Origin: Candidatus Omnitrophota bacterium
GTDB lineage: Bacteria > Omnitrophota > Gorgyraeia > Gygaellales > Profunditerraquicolaceae
DNA length: 45,353 bases
Reading direction: 5' to 3'
Assembly (NCBI GenBank): GCA_018825985.1
Contig: JAHKAP010000078.1
Span: 1 to 45,353, forward strand
The notes beneath the pieces were generated by a model. That model did not search any database and had not been told where the DNA came from. It saw nothing but the letters and a program-made list of their open reading frames with translations. The stretch's first letter is position 1. Each line of letters starts with the position of its first letter. The translations under genes and the position numbers were made by a program. Below are positions 1-45,353 of the stretch, in pieces.

Positions 1-58
1 AAAAGAATAGGCCCGACATCAATACTATTAACCCTAAAACAATCACTCTCTTCAACAC
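1..58 (-). CDS. 5' end of a secreted or lipoprotein gene (partial)
   Basis: Only the first 19 codons are inside the window; the gene runs off the left edge. An AGGAGG Shine-Dalgarno sits at 65-70, 6 nt before a GTG (58) and 9 nt before an in-frame TTG (55), so either could be the start. The visible peptide has two basic residues followed by a long run of Val, Ile, Leu and Gly, which is the start of a signal peptide or membrane anchor. It lies downstream of macB in the same direction and may belong to that export operon. The function cannot be told from this fragment. Confidence 0.6.
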   Translation of the reverse strand, partial: MLKRVIVLGLIVLMSGLFF

Positions 59-128
59 TTTACACCTCCTATTGTAATTATACGTTTTCTAAAACATATT
101 AGCATAAATCATCAAATAATCAAGAGAA

Positions 129-2096
129 TTATTCATACCTGAGAGCCTCGATCGGATCCAGCCCCGAGGCTTTTTGAGCCGGCCAAAGCCCAAAAACTAT
201 CCCTACGATTAAGGAAAATACCGTAGCAAGTACTATAGAAAACAAGGAGACCCTGACTGCCCACCCGGCAAACATAGTTATAAGTATAGCTGAGCCTATT
301 CCCAGAAGAATACCGGTAATTCCGCCGATAAATGACATCAATACCGATTCAATAAGAAACTGGACCATGATATCCTTCTTATTTGCCCCGATTGCCTTAC
401 GCAGACCGATTTCGCGGGTCCGCTCAGTAACCGAAACCAGCATTATATTCATAATACCTATGCCACCCACCAAAAGAGAAATAGCGGCGATTGACCCTAA
501 CAATAAAGACATTGTTTTAGTGGTGGATTCAAGGGCATTCTTAATATCGGCCATATTCCGGATCTGGAATGAATCCTCTCCATCTTTATTAAGACGATGC
601 TGCTTTATAATAAGACTGCTTATGGCTTCCTGGGCCCTCTCAATCAACCCCGGGCTCTTTACTTCCACATATATAGAATCAACATATTCCTTGCCAAACA
701 CCCTTAACATCGCGGTGGTAACGGGAATAACCGCAGTATCATCCTGATCATGAAAAGTCGACGCGCCTTTTGACGGCAATAAACCGATCACCTTAAAATT
801 AACCAGGTTTAATTTAATCGTCTCACCAACCGGATTCACCTCCCCAAAAAGCTCTTTGGCAACCGTTGTACCGAGCAAAACAACCCTCTCCCTCATCTTG
901 ACTTCATCCTCGCTGATAAACCTCCCCACTACCGGAGAAGCGGCTCTAAGCGCCGCGTAATCCGCGCCCACGCCTTCAACCTGGGTATTCCAGTTTTTAT
1001 TCCCATAGACCATCTGTCCCCTTCCGGTTACGGAAGGGCTTACGCTTTTTACTTCAGGTATAAGCCTGGCAATAGCGCTGACATCCTGCAGGGTAAAACG
1101 GGTCACTGTTCCGGCTTCCATTGCTACGCCATGTAATCTGGAAGAGCCGGGCCGGATAACTAAAAGGTTCGAACCCAAAGATGATAATTGTTTCTCAATA
1201 GATTCTTTTGCTCCTGTGCCCACAGCAAGCATAGCAATAACCGCGGCAACACCTATTAATATCCCCAGTATAGATAAAAACGAGCGCATCTTATGCGATA
1301 CCATAGCCTGGGCTGCCTGGCGCAGGTACTCAAAAAATTTAGTCTCCCTGGACCTTCTCTCCTCTTTAGATAATACCACTTCAATTATTTTGTCGGCCTG
1401 GTTTTCTTCAGAAGATTTTGAAACCGAACCCTGCTTTATATCAGAAACTACCTTCCCATCAAAAACCCGGATAACCCGCTTAGCATGCACTGCCATTTCA
1501 TTTTCATGGGTAACCATAATAATAGTCTTCCCATTTTCATTTAAACTTTTAAGGATGCCGACTATCTCTTCTTTGCTTTTTGAGTCCAGGTTACCGGTAG
1601 GTTCATCAGCAAAAATTATCAAAGGGTCATTGACTAATGAGCGAGCAATGGCAACCCGCTGCTGCTGGCCGCCGGAAAGTTCATTCGGCTGGTGGTTCAT
1701 CCTATCAGGTAAACCGACCTCCACCAACCTTTGTCTAGCCTGCTGCCTTAGGTGCTGCTTTCCTGCGTAGACTAAAGGCAGCTCCGCGTTCTCAAGAGCA
1801 GTCATCCTGGGCAACAGATGGAATTGCTGAAAGACAAAACCAACCAGCCGGTTGCGTATCGCAGCTAATTCTTCATCGTTTAGATCATTGATTTTTTTTT
1901 GCCCAAGAAAATACTCTCCCGAATCCGGCCTATCCAGCAATCCCAGGATATGCATAAGCGTAGATTTGCCTGACCCCGACGGCCCCATAATCGCCACAAA
2001 TTCTCCGGGAGATATCTTTAAAGAAACATCCTGCAGGGCCTTTACTTCGGCTTCGCCCATTATATAAGTCTTGGAGATGTGTTTTAGTTCTATCAT
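129..2096 (-). CDS. macB: MacB-type ABC transporter, fused ATPase-permease
   Basis: This is the inner-membrane component of a tripartite MacA-MacB-TolC pump, which in characterised systems drives ATP-dependent export of macrolides, peptides or lipoproteins. The ATPase domain occupies about residues 1-225, with Walker A GPSGSGKS at 38-45, signature LSGGQ at 140-144 and Walker B/DEPTG at 159-167. A first membrane helix follows near 270-290, then a large periplasmic domain (about 300-520), then three helices in the FtsX-like C-terminus, ending in the usual DPIEALRYE. The 655-residue length is normal for the family. The start codon overlaps the macA stop (TAATG), so the two are probably translationally coupled. 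The substrate cannot be inferred. Confidence 0.93.
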
Positions 2097-3052
2097 TATC
2101 TTCTGCGGCTGGGCATGAACGGATTGGTCCCGCTGGCGCCGGCCTTAGGAGTAACGTATTTTTTTGATTTCAAGACAATCTGGTCACCTTCTTTAACCCC
2201 AGAGATTACTTCTATATTCTTGTCGTCTGAAATACCCAGCCGGACTTGAGACTTAAAAAGTTCTTTACTGTTAGGTTGCTTTAATAATACGTAGCTCTCC
2301 CCGTTTTTATTTACCGCCTCAACCGGAATAATGAGGATGTCTTTTTTATCCTGCACTATAAAATCAACCGAGGCATTCATCCCGGAACGTAAAAAAAGCG
2401 GCACTTCATCGAGGATAAGGTCAACCAGGTAAATAGTTACATTGTTAACGGTCTGCGACTCGTAATATATATGTTCAACTCTGGCTTTTATTTTTGTATC
2501 CGGGTAGGCATCAAGAGTAATAACTGACTTCATATCATTAGCGATCTTGCCGATATCGGTTTCATCTACCTGGGCCCGGACAATCAAATGGTCAGATAAT
2601 ACTACCACGGCATCTGAAGTCATGACAGTCTGTCCGGGCTGGGTTTTAGCCACAATAACCTCCCCGTCAATAGGCGACGGTAAAGGTATTGGTTTATAGG
2701 TATCCTCCCAATAAGCCAGGGCTTTTTCTCCCTTGCCTCTTGCCGCGTCCAATAGGGCCGCTCTTTCCGTTGAGCTCATTATAGCCAAATTCTCACCCGT
2801 TTTTATCTTATCTCCTTCTTGAACCAGGATCTGCTCAATCCTACCGTTAACCGGAGGTTTTATCTCCAAGCGGTTTTTAGGCAAGACTGTGCCGGTAGAA
2901 GATATAATTATTCTAATCGAGCCGCGGACCGGGATTATTTCTTTTACTGTCTCATCAGAAACCTTCTTCTGCCGTGACTTTACCACAAATACGCTCAAAA
3001 CACCTAAAATAACCACTCCGATAAGAAATAGCTTAAGTTTATTAATCCGCAT
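2096..3052 (-). CDS. macA: MacA/HlyD-type periplasmic adaptor protein
   Basis: This membrane fusion protein should bridge MacB and TolC across the periplasm. An N-terminal membrane anchor (about residues 8-24) is followed by a split biotinyl-lipoyl hairpin: the first half near residues 60-90 and the second, containing PSPIDGEVI, near 130. The beta-barrel region follows, with a Gly-rich C-terminal tail. At 318 residues it is short for MacA because the alpha-helical hairpin between the lipoyl halves is reduced to roughly 30 residues. Its start overlaps the tolC stop by 11 nt. The placement between tolC and macB supports the assignment. Confidence 0.88.
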   Translation of the reverse strand: MRINKLKLFLIGVVILGVLSVFVVKSRQKKVSDETVKEIIPVRGSIRIIISSTGTVLPKNRLEIKPPVNGRIEQILVQEGDKIKTGENLAIMSSTERAALLDAARGKGEKALAYWEDTYKPIPLPSPIDGEVIVAKTQPGQTVMTSDAVVVLSDHLIVRAQVDETDIGKIANDMKSVITLDAYPDTKIKARVEHIYYESQTVNNVTIYLVDLILDEVPLFLRSGMNASVDFIVQDKKDILIIPVEAVNKNGESYVLLKQPNSKELFKSQVRLGISDDKNIEVISGVKEGDQIVLKSKKYVTPKAGASGTNPFMPSRRR

Positions 3053-4328
3053 ATTCTAATGTCTCTCCTTTCGCCTGGATCCAACTTGCCTCAGCCAGCA
3101 AAAGATTGGCCTGGGCATTAAGAAAAGCTTTTTTATTGCTCACTAGATTATCCTCGATTATCGTCCAGCTGTCAAACTGGATCAACCCTAAAGAATATTG
3201 GGCCTCGGCAATCTCAGCCCTGGCCAAAGATGCGGTTAGGAATTTATTTTGTGTCTCCACTTCTCCCAGGGCATCCTGAAAATTTGCCCAGGACTGCTCA
3301 AGGGTAACGATAATACTATCCCTGGCGCTCCTGGCATTTTCTACTGCCTGGTTATATACCGCCCTGGCCTGAGATACTTCAGCCAAACGCAATCCGCCCT
3401 CGAATAAAGGAAGGGATAGGCTTAGGCCCGCACTCAATTGATCATCTTCCGGAGGCCATTTTGAGCTGTTGCGGCTTGCCCCTGCCGTTGCTGAAAGCTT
3501 GGGGAAAAAATTAGCCTCAGACGCTTTGATACCGAAGGAGGCTGAATTCTTCTGGGCTATCAGTCTTCCTAAAGACGGATTATTGTTGGCCAAGACTTCA
3601 AAATCCGGCTTCTCTATATCAGAATTTTTAATATTAAAATCACCCTGGGCCCTTACTTTAGAAAACTCCACCCTGCCCATCTCTTTGATCAACTGTCTTT
3701 GAGCAACCTCAATTGCTCTTTTGGCCTGAAGAATCTCAAATTCAGCCTGGGCTGAATTCGCCTGGGCATTTAATAATGCTCCTTTATGCTCTAAACCCGA
3801 TTCATACCGCAGGGTGATCAGCTCTAAATTACCTCTTCTGATCTTATAAATCTCCTCGGTTATATTCAGCAATTCCTGGGCCTTCAATAAATTGATAAAA
3901 GCGCTGCGCAGGCGCAATCTAACCTCAGTTGAAGTGAACCTGTAATTATACTGGCTGGCCTTTATGTTTTCCGAGACAGCCTTTATATTATTAACGGTCC
4001 TGCTTCCGTCGTAGATAAGCTGGTCGGCGCTGGCTCCATAAGTATAGGTTTCGGTAGTTTTACTGGTTGTAACTCCCGAACTGGTAGAAGTGGTCTTAGC
4101 GGTAGAAGCCCCCAGATTTCCGCTTAGCTGGGGGAAAAGTTCGCTGGCAGCAATCTTCTTGGCGGCTTGATTTTGTTTTACGTTTTCCTCGGCGGAAATT
4201 AAATCCGGGTGGTTCTTTTGCGCCTCTTTCACGCAATCCTGCCAGGTAAACGATTCCTCGGCCAAGGCGAAGGGCGATAGAATAGATGAGATCAAAAGAA
4301 TAATTAAATATATTGCGAGCTTATTCAT
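3042..4328 (-). CDS. tolC: TolC-family outer membrane efflux protein
   Basis: This protein would form the outer-membrane channel of the tripartite exporter. It has a cleavable signal peptide (hydrophobic stretch about residues 5-22, then ALA-EE). Two OEP repeats rich in Ala, Gln and Asn follow, with long helices, for example around residues 115-215 and 330-420. Its 428 residues match typical TolC proteins. The ATG overlaps the abrB stop (ATGA), so it is the second cistron of the abrB-tolC-macA-macB operon. An outer-membrane channel implies a two-membrane cell. Confidence 0.9.
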   Translation of the reverse strand: MNKLAIYLIILLISSILSPFALAEESFTWQDCVKEAQKNHPDLISAEENVKQNQAAKKIAASELFPQLSGNLGASTAKTTSTSSGVTTSKTTETYTYGASADQLIYDGSRTVNNIKAVSENIKASQYNYRFTSTEVRLRLRSAFINLLKAQELLNITEEIYKIRRGNLELITLRYESGLEHKGALLNAQANSAQAEFEILQAKRAIEVAQRQLIKEMGRVEFSKVRAQGDFNIKNSDIEKPDFEVLANNNPSLGRLIAQKNSASFGIKASEANFFPKLSATAGASRNSSKWPPEDDQLSAGLSLSLPLFEGGLRLAEVSQARAVYNQAVENARSARDSIIVTLEQSWANFQDALGEVETQNKFLTASLARAEIAEAQYSLGLIQFDSWTIIEDNLVSNKKAFLNAQANLLLAEASWIQAKGETLEYAD

Positions 4329-4543
4329 TTTTTAAACTTAGCCACCATCTCAGCCATGTTATTTAAAAACTGGTTAAACTGTTCGGCGGGAACAAAACTG
4401 ACAATATCAGACTTGCCAAAAACAATCAGCTTATCTCCGGATTTAATCTTAAAAATTTTTCTTACCTGGGCAGGTATTACCACCTGCCCCCGCTCTCCGA
4501 CCGTCACCGCGCCGTATACCTTAGGCGGCTCAAATTTAGCCAT
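4325..4543 (-). CDS. AbrB/SpoVT-family DNA-binding regulator
   Basis: This is a 72-residue swapped-hairpin AbrB-type protein. The core reads VTVGERGQVVIPAQVRK near residues 13-29, followed by the usual FKIKSGDKL strand. Such proteins bind DNA as dimers. The gene is preceded by a GGAGG Shine-Dalgarno and leads the tolC-macA-macB operon, with which it shares an ATGA overlap. The simplest inference is that it regulates the efflux operon and itself. The C-terminal segment (residues 50-72) is helical and Met/Lys-rich. Confidence 0.88.
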   Translation of the reverse strand: MAKFEPPKVYGAVTVGERGQVVIPAQVRKIFKIKSGDKLIVFGKSDIVSFVPAEQFNQFLNNMAEMVAKFKK

Positions 4544-4605
4544 TTTAAACCCTCCTTAAATGTAGTATTAATCAAAAGAGTATGTTATGCATGTTTTATA
4601 TGAAA

Positions 4606-4634
4606 AATGTATTCCAATATGCCCGGAAAGTCAA
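4606..4634 (-). promoter_or_regulatory. Possible sigma70-type promoter of the abrB-tolC-macAB operon
   Basis: The - strand reads TTGACT (4634-4629), 17 nt, then TACATT (4611-4606). The -35 match is good and the -10 match is four of six. It lies about 60 bp before the abrB start in the only gap between the P-type ATPase gene and this operon. The call rests on motif and position only. Confidence 0.45.
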
Positions 4635-4643
4635 GTGGAAATA

Positions 4644-7199
4644 TCAGAAAGTAGGCAGGAAGGTGATTTTCTTTTTTATTGCCTTTAAGCCCTCAAACCA
4701 GGCTAAACTGGCGATACCACAGGCAAAGGCAATAAGTAAATCCTCAAAAGACAATACCGAGAAATGAAATAGGCCGCGTAACGGAGGAAAATAGATAACC
4801 AGGGTAAGCGCAACTAATGCCCCGGCTACAACCCAAAGCAAAGCTGTATTCTTTGCCTTAATAATGCCGAATAGATTCTTGGACCAAGAGAGATTGGTCA
4901 TAATCAACATTATATTAGCAAAAACCATAGTGGCAAAAGCCAGGGTCCTGGCCTCAAGCTCGCCTTTCTTTAAGTATAGCGAGATGGTAAATACGGCAAA
5001 CACAACCGCCAGTACGCTCAAACCCTGCATCAGGCTAAAAATAAATGTTTTTTTATTAAGCAATGGTTCCTGCAGATTACGCGGAGGTTTTTTCATTATA
5101 TTTTTTTCCTCCGGGCAGGCTTCAAATACAGTTGAACAGGCAGGATCAATAATCAATTCCAGAAAAGCTATATGCGCCGGTAAAAGCGCTATCGGCAAAT
5201 GGAATAAAACCGGCAAGAATGACATGCCCGCGATCGGCACATGAATAGCAAAAATATAAGCTATGGCTTTCTTTAAGTTATGAAAAATCCTGCGGCCTAG
5301 TTTAACGGCATGCACAATAGAAGAGAAATCGTCATTAAGCAAAACTAATGCGGAGGCCTCGCGGGCAACATCAGTCCCCCGCTCACCCATAGCGATCCCG
5401 ATATTTGCCGATTTTAAAGCCGGGGCGTCATTAACCCCGTCTCCGGTCATAGCTACAACCGCCCCATTTGCCTTTAAGGCATTCACGATCGCTAGTTTTT
5501 GCTCGGGGACAACTCTGGCAAATACATTGACTGTTTTTATTCTCTCTCTTAACTGCGAATGATCCATTTTCTCAAGTTCAGATCCGGTGATACATTGTCC
5601 GGAATTATTCAGACCGATTTCTCTGGCAATGTGGATAGCGGTTCCCGGGTAATCCCCGGTTATCATAATAACCCTTATTCCCGCCTCGTACGCTTCCTTA
5701 ACCGCGGAAGGAACAGTTGAGCGGATAGGATCAATAAACCCTAACAAGCCAACAAATTCAAAAATAAAATCGTGCTGAACATCCGGAAGGCTTTTTTTTC
5801 TGAAAGAGGCCTTAGCAACTCCTAAGATACGCAAACCCCTGATAGCCATTTCTTCTATAAACCCGACTAACTCAGAGTTTTGGGATTGATTAAAATGACA
5901 CAAATCGGCTATCGCCTCAGGAGAGCCTTTGGCGGCAATAACGTAATTTTGCTTATCCGGCGAAATCCAGACTTGCGATAAGGCAAGTAGCTGTTTTGAA
6001 AGAGGGTACTCCCTTACAAGTTTCCAGTTGTTATGAATATGCTCTGAGCCGGATAAATAAAATTCGCCTGTCCTCTTTACTTCTTTTTCAATGGGGTCAA
6101 AGGGATCTTTTTGGCTGGCTAAAATACCGTATTCTAAAAGATCATGCACCTCCTCAGGTAAAGACTTTGATTCCTTTGTATTAACATCATAATGCTTGCC
6201 CTCACAACTCAAGGTAGTCAAATGCATAACGTTTAAGGTGAGAGTCCCGGTTTTATCCGTACACAATACTGTTGCCGCGCCCAGGGTTTCTATTGCCGGC
6301 GCGCGCCGGGTTAAAACCTGGCTCTTGGAAATCCTCCAGGCCCCTAAAGTAAGAAATATAATTAATACTACCGGAAATTCTTCCGGAAGCATAGCCATGC
6401 TTAAGGTTAATCCGGAAAGCACACCGTTAAGCCAATTCCCCCTGGTCAAACCGTAGATTAATATTACCAATAAACAAAGTATGCCTCCGGCTATGGAAAA
6501 ATTACGGACGATCTTGGCGGTTTCTTTCTGCAAAAGCGTATCTTCTTCCCGGATCCTCTGGAGAGCTTTGCCAATCTTGCCCATTTCTGTATGCGCGCCT
6601 ATAGATGTTACCCGAGCCACACCCCTGCCCTGAACCACCAGCGTACCTGAATAAACAAAAGGTAAATCATCTCCTCCGGGGCGCCGGGATGTTTCTTTAC
6701 CGTCCCATTCGGATTTACGCACAGGTGCTGATTCACCTGTCAACAAAGATTCATCCACCGATAAATTAACCGAAGACAAAACTACCGCGTCCGCAGGCAC
6801 GCGATCTCCCTCTTTAAGTATAATAATATCATCCTTAACCACTTCCCTCCCGGCGATCCTTTTCTGGTCTCCCTCGCGAATAACCAATGCCCTCGGGCTG
6901 GAGAGGTCGCGTAACGCCTCTAATGTTCTTTCGGTCTTGCGCTCCTGATAAAAGGTTATACCAACAACTACAAATACAAAAGATAAGAGCATTAAGGCGT
7001 CGCCATGTTCACCTAAAATAAAATACACCGATCCGCAGGCAATTAATAAAAGCAACATCGGCTCTTTAACTACATTAAAAAAAATCAGGAAGATATTGCG
7101 TTTCTTTTGGGAGGGAAGTTCATTAAAACCATCTTGTTTAAGCTTAACAAAAGCCTCTTTTTCCGAAAGCCCCTTAATATCCTGTATTTGGTTTTTCAT
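4644..7199 (-). CDS. Cation-translocating P-type ATPase (P2-like)
   Basis: This ATP-driven cation pump has all core P-type elements: the actuator loop LLTGES, the phosphorylation motif DKTGTLT, the nucleotide-binding domain, and the hinge MTGDGVNDAPAL. Transmembrane helix 4 carries PEEFP where calcium pumps have PEGLP or PEELP. Helix 6 carries ELIIDP, which provides an acidic residue for ion binding. The family usually moves Ca2+ or another divalent cation, but the ion is not certain. I start it at the ATG at 7199 (851 residues). An in-frame TTG at 7274 would add a 25-residue stretch encoded by an inverted repeat and is less likely. No strong Shine-Dalgarno precedes either start. Confidence 0.88.
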   Translation of the reverse strand: MKNQIQDIKGLSEKEAFVKLKQDGFNELPSQKKRNIFLIFFNVVKEPMLLLLIACGSVYFILGEHGDALMLLSFVFVVVGITFYQERKTERTLEALRDLSSPRALVIREGDQKRIAGREVVKDDIIILKEGDRVPADAVVLSSVNLSVDESLLTGESAPVRKSEWDGKETSRRPGGDDLPFVYSGTLVVQGRGVARVTSIGAHTEMGKIGKALQRIREEDTLLQKETAKIVRNFSIAGGILCLLVILIYGLTRGNWLNGVLSGLTLSMAMLPEEFPVVLIIFLTLGAWRISKSQVLTRRAPAIETLGAATVLCTDKTGTLTLNVMHLTTLSCEGKHYDVNTKESKSLPEEVHDLLEYGILASQKDPFDPIEKEVKRTGEFYLSGSEHIHNNWKLVREYPLSKQLLALSQVWISPDKQNYVIAAKGSPEAIADLCHFNQSQNSELVGFIEEMAIRGLRILGVAKASFRKKSLPDVQHDFIFEFVGLLGFIDPIRSTVPSAVKEAYEAGIRVIMITGDYPGTAIHIAREIGLNNSGQCITGSELEKMDHSQLRERIKTVNVFARVVPEQKLAIVNALKANGAVVAMTGDGVNDAPALKSANIGIAMGERGTDVAREASALVLLNDDFSSIVHAVKLGRRIFHNLKKAIAYIFAIHVPIAGMSFLPVLFHLPIALLPAHIAFLELIIDPACSTVFEACPEEKNIMKKPPRNLQEPLLNKKTFIFSLMQGLSVLAVVFAVFTISLYLKKGELEARTLAFATMVFANIMLIMTNLSWSKNLFGIIKAKNTALLWVVAGALVALTLVIYFPPLRGLFHFSVLSFEDLLIAFACGIASLAWFEGLKAIKKKITFLPTF

Positions 7200-7206
7200 A
7201 TTATTA

Positions 7207-7267
7207 TTGCCACGCTGTCCTGACTGAACCTGCCACAGTGTCCCGATTAGCTCTGCCAGCGTGGCAA
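7207..7267. repeat. Inverted repeat between glnS and the P-type ATPase gene
   Basis: Perfect 11-bp inverted arms (TTGCCACGCTG at 7207-7217 and its complement at 7257-7267) enclose a 39-bp loop that itself carries TGCCACAG/CTCTGCC pieces. There is no T-run on either side, so a simple intrinsic terminator is unlikely. It resembles a small palindromic insertion or a REP-like unit. If the ATPase began at the TTG at 7274, this element would be translated. Confidence 0.7.
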
Positions 7268-7274
7268 GATGCAA

Positions 7275-8957
7275 TTAGAGCTTTTTTTCGATTTTAGCCC
7301 AGGTATCCCGCAGAGTAACTATGCGGTTAAAAACCAGTTTATCCGAAGAGGAATCGATGCTATCCACCGAAAAATACCCCATTCTTTCAAATTGATAACG
7401 GCCGGCAGTAACCGCATTCTTTAGGCTAGGCTCAACAGCACAAGAAGAAAGTGTTTCCAGGGAATTGGGATTTAGATTCGCAGTAAAGTCAATCCCTTCA
7501 GGAACATTATTAGGATCACGCTGGGTAAAAAGCGTATCGTATAAGCGCACTTTGGCATTTAAAGCATATTGGCTAGAAACCCAGTGAATAGTAGATTTTA
7601 CTTTCCTGCCGTCGGGTGAATCTCCGCCCCGGGTAGCCGGATCATAAGTACAGTGTATTTCTTTTATTTTACCTTGCGCGTCTTTGGAAACTCCTACGCA
7701 TTTAATAAAATAAGCGTAGCGTAAACGCACCTCCCTGCCTGGAGTCAGGCGGAAGAATTGCTTGGGCGCTTCTTCGCGGAAATCTTCTTCTTCAATATAA
7801 AGCTCGCGGGAAAAAGGAAGCATTCTAGTGCCCATTGACGGATCTTCGGGATTATTGACTGCCTCCATTTCTTCAACCAGGTCTTCCGGATAATTATCAA
7901 TGATTACCTTAAGCGGCCGCAACACAGCCATTACCCGGGGAGTGGTTTTATTTAATTCTTCCCGGATACTATTCTCAAGCAATACCAGGTCAACTATGCT
8001 ATCGGCCTTAGCTACACCGATCTGTTCGCAGAACTTTCTTATGGATTCCGGAGTATAACCCCGGCGCCTTAATCCAGAAAGGGTAGGCATCCTGGGATCA
8101 TCCCAGCCGCCGACATGTTTTTTCTCTACCAACTCCAAAAGTTTACGTTTGCTTAAAAGAGTATGGCTCAAATTCAGCCGGGCAAACTCGATCTGCTGGG
8201 GGTGGTGGATATCCAACTCATTAAGGATCCAGTCGTATAAAGGGCGGTGGACTTCAAATTCCAGGGTACAGATAGAATGGGTAATCACTTCAATGGAATC
8301 GCTAATACAATGAGTATAATCATAAGTAGGATAAATGCACCATTTATCCTTGGTCCGGTGGTGAGAAGCTTTTCTTATGCGGTAAAATACCGGATCGCGC
8401 ATCAGCAAATTAGGATGGTTCATATTAATCTTACCCCGCAACACTTTCGAGCCTTCCTTATATTCTCCTGCCTTCATCCAGCTGAACAGATCCAAGTTCT
8501 CCTCTACACTGCGGTTACGAAAAGGGCTTTCTTTACCCGGCTCAGTTATTGTGCCCCTAAAACTTCTCATCTCTTCCAGGCTTTGGTCGCAGACAAAAGC
8601 CTTGCCTTTTTTAATCAACTCCAGAGCGTATTCATATAGTTGTTCAAAATAATCCGAGGCGTAATATAAGCGCTCCTGCCAATCAAATCCCAGCCAGCGC
8701 ACATCTTCCATTATAGAATTAACATATTCGACATCCTCAGTTTCTGGATTAGTATCGTCAAACCGCAAATTACACAGCCCTTTATAGTCTCGGGCAATTC
8801 CGAAATTTAAACAGATGCTCTTGGCATGGCCGATATGAAGGTAACCGTTGGGTTCAGGAGGAAAACGGGTATGCACCCGGTTGAAATTCTTACCTGCAGC
8901 TATATCCTGATCAATGATCTCTCGGATAAAATTAGTTAGTGGTTTAGTGGTTTCCAT
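7275..8957 (-). CDS. glnS: Glutaminyl-tRNA synthetase
   Basis: This class I synthetase charges tRNA-Gln directly with glutamine. It carries the HIGH motif in [16 protein letters not shown] near residue 32-47, a KMSKS-like LLSKRKL, and the C-terminal beta-barrel anticodon-binding domains. The 560-residue length is normal. A separate gltX and a tRNA-Gln(CUG) lie nearby, and no gatCAB genes are in the window, so direct glutaminylation is likely here. The start overlaps the end of the upstream YkgJ-like gene by 14 nt. Confidence 0.95.
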
Positions 8958-9309
8958 TATTTTTTTGACTTTTTTTCATCGCCACACACAGATATTTAGC
9001 AATAGGAGAAAGTTTATTCTTTTCATAAGGGAATTCTTTGCAGTGAGTTGGCTTAAGGCTATAATCCTTTTTATGTATGGCGCAAAGCCCGTTTTTAGTT
9101 AAAAATGTGCACGACTCATCCCCAGGGCTAGTGCCTACCTTATAGCCCGAAGGAAAATAATCATCTTTTTCTAAGTGAAAAAAGTCCCCCTTCCTGATCC
9201 TTAAAGAGAGGATCTTCTTGGCCTCTTCCAGATCTACCCAGGCCCCGATCCGGCAACACTCATGCTGGCTATAACATTCGCCGCATTCGACTTTTTTCTT
9301 TTTTTTCAT
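8944..9309 (-). CDS. YkgJ-like cysteine cluster protein
   Basis: This 121-residue protein has the spaced cysteines of the YkgJ/UPF0153 family, thought to bind zinc or an Fe-S centre. The pattern is CGEC, then HECC, then a later C, then CAIH and PTHCKEFP, and a final C near the C-terminus. The N-terminus is a run of lysines. It overlaps glnS by 14 nt and follows the RRM gene by 24 nt, so it sits in the same transcription unit. The biochemical role is unknown. Confidence 0.75.
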
Positions 9310-9333
9310 AATGCTTTCCGCCTTTTTTTATGA

Positions 9334-10092
9334 TTAATCATTTTTATGGCCGCTGGATTTTTTATGCCTCCTAAAAGAAGGTCTCTGGGGGCGCCTGTTG
9401 CTTTTACGCCAGGGCTTAAGTCCGGTATAAGATTTCATCCAGGGGCTGGGGCCTCCAGTAGCTTTTTTACCTGGGCCTGACTCTCTTTCGGTTTTCTTAC
9501 AGGAAGATAAACCTCTCTCGCTTTTTTCCCGTGGGCTGGATTCTCCTGCGGTATTATCCCAAGGTTTAGAGCCTTCCTGGTTTTTCCGCCAGAGCTTAGA
9601 TTGGCCTTTATTTTTAAGCCAACGCATAGGGTTCCCCTGGTTTTTCCGTGGGCCGCGAGATTGCTCCTTTGCCCCGGAGAGTTTATGCCGTTTTAAAAAG
9701 CTAAGCGAACGCCGGCCTTCTTTGTAGCCACGGTTTTCTTCAAAAAACGATCCCCGGGTAAAAGTTCTATTGCCCCCGGATTTACGTTGTCCGGGTGAAT
9801 TTTCTGATACCAGGCTTGAACCCAATATCTTTTTCTTAGGCTTTAATTCCGATTTAGAAAGCGCTGGGCTCACATTAAGTTCCCGGCCCATAAAGTCCTG
9901 GCCATTTAAAGAGGCTATCGCAGCTCCTGCCTCCTGGTCATCAGGCATATCCACAAAGCCAAAACCCCGGGATTTAGCCTCTTTCTTCTCCATAACTATC
10001 GCAGTGGAAGTTACAACGCCAAATCCCGCAAAAAGCCTTTGCAGATCTGCCTGGGAGGCTACAAACGCTAAATTACCCACAAAAATTTTCAT
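9334..10092 (-). CDS. RRM RNA-binding protein with long basic tail
   Basis: Residues 1-80 form a single RNA recognition motif, with RNP2 IFVGNLA at 3-9 and RNP1 RGFGFVDM near 42-49. Short bacterial RRM proteins of about 80-120 residues are common. This one continues for about 170 more residues of low-complexity sequence rich in Lys, Arg, Ser, Gly and Trp, with degenerate units around PW-K and KS-RG. The tail is probably disordered and binds nucleic acid, but that is inferred from composition. A GAGGG sequence lies just before the ATG. tRNA-Gln lies immediately upstream. Confidence 0.85.
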   Translation of the reverse strand: MKIFVGNLAFVASQADLQRLFAGFGVVTSTAIVMEKKEAKSRGFGFVDMPDDQEAGAAIASLNGQDFMGRELNVSPALSKSELKPKKKILGSSLVSENSPGQRKSGGNRTFTRGSFFEENRGYKEGRRSLSFLKRHKLSGAKEQSRGPRKNQGNPMRWLKNKGQSKLWRKNQEGSKPWDNTAGESSPREKSERGLSSCKKTERESGPGKKATGGPSPWMKSYTGLKPWRKSNRRPQRPSFRRHKKSSGHKND

Positions 10093-10110
10093 TTTCCCTC
10101 AAATGTAAAA

Positions 10111-10181
10111 TTGCCCCCTGTGGATTCGAACCACAATTAACTGATCCAGAGTCAGTCGTGCTGCCATTGCACTAGAGGGCA
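10111..10181 (-). tRNA. tRNA-Gln (anticodon CUG)
   Basis: The - strand folds into a full cloverleaf. The acceptor is TGCCCTC/GGGGGCA, with one G-U pair. The anticodon stem ACTGA/TCAGT frames the loop CTCTGGA with anticodon CTG. The T-loop is GGTTCGAATCC. The discriminator base is A and CCA is not encoded. It sits between the small lipoprotein gene and the RRM gene. Confidence 0.95.
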
Positions 10182-10197
10182 AATTACCTTTAAAAAA

Positions 10198-10377
10198 TTA
10201 CCAGAGGTTCTTTTTTACCCAATCATCCGCCCGGATTATGGATTGCCAGGTATTCCGGGCATCTTGAGGCAGGCCCTGGGTTATGCCCTGGGCAGTAAGT
10301 TTACAGGTTTCACATCCGGATAATATTGCCAAAAGTAAAACAAGCGCAATCACTGAATAAACTCTTTTCTTGACCAT
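10198..10377 (-). CDS. Small lipoprotein (59 residues) coupled to gltX
   Basis: The ATG at 10377 shares its A with the gltX stop (TAATG). The frame runs 59 codons to a TAA at 10198. The peptide starts MVKKR, has a hydrophobic stretch of Ala, Leu, Val and Ile, and then a clear lipobox LSGC with the acylated Cys at residue 22. After the lipobox come about 37 polar residues ending DDWVKKNLW. It should be anchored to a membrane as a lipoprotein. No function is known to me. The perfect lipobox and the start/stop coupling argue that it is a real gene. Confidence 0.8.
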   Translation of the reverse strand: MVKKRVYSVIALVLLLAILSGCETCKLTAQGITQGLPQDARNTWQSIIRADDWVKKNLW

Positions 10378-11684
10378 TATGCCTGCTCCTTTTTTATAAA
10401 TTTACCCAGCCTCTCCTTAGTCCTCTCCTTACCTAAATAATATATAACTTCAAATAATCCCGGGCCTACGGTCTTGCCGGTCAAGGCCACTCTTATCGGA
10501 TGGATTAGCGACTTAGACTCTACGCCTAATTCCTGGATTAATTCTCTAAAAGCCGTTTCTATATTAGCTATGTCAAAATTTTCTAATTTCTCCAGCCTCC
10601 GGGCAAACAAGCTGAACTCTCTGGACAAATCCCGGGCTAGAAATTTCTCCTGGATCTGCGGGTCCATAATAACGTCTTTTACAAAAAAGGCGTCTGCCCG
10701 TTCTATAAAATCATGGACGGTTGTCAACCGGGACTGAAATAATCTTAACAAAGAAATCAGGTAATTTCTATCAAAATCTTGCGGGTTGATATAGCCTTTT
10801 TCAGCCAGCAGAGGAATCGCCTGGAGAGCGAGTTTTTCCGGATCTTCATTCTTTATGTACTGGTTGTTCATCCAATCAAGCTTATCTAGATCCAGCACTG
10901 CCGCGGTCTTATTGATATTTTTTATATCAAATAGTTTGATCGCTTCATTAATATCGATCACCTCCCGGTTCCCTCCGGGCGACCAGCCTAAAAGTAATAA
11001 ATAATTTACCAGGGCAGCTGATACATACCCCATCTGGCGGTATTCGGATATCGCGGTTGCGCCTTTTCTTTTTGAGAGCCTTCCTCCTTGCTTGGCTAAG
11101 ATAAGCGGCAGGTGCGCGAAACCCGGGAGGGCAAAACCCAAGGCTTGATATAGCATGATCTGCTTAGGGGTATTGGAAATATGGTCGTCTCCCCGGATCA
11201 CGTGAGTTATATTCATGAGCGCGTCATCTACTACGCAGGCAAAATTATAAGTCGGGGCTCCGTCAGATTTAATTAAAACCTGATCCTTGATCAGGCTTGA
11301 GTCAAACTCGATCTCCCCCCTGATCATATCGTTGATTTTTATCTTCTGCGGTTCTACCTTAAAAATAACCGCTTCACCGGTTCCGCTTTCCGGCTTCTGA
11401 GTATATGCCTTGCCTTCTTTAAGCAGTTTATCGGAATATTGACGATAGATATCAAAACGCTCGCTCTGAAAATATATCTCATCCCACTTAAGCCCCAGCC
11501 ACTTCAAACTATCCAGGATCTCATCCAGGTATTTTTTTTCCGAACGCAGCTTATCAGTATCTTCTATCCTTAAAATAAACTTTCCGCTCTTGGCTTCGGA
11601 GTAAAGCCAGTTGAATAAAGCGGTGCGGGAGCCTCCGATATGCAAATTACCTGTCGGGCTGGGAGCGAACCTTACTCTAACCAT
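10377..11684 (-). CDS. gltX: Glutamyl-tRNA synthetase
   Basis: This class I synthetase charges tRNA-Glu. It has RFAPSPTGNLHIGG at residues 5-18 and a KMSKS-type GRLSKRKG near residue 207. The 435-residue length is slightly short. The zinc-binding Cys cluster found in some GluRS proteins is absent, so it is a zinc-free type. Its start overlaps the oxidoreductase gamma gene by 8 nt and its stop overlaps the small lipoprotein start. With a separate glnS present, it is probably a discriminating enzyme. Confidence 0.95.
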   Translation of the reverse strand: MVRVRFAPSPTGNLHIGGSRTALFNWLYSEAKSGKFILRIEDTDKLRSEKKYLDEILDSLKWLGLKWDEIYFQSERFDIYRQYSDKLLKEGKAYTQKPESGTGEAVIFKVEPQKIKINDMIRGEIEFDSSLIKDQVLIKSDGAPTYNFACVVDDALMNITHVIRGDDHISNTPKQIMLYQALGFALPGFAHLPLILAKQGGRLSKRKGATAISEYRQMGYVSAALVNYLLLLGWSPGGNREVIDINEAIKLFDIKNINKTAAVLDLDKLDWMNNQYIKNEDPEKLALQAIPLLAEKGYINPQDFDRNYLISLLRLFQSRLTTVHDFIERADAFFVKDVIMDPQIQEKFLARDLSREFSLFARRLEKLENFDIANIETAFRELIQELGVESKSLIHPIRVALTGKTVGPGLFEVIYYLGKERTKERLGKFIKKEQA

Positions 11685-12204
11685 TTTTTTTAACTAAATC
11701 TCCTCCGGCAATAAACGCCTTTTGATTTATCTCAATCAGTTCCGGCTTATCCTTAGGCGCCATTTTTTTTATAACCTCTGAAATGGTCTCCCGGGATAGC
11801 ATATTTTTTAAAGCCAGGTAGCTGCCCAGGGCCACCATATTAGCGACCTTGAGATTTCCTAGTTTTAAGGCGACGTCGGTAAATGGATATCCCGGCACTA
11901 AGGCATCCTTAGCTAAAGAACTATTCAGGACTAAAAAACCTTTTTCTCTTAATCTATTTTTGAAATGGTGAAGCGATGGCTCATTCATAATTATCAGGCT
12001 GTCAGCTTTACTGATATACGGCGAGCCTATTTCTTTATCAGATATAATAACCATGCAAAAAGCTTTTCCGCCGCGCACCTCTGCCCCGTACGCGGGAAGC
12101 CAGGTTACAAACTTATTTTCGAGCATCGCCGCCTCAGCCAATACTTTACCAAGAAGCATGATGCCCTGGCCTCCGGCTCCGGCTATAATAATACGTTCCG
12201 TCAT
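11677..12204 (-). CDS. 2-oxoacid:ferredoxin oxidoreductase, gamma subunit
   Basis: This is the gamma subunit (POR/KOR gamma domain) of a CoA-acylating 2-oxoacid:acceptor oxidoreductase. It has the typical start GAGGQGIMLLGKVLAEAA and the conserved YGAEVRGG motif near residue 39. The 175-residue length is normal. The ATG overlaps the beta-subunit stop. The order ferredoxin-alpha-beta-gamma matches VOR/KOR-type complexes, which oxidise branched-chain 2-oxoacids or 2-oxoglutarate with reduction of ferredoxin. The exact substrate cannot be assigned. Confidence 0.9.
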   Translation of the reverse strand: MTERIIIAGAGGQGIMLLGKVLAEAAMLENKFVTWLPAYGAEVRGGKAFCMVIISDKEIGSPYISKADSLIIMNEPSLHHFKNRLREKGFLVLNSSLAKDALVPGYPFTDVALKLGNLKVANMVALGSYLALKNMLSRETISEVIKKMAPKDKPELIEINQKAFIAGGDLVKKNG

Positions 12205-12929
12205 TTTATTCTTCCTAACGGGAATTCTTTAATCATAACTTCTTTTATCCAGCTCATCGCTTTATGAGCCGGCATCCCCCAATAAGTCGGGCAGGCAGAT
12301 AATACCTCAACCAGAGAAAATCCCTGATTATCTAATTGATTCTGAAATGCCTGTTTTATCGCTTTTTTAGCCTTGATTACTTCCTGCGGCGAATGTAAAG
12401 AAACCCTCTCAATATACTTAACTGCCGGTAATTGGGATAATAATTCTGATACTTTCAAGGGAAAACCCTGCAAATTAGCCTGCCTGCCTAACGGAGTGGT
12501 AGTTGTTTTCTGGCCTAAAAGAGTCGTGGGCGCCATCTGGCCTCCGGTCATGCCGTAGACTGCGTTATTAATAAATATAACCGTAAGATTTTCTCCGCGG
12601 TTAGCGGTATGTATTGTTTCATTGGTGCCTATTGCCGCCAGATCGCCATCCCCCTGATAAGTAAAAACTATATTTTCCGGCCTGACCCTCTTAATGGCTG
12701 TAGCTACGGCCAGGGCCCGGCCATGGGCGGCTTCTGTACAATCAAAATCCCAATAATCATAAGCAAGGACCGCGCAGCCAACCGGCGCGATAGCTATCGT
12801 CTTTTCTCTTATGCCTAACTCATCGATAATCTCGGCAACCAGCCTATGACAGAGGCCATGCCCGCATCCCGGACAATAATGAGTTGATGTTTTTCTTAAG
12901 GATACCGGATGGCTGAATATTTTTTTCAT
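12201..12929 (-). CDS. 2-oxoacid:ferredoxin oxidoreductase, beta (TPP-binding) subunit
   Basis: This subunit binds thiamine pyrophosphate. It has the YCPGCGHG motif near residue 18-25 and the TPP/Mg2+ motif GDGDLAAIG...NNAVYGMTGGQ around residues 114-148. The 242-residue length fits KOR/VOR beta subunits. ATGA-type overlaps join it to alpha (upstream) and gamma (downstream), so the three should be made in stoichiometric amounts. These enzymes are oxygen-sensitive and typical of anaerobes. Confidence 0.93.
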   Translation of the reverse strand: MKKIFSHPVSLRKTSTHYCPGCGHGLCHRLVAEIIDELGIREKTIAIAPVGCAVLAYDYWDFDCTEAAHGRALAVATAIKRVRPENIVFTYQGDGDLAAIGTNETIHTANRGENLTVIFINNAVYGMTGGQMAPTTLLGQKTTTTPLGRQANLQGFPLKVSELLSQLPAVKYIERVSLHSPQEVIKAKKAIKQAFQNQLDNQGFSLVEVLSACPTYWGMPAHKAMSWIKEVMIKEFPLGRIK

Positions 12930-13984
12930 AAAATACTCTCTATTTTTTCTATTATTTCTTCTTCAGCCGGCACTCCTCCGCCTGCCCGGCCCAAGAATTC
13001 CACCGGATACTTGCCATTTACCGATAACCGGACATCTTCAACCATCTGGCCGCAGGACATCTCCACCACTAATAGCTTGGAGCACATAGCCGGTAGCCCG
13101 GAGAATGCTTTTTTAGGAAAAGGCCATAAGGTTATTGGCCGAATCATACCGATCTTTTTACCTTTATCCCTTAAATTATTTACCACTACTTTAGATATCC
13201 TGGACATTGTCCCATAAGCTACCAGGATAATTTCAGCGTCATCTAAAAATAAGCCTTCATAGCGGGCTTCTTCCTGCTGGATAAGCTGATATTTTTTCTG
13301 CAGAGAGACATTTAACGCTTCCAGAACCCCGTCTCCTAAATAAAGAGAGCGGATGATATTAGGTTTTCTCCCTTTGCAACCGGTAAGGGCCCACGGTTTT
13401 TGGTATTCGGTTTGCGGTGTTTGGTTTGCGGCCGATAACCGCAAGGGTTCCATCATCTGACCGAGTATGCCGTCTCCTAAAACAATAACGGTATTACGGT
13501 ATTTATCCGCCAGATCAAAAGCCAAGCCCATAAAATCATAGGCCTCCTGTACAGAAGCGGGAGCAATAACTATAGAATGATAATCTCCGTGCCCTCCGCC
13601 GCGGGTAGCCTGAAAATAATCTGATTGGGACGGCGAGATATTGCCTAACCCCGGGCCACCGCGCATCACATTCACAATAACCCCTGGTAACTGCGAACCT
13701 GCCATATAAGAAATGCCTTCCTGCTTAAGACTGATGCCTGGGCTGGAAGAAGAAGTCATTGCCCGCATACCTGCTGCTGAAGCTCCGAATACCATATTTA
13801 TAGCTGCTAATTCCGATTCAGCCTGGATAAATACCTTATTGCGCTCAGGCATATGCCGGGCCATATAAGCGATTAGCTCATTCTGGGGGGTAATCGGATA
13901 CCCGGCATAAAACTGGCATCCCGCTTGAATGGCGCCTTCACCAAATGCCTCATTACCGCTCATTAAAATCTTATTTGCTTTCAT
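12926..13984 (-). CDS. 2-oxoacid:ferredoxin oxidoreductase, alpha subunit
   Basis: The 352-residue alpha subunit resembles VorB/KorA. The N-terminal pyrimidine-binding domain has GYPITPQNE near residues 29-37 and the SSSSPGISLKQEG motif near residues 78-90. A transketolase C-like domain follows, ending near the AGGGVPAEEEI segment. A separate two-cluster ferredoxin gene lies upstream, beyond a 108-bp gap that holds a repeat. The complex would couple 2-oxoacid oxidation to acyl-CoA and reduced ferredoxin. Confidence 0.93.
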   Translation of the reverse strand: MKANKILMSGNEAFGEGAIQAGCQFYAGYPITPQNELIAYMARHMPERNKVFIQAESELAAINMVFGASAAGMRAMTSSSSPGISLKQEGISYMAGSQLPGVIVNVMRGGPGLGNISPSQSDYFQATRGGGHGDYHSIVIAPASVQEAYDFMGLAFDLADKYRNTVIVLGDGILGQMMEPLRLSAANQTPQTEYQKPWALTGCKGRKPNIIRSLYLGDGVLEALNVSLQKKYQLIQQEEARYEGLFLDDAEIILVAYGTMSRISKVVVNNLRDKGKKIGMIRPITLWPFPKKAFSGLPAMCSKLLVVEMSCGQMVEDVRLSVNGKYPVEFLGRAGGGVPAEEEIIEKIESIL

Positions 13985-14005
13985 AGAATATTAACACAAT
14001 AATAA

Positions 14006-14068
14006 AGGTATAGGTAAAGGTAGAGGCAAAGAAAGACTTTTTCTATACCTATACCTCTTCCTCTACCT
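14006..14068. repeat. AGGTA-hexamer repeat in inverted arrangement
   Basis: The left arm (14006-14026) consists of AGGTAT/AGGTAA/AGGTAG units. The right arm (14043-14068) is the same kind of repeat in the opposite orientation, giving an imperfect palindrome. A related one-arm copy lies at 27683-27704 before pheT. It fills most of the 108-bp gap inside the otherwise tightly packed oxidoreductase operon. It may act as a hairpin or simply be an inserted repeat. Confidence 0.65.
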
Positions 14069-14092
14069 AACTCATTAAGTATTTCTTGGCTA

Positions 14093-14296
14093 TCATTTAT
14101 ACACCTCGATGCAGCAATCCGGGCACATTATCGCGCATTGAACACAACCTAAACACTCGCCCGAATCCTTAAACTCAACAAAGTCCGCGCCACGTTTATT
14201 AAATTTTCCGCTTACCTTAATCAATCCTTTAGGGCAAAAGGTAATACATAACAAACAGCCTTTACACTTTTCACTATCAATAGTTATTTTAGCCAT
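14093..14296 (-). CDS. Two [4Fe-4S] ferredoxin, oxidoreductase delta subunit
   Basis: This 67-residue protein has two CxxCxxCxxxCP-type motifs: CKGCLLCITFCP near residues 11-22 and CLGCVQCAIMCP near residues 48-59. Its position just before the alpha gene identifies it as the electron-accepting delta subunit of the 2-oxoacid oxidoreductase, though a free ferredoxin is possible. Its start follows the dxs stop by 2 nt, so it is probably transcribed with dxs. Confidence 0.92.
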   Translation of the reverse strand: MAKITIDSEKCKGCLLCITFCPKGLIKVSGKFNKRGADFVEFKDSGECLGCVQCAIMCPDCCIEVYK

Positions 14297-14298
14297 AT

Positions 14299-16152
14299 CT
14301 ATATAATTACTGACTTAATCTTTTCTATAATTGCTTTAGCGGTTAAGCCGTATTTTTCCAATAAAATCTCCCGCTTGCCGGCAGGGATAAATTCCGAAGG
14401 CAAACCAATCTTTATTGCCGGCTTGTCAATAGCCTCAGCCACAGCGCTGCCAAAACCACCCTCTAAAATCCCTTCTTCTGCCGTGAAAACAAATTTTGTC
14501 TTCCCCGCCCAATCCTTTATCAAATTTATATCCAGAGGCTTTACAAAACGGGCATTTATTAAAGCGCCCTTTATCCCATCTCCTCTTAAGGATTCAACTG
14601 CTTCCTGGCAAGGCGCCACCATGCTCCCTAAGGCGATAAGCAGAAAATCCCTGCCTTCTTTTAGCACCTCGGCCCGGCCTAAATCTATCTTTGAAGATAG
14701 AGAATGGCTTAAAGGAGTAAAAGCTTTAGGGTATCTTATAACTACGGGTTTATCCTGAGATACCGCCCATTCTAACATAAGTTCCAGCTCTTGGGCGTTT
14801 TTAGGCGCCAATACTATCAGATTGGGCACATTCCTTAGAAAGGCGATGTCAAAAATACCCTGATGGGTCGCTCCATCCCCTCCCACGATCCCTGCCCGGT
14901 CTATGGCAATAACCACTCCCAGGTCCTGCAAAGCTACACATTCTATAACCTGGTCGTATGCTCTTTGCAAAAAAGTAGAGTAAATCGCTACCACCGGCTT
15001 CAAGCCTGCCCGGGCAATGCCGGCGGCAAAGGTTAAAGCATGCCCTTCAGCTATACCCACATCAAAGAATCTCTCGGGATAAGCACCCCGGAATTTATCT
15101 AAACCGGTGCCTTCGCACATAGCCGCGGTTATCGCTACGATCTTTTTATTTTCCAGGGCCAATTTACACAATTTATTACTGAAGACCTCGGTATAAGTCG
15201 GTAGCGCGGCTATTTTGTTATCTAATGGCTGACCGGTATCTTTTTCAAACGGAACAGCGCCATGAAACCTTACCGGATCTTTCTCTGCCGGAAGATAACC
15301 CCTGCCTTTTTTAGTAATTACGTGCAACAAAACCGGGCCTTTAAGATTCAGGATGTTTTTAAGTGTGGGAATCAAGCGGTTGAGGTCATGGCCGTCCAAA
15401 GGACCAAAATAACGAAAACCTAATTCTTCAAAAAATATACCCGGGACAAACAAACCTTTTAAGCCCTCTTCAAATTTATTAGCCAGTTTAAGCACCCGGC
15501 TTTCTTTAGGCAAGCGCGAACGCACGTAATTATCCAGGTTGTTACGGAAACGGTTATATATAGGAAGCGAAATGATCTTATTAATATAGGTGCTTAACGC
15601 GCCGACATTGGGGGCGATACTCATTTCGTTGGTATTCAAAATTACCAGCATATCTTTTTTTAAATGCCCGGCGTTATTCAACCCTTCAAAACACAGGCCT
15701 CCGCTTAAGGACCCGTCGCCGATCAACGCTGCGACCTTAAAATACTTATCCGGAGTTAAATTGTCCCGGGCGCAGGCAAGTCCCAGACATAAAGATACTG
15801 CGGTAGAACTGTGCCCGGTAGTAAAAACATCGAAAGCAGATTCGCTGCGGGATGGGAAACCACTGATGCCGTTATACTGTCTTAAGGTATCAAAATCCTT
15901 ATTTCTACCGGTGATGATCTTGTGGGCGTAAGACTGATGCCCGACATCAAAGATTATCTTATCAACAGGTGTAGAAAGACAATAATGCAAAGCGGTGATT
16001 ATTTCCACCGAACCCAGGCTGGAAGCAAGATGGCCTCCGGTACGGGAAACTACGTCTACTATCCTTTCCCGGATCTCTTTGGTTAACAGGATCAGTTCTT
16101 CTATGGTAAGCTTCTTTAAATCCTGGGGGCTGTTTATTTTCTCCAGCAACAT
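14299..16152 (-). CDS. dxs: 1-deoxy-D-xylulose-5-phosphate synthase
   Basis: This enzyme condenses pyruvate and glyceraldehyde-3-phosphate in the first step of the MEP isoprenoid pathway, which also feeds thiamine and pyridoxal synthesis. The 617 residues include the TPP motif GDGSLSGG...LNNAG near residues 144-163, the conserved KGRGYLPAE and HGAVPF segments near 285-300, and a transketolase C-terminal domain. It closes the conserved xseA-xseB-dxs group; the ispA gene often found between xseB and dxs is absent. The start lies 6 nt after the xseB stop codon, with no room for other genes. Confidence 0.96.
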   Translation of the reverse strand: MLLEKINSPQDLKKLTIEELILLTKEIRERIVDVVSRTGGHLASSLGSVEIITALHYCLSTPVDKIIFDVGHQSYAHKIITGRNKDFDTLRQYNGISGFPSRSESAFDVFTTGHSSTAVSLCLGLACARDNLTPDKYFKVAALIGDGSLSGGLCFEGLNNAGHLKKDMLVILNTNEMSIAPNVGALSTYINKIISLPIYNRFRNNLDNYVRSRLPKESRVLKLANKFEEGLKGLFVPGIFFEELGFRYFGPLDGHDLNRLIPTLKNILNLKGPVLLHVITKKGRGYLPAEKDPVRFHGAVPFEKDTGQPLDNKIAALPTYTEVFSNKLCKLALENKKIVAITAAMCEGTGLDKFRGAYPERFFDVGIAEGHALTFAAGIARAGLKPVVAIYSTFLQRAYDQVIECVALQDLGVVIAIDRAGIVGGDGATHQGIFDIAFLRNVPNLIVLAPKNAQELELMLEWAVSQDKPVVIRYPKAFTPLSHSLSSKIDLGRAEVLKEGRDFLLIALGSMVAPCQEAVESLRGDGIKGALINARFVKPLDINLIKDWAGKTKFVFTAEEGILEGGFGSAVAEAIDKPAIKIGLPSEFIPAGKREILLEKYGLTAKAIIEKIKSVII

Positions 16153-16158
16153 CGCGCT

Positions 16159-16401
16159 TTAATCTCCTTTAATACCTTTCTCGTCAAATTCCTCAAGGGA
16201 TGATTTCCCCTCTTTCTTCATTAATAACTCTACTTTACGCTGAGCATCGCTTAGGGCCTGCGAACAACCCTGGGCGAGCTTGACGCCTTCCTCATATTTC
16301 TTTAGGGATTCCCCTAAAGTAAGCTTGCCCTCTGCCAGCTCTTCAACTATTTTTTGCAAGCGCTTAAGATCCTCTTCAAACGATTGTTTATCCTTAGCCA
16401 T
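16159..16401 (-). CDS. xseB: Exodeoxyribonuclease VII small subunit
   Basis: This 80-residue helical protein has the family core SFEEDLKRLQKIVEELAEG near residues 6-24 and the later SLKKYEEGVKLAQ. It binds the large subunit to form ExoVII, which degrades single-stranded DNA to short oligonucleotides. It overlaps xseA by 8 nt. The length is normal. Confidence 0.94.
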   Translation of the reverse strand: MAKDKQSFEEDLKRLQKIVEELAEGKLTLGESLKKYEEGVKLAQGCSQALSDAQRKVELLMKKEGKSSLEEFDEKGIKGD

Positions 16402-17674
16402 TATTTACCTCCTCAACCGTACTTATAAAACTACCCTTTCCTAAAATAGTCTTAACTTTATCTTTTGGCTTAAGCCCGGAAGCATCCTTAATAATCACAT
16501 CATTAGATATAGCCATGCTCAAACTATATCCCCTGGATAATACCGCCAAAGGGCTTAAGGCCTCTAGCCTTTTGATATAAGAACCTGCTGTCTCCCGGGT
16601 AAGTTTCAAAAAACTACGCATATTATTACTCAGCCCTGAATATAGCTCATCGAGCAATTGCTGTTTTTCCAGCAGCCTGTCCAGAGGGCTTTTTAAAGTA
16701 TGGCGCAGGGCAATAACACTGTTATTTAAATTATTGATTGTCTCCTGGATGGAAAAATTCAACTGATGCTGTAAATTATCGATTTCAGCCAACAGGCTGT
16801 TTTTCTTATCCACAATAATCTTGGCTGCCGCTGACGGGGTCTCCACAAAAAAATCCGCGACTAAATCTGACAGGGTAAGGTTGATCTGATGCCCTACCGC
16901 TGAAACTACGGGTATCCGGGAAGCGTATATTGCCCGGGCCACTAATTCTTCATTAAATGCCCAAAGGTCCTCAACGCTCCCCCCTCCCCGGCTGACAATT
17001 ATCATATCTACTTTATTTCCCGCAATATGCGGGATCCCGCCCCCGCTTTCATCCGCCTGGCGGGAAAATTTATTCAGGTCGTTTATGCCCTCAGCTATTT
17101 CGGAAGCAGCCTTTTCTCCCTGGACCCGGACCGAACGTATAACTACATTTACTCCCCGCGCGCCTTTTTTAAGTATCTGCAGTATATCTCTAACCGCCGC
17201 TCCGGTAGAAGAAGTAACAATCCCTACAGAAAAAGGCATAACAGGTAATTCTTTCTTGTGCGCAGAATCAAACAGGCCCTCCTTAGCCAGTTTCTTTTTT
17301 AATTGTTCAAAGGCTAATTGCTGAGCGCCGATGCCTTTAGGTTCTAAGTTATCCACTATAAGCTGGTACTGGCCTCGGGGAGGATAAACATCGATCCTGC
17401 CCCGGCAGATCGCTTTAAGCCCGTCTTCTATCTTGAATTTTAGATCCTTATTTGACCGGCTGAACATCGCCGCAGCTATTACCGAATCTTTGTCCTTCAG
17501 TGAAAAATAAAAGTGCCCGGACGGCGCGGCCTTAAAATTAGAGACTTCTCCTTCAATCCAGACATCGGCGAAGGTGTTTTCCAGGATCATTTTGATATCC
17601 TTGGTTATCTCGGATACGGTATAAACATGCCGGTCTTGAGGATTATTTTTTAGGGGTTCAAATAAATCGTTCAA
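16394..17674 (-). CDS. xseA: Exodeoxyribonuclease VII large subunit
   Basis: This catalytic subunit has an N-terminal OB-fold (about residues 15-110, with VWIEGEVSNFK). The ExoVII core follows with GIVTSSTGAAVRDI near residue 151-164 and the RGGGSVEDLWAFN motif near residues 230-242. After it comes a coiled-coil region and a C-terminal LSRGYSL segment. The 426-residue length is normal. The gene begins 15 nt after the stop of the GH39-like gene that separates it from ymdB. Confidence 0.95.
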   Translation of the reverse strand: MNDLFEPLKNNPQDRHVYTVSEITKDIKMILENTFADVWIEGEVSNFKAAPSGHFYFSLKDKDSVIAAAMFSRSNKDLKFKIEDGLKAICRGRIDVYPPRGQYQLIVDNLEPKGIGAQQLAFEQLKKKLAKEGLFDSAHKKELPVMPFSVGIVTSSTGAAVRDILQILKKGARGVNVVIRSVRVQGEKAASEIAEGINDLNKFSRQADESGGGIPHIAGNKVDMIIVSRGGGSVEDLWAFNEELVARAIYASRIPVVSAVGHQINLTLSDLVADFFVETPSAAAKIIVDKKNSLLAEIDNLQHQLNFSIQETINNLNNSVIALRHTLKSPLDRLLEKQQLLDELYSGLSNNMRSFLKLTRETAGSYIKRLEALSPLAVLSRGYSLSMAISNDVIIKDASGLKPKDKVKTILGKGSFISTVEEVNNG

Positions 17675-17689
17675 TTCTTAAGCCTTTAC

Positions 17690-19606
17690 TTATTTCTCTT
17701 CGATCTTAGAAACAGCGGCTGCGCTCTTATCCGCAGCGTTAGTTATATCGCCGCCCGTGTCTTTAAGCTCCCTGCCCTCCTGAGGCTGGATTGCGTTGGA
17801 CGAAGATAAAACAGCCGTATTATTCAAAGCCTTATCAGTTTGGGGAACAGTATCTATTTTTACTTCCACAACCTGTGGTTTTTTCTTTAACATGATCGCG
17901 ACAACTGAATACGGGCTCAAGGACAGGTCTTCCTGATATAATTCCCCTGCGGTTATATCTTTGGCCTCAACCGGAACAAAATCGCAATTTACTCCGCAGG
18001 AAGAATCAACCACGTATTTTTGGTAATAATAATCCCCTTTTAAATTTTTGATTCCTAATTTTACATTCCTCGCCGAAACCATGAATTTAACCGCATTTTT
18101 ATTCCGCTCCTGGGCTGTAGAAAGAAAGGTCTTTACCTTGGCGCTGGTCTGTAACCCTGAAATGTCTATTTCCTTGCTCAAGATCTTTCTTAAATTACCG
18201 GACTTAATTACATTAACGATAAAGTCCCTCTCGGCCTCGTTTAAACCGACGATGTTGCGGGATAAATAATTCTTGGCTATATCCTGATCAATATAATTAT
18301 AAGCTATGATGACGAGGTCGTCTTTATCCTTACTTGCTAAAAGGCCCACGAATTCATCTTTAGTTTTTGCTGACTCGGTTAACATGCCGCCTCCTAACCT
18401 TTTCAGCATTTTAAAGACGTTGTAAATAGCTTTGGGTGCGCTCTTATAGCCATTAGCGTCTTTTTCAAATAAAAATACCCCGACGTTGCGGACAACGCCC
18501 TCTGATTGATTCTGAAAATCTTCCAGGGAATAAAAAAGCTGATAATCCAGCCCTGTCTCCGACATATTCTTCAGCCGGCTTAACACATAGCTTGCGGCAA
18601 CAGAAGACTTTTCTTTTCTCTCCATTGACAGATTAACGCCATTATCAAAATTCCACTCATCCACAATCAGCGGGACATTCTTATCCAGGCCAAAGTAAGT
18701 CAACCAGTCCCGGATTAACACCGGGACAATATTATTATAAGGGGTATTTTCTTTTCCAACCTTGGGGTCGGTAGAATAAGCGTGCCAGGTTATAAAATCC
18801 AGGGGGAGCTTATTTTGGCTGCAGAATTTTATCAGCTCGTAAACCAGGCTCTTTTCCGGGGTGAATATTGTATTTCCGTCCGCATTCTGAAACCACCAGC
18901 TCGCCGAAGGCCCGCCCAAGGGTATATTTATGCCTGTTTCAGCCTCCAGTTCCTTGATGCCTTCGGCAATAGCCTTATAGAGATTAAGATAGTCTGCTGT
19001 CCCGCCTAGAAAAAACACATCTAAATCCGGAGCCGTCCAGACCTCGTACCAAATATTGTATTTTTTATTACAGCTTAGATTCCGGATATGCGCCTTAACC
19101 AATTCTTTGAAGGCCTTAAGGTCCCAAGGAAGGCTTTTCTTATCCAAAACCTTGCCTAAACCAGCCGGGGTGCCGAAAATATCCAGAATAACTACCCCCC
19201 CGTCGTTATTTATCGCCTTGATTACCCTCTCATAATTATCTAATAATATCTTGCCGGCATCTATCTCTTTACTTTTTTCATTGATCTCCCAGAGATTATA
19301 CTGGATCCGGTATATACCTGTAAAACCTAAATCCTTTCTCCATATATCCAGGGTTTCCGGGGCAGCCAATCCCTGGGGCCAGAGGGCGTCCGGATAAACG
19401 CCTCTTCCGCTTAAGTCTACGCTGGGTTTAAAGATTTTAGGAAGGGTAGTTGGGGCGGCGGTCGCGTCTATATTAAATTCCAGATTATCGGTATTGTTCT
19501 CCTGGCAAAAACCATATGAATTTAAATTACAAAGCACAAAATTTAAAATAATCCCGAAACATAAAATTCCAAACTTAGATTTATAATGGACGGTGAATTT
19601 ACGCAT
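17690..19606 (-). CDS. Secreted GH39-like TIM-barrel protein with altered acid/base site
   Basis: An N-terminal signal peptide (hydrophobic stretch about residues 12-31) precedes a TIM-barrel domain that resembles GH39 or related clan GH-A glycosidases. Visible landmarks are an EVWTAPD strand at 188-194, GGPSASWW near 231-238, DFITWHAYS near 270-278 and VDEWNF at 315-320. In active enzymes the first of these is E-WNEP. Here the acid/base Glu is Ala192 and the Asn is Thr191, while the nucleophile-like Glu317 remains. A beta-rich region and a Ser/Ala-rich tail follow. It overlaps ymdB by 8 nt. It may be a non-catalytic glycan-binding protein. The family call is from memory of motifs. Confidence 0.65.
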   Translation of the reverse strand: MRKFTVHYKSKFGILCFGIILNFVLCNLNSYGFCQENNTDNLEFNIDATAAPTTLPKIFKPSVDLSGRGVYPDALWPQGLAAPETLDIWRKDLGFTGIYRIQYNLWEINEKSKEIDAGKILLDNYERVIKAINNDGGVVILDIFGTPAGLGKVLDKKSLPWDLKAFKELVKAHIRNLSCNKKYNIWYEVWTAPDLDVFFLGGTADYLNLYKAIAEGIKELEAETGINIPLGGPSASWWFQNADGNTIFTPEKSLVYELIKFCSQNKLPLDFITWHAYSTDPKVGKENTPYNNIVPVLIRDWLTYFGLDKNVPLIVDEWNFDNGVNLSMERKEKSSVAASYVLSRLKNMSETGLDYQLFYSLEDFQNQSEGVVRNVGVFLFEKDANGYKSAPKAIYNVFKMLKRLGGGMLTESAKTKDEFVGLLASKDKDDLVIIAYNYIDQDIAKNYLSRNIVGLNEAERDFIVNVIKSGNLRKILSKEIDISGLQTSAKVKTFLSTAQERNKNAVKFMVSARNVKLGIKNLKGDYYYQKYVVDSSCGVNCDFVPVEAKDITAGELYQEDLSLSPYSVVAIMLKKKPQVVEVKIDTVPQTDKALNNTAVLSSSNAIQPQEGRELKDTGGDITNAADKSAAAVSKIEEK

Positions 19607-20384
19607 CTAATTTTCTCTGTATTCTGATAATCGACCTGGCTTTGCCGGTTTTTTCATCGATATCCAAAGCCACTCCGTGTAACTGGACATTGCCTTCAGC
19701 CACCTCGAATCTCATAGGAAGGCAGGTAACAAACCTGGCTAGAACATCTTCCACCTTTCTTCCTATTACCGAATCATACGGGCCGACCATACCTACGTCA
19801 GTAATATAGGCGGTGCCCTTAGGCAAGATCCTTTCATCCGCGGTCTGGATATGAGTATGCGTGCCTACTACGGCTGAAACCCGGCCATCCAGATACCAAC
19901 CTAATGCTACTTTCTCAGAAGTCGCTTCCGCGTGTATATCCACAATAATAATCTTGGTTTCTTTAGACAGGGCCTCAATGGCCGGAATAACGGTTTTAAA
20001 AGGGCATTCTAAAGGCTCCAGAAAAACCCGTCCTAAAACATTGACCACGCCTACTTTAATATCTTGGCCAGCCCCGAATAAACCAAATCCCGAACCAGGC
20101 GCTCCCTCTGGATAATTCAATGGCCTTAAAATCCGCTGATTACCGGCCAGGACCTCAAAAATCTCCTGCTTTTTCCAAATATGGTCGCCGGAAGTGATTA
20201 CGTTGATTGGCGACCCTAGTAATTCCTGAGCAACTTTTGCTGTAATGCCTGAGCCTCCGGCAGCATTTTCAGCGTTAGCAATGACAAAATCCAGACCTAA
20301 TTCATTCCTTAGCCCCGGAAGTAGTTTTTTAACCGCCTCCCGGCCTGGTTTCCCGACTATATCGCCTATAAAAAGGATTTTCAT
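19599..20384 (-). CDS. ymdB: YmdB-family metallophosphoesterase
   Basis: This 261-residue protein is of the TIGR00282 type. The dinuclear metal site is visible as GDIVGKPGR near residues 7-15, NAENAAGG near 37-44, GDHIW near residue 66, DIHAEATSEK near 148-157 and GTHTHIQTAD near 173-182. B. subtilis YmdB hydrolyses 2',3'-cyclic nucleotides and influences RNA turnover and biofilm fate. It lies directly after rny, as in many bacteria. No Shine-Dalgarno is visible before the ATG; the sequence there is pyrimidine-rich (ACTCTCC). Confidence 0.92.
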   Translation of the reverse strand: MKILFIGDIVGKPGREAVKKLLPGLRNELGLDFVIANAENAAGGSGITAKVAQELLGSPINVITSGDHIWKKQEIFEVLAGNQRILRPLNYPEGAPGSGFGLFGAGQDIKVGVVNVLGRVFLEPLECPFKTVIPAIEALSKETKIIIVDIHAEATSEKVALGWYLDGRVSAVVGTHTHIQTADERILPKGTAYITDVGMVGPYDSVIGRKVEDVLARFVTCLPMRFEVAEGNVQLHGVALDIDEKTGKARSIIRIQRKLDA

Positions 20385-20400
20385 GGAGAGTTATCCCGTT

Positions 20401-20480
20401 AAATAGTTATCTTGTCATGAGACAGCCCCCTGGCCGGCCTGCGTATAACCTTCTACGGGGGCAATCCCTGCTTGCAGTAT
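20401..20480 (-). promoter_or_regulatory. Structured leader between rny and ymdB
   Basis: The - strand between the rny stop and the ymdB start contains GCCCCC pairing with GGGGGC about 26 nt later, with the palindrome GGCCGGCC inside. A small TGTC-TCAT-GACA hairpin follows at once. Neither is followed by a T-run, so this is not a clear terminator. It could be a leader that controls ymdB or a processing site. I do not recognise it as a known riboswitch class. Confidence 0.4.
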
Positions 20481-20497
20481 TATTTTAACCTTTAATG

Positions 20498-22054
20498 CTA
20501 TTTGGCGTACTCAATCGCCCTAGTTTCTCTGATTACAGTAACCTTGATCTGGCCCGGATATTCCATTCCTTCTTCTATTTTTTTACGAATCTCCCTGGCT
20601 AAATTAACCGCTTCCGGGTCATTTATCTTTTCCGGCTGGACTATTACCCTGATCTCCCTGCCGGCTTGAATAGCATAGGATTTTTCTACGCCTTTAAAAA
20701 CATTGGCGATAGACTCTAATTTATCTAACCGCTTAATATAAGTCTCCAGGGTTTCGCGCCTTACTCCCGGACGGGCAGCGCTTATTCCGTCAGCAGCCAC
20801 CAATAGTACGGCATAAATGCTTTTGGGCTCGGCTTCTTCATGGTGGGCCTCAATAGCGTGAATTACTTCCGCGGACTCATTATATTTCTTAGCCAGATCC
20901 CTGCCTAATAAAGCATGGGTTCCTTCGACCTGATGATCTACGGCTTTCCCGATATCATGCAACATACCTATCCTGCGGGCCAATTTAAAATCTAAACCCA
21001 ATTCGGTGGACATGACTCCTAAAACAAAAGCCACTTCTTTGGAATGCTGCAGGGTATTTTGACCATAGCTGGTGCGAAAACGCAGGCGGCCTAAAAGTTT
21101 CACAATCTCCGGATGCAAACCGTCGATACCGACATCAAACGCAGCTTTCTCGCCTTCTTCTCGGATCTTTTTATCTATATCCAACTTGGCCTTTTCCACT
21201 ACCTCCTCGATCCTGCCCGGATGGATCCTGCCGTCGCTGACCAATTTCTCCAACGCCAGCCTGGCGATCTCCCGACGCACCGGGTCAAAACAGGACAAAG
21301 TTATCGCCTCAGGGGTATCGTCGATAATAATATCCACCCCTGTTGCCATTTCCAAAGCCCGGATATTCCTTCCTTCCCTGCCGATAACCCTGCCCTTCAT
21401 CTCATCGTTCGGCAGATTAATAACACTGACTGTTGATTCTACGGTATGTTCGACAGCGCATCTTTGGATAGCCAGACTAACTACCTCCCTGGCTTTGTTT
21501 TCCGAAGTATTGCGCAGTTCTTCTTCGTAGCGCTTGATCAATACCGACTTTTCCGCGCTCAATTCTTCATTCAATCGGCTGAGCAGGATCTGTTTGGCCT
21601 CCTCAACAGACAACGATGACATCTTCTGCAACCTCTCTTTTTCTTCGGCGATTAAAGCATGCAGTTGATTATCTTTGACCTTGATCGAATCTTCCTGTTT
21701 CTTTATGTTATCCTGCCTGGAAACGATATCTTTTTCCTTGCCTTCCAGAAGATTAAGCCGACGGTCAATATTTTCTTCTTTCTGAGAAAGTCTTTTCTCT
21801 GAATTAAATATCTCCTGCCTGCGTTCCTTGGTCTCTTGTTCAAAATCCTGGCGCATCCGGTACAAAAGGTCCTTAGCCTCCAATTCGGCCCTACGCTGCC
21901 GGTCTACAGCCTCTTTTTTGGCCTCATCAATAATATACCTGGCCTTGGCTTCCGCATCTTGGATCTTTTTTTCAGCTATATATCTCCTGAAAAGATAGCC
22001 TGCGGATGAAAAAACCGCAGCGCTAATAACAACTACAATGATGGTTATCAGCAT
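20498..22054 (-). CDS. rny: Ribonuclease Y
   Basis: This membrane-anchored endoribonuclease initiates mRNA decay in many bacteria. It has an N-terminal transmembrane helix (about residues 3-20). A long charged coiled coil spans about 30-190, a KH domain around 205-270 includes the [13 protein letters not shown] motif, and an HD phosphohydrolase domain has HDIGKAVDH near residue 365. The 518-residue length is typical. The Shine-Dalgarno GGGAGG sits 9 nt before the ATG. It lies between fthC and ymdB. Confidence 0.96.
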
Positions 22055-22087
22055 CTATATTTACCTCCCTTTTTGTTCCTTATAAAA

Positions 22088-22645
22088 TTATGCGAAGATG
22101 ACTTTGTTGACGGATACATCCTGGGGCGTGGCGGGGAGAGACGACTTGACCTGGAAACCAAAAGCCAGGCCGATAGAGACGGCTTTATCTGGTAGTTTTT
22201 TTAAGAAACGGTCGTAGTAGCCCTTGCCGCGGCCCAGGCGCGAGCCATCCTTAGTAAAAGCTACGCCGGGAACTACTACAAGGTCTAGATTTTTTAAATT
22301 AACCGGCTTTTTATTCACCGGCTCTGGTATCCCATAAGGGCCTTTGGCCATCCTAGCATTGTCTTCCAATAAACAGGCCCTTATTATTTTATCTTTCTCG
22401 CAAACAGGCACTACGACCTTTTTACCTAACTGTCTCGCTTCCTGAATCATCTCTTTTGTAATAACCTCGCCCATAAATGAAACATAAAACATCACTATCT
22501 TCGCTTTTTTAAAGAACCGTGTTTTAAAAAGTTTATTTTTAATCTGCCTACTTTTTCGTTTACGGTCTTCCTCCTTCTGTGTTTTCAGTTTTAACTGAAT
22601 TTTACTACGTATTTCTTCTTTTGTCAACCCAACTGCTTTAGGCAT
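22088..22645 (-). CDS. fthC: 5-formyltetrahydrofolate cyclo-ligase
   Basis: This enzyme converts 5-formyl-THF to 5,10-methenyl-THF with ATP and so feeds the one-carbon pool. The 185 residues include a basic N-terminal helix (KEEDRKRKSRQIKNKL) and the signature DGSRLGRGKGYYDRFL near residues 132-147. It lies immediately after a MetV-like folate gene, which makes a one-carbon role coherent. It belongs to the conserved fthC-rny-ymdB-xseA order. The alternative names ygfA and MTHFS refer to the same family. Confidence 0.9.
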   Translation of the reverse strand: MPKAVGLTKEEIRSKIQLKLKTQKEEDRKRKSRQIKNKLFKTRFFKKAKIVMFYVSFMGEVITKEMIQEARQLGKKVVVPVCEKDKIIRACLLEDNARMAKGPYGIPEPVNKKPVNLKNLDLVVVPGVAFTKDGSRLGRGKGYYDRFLKKLPDKAVSIGLAFGFQVKSSLPATPQDVSVNKVIFA

Positions 22646-23299
22646 TTACTTAACCGCCCCCACCTTGCGCGGCTTGCCGCTTTTCTTAAAATCTTTAGGA
22701 GGCCAGATCAAACGCAGGGCGTCTAATTTATTCCTCTTCTCTAATTCCCGGTAAATTAAAATCCAGGCGCAGTCTTTATCAGTATCCAATTCGCATTTAC
22801 CGTTATTTACCCCCCCGCAAGGCCCGTTTAAAAGACCTTTTGAACAAAGCGTAACCGGGCAAATTCCCTCGGTCAAATTTAAAACACAATCGCCGCAGAG
22901 TGAACACTTTTCATGAAAATTACCGTATCTATCCATGGCTGCGCCAAACAGGGAATTGCATCCGGTGAGGACCACTAAACCACTTTTATCGTTATCCTTT
23001 ACTGACTGCACCCCTAATCCGCAGGCAAAAACTAAAATTACCTCTGCCTTAGTCAGAACAAGACTATTTTTCCTTATCTCCTGATTTGTCTGGACTGCCA
23101 CGCACGGAGCAGAGGGTATACACATACCTACCACGGCCTTGCCTTCTTTTTCCAGTAATTCCTTGACCCTGGTTAATTCGTCCTTGCCTCCGGTCTTACA
23201 GGTAGTGGCGCATTCACCGCAGCCAACTAAAAAAATATTGTGGAATCCTTTTAGGCTATTTATTATCTCTTTGACGGGTTTTTGTTCTGTTATTATCAT
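22646..23299 (-). CDS. MetV-like methylenetetrahydrofolate reductase C-terminal domain protein
   Basis: This 217-residue Cys-rich protein matches the stand-alone MTHFR C-terminal domain called MetV in acetogens, where it partners MetF and carries metal or Fe-S centres. Cys clusters are visible at CGECATTC (about residues 27-34), KCSLCGDC (about 131-138), and GICPVTLCSKGLLNGPCGG with GKCE further on. No metF lies in the window, so the partner must be elsewhere. It sits between the PilZ gene and fthC in one operon. Assignment is by motif recall. Confidence 0.75.
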   Translation of the reverse strand: MIITEQKPVKEIINSLKGFHNIFLVGCGECATTCKTGGKDELTRVKELLEKEGKAVVGMCIPSAPCVAVQTNQEIRKNSLVLTKAEVILVFACGLGVQSVKDNDKSGLVVLTGCNSLFGAAMDRYGNFHEKCSLCGDCVLNLTEGICPVTLCSKGLLNGPCGGVNNGKCELDTDKDCAWILIYRELEKRNKLDALRLIWPPKDFKKSGKPRKVGAVK

Positions 23300-23305
23300 A
23301 TTTAG

Positions 23306-23695
23306 TTAGCAGTTACTTATAAAGTCAGCGATTAAATTACGGTCCCCAGCGCCTATCTCGGTAAAAAGAATCCCGATCCGGAAACCATCCCTGCCCATGG
23401 CCCGGCTATACTTAACTTGTCCTTTAATGCTTATCGGGATTGGCAGGTTCTGGTGCGTAATTTTATGCAAAGCTGGCAGGGTAAATTTTACCTCCAATAA
23501 AGAAGAAGCCGGGATATCGTATTCAGTCAAAACCGCCATCCCGGTCTGGCTTAAGTCCAACATCAGCGCGTATATTTCCTTACCGCGGGAAATTTTAATT
23601 TTTTCCAATGAATCCTGACTGTTATAAAGAACCATAAAATTAACCCGGATCCGTTTATGGCTGCGGCGATCCGGTCCAGAATATCCACCAGGCAT
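23306..23695 (-). CDS. PilZ domain protein
   Basis: This 129-residue protein has the two c-di-GMP-binding signatures of PilZ: an Arg-rich RRSHKR motif near residues 10-15 and DLSQTG near 48-53. It therefore probably senses cyclic di-GMP. The gene has a strong Shine-Dalgarno (AAAGGAGG) and a promoter just upstream. It is the first gene of the long run that continues through metV-like, fthC and rny. Confidence 0.85.
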   Translation of the reverse strand: MPGGYSGPDRRSHKRIRVNFMVLYNSQDSLEKIKISRGKEIYALMLDLSQTGMAVLTEYDIPASSLLEVKFTLPALHKITHQNLPIPISIKGQVKYSRAMGRDGFRIGILFTEIGAGDRNLIADFISNC

Positions 23696-23730
23696 AGATT
23701 CCTCCTTTACTGCTATGTAACCCAGTTAAT

Positions 23731-23759
23731 ATTTTACCTTAATAGCTTTAAGCGGTCAA
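23731..23759 (-). promoter_or_regulatory. Sigma70-type promoter before the PilZ gene
   Basis: The - strand reads TTGACC (23759-23754), a 17-nt spacer, then TAAAAT (23736-23731). The predicted transcript starts near 23725, about 30 nt before the ATG, and contains a consensus Shine-Dalgarno. This is the best promoter seen for the whole PilZ-to-dxs run. Confidence 0.6.
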
Positions 23760-23810
23760 GTTGTTTCCAGGCCAGACATTGTATCAAATTATGCTGAAAT
23801 TCTAAGATTT

Positions 23811-23910
23811 TTTCACGGATTCACACAGATAAAAAAACGGATCCTCGCGGATAAAACCTTTGTTTCATCCGTGTATATCCGTAAGCAATCCGTGTTTATC
23901 CGTGTTAAAA
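23811..23910. repeat. Degenerate ATCCGTG repeat cluster
   Basis: At least seven copies or near-copies of ATCCGTG or its complement CACGGAT lie in 100 bp. Those in the left half run in one orientation and those in the right half in the other, so the whole is an imperfect palindrome. It fills the space between rarA and the PilZ gene promoter, with no coding frame. It looks like a small non-autonomous repeat, not a CRISPR, because units are irregular and lack spacers of constant length. Confidence 0.65.
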
Positions 23911-23929
23911 GTCAGCAAGATTTATTTTA

Positions 23930-25246
23930 TTATCCGGGGTTACGCAGCTTCTCGAGGCGTTGTTTAATCTTAGCTTCGTAACCGATATCGGTAGGTTCGT
24001 AGTATCTGACTTTGCGGCGGGTATACTTCTGTTTAACATAATGGCCCTCGAAATCATGCGCGTATTTATATCCTTTCCCATGCCTAAGCTTTTCTGCGCC
24101 GGGATAAGTTGCGTCTTTTAAATGATCCGGGACTTCCTGGGTTTTTTCTTTTTCGATATCGGCTGAGGCTTTCTCAATGGCTAAATAACTGGCGTTGGAT
24201 TTAGGAGCACAAGAGACATAAACTACTGCCTGGGCCAATGGGATTCTGGCTTCCGGCATACCTACAAATTCACAGATCTGCAAGGCCGCGTTGGCGAGGA
24301 CCAAAGCCAGGGGATCGGCGTTCCCCACGTCTTCGGCGGCTAAAATACAAACCCTCCGGCAAATAAACCTGACATCTTCCCCGGCATAAAGCATTTTCGC
24401 CATCCAATATATTGCCGCATCCGGATCAGAACCACGCATGGATTTGATAAACGCCGACGCGCTGTCATAATGAGCGTCTTCATCTCGGTCATAAATTATG
24501 GGCTTTTTCTGAATGGACCCGGCGGCAGCCTCCAGATCAAAATTGATCCAGCCATCCTTAGTTAGTTCCGAGCTTAAGACGCCGAGCTCAATAGCATTTA
24601 AAGCCCGTCGGGCATCTCCTTCGCAGGCCTTAGATAAAAAGCCCAAGGCTTTTTTATCCGCCTTTATTTTTAAATTACCTAAGCCGCGCTCTTTGTCTTT
24701 TAAAGCCGAGATTAAAATCTCCAAAATATTGGTCGCGGTAAGAGGTTTTAGTTCTAAAACTAACGAGCGCGAGACCAAAGCCGAGACTAAAGAGAAAAAC
24801 GGATTGTGGATAGTAGCCCCGATCACAATCGGATTGCCGTTTTCAACGTCCGGCATCAAAACATCCTGCTGGGCTTTATTAAAACGATGGATCTTGTCGA
24901 TAAAAAGAGTGGTTTTTTCGCCTGTAACTGCTTTGTGATGTTTAGCCTGGGCGATAACTTTCCTTAATTCGTCCACATTAGAAGTGGTGGCGTTAATAGC
25001 CGCATAGCGGCTTTTGGTGATATGCGAGAAACACCAGGCCAACGACGTCTTTCCTATGCCCGGTGGTCCGTATAAAATAAGGGACGTTATTCTATCTGAC
25101 TCTATTGCCCGGCGCAGAAGTTTGCCTTTACCTAAAATATGTTCCTGGCCCTTAAATTCATCCAAATTAACCGGACGCATACGCACGGCTAAAGGCAAAT
25201 CTTTAAAATTTTCTTTGGGGATATCCTGTTGGGGGAAAAGGTCCAT
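23930..25246 (-). CDS. rarA: RarA/MgsA-family AAA+ ATPase with altered Walker B
   Basis: RarA acts at stalled replication forks. The 438-residue protein has the usual order: AAA+ domain with Walker A GPPGIGKT at 60-67, Walker B LFIDKIH at 114-120, an arginine-finger region VSRS near 158-161, a lid domain and the tetramerisation C-terminus with PEARIPLAQ. Two normally constant sites differ: the Walker B catalytic Glu is Lys118 (codon AAG), and the usual ATTENP reads ATIHNP near 144-149. ATP hydrolysis may be impaired, or there may be a sequence error. The Shine-Dalgarno AAGGA lies at the end of a repeat. Confidence 0.9.
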   Translation of the reverse strand: MDLFPQQDIPKENFKDLPLAVRMRPVNLDEFKGQEHILGKGKLLRRAIESDRITSLILYGPPGIGKTSLAWCFSHITKSRYAAINATTSNVDELRKVIAQAKHHKAVTGEKTTLFIDKIHRFNKAQQDVLMPDVENGNPIVIGATIHNPFFSLVSALVSRSLVLELKPLTATNILEILISALKDKERGLGNLKIKADKKALGFLSKACEGDARRALNAIELGVLSSELTKDGWINFDLEAAAGSIQKKPIIYDRDEDAHYDSASAFIKSMRGSDPDAAIYWMAKMLYAGEDVRFICRRVCILAAEDVGNADPLALVLANAALQICEFVGMPEARIPLAQAVVYVSCAPKSNASYLAIEKASADIEKEKTQEVPDHLKDATYPGAEKLRHGKGYKYAHDFEGHYVKQKYTRRKVRYYEPTDIGYEAKIKQRLEKLRNPG

Positions 25247-25255
25247 GGATTTTCC

Positions 25256-25322
25256 TTATCCGCCGCAAAGTCGCCACAAGAATTGGCGACCCGCCAAGCT
25301 GTGTGGCGGGATTGGCGGATTG
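25256..25322. repeat. TGGCGG-type palindromic repeat upstream of rarA
   Basis: Nested inverted units of TGGCGG/CCGCCA and TGGCGA/TCGCCA cover the rarA leader. Its last 20 or so bases (on the - strand, TGGCG-CTTTG-GGCGGA) closely match the end of the element at 36374-36456 beside tRNA-Val. The two appear to be members of one dispersed repeat family. This copy supplies the end of the rarA leader, close to its Shine-Dalgarno. Confidence 0.7.
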
Positions 25323-25354
25323 GTTTCACTTGACTGAACATGCCCGGCGAAACC
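25322..25354 (-). promoter_or_regulatory. Hairpin just downstream of 6S RNA
   Basis: The - strand has GGTTTC paired with GAAACC across a 21-nt loop. It follows the T-run that ends the 6S RNA gene, and precedes the repeat in the rarA leader. It might help separate 6S transcription from rarA, but it has no T-run of its own. Confidence 0.35.
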
Positions 25355-25359
25355 AAAAA

Positions 25360-25535
25360 AAATCCCCGCACTGTGCCGTTGGATTTTGATGGTCTGAACC
25401 CGAAGTTCAGGTGGAAACCGCTCTTTTAAAACCTTGGCCTTAAAAGAAGTTGCGGCTCCCCTTATATTTATGTTGGTTCAACAATCACCAACCTCCTAAC
25501 GCGCACGGCAGGGAAATCTAAAAGAACATTTCTAT
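25360..25535 (-). ncRNA. ssrS: 6S RNA
   Basis: 6S RNA binds sigma70 RNA polymerase by mimicking an open promoter. The - strand folds as 6S. Closing stem strands lie near 25520-25500 and 25382-25364 (UCCCUGC with GCGGGGA, GUGC with GCAC, CGUU with AACG). A central bubble has a side hairpin GUUGG/CCAAC on the 5' side and the strong CUGAAC-UUCGG-GUUCAG hairpin on the 3' side. The apical arm has GCCGC/GCGGU and CUUUUAA/UUAAAAG. The 3' side segment closely resembles E. coli 6S (CACCUUGAAC...GGUUCAAGG). The closing stem plus T8 can serve as terminator. It has its own promoter and lies upstream of rarA. Ends are approximate. Confidence 0.85.
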
Positions 25536-25541
25536 AATGGG

Positions 25542-25569
25542 ATTATAGCACTTTTTTAAAAATAGTCAA
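25542..25569 (-). promoter_or_regulatory. Promoter of 6S RNA
   Basis: TTGACT (25569-25564), a 16-nt spacer and a perfect TATAAT (25547-25542) lie just before the predicted 6S 5' end. The transcript would start near 25535. This is one of the strongest promoter matches in the window. Confidence 0.75.
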
Positions 25570-25573
25570 CAAT

Positions 25574-25640
25574 AAATGGGGTCAGAATTATTTTTTTACT
25601 TGTTTGGTAGAAAAAGAGGAAAATAATTCTGACCCCATTT
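25574..25640. repeat. Perfect 21-bp inverted repeat (REPIN-like)
   Basis: Arms at 25574-25594 and 25620-25640 are perfect complements of 21 bp around a 25-bp A/G-rich loop. The outer part of each arm is AAATGGGGTCAGAATTA. From memory, GGGGTCAGA-type ends occur next to REP-associated tyrosine (Y1) transposases in metagenomes, so this may be a non-autonomous unit mobilised in trans. It lies between the pheT stop and the 6S promoter, and could also act as a bidirectional hairpin. Confidence 0.8.
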
Positions 25641-25642
25641 CT

Positions 25643-27676
25643 TTAGCGAAGCTGGGCCTGAAATTTATTTTTTAGAACTTCCAGGGTCAGTAAATGCGCG
25701 GAATTAACTTCTTCTTCGGTAAGGGTTCTTTCTTCTGAACGGTAAACACAAGAGAAGGTCAGGCCGCGAGACCCATCAGGTATCTGTTTTCCCTGGTAAT
25801 AATCAATTACTTTTGCTTCCCTTAAGAGCGCTCCGGCATTAGCTTTGATCTCATCCAACAGCGCGTCTACAGAAATTTCTTTCTTAACGACTACGCTAAT
25901 ATCCCGGGATATCGAAGGGTAAACCGGCAGGGACGAGAATTTTCTATTTAAATTAACCAGGTTGATGATCCGGCCCAAATACAACTCGGCTATAAATACT
26001 TCTTTATTCTTAATGTCGAAATTGTCCAGGGTTTCTTTTATAACCCGGGAGGCCCGGCCAGTTAATTCTTTATTTACAAAGATATCGACAGACTTATCGG
26101 GGGATAAAACAAATTTATAATCATTTATGCCTAAGCGTTCAAGCAGGGTTGATATTATCCCTTTGATATGCAATAGCCCCTGTTCATCCTTTATCTGCCC
26201 CTGGCTGAAAAGCCAGGACTTAACTCCGGATATGCCAATTGCCAACGCGATATCTTCCCTGGGGTTATCTTTACCAGCGGAAAATATCTTGGAAATCTCA
26301 AATATACCGATAAAGCTTTGTTTTTGATTCAGGTTGACGGCTATTGCTTTAAGTATGCCGGGGATGATCGTCGGCCTTAGGACCTCCTGTTCTTTGCTTA
26401 AAGGATTGCGGATCTCTACCAAGCTATACTGACCCATCCCCTTTAATAAATCCTTGCTGATCAGGCTGTAACTTATTATCTCGCTAAGCCCGAGGCTGAT
26501 TAATATGCTTTTAATCAAATAGACCCTGTCTGTATCAGTATAGGCGCTGACTTGCGGCTTAACCGCGGGCAAGGTTACCGGCACATTCTCAAAACCGTAA
26601 ACACGGGCAATCTCTTCGATTAAATCGACATCGGCTTTAACGTCCTGACGGGATAAGGGCGTTTCTACTGAAAAAACCCCCTTAGACTTAAAGCTCACTG
26701 CAAAACCCAAATTGCCAAGTATGGACTTTACCCGGGAAGAGGTTATGTTAACCCCCAATAATTTTCCGGTATGGTCCAGACTAAGATTGACCTTTGTTTT
26801 TTTTGGGGCTGGCAGGCCTGATTCTTCAGCTAAAACACATTTACCAGCGCATAATTCTTCAATCAACCTGGTTGCCTGCCAGGACGCATTCCGGGCTGTT
26901 TCATAATCGATCCCCCGTTCAAACCTGTACGCTGATTCGCTTTGCATCCCCAGCTTTCTTTTCCCCTGACGAATGACTATAAGATTAAATATGGCTGCTT
27001 CCAGGAGCACGTTCTTAGTTGATCCGTCTACTTCGGTATCTTTGCCCCCCATAATCCCGGCAATCGCCACCGGTTTTTCTTTATCCGCGATCACTAAGAT
27101 ATCTTGTTCCAAAACCCTCTCTTGATCATCAATGGAAGTTATTTTCTCGTATTTTTTAGCCCGGCGGATGAATATTTTATCCGAATCCAGTTTATCCAGG
27201 TCAAAGGCATGCATAGGTTCTCCATAGGTGAACATAATATAATTGATGATGTCCACTATATTATTTACACTGCGGCAGCCGACCATTTCCAACCTTTTAC
27301 TTAACCATTCCGGCGACGGTCTAATTTTAACATCCCGGATAATTTTGGCGGTGTATAAAGGGCAGTCCTTTTTGTCCTCGATTTCAATTTTAAAGCTTGT
27401 TTTGGGCTGGGGGCTTAGGGATTGGGACCCGGAGGTTGACTTTAAACTTTGAATTTTAAGTTTGGAGTTAGTGATTGCGGCCGCCTCCCTGGCGACCCCG
27501 ACCACGCTCAGCCAATCCGGACGATTAGAGGTGATTTCAATATCAAAAACAAAATCCCCATCTTTGGCTTCCAGGGACCTTACCTCCAATCCGGCCATGG
27601 TCAGCTTATCGGCTAATTCTTCCGCCGGAAGCCTGATATCAACAAAATCTTTTAACCAATTATAAGTAAATTTCAT
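25643..27676 (-). CDS. pheT: Phenylalanyl-tRNA synthetase beta subunit, short form
   Basis: PheT forms the (alpha-beta)2 PheRS with PheS. The 677-residue protein begins with the usual YNWLKDFVD, but passes from GLEV (about residue 29-32) directly to FDIEITSNRPDWLS near residue 43-57. The roughly 110-residue EMAPII/OB tRNA-binding insertion of long bacterial PheT is therefore missing. The B3/B4 editing domain, B5, and the C-terminal FDX-ACB domain (SRDISVVVK near 590) are present. A hexamer repeat supplies AGG sequences before the ATG. It follows pheS by 29 nt. Confidence 0.93.
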   Translation of the reverse strand: MKFTYNWLKDFVDIRLPAEELADKLTMAGLEVRSLEAKDGDFVFDIEITSNRPDWLSVVGVAREAAAITNSKLKIQSLKSTSGSQSLSPQPKTSFKIEIEDKKDCPLYTAKIIRDVKIRPSPEWLSKRLEMVGCRSVNNIVDIINYIMFTYGEPMHAFDLDKLDSDKIFIRRAKKYEKITSIDDQERVLEQDILVIADKEKPVAIAGIMGGKDTEVDGSTKNVLLEAAIFNLIVIRQGKRKLGMQSESAYRFERGIDYETARNASWQATRLIEELCAGKCVLAEESGLPAPKKTKVNLSLDHTGKLLGVNITSSRVKSILGNLGFAVSFKSKGVFSVETPLSRQDVKADVDLIEEIARVYGFENVPVTLPAVKPQVSAYTDTDRVYLIKSILISLGLSEIISYSLISKDLLKGMGQYSLVEIRNPLSKEQEVLRPTIIPGILKAIAVNLNQKQSFIGIFEISKIFSAGKDNPREDIALAIGISGVKSWLFSQGQIKDEQGLLHIKGIISTLLERLGINDYKFVLSPDKSVDIFVNKELTGRASRVIKETLDNFDIKNKEVFIAELYLGRIINLVNLNRKFSSLPVYPSISRDISVVVKKEISVDALLDEIKANAGALLREAKVIDYYQGKQIPDGSRGLTFSCVYRSEERTLTEEEVNSAHLLTLEVLKNKFQAQLR

Positions 27677-27682
27677 ATTTTA

Positions 27683-27704
27683 CTCTACCTATACCTTTAC
27701 CTAG
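27683..27704. repeat. AGGTA-hexamer repeat in the pheS-pheT gap
   Basis: On the - strand the gap between pheS and pheT is mostly AGGTAA-AGGTAT-AGGTAG units, matching the repeat at 14006-14068. The last AGG lies 10-12 nt before the pheT ATG, so the repeat may double as its ribosome binding site. Confidence 0.6.
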
Positions 27705-27705
27705 A

Positions 27706-28719
27706 TTAAAACTGCCTTAAAAACCTCAGGTCGTTCTCAAAGAATAATCTGATATCGTTGATCCCGTATTTAAGCATAACGATGCGCTCAATCCCCATCC
27801 CAAAGGCAAACCCGGAATATTTTTTGGTATCATAGCCCACATTCCTTAATACGTTAGGGTGGATCATCCCTGAACCAAGAATCTCCAGCCAGCCTTTCCT
27901 GCCGCAGACCGGGCACCCTCGGCCTTTACAGATTATACAGGATATGTCCACTTCCGCTGATGGCTCGGTAAAAGGAAAAAAGTGCGGCCGGAAACGCATC
28001 TTAATATCTTCGCCAAAAACGCTCCTGGCAAAAACCTCTAATATCCCCTTGAGGTCGGAAAACTTTATCCCCTCATCTACCATTAAACCTTCTATCTGGT
28101 TAAACATAAATAAATGGCTGGCGTCTACCGCATCCGGACGATATACCCTCCCCGGGACCACGATGGCCAGCGGAGGCTTGCGGGATTTCATTGCCCGGAC
28201 CTGGACTGGCGATGTATGACTACGTAATAGCAGCTTTTCGTAATCTTTTAGGTAAAAAGTATCAAAGGCGTCCCGCGACGGATGTTCCAGGGGAATATTC
28301 AAACCGCTGAAATTATTATATTCAGTCTCTATCTCCGGGCCTTCTACCACCTGAAAGCCCATCCGCAAAAATATATTACAGATCTCATCAATGACCCGGG
28401 TAATAGGATGCAATTTCCCCACCTCTTGGGAGACCCCGGGCATACCAATGTCCACGGATTCTTGCATCGCTCCGCTGGCCGGGCTACCAAATAACTTTTC
28501 TTTCTCTAAAATAAGATTGGCAATCTTATCTTTGAGGATATTAGCCTGCTGGCCAAAAACGGCCCTTTCTTGCGCCGGTAAAGAAGGAATGGTTGCGGTT
28601 AATTGAGCAAGAACCCCCTTGCGCCCCAAATACTTAAACCGCGCTTCTTCCAGGCCCTCAGACGAAGATATATTTTGTATATCCGACTCTATTTGTTTTT
28701 TAATTGCCTCAATATCCAT
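27706..28719 (-). CDS. pheS: Phenylalanyl-tRNA synthetase alpha subunit
   Basis: This is the catalytic class II subunit. The N-terminal helical coiled coil (residues 1-90) precedes the core with HPITRVIDEI near residue 105, the motif 2 region, and the C-terminal GSGMIHPNVLRNVG and GFAFGMGIERI near residues 285-325. It also has a Cys-containing insert CIICKGRGCPVCGRKGW, which is common in bacterial PheS. The 337-residue length is normal. It precedes pheT as usual. Confidence 0.95.
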   Translation of the reverse strand: MDIEAIKKQIESDIQNISSSEGLEEARFKYLGRKGVLAQLTATIPSLPAQERAVFGQQANILKDKIANLILEKEKLFGSPASGAMQESVDIGMPGVSQEVGKLHPITRVIDEICNIFLRMGFQVVEGPEIETEYNNFSGLNIPLEHPSRDAFDTFYLKDYEKLLLRSHTSPVQVRAMKSRKPPLAIVVPGRVYRPDAVDASHLFMFNQIEGLMVDEGIKFSDLKGILEVFARSVFGEDIKMRFRPHFFPFTEPSAEVDISCIICKGRGCPVCGRKGWLEILGSGMIHPNVLRNVGYDTKKYSGFAFGMGIERIVMLKYGINDIRLFFENDLRFLRQF

Positions 28720-29231
28720 AATGTTAAGAGTATAAAGAATAAAATTACCGCCAGGTTTATTTTTCTCCAGTTAAGACCTTCGTCAACCGCGTATCCGGAC
28801 TTGATTTTACTAATGGTCTGGGCATGGATATCCAGACCGCCTCCATGCTCAAGGCAGGCCCGGTTAAATACCCCGGTTACCTGAAACCAATCGCCTTTAA
28901 ATTTATAGTTACCGCTCTGGGCGATATCTCCAGCCAAAGCCTTACCCAGCCAAACGCCGATGGCATTTTTGCCGTCATTCAGGTTTACCCAGACATTCCT
29001 GCCTCGGATCATTATATCACCGATCACCTCACCTTCATAGGTTATGGTTTTAGTGTCGAATTCTTTGGTGTTATTAATTAAATCTGCGCTGGAGACTGTT
29101 TCGGCATAAGCTATTGAAAGCGCAAAAATCAAAATTAAAAATGCAGAACAAAAAACTTTAAACCGCCCCCCGAAGCCCGGAGCCCGAAGATAACGATTAA
29201 ATTTTCGATTTTCGATTTTAGATTTAAACAT
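28689..29231 (-). CDS. Membrane-anchored OB-fold protein
   Basis: This 180-residue protein has an N-terminal hydrophobic segment (about residues 24-42, ending AYA-ET). A compact beta-rich domain follows with features of bacterial OB-folds (TITYEGEVIGD, NVWVNLND, FQVTGVFN). A C-terminal transmembrane helix lies near 158-175, then LRQLKNK. The topology suggests an extracytoplasmic OB domain held to the membrane. The ATG overlaps the trkH stop (TAATG) and the 3' end overlaps pheS by 31 nt. The function is unknown. The first 20 residues are odd and the true start may lie slightly downstream. Confidence 0.65.
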   Translation of the reverse strand: MFKSKIENRKFNRYLRAPGFGGRFKVFCSAFLILIFALSIAYAETVSSADLINNTKEFDTKTITYEGEVIGDIMIRGRNVWVNLNDGKNAIGVWLGKALAGDIAQSGNYKFKGDWFQVTGVFNRACLEHGGGLDIHAQTISKIKSGYAVDEGLNWRKINLAVILFFILLTLWILRQLKNK

Positions 29232-30733
29232 TATTTCCCTTTAACCAAAGCTACAAAGAAACCGAGCAGAGTAAACACGGACATAAATTCAAGCCTCCCT
29301 GCCCACATCTGGACTATATAAGTAATTTTTAGCCCCACCGGCATACTGGCGGAAGTGATGCCGCAAGAGAGCCCGACATTTGCCGCTGCCGAAGTAGACT
29401 CAAACAATGATTCTAAAAAAGGATAACCATAAAACATCCCTATTATTGTCCCGGCTGCGTATAGCAAAAGATAAAGCAGGGTTATCAGAAAGGCCGATCT
29501 TACTTGTTTATCCTCCAGGAACATTTTATATATATGGTGGTATCTCTGGATGACAACCGCCCTCTCGGGGAGGATTATTTTTTTTATGTCCTGAATCAGG
29601 GCTTTGACTATTATGCCTACCCGCAGCATCTTAATACCGCCGGTAGTGGAACAACTGCTCCCGCCAAAAGCCATAGCCAGTATTATCCCTGCCATAGCTA
29701 AATTACCCCACTCCCGGATAAATTGATGGGCATATATATTGGAGTAGCCTGTGCCGGTCTGAGCGGAGACCAGCTGATAAAATCCCCTGCGGAATAACAT
29801 CATGGCTCCAGGATAAACATTGCTTTGTTGAAGGCCTAAGGCAGTGATCAAAAAAGTAACCATAATTGCAAAGAATAATACTGTGGTCTCGATATTTCTC
29901 CACATCTCTTTGCGGTTGCCGGTCCAGATATGATAATGTAACTTGAAATTGATCGCGCCCAAAAGCATTATTATTATAGTCACCAGTTCAAAAGACAAAC
30001 TATGGTAATAAAGAATGTTCTGAGAATTCGGAGTAAAGCCTCCGGTATCAAACGCAGCCATAAACACGCAGGCTCCATGAAAAAATGAGTTTACCAGCGG
30101 TATACCGTTCAACGCAGCGGTTATTCCTAAAGCAAGAGTGCCTAAAATAAGATAAACAAAACTGACCAGCCAGATAAAGCGGCCGGTATTAACCACATTT
30201 GGTAAAACTTTTTCATCCCTGGCCTCTCCGACGTAGATACGAAACGCTCCGGCTGAGCCCCGGATAAAAATAGCCAGAACAATTACTACGATACCCTGAC
30301 CTCCGATAAACATGATTAAATGCCTCCAGAGATTATGGGCATAAGACATGTGGTCCAAATCCTGGACCAGGGTCAGGCCGGTAGTGGCTAATCCGGACAT
30401 GCTTTCAAAACAAGCGTCTAAATAAGATTTAAAATGCCCGCCCAAATATAACGGCACAGCGGCTAAAAACATTGCCACCACCCAAGAGAGAGAAACCACG
30501 ATCATCCCGTGCATCCAGCGGGCATCTTTTTTAGTTGAACAGGCTCTCACCAGTAATAGGCCCAGACCCAAAGTTAACTCCAGACCGATAAGATAATCCA
30601 GAAACGGATTTATCTCTTTAAAAACCAGGGCCGTCATAACCGGTAAAACCATAGTCAAACCAAGACCAATGATAACTTTCCCCAGGTAATACCCGATAAC
30701 CTTAACATCTTCTATGTTTGGCTTTAGGATCAT
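29231..30733 (-). CDS. trkH: TrkH/KtrB-type potassium transporter
   Basis: This K+ translocating subunit has four pore repeats. Selectivity-filter glycines are visible in ATTGLT, DTGGFT, QTGTGYS and ANVGLS, and the GGSSCSTTGGIK loop lies near residue 375. It has about ten hydrophobic helices in 500 residues. It forms a module with the two upstream TrkA genes. Its ATG overlaps the stop of the 38-residue membrane peptide (ATGA), so translation of trkH is probably linked to that peptide. Confidence 0.94.
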   Translation of the reverse strand: MILKPNIEDVKVIGYYLGKVIIGLGLTMVLPVMTALVFKEINPFLDYLIGLELTLGLGLLLVRACSTKKDARWMHGMIVVSLSWVVAMFLAAVPLYLGGHFKSYLDACFESMSGLATTGLTLVQDLDHMSYAHNLWRHLIMFIGGQGIVVIVLAIFIRGSAGAFRIYVGEARDEKVLPNVVNTGRFIWLVSFVYLILGTLALGITAALNGIPLVNSFFHGACVFMAAFDTGGFTPNSQNILYYHSLSFELVTIIIMLLGAINFKLHYHIWTGNRKEMWRNIETTVLFFAIMVTFLITALGLQQSNVYPGAMMLFRRGFYQLVSAQTGTGYSNIYAHQFIREWGNLAMAGIILAMAFGGSSCSTTGGIKMLRVGIIVKALIQDIKKIILPERAVVIQRYHHIYKMFLEDKQVRSAFLITLLYLLLYAAGTIIGMFYGYPFLESLFESTSAAANVGLSCGITSASMPVGLKITYIVQMWAGRLEFMSVFTLLGFFVALVKGK

Positions 30734-30846
30734 CTTTTAAGAGAAAAAATAAGGCAGGTTATAAAAGCGATGAGGATAATAAGCAAGGTATATAAAATCT
30801 CCGTACCTATGCCCAAAATTGAATTAACAACCAATTTATTCTTCAT
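30730..30846 (-). CDS. 38-residue single-span membrane peptide of the trk operon
   Basis: An ATG at 30846 lies one nt after the trkA stop. The frame runs 38 codons to a TGA whose last two bases overlap the trkH ATG (ATGA). The peptide starts MKNKLVVNS, has a transmembrane helix of about 20 residues (about 17-35, from EILYTLL to LIFS) and ends in LKR. It is coupled on both sides inside the K+ uptake operon, like KdpF in the Kdp system. I infer a small Trk subunit or stabiliser. There is no recognised family name. Confidence 0.7.
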   Translation of the reverse strand: MKNKLVVNSILGIGTEILYTLLIILIAFITCLIFSLKR

Positions 30847-30847
30847 C

Positions 30848-31510
30848 TTATAATTTACCCAAGAGTAAATTTAAGAGCTGCGATTCATTGCCAATCAGAG
30901 TTAAAGCAATAATGTCGTCGCCGGGCTTAAACATTGTGTTCCCTTTAGGGACAATAACCTCTTCGCCCCGGACAATGGAGACCAGGACTGAATCCGCGGG
31001 CAGTTGGAGATCCTTAAGTTCTTTGTTTATAACCGGTGAGTCTGATGGCAGGTCCACCCTGACAATGGTCAACTTGCCGCGCTTAAAACTCATCAGATTA
31101 ACAAAATCAGAAAATGATACTTCTTCCTCGATTATCTTGGCGATGATCTTGGTAGAATCAACCGGCACATCCACGCCCAGCTCGGAAAATGTCCGTTCAT
31201 TATCCGGATTATTCACCCGGGCCAAAGTCCTGCGGACATTAAACCTCTCTTTGGCTATCTGACAGATAATTAAATTATCCTCGTCACTACCGGTGACCGC
31301 GGCCAACACATCCGCCCTTTCTACGCCGGCCTCTTCCAGTATATTCGGGTCACAACCGTCGCCGTTAATAACCAATATCTCCAGCTCTTTGGCAATTTCT
31401 TCGCAGGTAAACTTATCGGCGTCCACCACGCTTATACTATGCTTGCCCAAATACAGCCTTTTAGCCAAAAAATATCCGACTTTCCCGACTCCAACTACAA
31501 CTATATACAT
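30848..31510 (-). CDS. trkA: TrkA-type K+ uptake regulator, second copy
   Basis: This 220-residue protein has an RCK_N (Rossmann) domain with GVGKVG at residues 7-12 and the ligand Asp in DAD near residue 35-37. An RCK_C domain follows, with the conserved GxxI...V...G pattern near residue 175-195. RCK proteins gate TrkH/KtrB channels by binding NAD(H), ATP or ADP. The classical E. coli TrkA is a tandem of two such units; here they are two adjacent genes 2 nt apart. This copy directly precedes the small membrane peptide and trkH. Confidence 0.92.
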   Translation of the reverse strand: MYIVVVGVGKVGYFLAKRLYLGKHSISVVDADKFTCEEIAKELEILVINGDGCDPNILEEAGVERADVLAAVTGSDEDNLIICQIAKERFNVRRTLARVNNPDNERTFSELGVDVPVDSTKIIAKIIEEEVSFSDFVNLMSFKRGKLTIVRVDLPSDSPVINKELKDLQLPADSVLVSIVRGEEVIVPKGNTMFKPGDDIIALTLIGNESQLLNLLLGKL

Positions 31511-31512
31511 AG

Positions 31513-32166
31513 TTAGGTCTCCTCCAGGCCGAATTTCGCTTTTACCTTTTGCAGGCTTTCAACCTTAACCACAGCCATTAACACATCCTTAGGCCTAAGG
31601 GCTGTCTTAGGCTCCGGGATAAAAACGCCATCAATTTTTTTGATCGCCACAACCAGTAATTCGCGCGGGAGATTAATTTCTTCCACGGTCTTACCCACTA
31701 AGTCATTTTTGACTTCTATCTCCAGCACGCCCACATCTTTACTTTCAATAAGATAACTGGAAAAGCGGCTTTCCACGATCTTATCCCTGAGCATAGCCGC
31801 AAAAAGAATAGTCCCGCTAATAATGTCCAGGCCTAATGCCTTGTAGATATAGGCCCTTTGAGGGTCATAGATCCGGGCAATAACCTTAGGAACGTTAAAT
31901 ATTTTCTTAGCTGCCTGGGCTGATACGAGATTAGTATTATCGCCATTGGTGACCGCGCAAAAAGCGTCGGCCTTTTCTATGCCAACCCGCTTTAACAGCT
32001 CCAGGTCAAAACCGTTGCCGGTAGTGGTTACGCCGTTGAAGGTCCCGCCTAAACGATCAAAAGAAGAAGAATTCTTGTCAATGACTACCACATCATTGCC
32101 TTCTCCGGATAAAAGCTTGGCTAATTCCGAACCCACCCTGCCGCAGCCTACTATTATTACAAGCAT
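31513..32166 (-). CDS. trkA: TrkA-type K+ uptake regulator, first copy
   Basis: This 217-residue RCK protein has GCGRVGSELA near residues 7-16 and VIDKNSSSFD further on, then an RCK_C domain ending with a PEPKTALRPKDVLM segment. It pairs with the adjacent copy to replace one tandem TrkA. Its start lies 20 nt downstream of the rplT stop, so the trk genes may be read with the ribosomal protein operon. The two copies differ too much to be recent duplicates. Confidence 0.92.
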   Translation of the reverse strand: MLVIIVGCGRVGSELAKLLSGEGNDVVVIDKNSSSFDRLGGTFNGVTTTGNGFDLELLKRVGIEKADAFCAVTNGDNTNLVSAQAAKKIFNVPKVIARIYDPQRAYIYKALGLDIISGTILFAAMLRDKIVESRFSSYLIESKDVGVLEIEVKNDLVGKTVEEINLPRELLVVAIKKIDGVFIPEPKTALRPKDVLMAVVKVESLQKVKAKFGLEET

Positions 32167-32186
32167 ATTTTCTTACCCCTTAGCTA

Positions 32187-32534
32187 TTACTGCTTGGCCA
32201 GATCTACCAATTTTTTAAATACCACATTGTCGTTTACCGCCAATTCGGCCAGGATCTTACGGTCTAATTCTATCTTGGCTTTTTTCAGGCCGTTCATAAA
32301 CCGGCTGTAGGTTACGCCTTCAACCCTGCAAGCGGCATTTATCCTGGCGATCCAAAGACTGCGGATCTCTCTTTTCTTAACCCTTCTATCCCTATAGGAA
32401 TATACCAAGGCATGCATGAGCGCCCGGCGGGCCTGCTGGAATTGCTTACTCCTATCGCCAAAAAAACCTTTAGCCCTTTTTAATACTTTCTTCTTTCTTC
32501 TGCGCGTAGCCGCGCTATGTCCGACCTTAGCCAT
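32187..32534 (-). CDS. rplT: Ribosomal protein bL20
   Basis: This 115-residue basic protein has the L20 core: a long basic N-terminal helix with [18 protein letters not shown], then LWIARINAA near residues 62-70, [10 protein letters not shown] near 81-90 and ELAVND near 101-106. L20 represses its own operon in E. coli and B. subtilis by binding mRNA. It follows rpmI after an 82-nt gap holding two overlapping hairpins. AAGGAG lies 8 nt before the ATG. Confidence 0.97.
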
Positions 32535-32564
32535 GATCCAACTCCTTTTCTTATTTTGTAATCC

Positions 32565-32598
32565 CCCGCCTTACCGACAGGCGGGTTTGTTGCCTGTC
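32565..32598 (-). promoter_or_regulatory. Two mutually exclusive hairpins before rplT
   Basis: Hairpin B (32576-32598) has 7-bp stems GACAGGC/GCCTGTC. Hairpin A (32565-32585) has 6-bp stems CCCGCC/GGCGGG. They share bases 32576-32585, so only one can form at a time. In the mRNA, B comes first and A second, about 20 nt before the rplT Shine-Dalgarno. This could be an L20 autoregulation switch, or a fragment of a genomic repeat. It lacks a terminator T-run. Confidence 0.45.
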
Positions 32599-32616
32599 TC
32601 ACCGGTAGGATAGTTA

Positions 32617-32823
32617 CTATCCGTATGGCAGCATCCTTTTTATAAAACTGATCTCCTTAGATTCATCGATGGTCCTCGCCCGGCGCATACTCCTTACCCG
32701 GGAAGACTTTTTGCTAGACTGAAGATGGCTTTTCCCGCCGCAATGATATTTAATCTTTCCGCTTTTTGTCAATTTAAATCTTTTGCTTACTCCTTTTTTG
32801 GTTTTTAATTTATATCTGCCCAT
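32617..32823 (-). CDS. rpmI: Ribosomal protein bL35
   Basis: This 68-residue, very basic protein starts MGRYKLKTKKGVSKRFK, has the L35 core TKSGKIKYHCGGKSHL and ends with ISFIKRMLPYG. The length and position between infC and rplT are standard. A dyad GGATAGT-A-ACTATCC (32608-32622) spans its stop codon. Confidence 0.96.
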   Translation of the reverse strand: MGRYKLKTKKGVSKRFKLTKSGKIKYHCGGKSHLQSSKKSSRVRSMRRARTIDESKEISFIKRMLPYG

Positions 32824-32837
32824 TATTCTCCCTTTGA

Positions 32838-33350
32838 TTATACTTTTTTTGGCGCGATTACTAAAAAAATGGCCTTGCCTTCCTGGCCCGGCTCTTTTTC
32901 CAACTGACCGTCTAACTGAATGTCAGCGATAAATCTATCTAAGACCTTCCGGCCTAAATCTATATGCTCGATCTGCCTTCCTTTGAAGAAAAGTCCGACC
33001 TTGACCCGGTCCTTCTTCTTTAAAAAATTTATCGTTTGTTTGAGTTTAACCTGATAATCATGTTCGTCAATATTAGGTTTTAGGCGGATTTCTTTTAAAT
33101 GCCCGGACTTGTGATGTTTTTTGGCTTCCCGCTCTTTTTTTTCCTCTTCATATTTAAATTTACTGAAATCGATGATCCGGCATACCGGAGGGCTAGCCTG
33201 GGCAGCTACTTCAACCAGGTCCAAGCCAAATTGATTGGCCATGCCCCTGGCTTTGTCTATGCTCATCACGCCTAATTGGCCTCCATCCGGGCCGATAAGA
33301 CGAACTTCAGGAACCCTGATTTTCTCATTCACTCGTATAAATTTTTTAAT
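32838..33350 (-). CDS. infC: Translation initiation factor IF-3, apparent AUU start
   Basis: IF-3 discriminates against non-canonical initiators. The 170-residue protein has VNEKIRVPEVRLIG near residues 5-18, a Lys-rich linker and the C-domain with FFKGRQIEH near residue 123-131. No ATG fits the N-terminus. A consensus AGGAGG (33359-33364) overlaps a GTG that could otherwise open the frame, and sits exactly 8 nt before an ATT at 33350. Translation from this ATT begins with KKFIRVNEK, which is a normal IF-3 start. AUU initiation of infC with autoregulation is established in E. coli, so I choose 33350. Confidence 0.92.
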   Translation of the reverse strand: MKKFIRVNEKIRVPEVRLIGPDGGQLGVMSIDKARGMANQFGLDLVEVAAQASPPVCRIIDFSKFKYEEEKKEREAKKHHKSGHLKEIRLKPNIDEHDYQVKLKQTINFLKKKDRVKVGLFFKGRQIEHIDLGRKVLDRFIADIQLDGQLEKEPGQEGKAIFLVIAPKKV

Positions 33351-33372
33351 CTCAACCACCTCCTGTCATTTA

Positions 33373-33394
33373 AGGTTGCGGCATTACGCAACCT
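33373..33394 (-). promoter_or_regulatory. Hairpin spanning the thrS stop codon, upstream of infC
   Basis: A perfect 8-bp stem AGGTTGCG/CGCAACCT with a 6-nt loop covers the last codons of thrS and the gap before the infC Shine-Dalgarno. There is no T-run, so it is not a terminator. It may influence coupling or mRNA processing between thrS and infC. Confidence 0.5.
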
Positions 33395-35213
33395 CACTCG
33401 CTAATTCTTCTTTTGTCCTATTTATAAATTCTCCGGCCGCCATCACGCCCAAATCTCCGGAGCCTCTTTTCCTCACCGAAACCTTTTCCTGCGCCGCCTC
33501 TCTGGCTCCGACAACTAAAACATACGGGATCTTGGATAATTCGGCATTACGTATTCTCTTATCCAGAGTTTCATTGCGGTTATCAATTTCTGTCCTCAGC
33601 CCGTTATCGTCTAGGTCTTTCTTTATTTTTAAGGCGTAATCTGCCTGGGCATCTTTGATCGGCATAATTAAAACCTGGACCGGGGCCAGCCATAATGGGA
33701 AATCGCCTTTATAATGCTCTAACAAGGCCCCGATAAACCGTTCCAGACTGCCCAAAACAACCCGGTGGAGCATGATCGGCTGTTTCTCTTTCCCGTCGGA
33801 ATCTACATAAGAAAGGTCAAATCTCTTGGGTAAAGCAAAATCACATTGGATAGTCGCGCACTGCCATTTTCTCTTCAGCGCATCTTTTAATTTTATATCG
33901 ATCTTAGGCCCGTAAAACGCGCCGTCTCCGGGGTTGATCTCATAATTTAAGCCTTTTTCTTTTAGAGAATCTTCCAAAGCCTGGGTTGCCAAAACCCAGT
34001 CATCTTCTGAACCGATATATTTTTCCGGACGGGTGCTTAATTCTATGCTGACATCATTAAAACCAAACGCTTTCATTGTATCAAAAACAAAATCAATAAC
34101 TCCTTTTATCTCCGGCTTTAGCTGTTCGGGCAAGCAAAATATATGGGCATCGTCCTGGGTAAACCCCCTGACTCTTAAAAGGCCGTGCAAAACCCCGGCT
34201 TTTTCACGACGGTAAACCGTACCTAATTCAAAAAGCCTGACCGGCAGATCACGGTAACTGTGGCTTTTAGATTTATAGATCAAAATGTGGCCGGGACAAT
34301 TCATCGGCTTTAAAACAAATTCTTTGCCTTCGGAGTTAATGATATACATATTCTCTTGGTAATATTCATAGTGCCCGGAGATTTGCCATAATCCCGATTG
34401 CATAATATTTGGGGTGATCACGATCTGATAGCCCCGCTTTAAATGCTCTTTTTTTTCGTAATCTTCGATTATAGTACGTAATATCGCCCCTTTGGGGCCG
34501 TAAAACACCAGGCCGGCTCCAGCCTGCTCATGATAAATATCAAAGATCTCTAATTGCGGGCCCAATTTACGGTGATCCCGGGTTTTAGCCTCTTCTATAT
34601 TCTTTAAATGCTCATCTAATTCTTTCTGGGACTCAAAACAAGTGCCATAGATCCTCTGTAGCATCGGGTTAGTTTCAATGCCGTGCCAGTAGGCGCCGGC
34701 AACCGACAATAATTTAAAAGCCCTGATCTCACCTGTTGATCCTACGTGCGGGCCGCGGCAGAGGTCTACAAAACTCTCGCCGGTTTTATAGACAGAGATC
34801 TTTTCGTCCCCTAAACCCTGGATAAGTTCGACTTTATAATCTTCTTTAAGTTTGCCAAAGAGTTCCAACGCTTTATTTTTAGAAATCTCTTCCCGGATAA
34901 ACGGCTCATTTTTTTTGATTATCCCGAACATCTTCTGTTCTACCCGGTTCAGGTCTTCGTCGGTAAACGGCTCTTTCTTATCAAAATCATAATAAAATCC
35001 GTCTTCGATAGATGGGCCAATAGCCAGCTTGACCTCCGGCCAGAGCTCTTTTACCGCCTGAGCCATAACATGCGAGCAAGAATGCCTTAAAGTGTCTAGA
35101 CTAACCCAAAGAACTTCTATTACTCGAATAATCCGTGGTTCTTCATAAACTTCCTGGCCTATTTGAAAATTTTCTCTTATCACATCCGTTTTTTCATCTA
35201 TTACTAGTAACAT
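33384..35213 (-). CDS. thrS: Threonyl-tRNA synthetase lacking the TGS domain
   Basis: This class II synthetase has the editing domain first, with HSCSHVMAQAV near residue 44-54 and CRGPHVGSTGEI near residues 151-162. The catalytic core follows with MNCPGH near residue 304, the zinc-ligand region TQDDAHIFC and LHRVVLGSLERF. A C-terminal anticodon domain completes it. The 609 residues start only about 38 residues before the editing domain, so the usual 60-residue TGS domain is absent. TAGGAG lies 8 nt before the chosen ATG. The order thrS-infC-rpmI-rplT is classical. Confidence 0.94.
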   Translation of the reverse strand: MLLVIDEKTDVIRENFQIGQEVYEEPRIIRVIEVLWVSLDTLRHSCSHVMAQAVKELWPEVKLAIGPSIEDGFYYDFDKKEPFTDEDLNRVEQKMFGIIKKNEPFIREEISKNKALELFGKLKEDYKVELIQGLGDEKISVYKTGESFVDLCRGPHVGSTGEIRAFKLLSVAGAYWHGIETNPMLQRIYGTCFESQKELDEHLKNIEEAKTRDHRKLGPQLEIFDIYHEQAGAGLVFYGPKGAILRTIIEDYEKKEHLKRGYQIVITPNIMQSGLWQISGHYEYYQENMYIINSEGKEFVLKPMNCPGHILIYKSKSHSYRDLPVRLFELGTVYRREKAGVLHGLLRVRGFTQDDAHIFCLPEQLKPEIKGVIDFVFDTMKAFGFNDVSIELSTRPEKYIGSEDDWVLATQALEDSLKEKGLNYEINPGDGAFYGPKIDIKLKDALKRKWQCATIQCDFALPKRFDLSYVDSDGKEKQPIMLHRVVLGSLERFIGALLEHYKGDFPLWLAPVQVLIMPIKDAQADYALKIKKDLDDNGLRTEIDNRNETLDKRIRNAELSKIPYVLVVGAREAAQEKVSVRKRGSGDLGVMAAGEFINRTKEELASEVA

Positions 35214-35224
35214 TACTAAATCTC

Positions 35225-35620
35225 CTAGATGGTTTGCGTTACATTGAACGTTTTTACTTCACATATTTCCCCATTTGCATAAAGTCTAAATTCATATTTA
35301 CCCGACCGGTCGAATCTAAGACCCTCCAATACAAAAACTAAATTATATGAACCTAATTTATTCTGATATTCTATTGGGGTTACTTCGGCGTGTCCAATAA
35401 TTAAATTTTTTTCTACATTAATTAATTCTAATCTGAATTGATATTTGCCCAATGTGTCAGTAAAATTAACATAAACCCCCATCTTTCCGTGTATACAAGG
35501 AAAAACCTTAGCGTTGATATTTTCAAAAATGCCGATTAGGCTATTTTTATTGGTTCCTTGTTCGGTAATAACGCTATCGCAAACCAACATTGCTTTTACT
35601 TGCGGCCTAGAACCATTCAT
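35225..35620 (-). CDS. DUF6941-like protein
   Basis: This 131-residue protein is mostly beta-strands. It has an N-terminal segment KAMLVCDSVITEQGTNKNSL followed by IGIFENI and, near the end, GKYEFRLYANGE. This pattern fits the DUF6941 family as I remember it, whose role is unknown. GGGAGG lies 6 nt before the ATG. Its stop overlaps the Shine-Dalgarno region of thrS, so the two are probably co-transcribed. Confidence 0.65.
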   Translation of the reverse strand: MNGSRPQVKAMLVCDSVITEQGTNKNSLIGIFENINAKVFPCIHGKMGVYVNFTDTLGKYQFRLELINVEKNLIIGHAEVTPIEYQNKLGSYNLVFVLEGLRFDRSGKYEFRLYANGEICEVKTFNVTQTI

Positions 35621-35668
35621 TTTGCACCTCCCAAAGATAAATTAATGCTCACGGGTTACTCTTAGAGC

Positions 35669-36268
35669 CTAGCACATTTTATGTAAATACTTTTCTAACT
35701 CGACATCTATCCAACGTTTTAATTTCACATTACGAACTTCTATTCTAGCAATACCATATTTCGACCATTGCAAATCAGGCTTACTCCTATTATCGGAGTG
35801 TATATTCACAGCGATGAATTGAGCGGGCACTTTTAAAGTTTTTGACCAATATGTTTTAACTGCTTTTTTATCAAAATTCTTATAAAGCTGTATAGTAAGG
35901 CATATTTTATTTTCTTTAACCCCGCAAATCTTTTTTAAGAATTCAATAAACAATGTTAACATCCTATGGTCCAAATTCGCCAACTGTATAACATGTTTAT
36001 TTCTTCTGCTGCCTTCAGCCCAATACAGCATAAGGCAAGCCACAAAAAGCTCTTTATCTTCGCTGGTAAATTTATCCTTAATACAAAAGGGGTCGCCCTT
36101 CGGGTTCTGTTTAACATAGGCACTTTCGCTTATCGAACGCCTCTTAAGGCAATACTGCTTCATCCAATAGGCAACAGTTGCCGGGGTTACATTTAATAAT
36201 TTAGCAGAGTCCATCATAGAAAGTTTTTTGTTATAATAAAATCTTTGTAAAATTTTCTTTTCTAACAT
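35669..36268 (-). CDS. HTH plus LAGLIDADG-like protein abutting tRNA-Val
   Basis: The 199-residue protein has an N-terminal helix-turn-helix (about residues 10-42, MDSAKLLNVTPATVAYWMKQ). A LAGLIDADG-like domain follows, with LMLYWAEGS near residues 79-87 and a second half containing YWSKTLKVP and KYGIARIEVRN. Such free-standing proteins resemble homing endonucleases. An upstream in-frame start would lie in the tRNA-Val gene, so I take the ATG at 36268. It sits only 5 nt after the tRNA CCA and has no Shine-Dalgarno. Activity is not proven. Confidence 0.75.
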   Translation of the reverse strand: MLEKKILQRFYYNKKLSMMDSAKLLNVTPATVAYWMKQYCLKRRSISESAYVKQNPKGDPFCIKDKFTSEDKELFVACLMLYWAEGSRRNKHVIQLANLDHRMLTLFIEFLKKICGVKENKICLTIQLYKNFDKKAVKTYWSKTLKVPAQFIAVNIHSDNRSKPDLQWSKYGIARIEVRNVKLKRWIDVELEKYLHKMC

Positions 36269-36273
36269 AAGAG

Positions 36274-36350
36274 TGGTGGGCTCAAGTGGACTCGAACCAC
36301 CGACCTTTTCCATGTCAAGGAAACGCTCTAACCAACTGAGCTATGAGCCC
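36274..36350 (-). tRNA. tRNA-Val (anticodon GAC)
   Basis: A complete cloverleaf: acceptor GGGCTCA/TGAGCCC, D-arm AGCTCAGTTGGTTAGAGC, anticodon stem TTTCC/GGAAA framing TTGACAT (anticodon GAC), and T-arm GGTTCGAGTCC. The discriminator is A, followed by an encoded CCA, which the other three tRNAs here lack. A LAGLIDADG gene begins 5 nt downstream, and a partial copy of its 5' end lies 106 bp upstream. Confidence 0.96.
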
Positions 36351-36373
36351 CAATTTTTATTCTTATCTAACCC

Positions 36374-36456
36374 CCGCCATATTTCTTGGCGGGTCCGCCA
36401 CGTTCGCCACATTGATCGGCGAATCCGCCACGCATTGTGGCGGACTTTGTGGCGGA
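36374..36456. repeat. TGGCGG-type palindromic repeat upstream of tRNA-Val
   Basis: Nested CCGCCA/TGGCGG and CGCCA/TGGCG units lie between the true tRNA-Val 5' end and a partial copy of it. The family resemblance to 25256-25322 is clear, especially at the end GGACTTTGTGGCGGA. It looks like a non-autonomous element inserted at, or carried with a duplication of, the tRNA 5' end. Confidence 0.75.
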
Positions 36457-36480
36457 AACTGAGCTATGAGCCCTAAATTT
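36457..36480 (-). pseudogene. Duplicated 5' fragment of tRNA-Val
   Basis: AACTGAGCTATGAGCCC (+ strand, 36457-36473) is an exact copy of the tRNA-Val 5' end at 36334-36350. The flanking AATTTTTAT/AAATTTTAT sequence is also similar, so about 27 bp is duplicated. Only the acceptor 5' strand and part of the D-arm are present, so it cannot form a tRNA. It and the real tRNA bracket the palindromic repeat. Confidence 0.85.
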
Positions 36481-36517
36481 TATCCGCTGGCTATCTGTCA
36501 AAGAGTTAAATTATCAT

Positions 36518-36600
36518 TGGGCAAGGAGGGAGTTGAACCCTCACAACCTTACGGTCAATAGATTTTAAGTCTATCGTGTATGCCATTCCACCACTTGCCC
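36518..36600 (-). tRNA. tRNA-Leu (anticodon UAA)
   Basis: The cloverleaf has acceptor GGGCAAG/CTTGCCC and the anticodon stem ATAGA/TCTAT framing CTTAAAA (anticodon TAA). It has a long variable arm typical of Leu tRNAs and the T-loop GGTTCAACTCC. The discriminator is A; CCA is not encoded. Confidence 0.95.
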
Positions 36601-36622
36601 GCTGTTACACAATACATTTAAA

Positions 36623-36694
36623 AGGCGACGAGCGGAATCGAACCGCTGAATAGTTGTTTTGCAGACAACTGCCTTACCGCTTGGCTACGTCGCC
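36623..36694 (-). tRNA. tRNA-Cys (anticodon GCA)
   Basis: The cloverleaf has acceptor GGCGACG/CGTCGCC and the anticodon stem GTTGT/ACAAC framing CTGCAAA (anticodon GCA). The T-loop is GGTTCGATTCC. The discriminator base is U, the conserved identity base for tRNA-Cys. CCA is not encoded. It follows coaC by 5 nt. Confidence 0.95.
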
Positions 36695-36699
36695 AAAAC

Positions 36700-37236
36700 C
36701 TACCTGACAATCTTTTTTACTTCTTTCATAATAACATCTATGTCCGCCAAACAACCCGCGCCCACCCTGCCGCAAGCCAACATCCCTTTTTTGGGCTCAA
36801 CAAATCTATAGCCTAAAGATCTCAGCTTCTTAATATTCCCCTGAACAATCTTATTTTCATACATGTTTTCGTTCATCGCCGGACAGATCAATACCGGAGC
36901 CTTTGTGGCGCAGACAACGCAGGTCAATAAATCATCACAGACCCCGGTAGCTATTTTTCCGATGATATTAGCTGTCGCCGGAGCTAACAAAACCAGATCC
37001 GCTTTATCCGCCAAAGATATATGCTCGATTTCCCAGGCTTGAGGCTCGTCAAATAACCCGGTATAAACCTTATCCCCGCTTAAGGCCCCAAACAGCGCCG
37101 GCCGGATGAATTTCTGGGAATCTTCAGTCATCACCACTATAACTGAAAAACCAGCGCCCTTCAGTAACCGGGTTATCTCGCAGGCCTTATATATGGCCAC
37201 ACCCGCGCTAACCCCTAATATAATATTTTTAGGCAT
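36700..37236 (-). CDS. coaC: Phosphopantothenoylcysteine decarboxylase, stand-alone CoaC
   Basis: This flavoprotein decarboxylates phosphopantothenoylcysteine in CoA synthesis. The 178 residues match the CoaC half of Dfp: GVSAGVAIYKA near residues 8-18, the catalytic His in EIEHISL near 69-75, PAMNENMY near 118-125 and the lid motif GMLACGRVGAG near 151-161. The CoaB ligase half normally fused to it is absent, so it must be encoded elsewhere or replaced. It overlaps rpoZ by 8 nt and precedes the tRNA cluster. Confidence 0.9.
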   Translation of the reverse strand: MPKNIILGVSAGVAIYKACEITRLLKGAGFSVIVVMTEDSQKFIRPALFGALSGDKVYTGLFDEPQAWEIEHISLADKADLVLLAPATANIIGKIATGVCDDLLTCVVCATKAPVLICPAMNENMYENKIVQGNIKKLRSLGYRFVEPKKGMLACGRVGAGCLADIDVIMKEVKKIVR

Positions 37237-37429
37237 GAATTTTGTATTGCAGCTTACCTTCCATTATTTCTTTAAAGGCTACTGCCGAGGGCTTCATCGA
37301 AGAATCGGCCTCTACCATCTTAGGCTGGCCCCCAGCTATCTCCAGCGCTCTTTTGGAAACCAAAACCACTAAATTATAAACTGAGCCGCCGCTTTTTTCC
37401 AACAATGTCCCTAATGATATATACGCCAT
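37229..37429 (-). CDS. rpoZ: RNA polymerase omega subunit
   Basis: This 66-residue protein fits the omega subunit, which helps assemble RNA polymerase. It has NLVVLVSKRALEIA near residues 19-32 and KPSAVAFKEIMEGKL near 46-60. It lies between gmk and coaC, the order found in many bacteria (gmk-rpoZ-coaBC). It starts 16 nt after the gmk stop. Confidence 0.88.
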   Translation of the reverse strand: MAYISLGTLLEKSGGSVYNLVVLVSKRALEIAGGQPKMVEADSSMKPSAVAFKEIMEGKLQYKIHA

Positions 37430-37445
37430 GATCTATCTCCTAACT

Positions 37446-38027
37446 TTAACCGCTTGTGTGCGCTAAGACGATCTCTTTTAATTCTTTCAGCGCCTCTTTT
37501 AAATTCTTATTAACCAATTGGTAGTCAAAGGCTTTGGCCGCTAACATTTCTTTTTTAGCTAAACTTAACCTCTTTTTAATCTCCTCGGCTTTAGTCGCCT
37601 GGCAGCGCCGGCGGATTCGTAAAGGCAGGTCGCTTAAAGAGCCGGGCCGGATAAATATAGTCACTGTATCCCCGGGGTATATTCTTTTTATATTCCTGGC
37701 CCCTTTTAGATCTATGCAAAAAAATAAATTCTTAAAACGTTTTAGCTGCTTATCAACGAACTCTTTTGGCGTTCCGTAATAATAACCTAAATATTTGGTC
37801 CATTCAAGAATTTTTTTTGCTTTTAAGTTTGCCTCAAATTCCGTCCGGGAAATAAAAAAATAATCCCGGCCCTGTTTTTCCCCTGTCCTCTTCAGCCTAG
37901 TAGTGAAAGAGACTGAGCGCACAAATCTATTCTTCAGTCCTTTATCTTTGAGTACGCCCTGGACCAGCGTGGTTTTACCCGAGCCAGAAGGCCCGGAAAC
38001 AACAAATATTATTCCTCTATTTTGCAT
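37446..38027 (-). CDS. gmk: Guanylate kinase
   Basis: This enzyme makes GDP from GMP and ATP. The 193 residues include the P-loop SGPSGSGKTT at 11-20, the GMP-binding SVSFTTR near 39-45, GRDYFFIS near residue 53-60, and LDYQLVN-like FDYQLVNKN near residue 164-172. The ATG overlaps the yicC stop. Confidence 0.96.
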   Translation of the reverse strand: MQNRGIIFVVSGPSGSGKTTLVQGVLKDKGLKNRFVRSVSFTTRLKRTGEKQGRDYFFISRTEFEANLKAKKILEWTKYLGYYYGTPKEFVDKQLKRFKNLFFCIDLKGARNIKRIYPGDTVTIFIRPGSLSDLPLRIRRRCQATKAEEIKKRLSLAKKEMLAAKAFDYQLVNKNLKEALKELKEIVLAHTSG

Positions 38028-38860
38028 TATTCTACGTTCTGAACCTGCTCGCGCATCTTCTCAACCTGGCTTTTTACCTGCAAGACGCTCCCAGATATCG
38101 CCACATCAAACGACTTGGCGCCCATAGTATTTGCTTCTCTCTGCATCTCTTGGGCGATAAAATCCAGCTCTTTGCCAACGGGCCCGGCCTTGGGAAGCTT
38201 AGCTTTAAAAGTCCGGATGTGGAAAGAAAGCCTCTCAATCTCTTCGGTAATATCGGAATCTTTTAAAAAAGCTGCCCGCTCTTCATTGGTGCTAAAACCG
38301 GCCACTCTATCTTTAACCGCTTTTTTAAATCTAAAGATAATCTTGCCCAAAAGTTTATCCAGGTTTTTAACCCGCCGGTTTAAATACACATATAGCGCCC
38401 TTCCTTCGCGGTTACGCGTAACCACCAGATCGTCGATCGCCTGGTTTATCAATACTTTTGCTTTCGGCCAAATGCTGGAGGCGGTAATTTTATTTTCGGC
38501 CAAGGATAACACCCCGGGCAAGTTAATTAAAGTATTTATATCCATCTCATCGCTGATATTAAAATTATACTGCTTCTTTATTTTATTTACCGCGCCCAAG
38601 TATTCCTTAAGCAGTTCTTTATTAATAAATACCTTAGTCGCGTCTTTGGTCGAAATATTTATGACGCAGGTAATCCTGCCCCTTTTAATTTTAGATTCAA
38701 TCTCTTTTTTAATTTTATCCTCCCACTGCAGGAATCCTTCGGGCAAATGTAAAACCATATCCAGGAATTTATGGTTTGCGCTTTTTATTTCAACGGAGAA
38801 CTTGCCCGCCGCCGGGACCTCTTTTTCTTTATTCCCAAAACCGGTCATGCTGCTTATCAT
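38027..38860 (-). CDS. yicC: YicC-family endoribonuclease-like protein
   Basis: This 277-residue protein starts with the family signature MISSMTGFGNKE and has VEIKSANHKFLD near residue 23-34. The conserved C-terminus includes GKELDFIAQEMQREANTMGAK near residue 230-250 and ends in KSQVEKMREQVQNVE. E. coli YicC is an endoribonuclease that affects small RNA turnover. The position before gmk-rpoZ is widely conserved. Confidence 0.93.
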   Translation of the reverse strand: MISSMTGFGNKEKEVPAAGKFSVEIKSANHKFLDMVLHLPEGFLQWEDKIKKEIESKIKRGRITCVINISTKDATKVFINKELLKEYLGAVNKIKKQYNFNISDEMDINTLINLPGVLSLAENKITASSIWPKAKVLINQAIDDLVVTRNREGRALYVYLNRRVKNLDKLLGKIIFRFKKAVKDRVAGFSTNEERAAFLKDSDITEEIERLSFHIRTFKAKLPKAGPVGKELDFIAQEMQREANTMGAKSFDVAISGSVLQVKSQVEKMREQVQNVE

Positions 38861-38875
38861 AAAATACCTCTTTCT

Positions 38876-39379
38876 TTAATCCCAATCTTGTCTTTTTAAA
38901 TCTCTGATGGTTATTTCTTTGACTGGATAAAGGTCCACGATTATCTCCTCAGGCAAAAACCAAAGCTTGATCTCTCTTTCAGCCTCAGCTTCATTAGATG
39001 ACACGTGGATCACGTTCTCATAAAGACCGGAAGTAAGAATCCTGCCGTAAGAGCCCCGGATAGACGTAGGCTCAGCCTGCTCCGGGTTGGTGGCTCCGGC
39101 TAAATCCCGGCATTTTTCTATCGCATCATTCCCCCAATATATTAGGGCCATGACTTTACGCCGGTCATGAAGTTCTCCTTTGACATACTTAACCAGCTCT
39201 GAAAAAAATGGCTTATCTTTAAGGTGCTTATAGTGTTCCTGGGCTAATTTATCCGTGACTCTGACCATTTTAGCCGCTACGATCTCTAGTTTAGTTTCGG
39301 ATAGCCGGGTTAAGATATTACCGGTCAATGACTTTTTTAAACCATCCGGCTTAATTAAAATTAAGACTGCCTGGCTCAT
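38876..39379 (-). CDS. ndk: Nucleoside diphosphate kinase, extended form
   Basis: The enzyme transfers phosphate between nucleotides through a phosphohistidine. The active-site segment VIHVSSN matches VIHGSDS, with His near residue 124, and the start LILIKPDGLKK is typical. At 167 residues it is about 25 longer than usual, through extra residues around EKCRDLAGATNPEQAEP and a C-terminal tail LYPVKEITIRDLKRQDWD. Its ATG overlaps the parB stop (ATGA). Confidence 0.9.
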   Translation of the reverse strand: MSQAVLILIKPDGLKKSLTGNILTRLSETKLEIVAAKMVRVTDKLAQEHYKHLKDKPFFSELVKYVKGELHDRRKVMALIYWGNDAIEKCRDLAGATNPEQAEPTSIRGSYGRILTSGLYENVIHVSSNEAEAEREIKLWFLPEEIIVDLYPVKEITIRDLKRQDWD

Positions 39380-40236
39380 TTTATTTCTCCTCTAATTTTT
39401 GCGGTAATTCTTTCCAGATCTTCCTGGGAATAAAATTCGATCTGTATATGCCCGCGCTTATTTCTTTTAACTACCCGCACTTTGGTGGCTAACGCCTGCT
39501 GTAATTCATCTTCTAACACCGCTAAATACGGCTCCCGGGCAGAAACCCGGGCTTTTTGTTTTGCCTGCTTTGGCCTCTGAGTCTTAATCAATGTCTCTAA
39601 CTCTCTTACTGACAATGACTTAGAGATTATTTCCTGGGCTAATTTACGCTGCAAGTTTGAATCGGCAACTTCAAGTAAGGCCTTACCATGGCCGGATGAA
39701 ATTCTATTTTTTTTAATCTCTTCCTGTATCTCTAAGGGCAATTTTAATAGCCGTAAGGTGTTCGTAACTGTAACCCTAGACTTGCCTAAGATCTCACTAA
39801 TCGCCTCCTGGGTTAGCTGGAACTTATCTGCTAGATATTGATAAGCCCTGGCCTCTTCAATCACATTTAAGTTCTGCCTTTGGATATTTTCAATCAATGC
39901 CAACTCTAGAGAGTCTTCATCTTCTACATCTTTGATTATCGCAGGTATCTCTTTGATATTCAATACCCCGGCCGCCCTAAGCCGTCTCTCCCCGGCGATC
40001 AACTCATAATGGCCGGCTTTAGGCCGGACTAAAATCGGCTGAATTATGCCTTTTTCCCGGATTGACTGGGTCAGCTCTTCCAGGCCCTGAGGATCAAAAT
40101 CCTCTCTGGGTTGAAAAGGGTTCGGCTTTATTTGTTCCGCGGAAAGATAAACCACTTTTTCTGATCTTCCGACACCTTCTGCTTCTTTTTCCGGTATAAG
40201 GGCGTTAATCCCTTTACCCAAGGCTTTTCTTTCCAT
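39376..40236 (-). CDS. parB: Chromosome partitioning protein ParB
   Basis: ParB/Spo0J binds parS near the origin and is a CTPase clamp. The 286-residue protein starts ERKALGKGINALIPEK. It has the CTP-binding box GELIAGERRLRAA-like YELIAGERRLRAAG near residue 77-90 and the HTH with LTQEAISEILGKSRVTVTN near 141-159. A C-terminal dimerisation segment follows. I choose the ATG at 40236, which has GGGAG 5 nt upstream; an alternative at 40254 would add six residues. It follows parA and overlaps ndk. Confidence 0.95.
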   Translation of the reverse strand: MERKALGKGINALIPEKEAEGVGRSEKVVYLSAEQIKPNPFQPREDFDPQGLEELTQSIREKGIIQPILVRPKAGHYELIAGERRLRAAGVLNIKEIPAIIKDVEDEDSLELALIENIQRQNLNVIEEARAYQYLADKFQLTQEAISEILGKSRVTVTNTLRLLKLPLEIQEEIKKNRISSGHGKALLEVADSNLQRKLAQEIISKSLSVRELETLIKTQRPKQAKQKARVSAREPYLAVLEDELQQALATKVRVVKRNKRGHIQIEFYSQEDLERITAKIRGEIK

Positions 40237-40265
40237 ATTTTCTCCCATTATCAATGCAATTTGGA

Positions 40266-41069
40266 TTATCCCGCCTTAAAATTGTCCAATCTGACTTCAG
40301 CTACAATTGGTAGCCCTAATATCTCCCGGCTTAATTCTTCGTATTTTTTGGCGCCTAATGAGTCTTTATCATACAAAGCAATTGGTTTTCCAAAACTAGG
40401 AGCTTCGCCTAAACGGATGTTACGTGGTATTACAGTCTGATAAACCTTGTCTTTAAAATGATTTTTTACCTCACTTACCACTTCTCGGCTTAGATTAGTT
40501 CTTAGGTCGGCCATGGTTAAAAATACCCCTTGTATTTCCAGGGACGGGTTAAGATTATTTTTCACAAGACTAATAGTATTAAGCAGTTGGGTCAATCCCT
40601 CTAAGGCATAATATTCAGATTGGACTGGAACTAATATGGCGTCTGAGGCGCACAAAGCATTAACAGTTAATAGCCCTAAGGATGGCGGAGAATCAATAAT
40701 AATATAATCGAAATTAGGCTTTTGGTTAGCTAAAGACTTTTTTAATCTATATTCCCTGCCCAAAGCTCCTACCAACTCTATTTCTGCCCCAGTAAGATCA
40801 AGGTTTGCCGGAGCTATAAATAGATTTTCTACCATAGTCGGCAGCAATATTTCTTTTACATCTAATTCTTCTAAAAGAATATGGTAGGTGCTTTTCTTAA
40901 TATTATGCTTATTAATCCCTAATCCGCTGGTCGCATTAGCTTGGGGGTCCAGGTCGATCAATAAAACTTTCTTTTGGGCAAGCGCAAAATAGGTAGCAAG
41001 ATTAACTGCTGAGGTAGTTTTGCCGGTACCGCCCTTCTGATTACATATTGTAATTACCTTACCCATCAT
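40266..41069 (-). CDS. parA: Chromosome partitioning ATPase ParA
   Basis: ParA/Soj is a Walker-type ATPase that moves ParB-parS complexes. It has the deviant Walker A QKGGTGKTT near residues 11-19, LIDLDPQANAT near 38-48, DYIIIDSPPSLG near 120-131 and the ALEGLTQL segment near 160. The 267-residue length is normal. The first ATG overlaps the stop of the LAGLIDADG gene (ATGA), with a second ATG directly after it. No Shine-Dalgarno is visible within 20 nt, so its translation probably relies on coupling. Confidence 0.95.
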   Translation of the reverse strand: MMGKVITICNQKGGTGKTTSAVNLATYFALAQKKVLLIDLDPQANATSGLGINKHNIKKSTYHILLEELDVKEILLPTMVENLFIAPANLDLTGAEIELVGALGREYRLKKSLANQKPNFDYIIIDSPPSLGLLTVNALCASDAILVPVQSEYYALEGLTQLLNTISLVKNNLNPSLEIQGVFLTMADLRTNLSREVVSEVKNHFKDKVYQTVIPRNIRLGEAPSFGKPIALYDKDSLGAKKYEELSREILGLPIVAEVRLDNFKAG

Positions 41070-41515
41070 TTAGTGTGTATTTTAAAAGCCCTGCTTTTAG
41101 AATTGAGGGCCGAGAGTTTTTCAGCTAGTGTCCTAAGCTTATCATAGTCTACAGCACGATAGTTATTTAATTTATGGAGCACCATCTCGCGCCAAGCACG
41201 GTATGCCTCAAATTTCTTCACGCTCTTCAAGGGATATTTATCAAAGTGTTCTATTATCCTACTTAACTCATTAATTTTTGTTACCCTATAATATACAGAA
41301 GGTTGTGTGAATCCGCTTTTTGCTGTTGGTTCTGATTCTTTAGCATGATATATATTTCCTACGTAATTAAAGTATGCCTGGATATCTTCAATAATTTGCT
41401 TATTATCTTCTCTCTGCCTAATTGCAAAATATAAACCAAATGTCCCCCCGGATCTACTGTAAGTAAATGCTGCTTCTCCATCAGCAAAACCAGTAACATA
41501 CCAAGAATCCAACAT
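41066..41515 (-). CDS. LAGLIDADG-family protein coupled to parA
   Basis: This 149-residue protein has one LAGLIDADG-type motif, WYVTGFADGEAAF at residues 5-17, with the acidic residue at the expected metal position (Glu14). The YFAIRQREDNKQII segment and HFDKYPLKSVKKFEAYRAW near 90-108 are typical of intron-encoded single-motif homing endonucleases, which act as dimers. AGGAAG lies 8 nt before the ATG and a promoter lies upstream. Its stop overlaps the parA start. It is not inside an intron here. It may be a free-standing selfish gene or a domesticated regulator. Confidence 0.82.
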   Translation of the reverse strand: MLDSWYVTGFADGEAAFTYSRSGGTFGLYFAIRQREDNKQIIEDIQAYFNYVGNIYHAKESEPTAKSGFTQPSVYYRVTKINELSRIIEHFDKYPLKSVKKFEAYRAWREMVLHKLNNYRAVDYDKLRTLAEKLSALNSKSRAFKIHTK

Positions 41516-41547
41516 GTTACCGCTTCCTTAAGTGTTTATTTCTGCAC

Positions 41548-41563
41548 ATTTTCACGTAGAACA
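41548..41563. promoter_or_regulatory. Possible parS-like site
   Basis: ATTTTCACGTAGAACA matches 12 of 16 positions of the ParB site TGTTTCACGTGAAACA, including the central TTTCACGT. It lies in the leader of the LAGLIDADG-parA-parB operon, close to the origin. The mismatches break the perfect dyad. It could be a weak ParB site or chance. Confidence 0.35.
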
Positions 41564-41580
41564 TATTGCTTTCTAGTTCT

Positions 41581-41608
41581 ATTATCTTTAAAAAACGCCT
41601 GCTGTCAA
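41581..41608 (-). promoter_or_regulatory. Promoter before the LAGLIDADG-parA-parB operon
   Basis: A perfect TTGACA (41608-41603) overlaps the jag stop codon. After a 16-nt spacer comes GATAAT (41586-41581). The predicted transcript starts near 41574 and would carry the parS-like sequence in its leader before the LAGLIDADG start. This is a strong promoter by consensus. Confidence 0.65.
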
Positions 41609-41805
41609 GAGTTTTCTTTGCTTTTGATCTGGCTAACTCTCACCTTTGCCAACTTAGCTCCTGGCATACCAAACAACCCTTTTTCTTCTTCGCAAAGTAC
41701 CTCTATTTTTACCTGCTCCCGCTCAAGATGTAATTCTTTTAGCGCTTTCCTAACCGCTTCCTCTACCGTTCTCCCCTCAACTTCTACACTATATTTATTA
41801 TTCAT
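41605..41805 (-). CDS. jag: Jag/KhpB N-terminal domain only
   Basis: The 66-residue protein consists of the Jag_N domain alone: YSVEVEGRTVEEAVRKALKE near residues 5-24, then IEVLCEEEKGLFGMPGAKLAKVRV. Full Jag (KhpB) proteins continue with KH and R3H RNA-binding domains. Here a TGA follows after IKSKENS, and a promoter and the LAGLIDADG gene begin. No remnant of KH or R3H is visible in the 89-nt gap. Its ATG overlaps the yidC stop (ATGA), keeping the usual yidC-jag order. Confidence 0.85.
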   Translation of the reverse strand: MNNKYSVEVEGRTVEEAVRKALKELHLEREQVKIEVLCEEEKGLFGMPGAKLAKVRVSQIKSKENS

Positions 41806-43301
41806 TTGCTCTGATTAACCCGGATTTGATAAGCTAACATTAATGTACTATTGATCAGCCAATATAACACCAGCCCTGATGGCATACGGTAAAAAAAGAA
41901 ACCAAATATAACGGGCATTAACAAGGTCATCATCTTCTGTTGTTGCGCATACTCACCCGTTGTCTTGGCTGTGGACAACTTTTGTTGCACAAGCATCCCA
42001 ATAGCCATTAATATAGGAAGAATATTAATATCGACCGGATAAGTAAATAATCTATCTGGTTCAGATAGGTCCTTTATCCAAAAAAAGCTAGCTCCTTTTA
42101 TTACAATTGAACGATTTAGCACCTGGTAAAAAGACACAAAAATAGGTATTTGTAATATCATGGGTATACAACCACCGGCAGGATTGACTTTATTTTTTTT
42201 GTACAACTCCATAGTCTCCTTATGCATTCTCTGAGGATTATCTTTATAGAGCTTTTTCAATTCCTCTATTTTTGGAGCTAATAATTGCATATGCCTCATT
42301 GATTGCATCTGCTTAATAGTTAACGGGAATAGTATTAAATAAACCACTGCGCTAACAATAATAATCGCCCAGCCCCAATTACCCACTAAATTATAAATGA
42401 ACCCAAGAAGTTGGAATAAAAGGTTGGAAATAAAATCAAAAAAACCATAATAAATAATGCTCGACCACTCTGGATTTATTGAATTAATAATACGTAAATC
42501 CTGCGGCCCCAAATATATATAAAACTTTTGCAAAGTTTTTTGTCCAGACTGAATATCAATATCTGGAGATATTACTCCCAATTTCGAGGTATTACCATCT
42601 ATTTTTTTAATAAACAGGCTATAGCCTGGAGATTCTGGCTCTATTACACCACAAAAATATCGATTACGGGTTCCAATATATTTAATACCCGGCGCTAAAA
42701 GATCTTTCCTGGGGCTGGGCCGTATTATTTTATCAGCTAACCCCACAGCAACATCTTGATAGGCCGCCTGAGGATTACCCGGGCTAAAATCCAAAAAAGC
42801 TAATGCTATTGGTATTTGTAATTTTATAGGGACGCTGGAAATATTCTCGGCCTCTATTTCTAACTCTATGGTATAATTATTGTTATGGAAAATAAACCGT
42901 TTTATAATCTTTTTATTTTCATCCTGATATCTAAATGATACCCCATTTTTTGTCTGGTCGAGCTTTGTAAATGTTATGCTATCGTCATCATACAATAAGC
43001 CATGGGCTAACAAAAACTCGGCCTTTTGATAATTATTGAATGTTATTTCTTTAATTGCCCCCTGAGTTTCTATGAAACTTACTCTAAACTTCTCTTGGTC
43101 AAAATTTATAACCGTGGGAGGAAGCGTGGTTTTTTCTGAACTTACAGCCGCTTTAACCAAGGCCTTAGGCGCGGTTTTTTCCTGGAAGATATTACCTGTA
43201 ACTGCTTTATTTTCACTATTTTGGGTCTTAGAAATAAAGGTTGACCAGCCCATTAAGATCAAGAATGATAAAGCTATTGCTAGTACAACTTTTTTATCCA
43301 T
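41802..43301 (-). CDS. yidC: Membrane protein insertase YidC
   Basis: YidC inserts and folds inner-membrane proteins. The 499-residue protein has an N-terminal helix (about residues 5-22) and a periplasmic beta domain (about 60-280, as in Gram-negative YidC). Five C-terminal helices follow, with the conserved MKEMQ-like TIKQMQSMRHMQ and NPAGGCIPMILQIPIF. The large periplasmic domain supports a two-membrane cell. AGGAG lies before the ATG. The downstream neighbour is jag. Confidence 0.96.
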   Translation of the reverse strand: MDKKVVLAIALSFLILMGWSTFISKTQNSENKAVTGNIFQEKTAPKALVKAAVSSEKTTLPPTVINFDQEKFRVSFIETQGAIKEITFNNYQKAEFLLAHGLLYDDDSITFTKLDQTKNGVSFRYQDENKKIIKRFIFHNNNYTIELEIEAENISSVPIKLQIPIALAFLDFSPGNPQAAYQDVAVGLADKIIRPSPRKDLLAPGIKYIGTRNRYFCGVIEPESPGYSLFIKKIDGNTSKLGVISPDIDIQSGQKTLQKFYIYLGPQDLRIINSINPEWSSIIYYGFFDFISNLLFQLLGFIYNLVGNWGWAIIIVSAVVYLILFPLTIKQMQSMRHMQLLAPKIEELKKLYKDNPQRMHKETMELYKKNKVNPAGGCIPMILQIPIFVSFYQVLNRSIVIKGASFFWIKDLSEPDRLFTYPVDINILPILMAIGMLVQQKLSTAKTTGEYAQQQKMMTLLMPVIFGFFFYRMPSGLVLYWLINSTLMLAYQIRVNQSK

Positions 43302-43318
43302 GAATCGCTCCTATCTGA

Positions 43319-43537
43319 TTATTCTAAAGGGTCATAACCGGCCTGGGGAGAGAAAGGGTGGCACCTGGACAGTCTTTTAACGCCTTTAAGGCCTCCCCTA
43401 AAAAAACCATATTTTATGAATGCCTGTTTGGTATACTCAGAACAGCTTGGCCAAAACCGGCAAGAGGCTGGCATTGTAGTCCGTAAGTATCTTTGATATA
43501 TAGCTAAAAGGGTCAGCGCAATTTTACGCAAGATCAT
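43319..43537 (-). CDS. yidD: YidD membrane protein insertion efficiency factor
   Basis: This short amphipathic protein of about 72 residues helps YidC-dependent insertion. It has AIYQRYLRTTMPASCRFWPSC and SEYTKQAFIKYG, followed by RLSRCHPF and the final GYDPLE. The ATG at 43537 overlaps the rpmH stop (ATGA); an in-frame TTG at 43543 is possible but less likely. In most bacteria rnpA lies between rpmH and yidD, but here there is no room for it. Confidence 0.94.
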   Translation of the reverse strand: MILRKIALTLLAIYQRYLRTTMPASCRFWPSCSEYTKQAFIKYGFFRGGLKGVKRLSRCHPFSPQAGYDPLE

Positions 43538-43671
43538 TTGCAAATGTTTTTTCTCCCTTTCCTGCGCCGGCGGGATAAAATTTGCCTGCCTGAACGGGTT
43601 GCCATTTTCCGTCGGAAACCATGTTTTTTTTTACCTACAATATTTGTCGGGGTCTTAAGATTTTTTTTCAT
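43534..43671 (-). CDS. rpmH: Ribosomal protein bL34
   Basis: The 45-residue L34 protein has KKKHGFRRKMATRSGRQILSRRRRKGRK as one basic block (split here as KKKHGFRRKMATRSGRQ, then ILSRRRRKGRK). The ATG at 43671 gives the normal length; a longer frame upstream would add a non-family extension. AGGAAG lies about 10 nt upstream. Two tandem promoters lie before it. It is the first gene leftward from the origin. Confidence 0.95.
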   Translation of the reverse strand: MKKNLKTPTNIVGKKKHGFRRKMATRSGRQILSRRRRKGRKNICK

Positions 43672-43716
43672 TATTTCCGGTCTTCCTTTCTTGAATAATG
43701 ATTTACCTGGAGGATA

Positions 43717-43744
43717 ATTATAGCACAATAGCCCATGCTGTCAA
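43717..43744 (-). promoter_or_regulatory. Promoter P1 of rpmH
   Basis: A consensus TTGACA (43744-43739), 16-nt spacer and TATAAT (43722-43717) on the - strand. The transcript would start near 43710 and give a leader of about 40 nt to the rpmH ATG. Confidence 0.75.
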
Positions 43745-43802
43745 TACGAACGTGCGCAAAACGCGCTCTACAAAAACATGCCCGTCATTTAAAAGTTTAT
43801 GG

Positions 43803-43831
43803 ATTATAGCACACAAAAAATAACCGGTCAA
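43803..43831 (-). promoter_or_regulatory. Possible upstream promoter P2 of rpmH
   Basis: TTGACC (43831-43826), 17-nt spacer and TATAAT (43808-43803), with TGTGC before the -10 box. It lies about 86 bp upstream of P1 and would read the same way. It may be a second rpmH promoter or transcribe a short origin-proximal RNA. Confidence 0.55.
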
Positions 43832-43966
43832 GGCTTCTATAAATTAATTTTATTGACTCAATGAAAAAAAATTGTATAATAAGCAGGCGTCAGCGAATAT
43901 CCACAGAGTTATGCAATTTGTGCATAAGCTGTGGAATACTTAAAAACTCCTTAATAGCCCCAAGAT
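43810..43966. other. Probable origin region with DnaA-box cluster
   Basis: Between rpmH and dnaA lies AT-rich DNA (43810-43880) followed by DnaA-box-like sequences. TTATGCACA on the - strand at 43919-43927 is a perfect match to TTATNCACA. ATATCCACA (43897-43905), TTATGCAAT (43909-43917) and, on the - strand, TATTCCACA (43930-43938) are near matches. A 7-bp dyad TTATGCA-ATTTG-TGCATAA lies at 43909-43927. Genes diverge from here, and C exceeds G visibly on the + strand to the left. This could be oriC, or at least the DnaA autoregulation site. Confidence 0.7.
43853..43880 (+). promoter_or_regulatory. Promoter of dnaA
   Basis: TTGACT (43853-43858), 16-nt spacer and a perfect TATAAT (43875-43880). 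The transcript would start near 43887, so the DnaA boxes lie just downstream of the start, which suits repression by DnaA. Confidence 0.75.
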
Positions 43967-45301
43967 ATGACTGATATTAATAAAGCCTGGCAGGAAATAA
44001 CCGCCATATTAAAAGAAGGCCTGGGGGAAACTGTCTTCCAGACCTGGATCCAGCCCTTAAAGCCCAAGTCCCTGGACGCCGCCGCAATCTGCCTGGAGGC
44101 CCCGGACAGTTTCTTCACCGATTGGGTGGACAAGCATTATAGGCCATCTATAGAATCGGCGCTTAAAAAAGTTCTCCGCCGGGATATAGCTCTGCGTTTT
44201 GAAGCAGACCTCAAAGGAAGGTCTTTGCCGCCTAAGCGGGAAATCGATAAAACCATCGCAAGATCAACAGCTGCCCCGGATGGCCTGGCATTAAATTCTC
44301 GCTATATTTTCGACAATTTTATTGTCGGGCCGTCGAACCGCCATGCTCATGCTTATTCTATGGCGGTAGCTGAATCGCCGGCCAAGGCTTATAACCCTTT
44401 ATTTATTTATGGAGGGGTTGGACTGGGTAAAACCCACCTGATGCAAGCAATATGCCATGCCATAAAAGCCAAGTGTTCCGGCCTTAAGATCTGCTACCTG
44501 CCCTCGGAGAGATTTACTAATGAATTAATTGACGCTATCCAGCATCATTCTACGGCAAATTTTCGGCAAAAATATCGGAATACGGATATTCTGGTTATTG
44601 ATGACATCCATTTTATTGCCGGTAAAGAGTCAACCCAGGAAGAATTTTTCCACACTTTTAATACTTTATACGATTCGCATAAACAGATAATCATTTCTTC
44701 CGACCGATCGCCGAAGGAGATCGCTAATCTCCAAGAAAGGCTGGTATCCCGGTTCAGCTGGGGGTTAACGACAGATGTCCAGCCTCCTGACCTTGAAACC
44801 CGAGTGGCTATTTTAAAAAAGAAAGTGGAGAGAGAGCCGGTAGAAGTGCCGGGCGAGGTGATTTTTTTTATAGCCCAGCTTATTAAAACCAATATCCGGG
44901 AATTAGAGGGCGCCTTAATCCGAGTTATTGCTTACGCTTTATTAGAAGAAAAGCCCATAAGTATAGATTTAACTAAAGAGGTTTTAAAAGATTTATTAAA
45001 AGAGCCCAAAAAACTTATTACTATTGATTTTATACAGCGGTGCGTGGCTGAAGAATATGCTGTATCGCTACAGGATTTAAAAATGAAGCGGAGGAATAAA
45101 ACTATTGTTTTGCCGAGGCAGATCGCTATGTATTTAAGCCGGGAATTAACCGATTTATCATTGCCTGAAATAGGCACGTTCTTTGGCGGCAAAGACCATA
45201 CTACTGTATTACACTCTTATAATAAAATTAAAGGAGAAATTAGTAGGAACAGCGCTATAAAAGATAGGGTGGAAAAAATTATTCAGGTTATTCAACAGTG
45301 A
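43967..45301 (+). CDS. dnaA: Chromosomal replication initiator DnaA
   Basis: DnaA binds origin boxes and opens the DNA. The 444-residue protein has domain I (about residues 1-80, with FQTWIQPL) and a short domain II. The AAA+ domain III has Walker A GGVGLGKT at 149-156 and LVIDDIHFIAG further on. Domain IV has the DnaA signature FFGGKDHTTVLHSYNKI. The length is normal. No clear Shine-Dalgarno precedes the ATG. It is the only large + strand gene in the window. Confidence 0.97.
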   Translation: MTDINKAWQEITAILKEGLGETVFQTWIQPLKPKSLDAAAICLEAPDSFFTDWVDKHYRPSIESALKKVLRRDIALRFEADLKGRSLPPKREIDKTIARSTAAPDGLALNSRYIFDNFIVGPSNRHAHAYSMAVAESPAKAYNPLFIYGGVGLGKTHLMQAICHAIKAKCSGLKICYLPSERFTNELIDAIQHHSTANFRQKYRNTDILVIDDIHFIAGKESTQEEFFHTFNTLYDSHKQIIISSDRSPKEIANLQERLVSRFSWGLTTDVQPPDLETRVAILKKKVEREPVEVPGEVIFFIAQLIKTNIRELEGALIRVIAYALLEEKPISIDLTKEVLKDLLKEPKKLITIDFIQRCVAEEYAVSLQDLKMKRRNKTIVLPRQIAMYLSRELTDLSLPEIGTFFGGKDHTTVLHSYNKIKGEISRNSAIKDRVEKIIQVIQQ

Positions 45302-45353
45302 ATCCAATGGTTTTACAAAGGTGTTTTTTGTTTTAAGTGTGGTAAAGATATAG
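45302..45353 (+). other. Downstream of dnaA, no gene visible
   Basis: The last 52 bases contain no start codon with a convincing ribosome site and no hairpin plus T-run. dnaN commonly follows dnaA but cannot be identified here. Confidence 0.4.

Follow-up and report, generated by a model that had tools for sequence, protein, structure and literature searches.

The window, by which we mean the whole stretch of 45,353 nucleotides that was analysed, carries on its minus strand a 6S RNA gene, located between two open reading frames of the same strand that we take to be pheT (upstream) and rarA (downstream). The features of the locus are collected in Table 1. The position upstream of rarA agrees with what had been claimed in an earlier reading made from the sequence only, and the best relatives of this rarA in the contig search are named Candidatus Omnitrophota.

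Table 1. Features of the 6S RNA locus, in coordinates of the window
Feature	Coordinates	Strand	Basis and remarks
rarA (presumed)	23930..25246	-	ORF list; downstream, same strand
U8 tract, likely terminator	25355..25362	-	from sequence; straight after the closing stem, GCGGGGA-U8
6S RNA body	25359..25517	-	RF00013 full model, MFE z score, consensus structure; RNA nt 1 = 25517
Putative pRNA template	25472..25489	-	invariant nt 42-47; GG at pRNA positions 4/5
boxA-like element TGTTCTTTTAGA	25517..25528	-	in leader; core GTTCTTT at 25521-25527
-10 hexamer TATAAT, TG-extended	25542..25547	-	promoter scan; start would lie ~7 nt further on
-35 hexamer TTGACT	25564..25569	-	promoter scan, letters checked
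REP-like palindrome	25571..25643		24-nt arms, 96% complementary; fills the gap from pheT to the 6S -35
pheT (presumed)	25643..27676	-	ORF list; upstream, same strand

The Rfam search (cmscan) gives a match to RF00013 with 59.4 bits, to be compared with a gathering score of 46.4, and the model is covered completely (positions 1-187). The minimum free energy (MFE) of the minus strand is -68.7 kcal/mol with a z score of -6.45, none of 200 shuffled sequences being equally low, and the plus strand of the same stretch folds more weakly (z -3.45). The minus-strand fold shows a long closing stem, a large central bulge and a terminal hairpin arm. The full 6S architecture claimed in the sequence-only reading is thus found in both the complete model match and the fold, and the identification as a 6S RNA gene, for which the Rfam covariance model had been named as a check, is borne out by that model, by the fold, and by the covariation, promoter and gene neighbourhood described below.

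The interval given in that reading, 25360-25569, named no strand and spans promoter, leader and RNA together. No open reading frame of at least 80 aa overlaps it, in line with its having been called intergenic; the further remark that gene finders miss the gene holds for ORF finders and fails for Rfam-based annotation. The gene is single-copy; a search of the draft genome (1.77 Mb) for a second one gave no further RF00013 match. Twelve of 13 Rfam matches, located around the palindrome and beyond the 6S RNA (miRNA families, a plastid 3' UTR and others), are all below their gathering scores and are taken as chance matches to a near-perfect hairpin. A U-rich tract stands 3' of the 6S RNA in most of 40 relatives inspected by eye, and is broken in some (L124, L126, L140 and L148). 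The U8 tract of the window is absent from the list of the terminator scan, which permits loops of 3-8 nt only.

The consensus structure of 46 aligned 6S genes of the order has 31 pairs, 12 of which changed on both sides. In this alignment 97.1% of the cells are paired and two-sided changes number 41, values that were not reached in any of 500 shuffles, although these statistics are biased in favour of the structure, since it was derived from the same alignment. Slid versions of the structure pair only 33-50%. Six letters of the bulge strand, C42, C43, A44, A45, C46 and A47 (CCAACA), are invariant in all 46 genes. The pRNA of E. coli 6S RNA starts at U44; by analogy, the pRNA of the present RNA would start opposite C46 and read 5'-GUUGGUUCAACAAUCACC-3', with GUUGG as its first letters. 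A GG at pRNA positions 5/6 or 4/5 is described as a common feature (PMC8414754). The apical hairpin arm is missing, with the rest retained, in a group of 6S RNAs of 133-137 nt (L128, L132, L144, L239 and L355, the last assigned on length alone).

The 6S RNA of this locus is ordinary by family and, most likely, also by action. That we are dealing with a true 6S RNA gene, acting in the usual 6S mode, is in our judgement highly probable. By analogy with known 6S RNAs, the long hairpin with its central bulge would imitate an open promoter and sequester RNA polymerase carrying the main sigma factor, and the polymerase would be released upon copying a short product RNA from the 6S RNA.

The gene had also been credited with a strong promoter of its own, and a near-consensus extended -10 promoter of the sigma-70 type is indeed predicted there, with a spacing of 16 nt, TG before the -10 hexamer and 11 of 12 consensus matches. 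Two promoter-like sites were found in the region, compared to 0.8 (sd 1.1) in shuffles, and the count alone therefore says little. Better evidence is the promoter form itself, TTGAYT...ATGTGYTATACT, which comparison of the sequences by eye shows to be shared by the relatives. From this promoter a transcript of about 180 nt would start, ending in the U-tract before rarA.

As for the repeats that had been claimed on both sides, the one on the pheT side stands. The arms of the palindrome, TGGGGTCAGAATTATTTT, occur genome-wide as 92 half-sites at no more than one mismatch, 84 of them exact, mostly in inverted pairs with arm starts about 35-43 nt apart. On the rarA side the claim is right only in part: the stretch 25258-25335 recurs once, incompletely, with 78% identity along some 64 bp.

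We now consider the distribution of the gene and its neighbours in the phylum. A 6S match is found in 192 of the 285 Omnitrophota genomes sampled, in 176 of them over the cut-off; the family to which the window belongs has one in 39 of its 50 genomes in this phylum sample, and when the family was searched by itself, 79 of 108 genomes had one. At least 150 6S genes, including that of the window, could be placed among the matches listed. Since the flanks taken were limited to 3 kb (40 loci) or to no more than 1.5 kb (all other loci), and since contig ends clip some of them, the neighbour counts are lower bounds. With this limit, and among the matches listed, rarA lies 3' of the 6S RNA on the same strand (window excluded) in 33/36 loci of the family, where it is often within 20 nt of the 6S match, in 5/9 of the rest of the order, 76/93 of the rest of the class and 10/11 further out. 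A pheT-like gene lies 5' in 33/36, 7/9, 64/93 and 7/11 loci, respectively, among the same matches. In G053, a genome that belongs to another family, there are two 6S genes (L007 and L194). In the window, the minus-strand order over 20498-28719 is pheS-pheT-6S-rarA-PilZ-like-MetV-like-YgfA-like-rny, most of these names being presumed, and this stretch brings together the two known 6S neighbours, that of Firmicutes (rarA) and that of E. coli (ygfA/fau).

The alignment of the promoters revealed a conserved GYTCTTTTAGAT just 5' of the 6S body in relatives. The element of the window, TGTTCTTTTAGA, differs by inspection at one position from the published boxA consensus GYTCTTTAANA (PMC5725501), and a matrix built from 15 rRNA leaders scores it with an empirical p of 0.00011. 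Of the 79 family genomes, 48 have the core GYTCTTT at 8-11 nt upstream of the 6S start: 26/37 genes of the discovery set (among the matches listed, with the last 45 nt searched) and 22/42 hold-out genes not inspected earlier, counts that are not independent trials, since genomes of one family are related. The control windows of the hold-out test contain the core in 61 of 4,160 cases. Among the matches listed, the 45 nt before the 6S RNA contain it in 0/9 genes from other families of the order, in 1/93 of the class (at -21) and in 1/11 beyond (at -36); the class set includes one locus, L013, with a single upstream base, which was dropped from the matrix scoring.

When the leaders are scored by the matrix with 9,458 control windows as background, p is less than 0.01 for 22 and less than 0.001 for 7 of the 37 from the family, and less than 0.01 for none of the 112 from other families, both among the matches listed; in the hold-out set 15/42 fall below 0.01, one of them (L371) at -42. 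The published consensus, tested at starts from -12 to -8, is independent of the matrix built here. It is found without mismatch in 6 and with one mismatch in 39 of the 79 family genes, 45/79 in total, compared to 20 of 26,555 random places at no more than one mismatch, and in none of 112 genes from other families (among the matches listed) with fewer than two.

It is important to note that the motif is not indispensable, as follows from the 31/79 family 6S genes in which the exact core is absent and from the RarA tree of 68 rows, on which the motif label changes at least 14 times, fewer than in 500 shuffles (mean 22.2). A single origin on this tree was considered, and with at least 14 changes it is not clean; from the tree, the motif is distributed across deep branches and would have been lost in places or gained more than once. 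A profile search of 80 named rarA loci, some of which may be species already counted, gave a 6S RNA in 56 and the core at -13 to -7 in 16 of these 56. One carrier of the core, JAQTPJ010000030.1 (L059), is probably outside the family, its RarA being 66% identical and its 6S start resembling that of L209 from another family. Matches to a pattern as short as this arise by chance as well, and a genome-wide search was rejected as evidence for boxA: the pattern YGYTCTTTTRANA has 13 matches, compared to 2 for the reversed control; 12 of the 13 lie inside open frames or opposite them, the remaining one is antisense to the 6S apical arm, and the window's own 6S leader does not fit the pattern.

In 36 of the 48 carriers the core is 10 nt away from the 6S start, and in all of them 8-11 nt, while its distance to the -10 hexamer varies over 13-24 nt (47 measured). 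A distance fixed with respect to the 6S RNA and variable with respect to the promoter fits an RNA element. The -10 hexamer is 24 nt from the 6S RNA in the window, with a family median of 27 (75/79 measured), compared to a median of 11 outside the family (85/113 measured, among the matches listed), where it is at most 12 in 50/85. If transcription begins some 7 nt beyond the -10 hexamer, the long gap would give a transcribed leader of perhaps 15-25 nt, as judged from the -10 position. The core is predicted to be moderately unpaired, with a mean probability of 0.74 (range 0.34-1.0) and 0.72 in the window.

A search for 16S genes in 58 relatives gave 15 readable leaders; the assembly of the window genome has no 16S match, and the comparison thus rests on these relatives. 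GYTCTTT is present in 15/15 of the leaders, 28-133 nt before the 16S match, and in 14/15 it occurs once only in 330 nt; in L154 there are three sites, of which the nearest was used. The letters after the core differ, often being TTGANAAT in the 16S leaders and TTAGAT in the 6S leader of the window. In 10/15 leaders ATAGCCAAG, possibly a boxC, follows soon after; no boxC-like letters were seen by eye in the 6S leader. The 16S leaders of Omnitrophota (L155-L168) often have, by eye, a GC-rich hairpin and a T-run before boxA. The boxA-like element of the 6S gene borders immediately on the closing stem's 5' strand, a miniature of the 16S leader layout.

Two other stable RNAs were examined as carriers. 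Before RNase P RNA, exact GYTCTTT is found within 45 nt in 6/30 leaders of the family (L287, L261, L274, L277, L279 and L282), the core standing 15-19 nt before the RNA; the window genome's own version is GGTTCTTTGTCA (L287). By the matrix, 4/30 leaders have p<0.01 (one at -25), 10/30 have p<0.05 and none has p<0.001, which as sequence evidence is suggestive only. For tmRNA the idea is unsupported, with exact GYTCTTT in 0/30 leaders within 45 nt, 1/30 at p<0.01 and 3/30 at p<0.05.

On this basis, the following scenario can be proposed. NusB-S10 would bind the boxA-like element on the nascent pre-6S RNA, and the genes for NusB, S10 and NusA are present in the window genome. By analogy with the 16S leader and trailer, the bound NusB-S10 would hold the 5' strand of the closing stem near the polymerase until the 3' strand emerges, and the leader would be removed afterwards. 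Binding of Nus factors to the nascent leader is what the motif and its placement moderately favour; the tethering role, in which the leader boxA would help the closing stem to form, is put forward more tentatively, with the odds somewhat against it. The overall reading, to which we assign a probability of about 0.5, is that in this family the 6S RNA joined the rRNA regime: boxA at the closing stem would recruit NusB-S10, the polymerase would help to fold its future inhibitor, and the ribosome and the antagonist would share a control factor. RNase P RNA might be a further member of this NusB-S10 set.

A different option is that the motif is an RNase processing signal that makes the mature 5' end of a plain 6S RNA, and not a Nus site. 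The constant 8-11 nt to the 6S start in all 48 carriers would suit this, as would the mostly short -10 gap (median 11) in other families, which are without the motif, and the U-rich, mostly unpaired letters might suit a single-strand RNase. However, a processing site needs no likeness to boxA, yet 45/79 genes are within one mismatch of the published consensus, and the core is also found ahead of 16S rRNA, a place at which a boxA is to be expected. We consider this option unlikely.

It is also doubtful that the element acts in antitermination, that is, by causing read-through of the 6S U-tract into rarA, whose expression would then follow growth. In favour of this, rarA is next on the same strand in 33/36 family loci among the matches listed, many at a distance of no more than 20 nt, and resistance to termination is described for the antitermination complexes of rrn operons and of phages (PMC10250234). 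However, the linkage of 6S and rarA is equally common where the motif is lacking, in 76/93 loci of the class and 10/11 beyond, again among the matches listed. Furthermore, the rrn complex withstands mainly Rho rather than intrinsic terminators. Finally, pairing of the leader with the 6S apical arm (UUUUAAAAGAGC) to give an alternative fold and a built-in switch, an idea based on the complementarity, by eye, of UUCUUUU in the window's leader to part of the 3' apical arm, is very improbable, because three relatives without the arm (L128, L132 and L144) keep the motif, and also given that, by eye, relatives differ in the arm but agree in the core, and that the core is mostly unpaired when the precursor is folded.

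The gene itself is one more 6S RNA from a phylum that is known almost exclusively through metagenome assemblies. Should the boxA of the leader work, the rRNA transcription complex would have a regulatory RNA of 160 nt among its targets, and 6S synthesis would be tied to the availability of NusB-S10. The system would also offer a direct test of boxA tethering in RNA-end pairing, on an RNA about one tenth the size of 16S rRNA.

Compared to known systems, the RNA shares with 6S RNA/SsrS (RF00013) the closing stem, the central bulge, the conserved GGUUCA pairing and a putative promoter of its own, and with 159 nt it is shorter than the 187 positions of the model. As for ssrS-fau (ygfA) of E. coli, a gene downstream in the window (22088-22645, about 2.7 kb off) is presumably 5-formyltetrahydrofolate cyclo-ligase-like; fau follows ssrS after 75 bp, whereas here rarA and two further open reading frames intervene. 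The boxA-like leader of 48/79 family genomes has no counterpart in the 45 nt upstream of E. coli ssrS. In lactic acid bacteria and for 6S-1 of B. subtilis, the 6S gene is likewise near rarA (PMC8414754); in the former, rarA is described as upstream of the 6S gene, whereas in the window it is downstream, with pheT upstream.

The boxA-like leader is a new feature on a 6S RNA of known family; a literature search in which subscription papers were mostly outside the scope found no report of boxA on 6S RNA, Omnitrophica/Omnitrophota included. In the portion of PMC5725501 that describes the boxA target list, non-coding RNAs are not among what was considered, and boxA before CRISPR arrays, which are non-coding transcripts, is reported through works cited in PMC7862264. 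The GYTCTTT core in a leader is shared with the boxA of rrn, suhB and CRISPR arrays (PMC10250234, PMC5725501, PMC7862264); the present element differs in that its host is a 6S RNA, that it adjoins a closing stem and that its Nus binding is a prediction. In the tests of PMC10250234 the loss of boxA cost only two- to threefold in activity. In the model given there, NusB binds boxA and retains the 16S leader at the RNA exit up to the point where the trailer appears and pairs with it (PMC10250234). The rrn boxA stands, as the element described here does, before an RNA whose ends pair.
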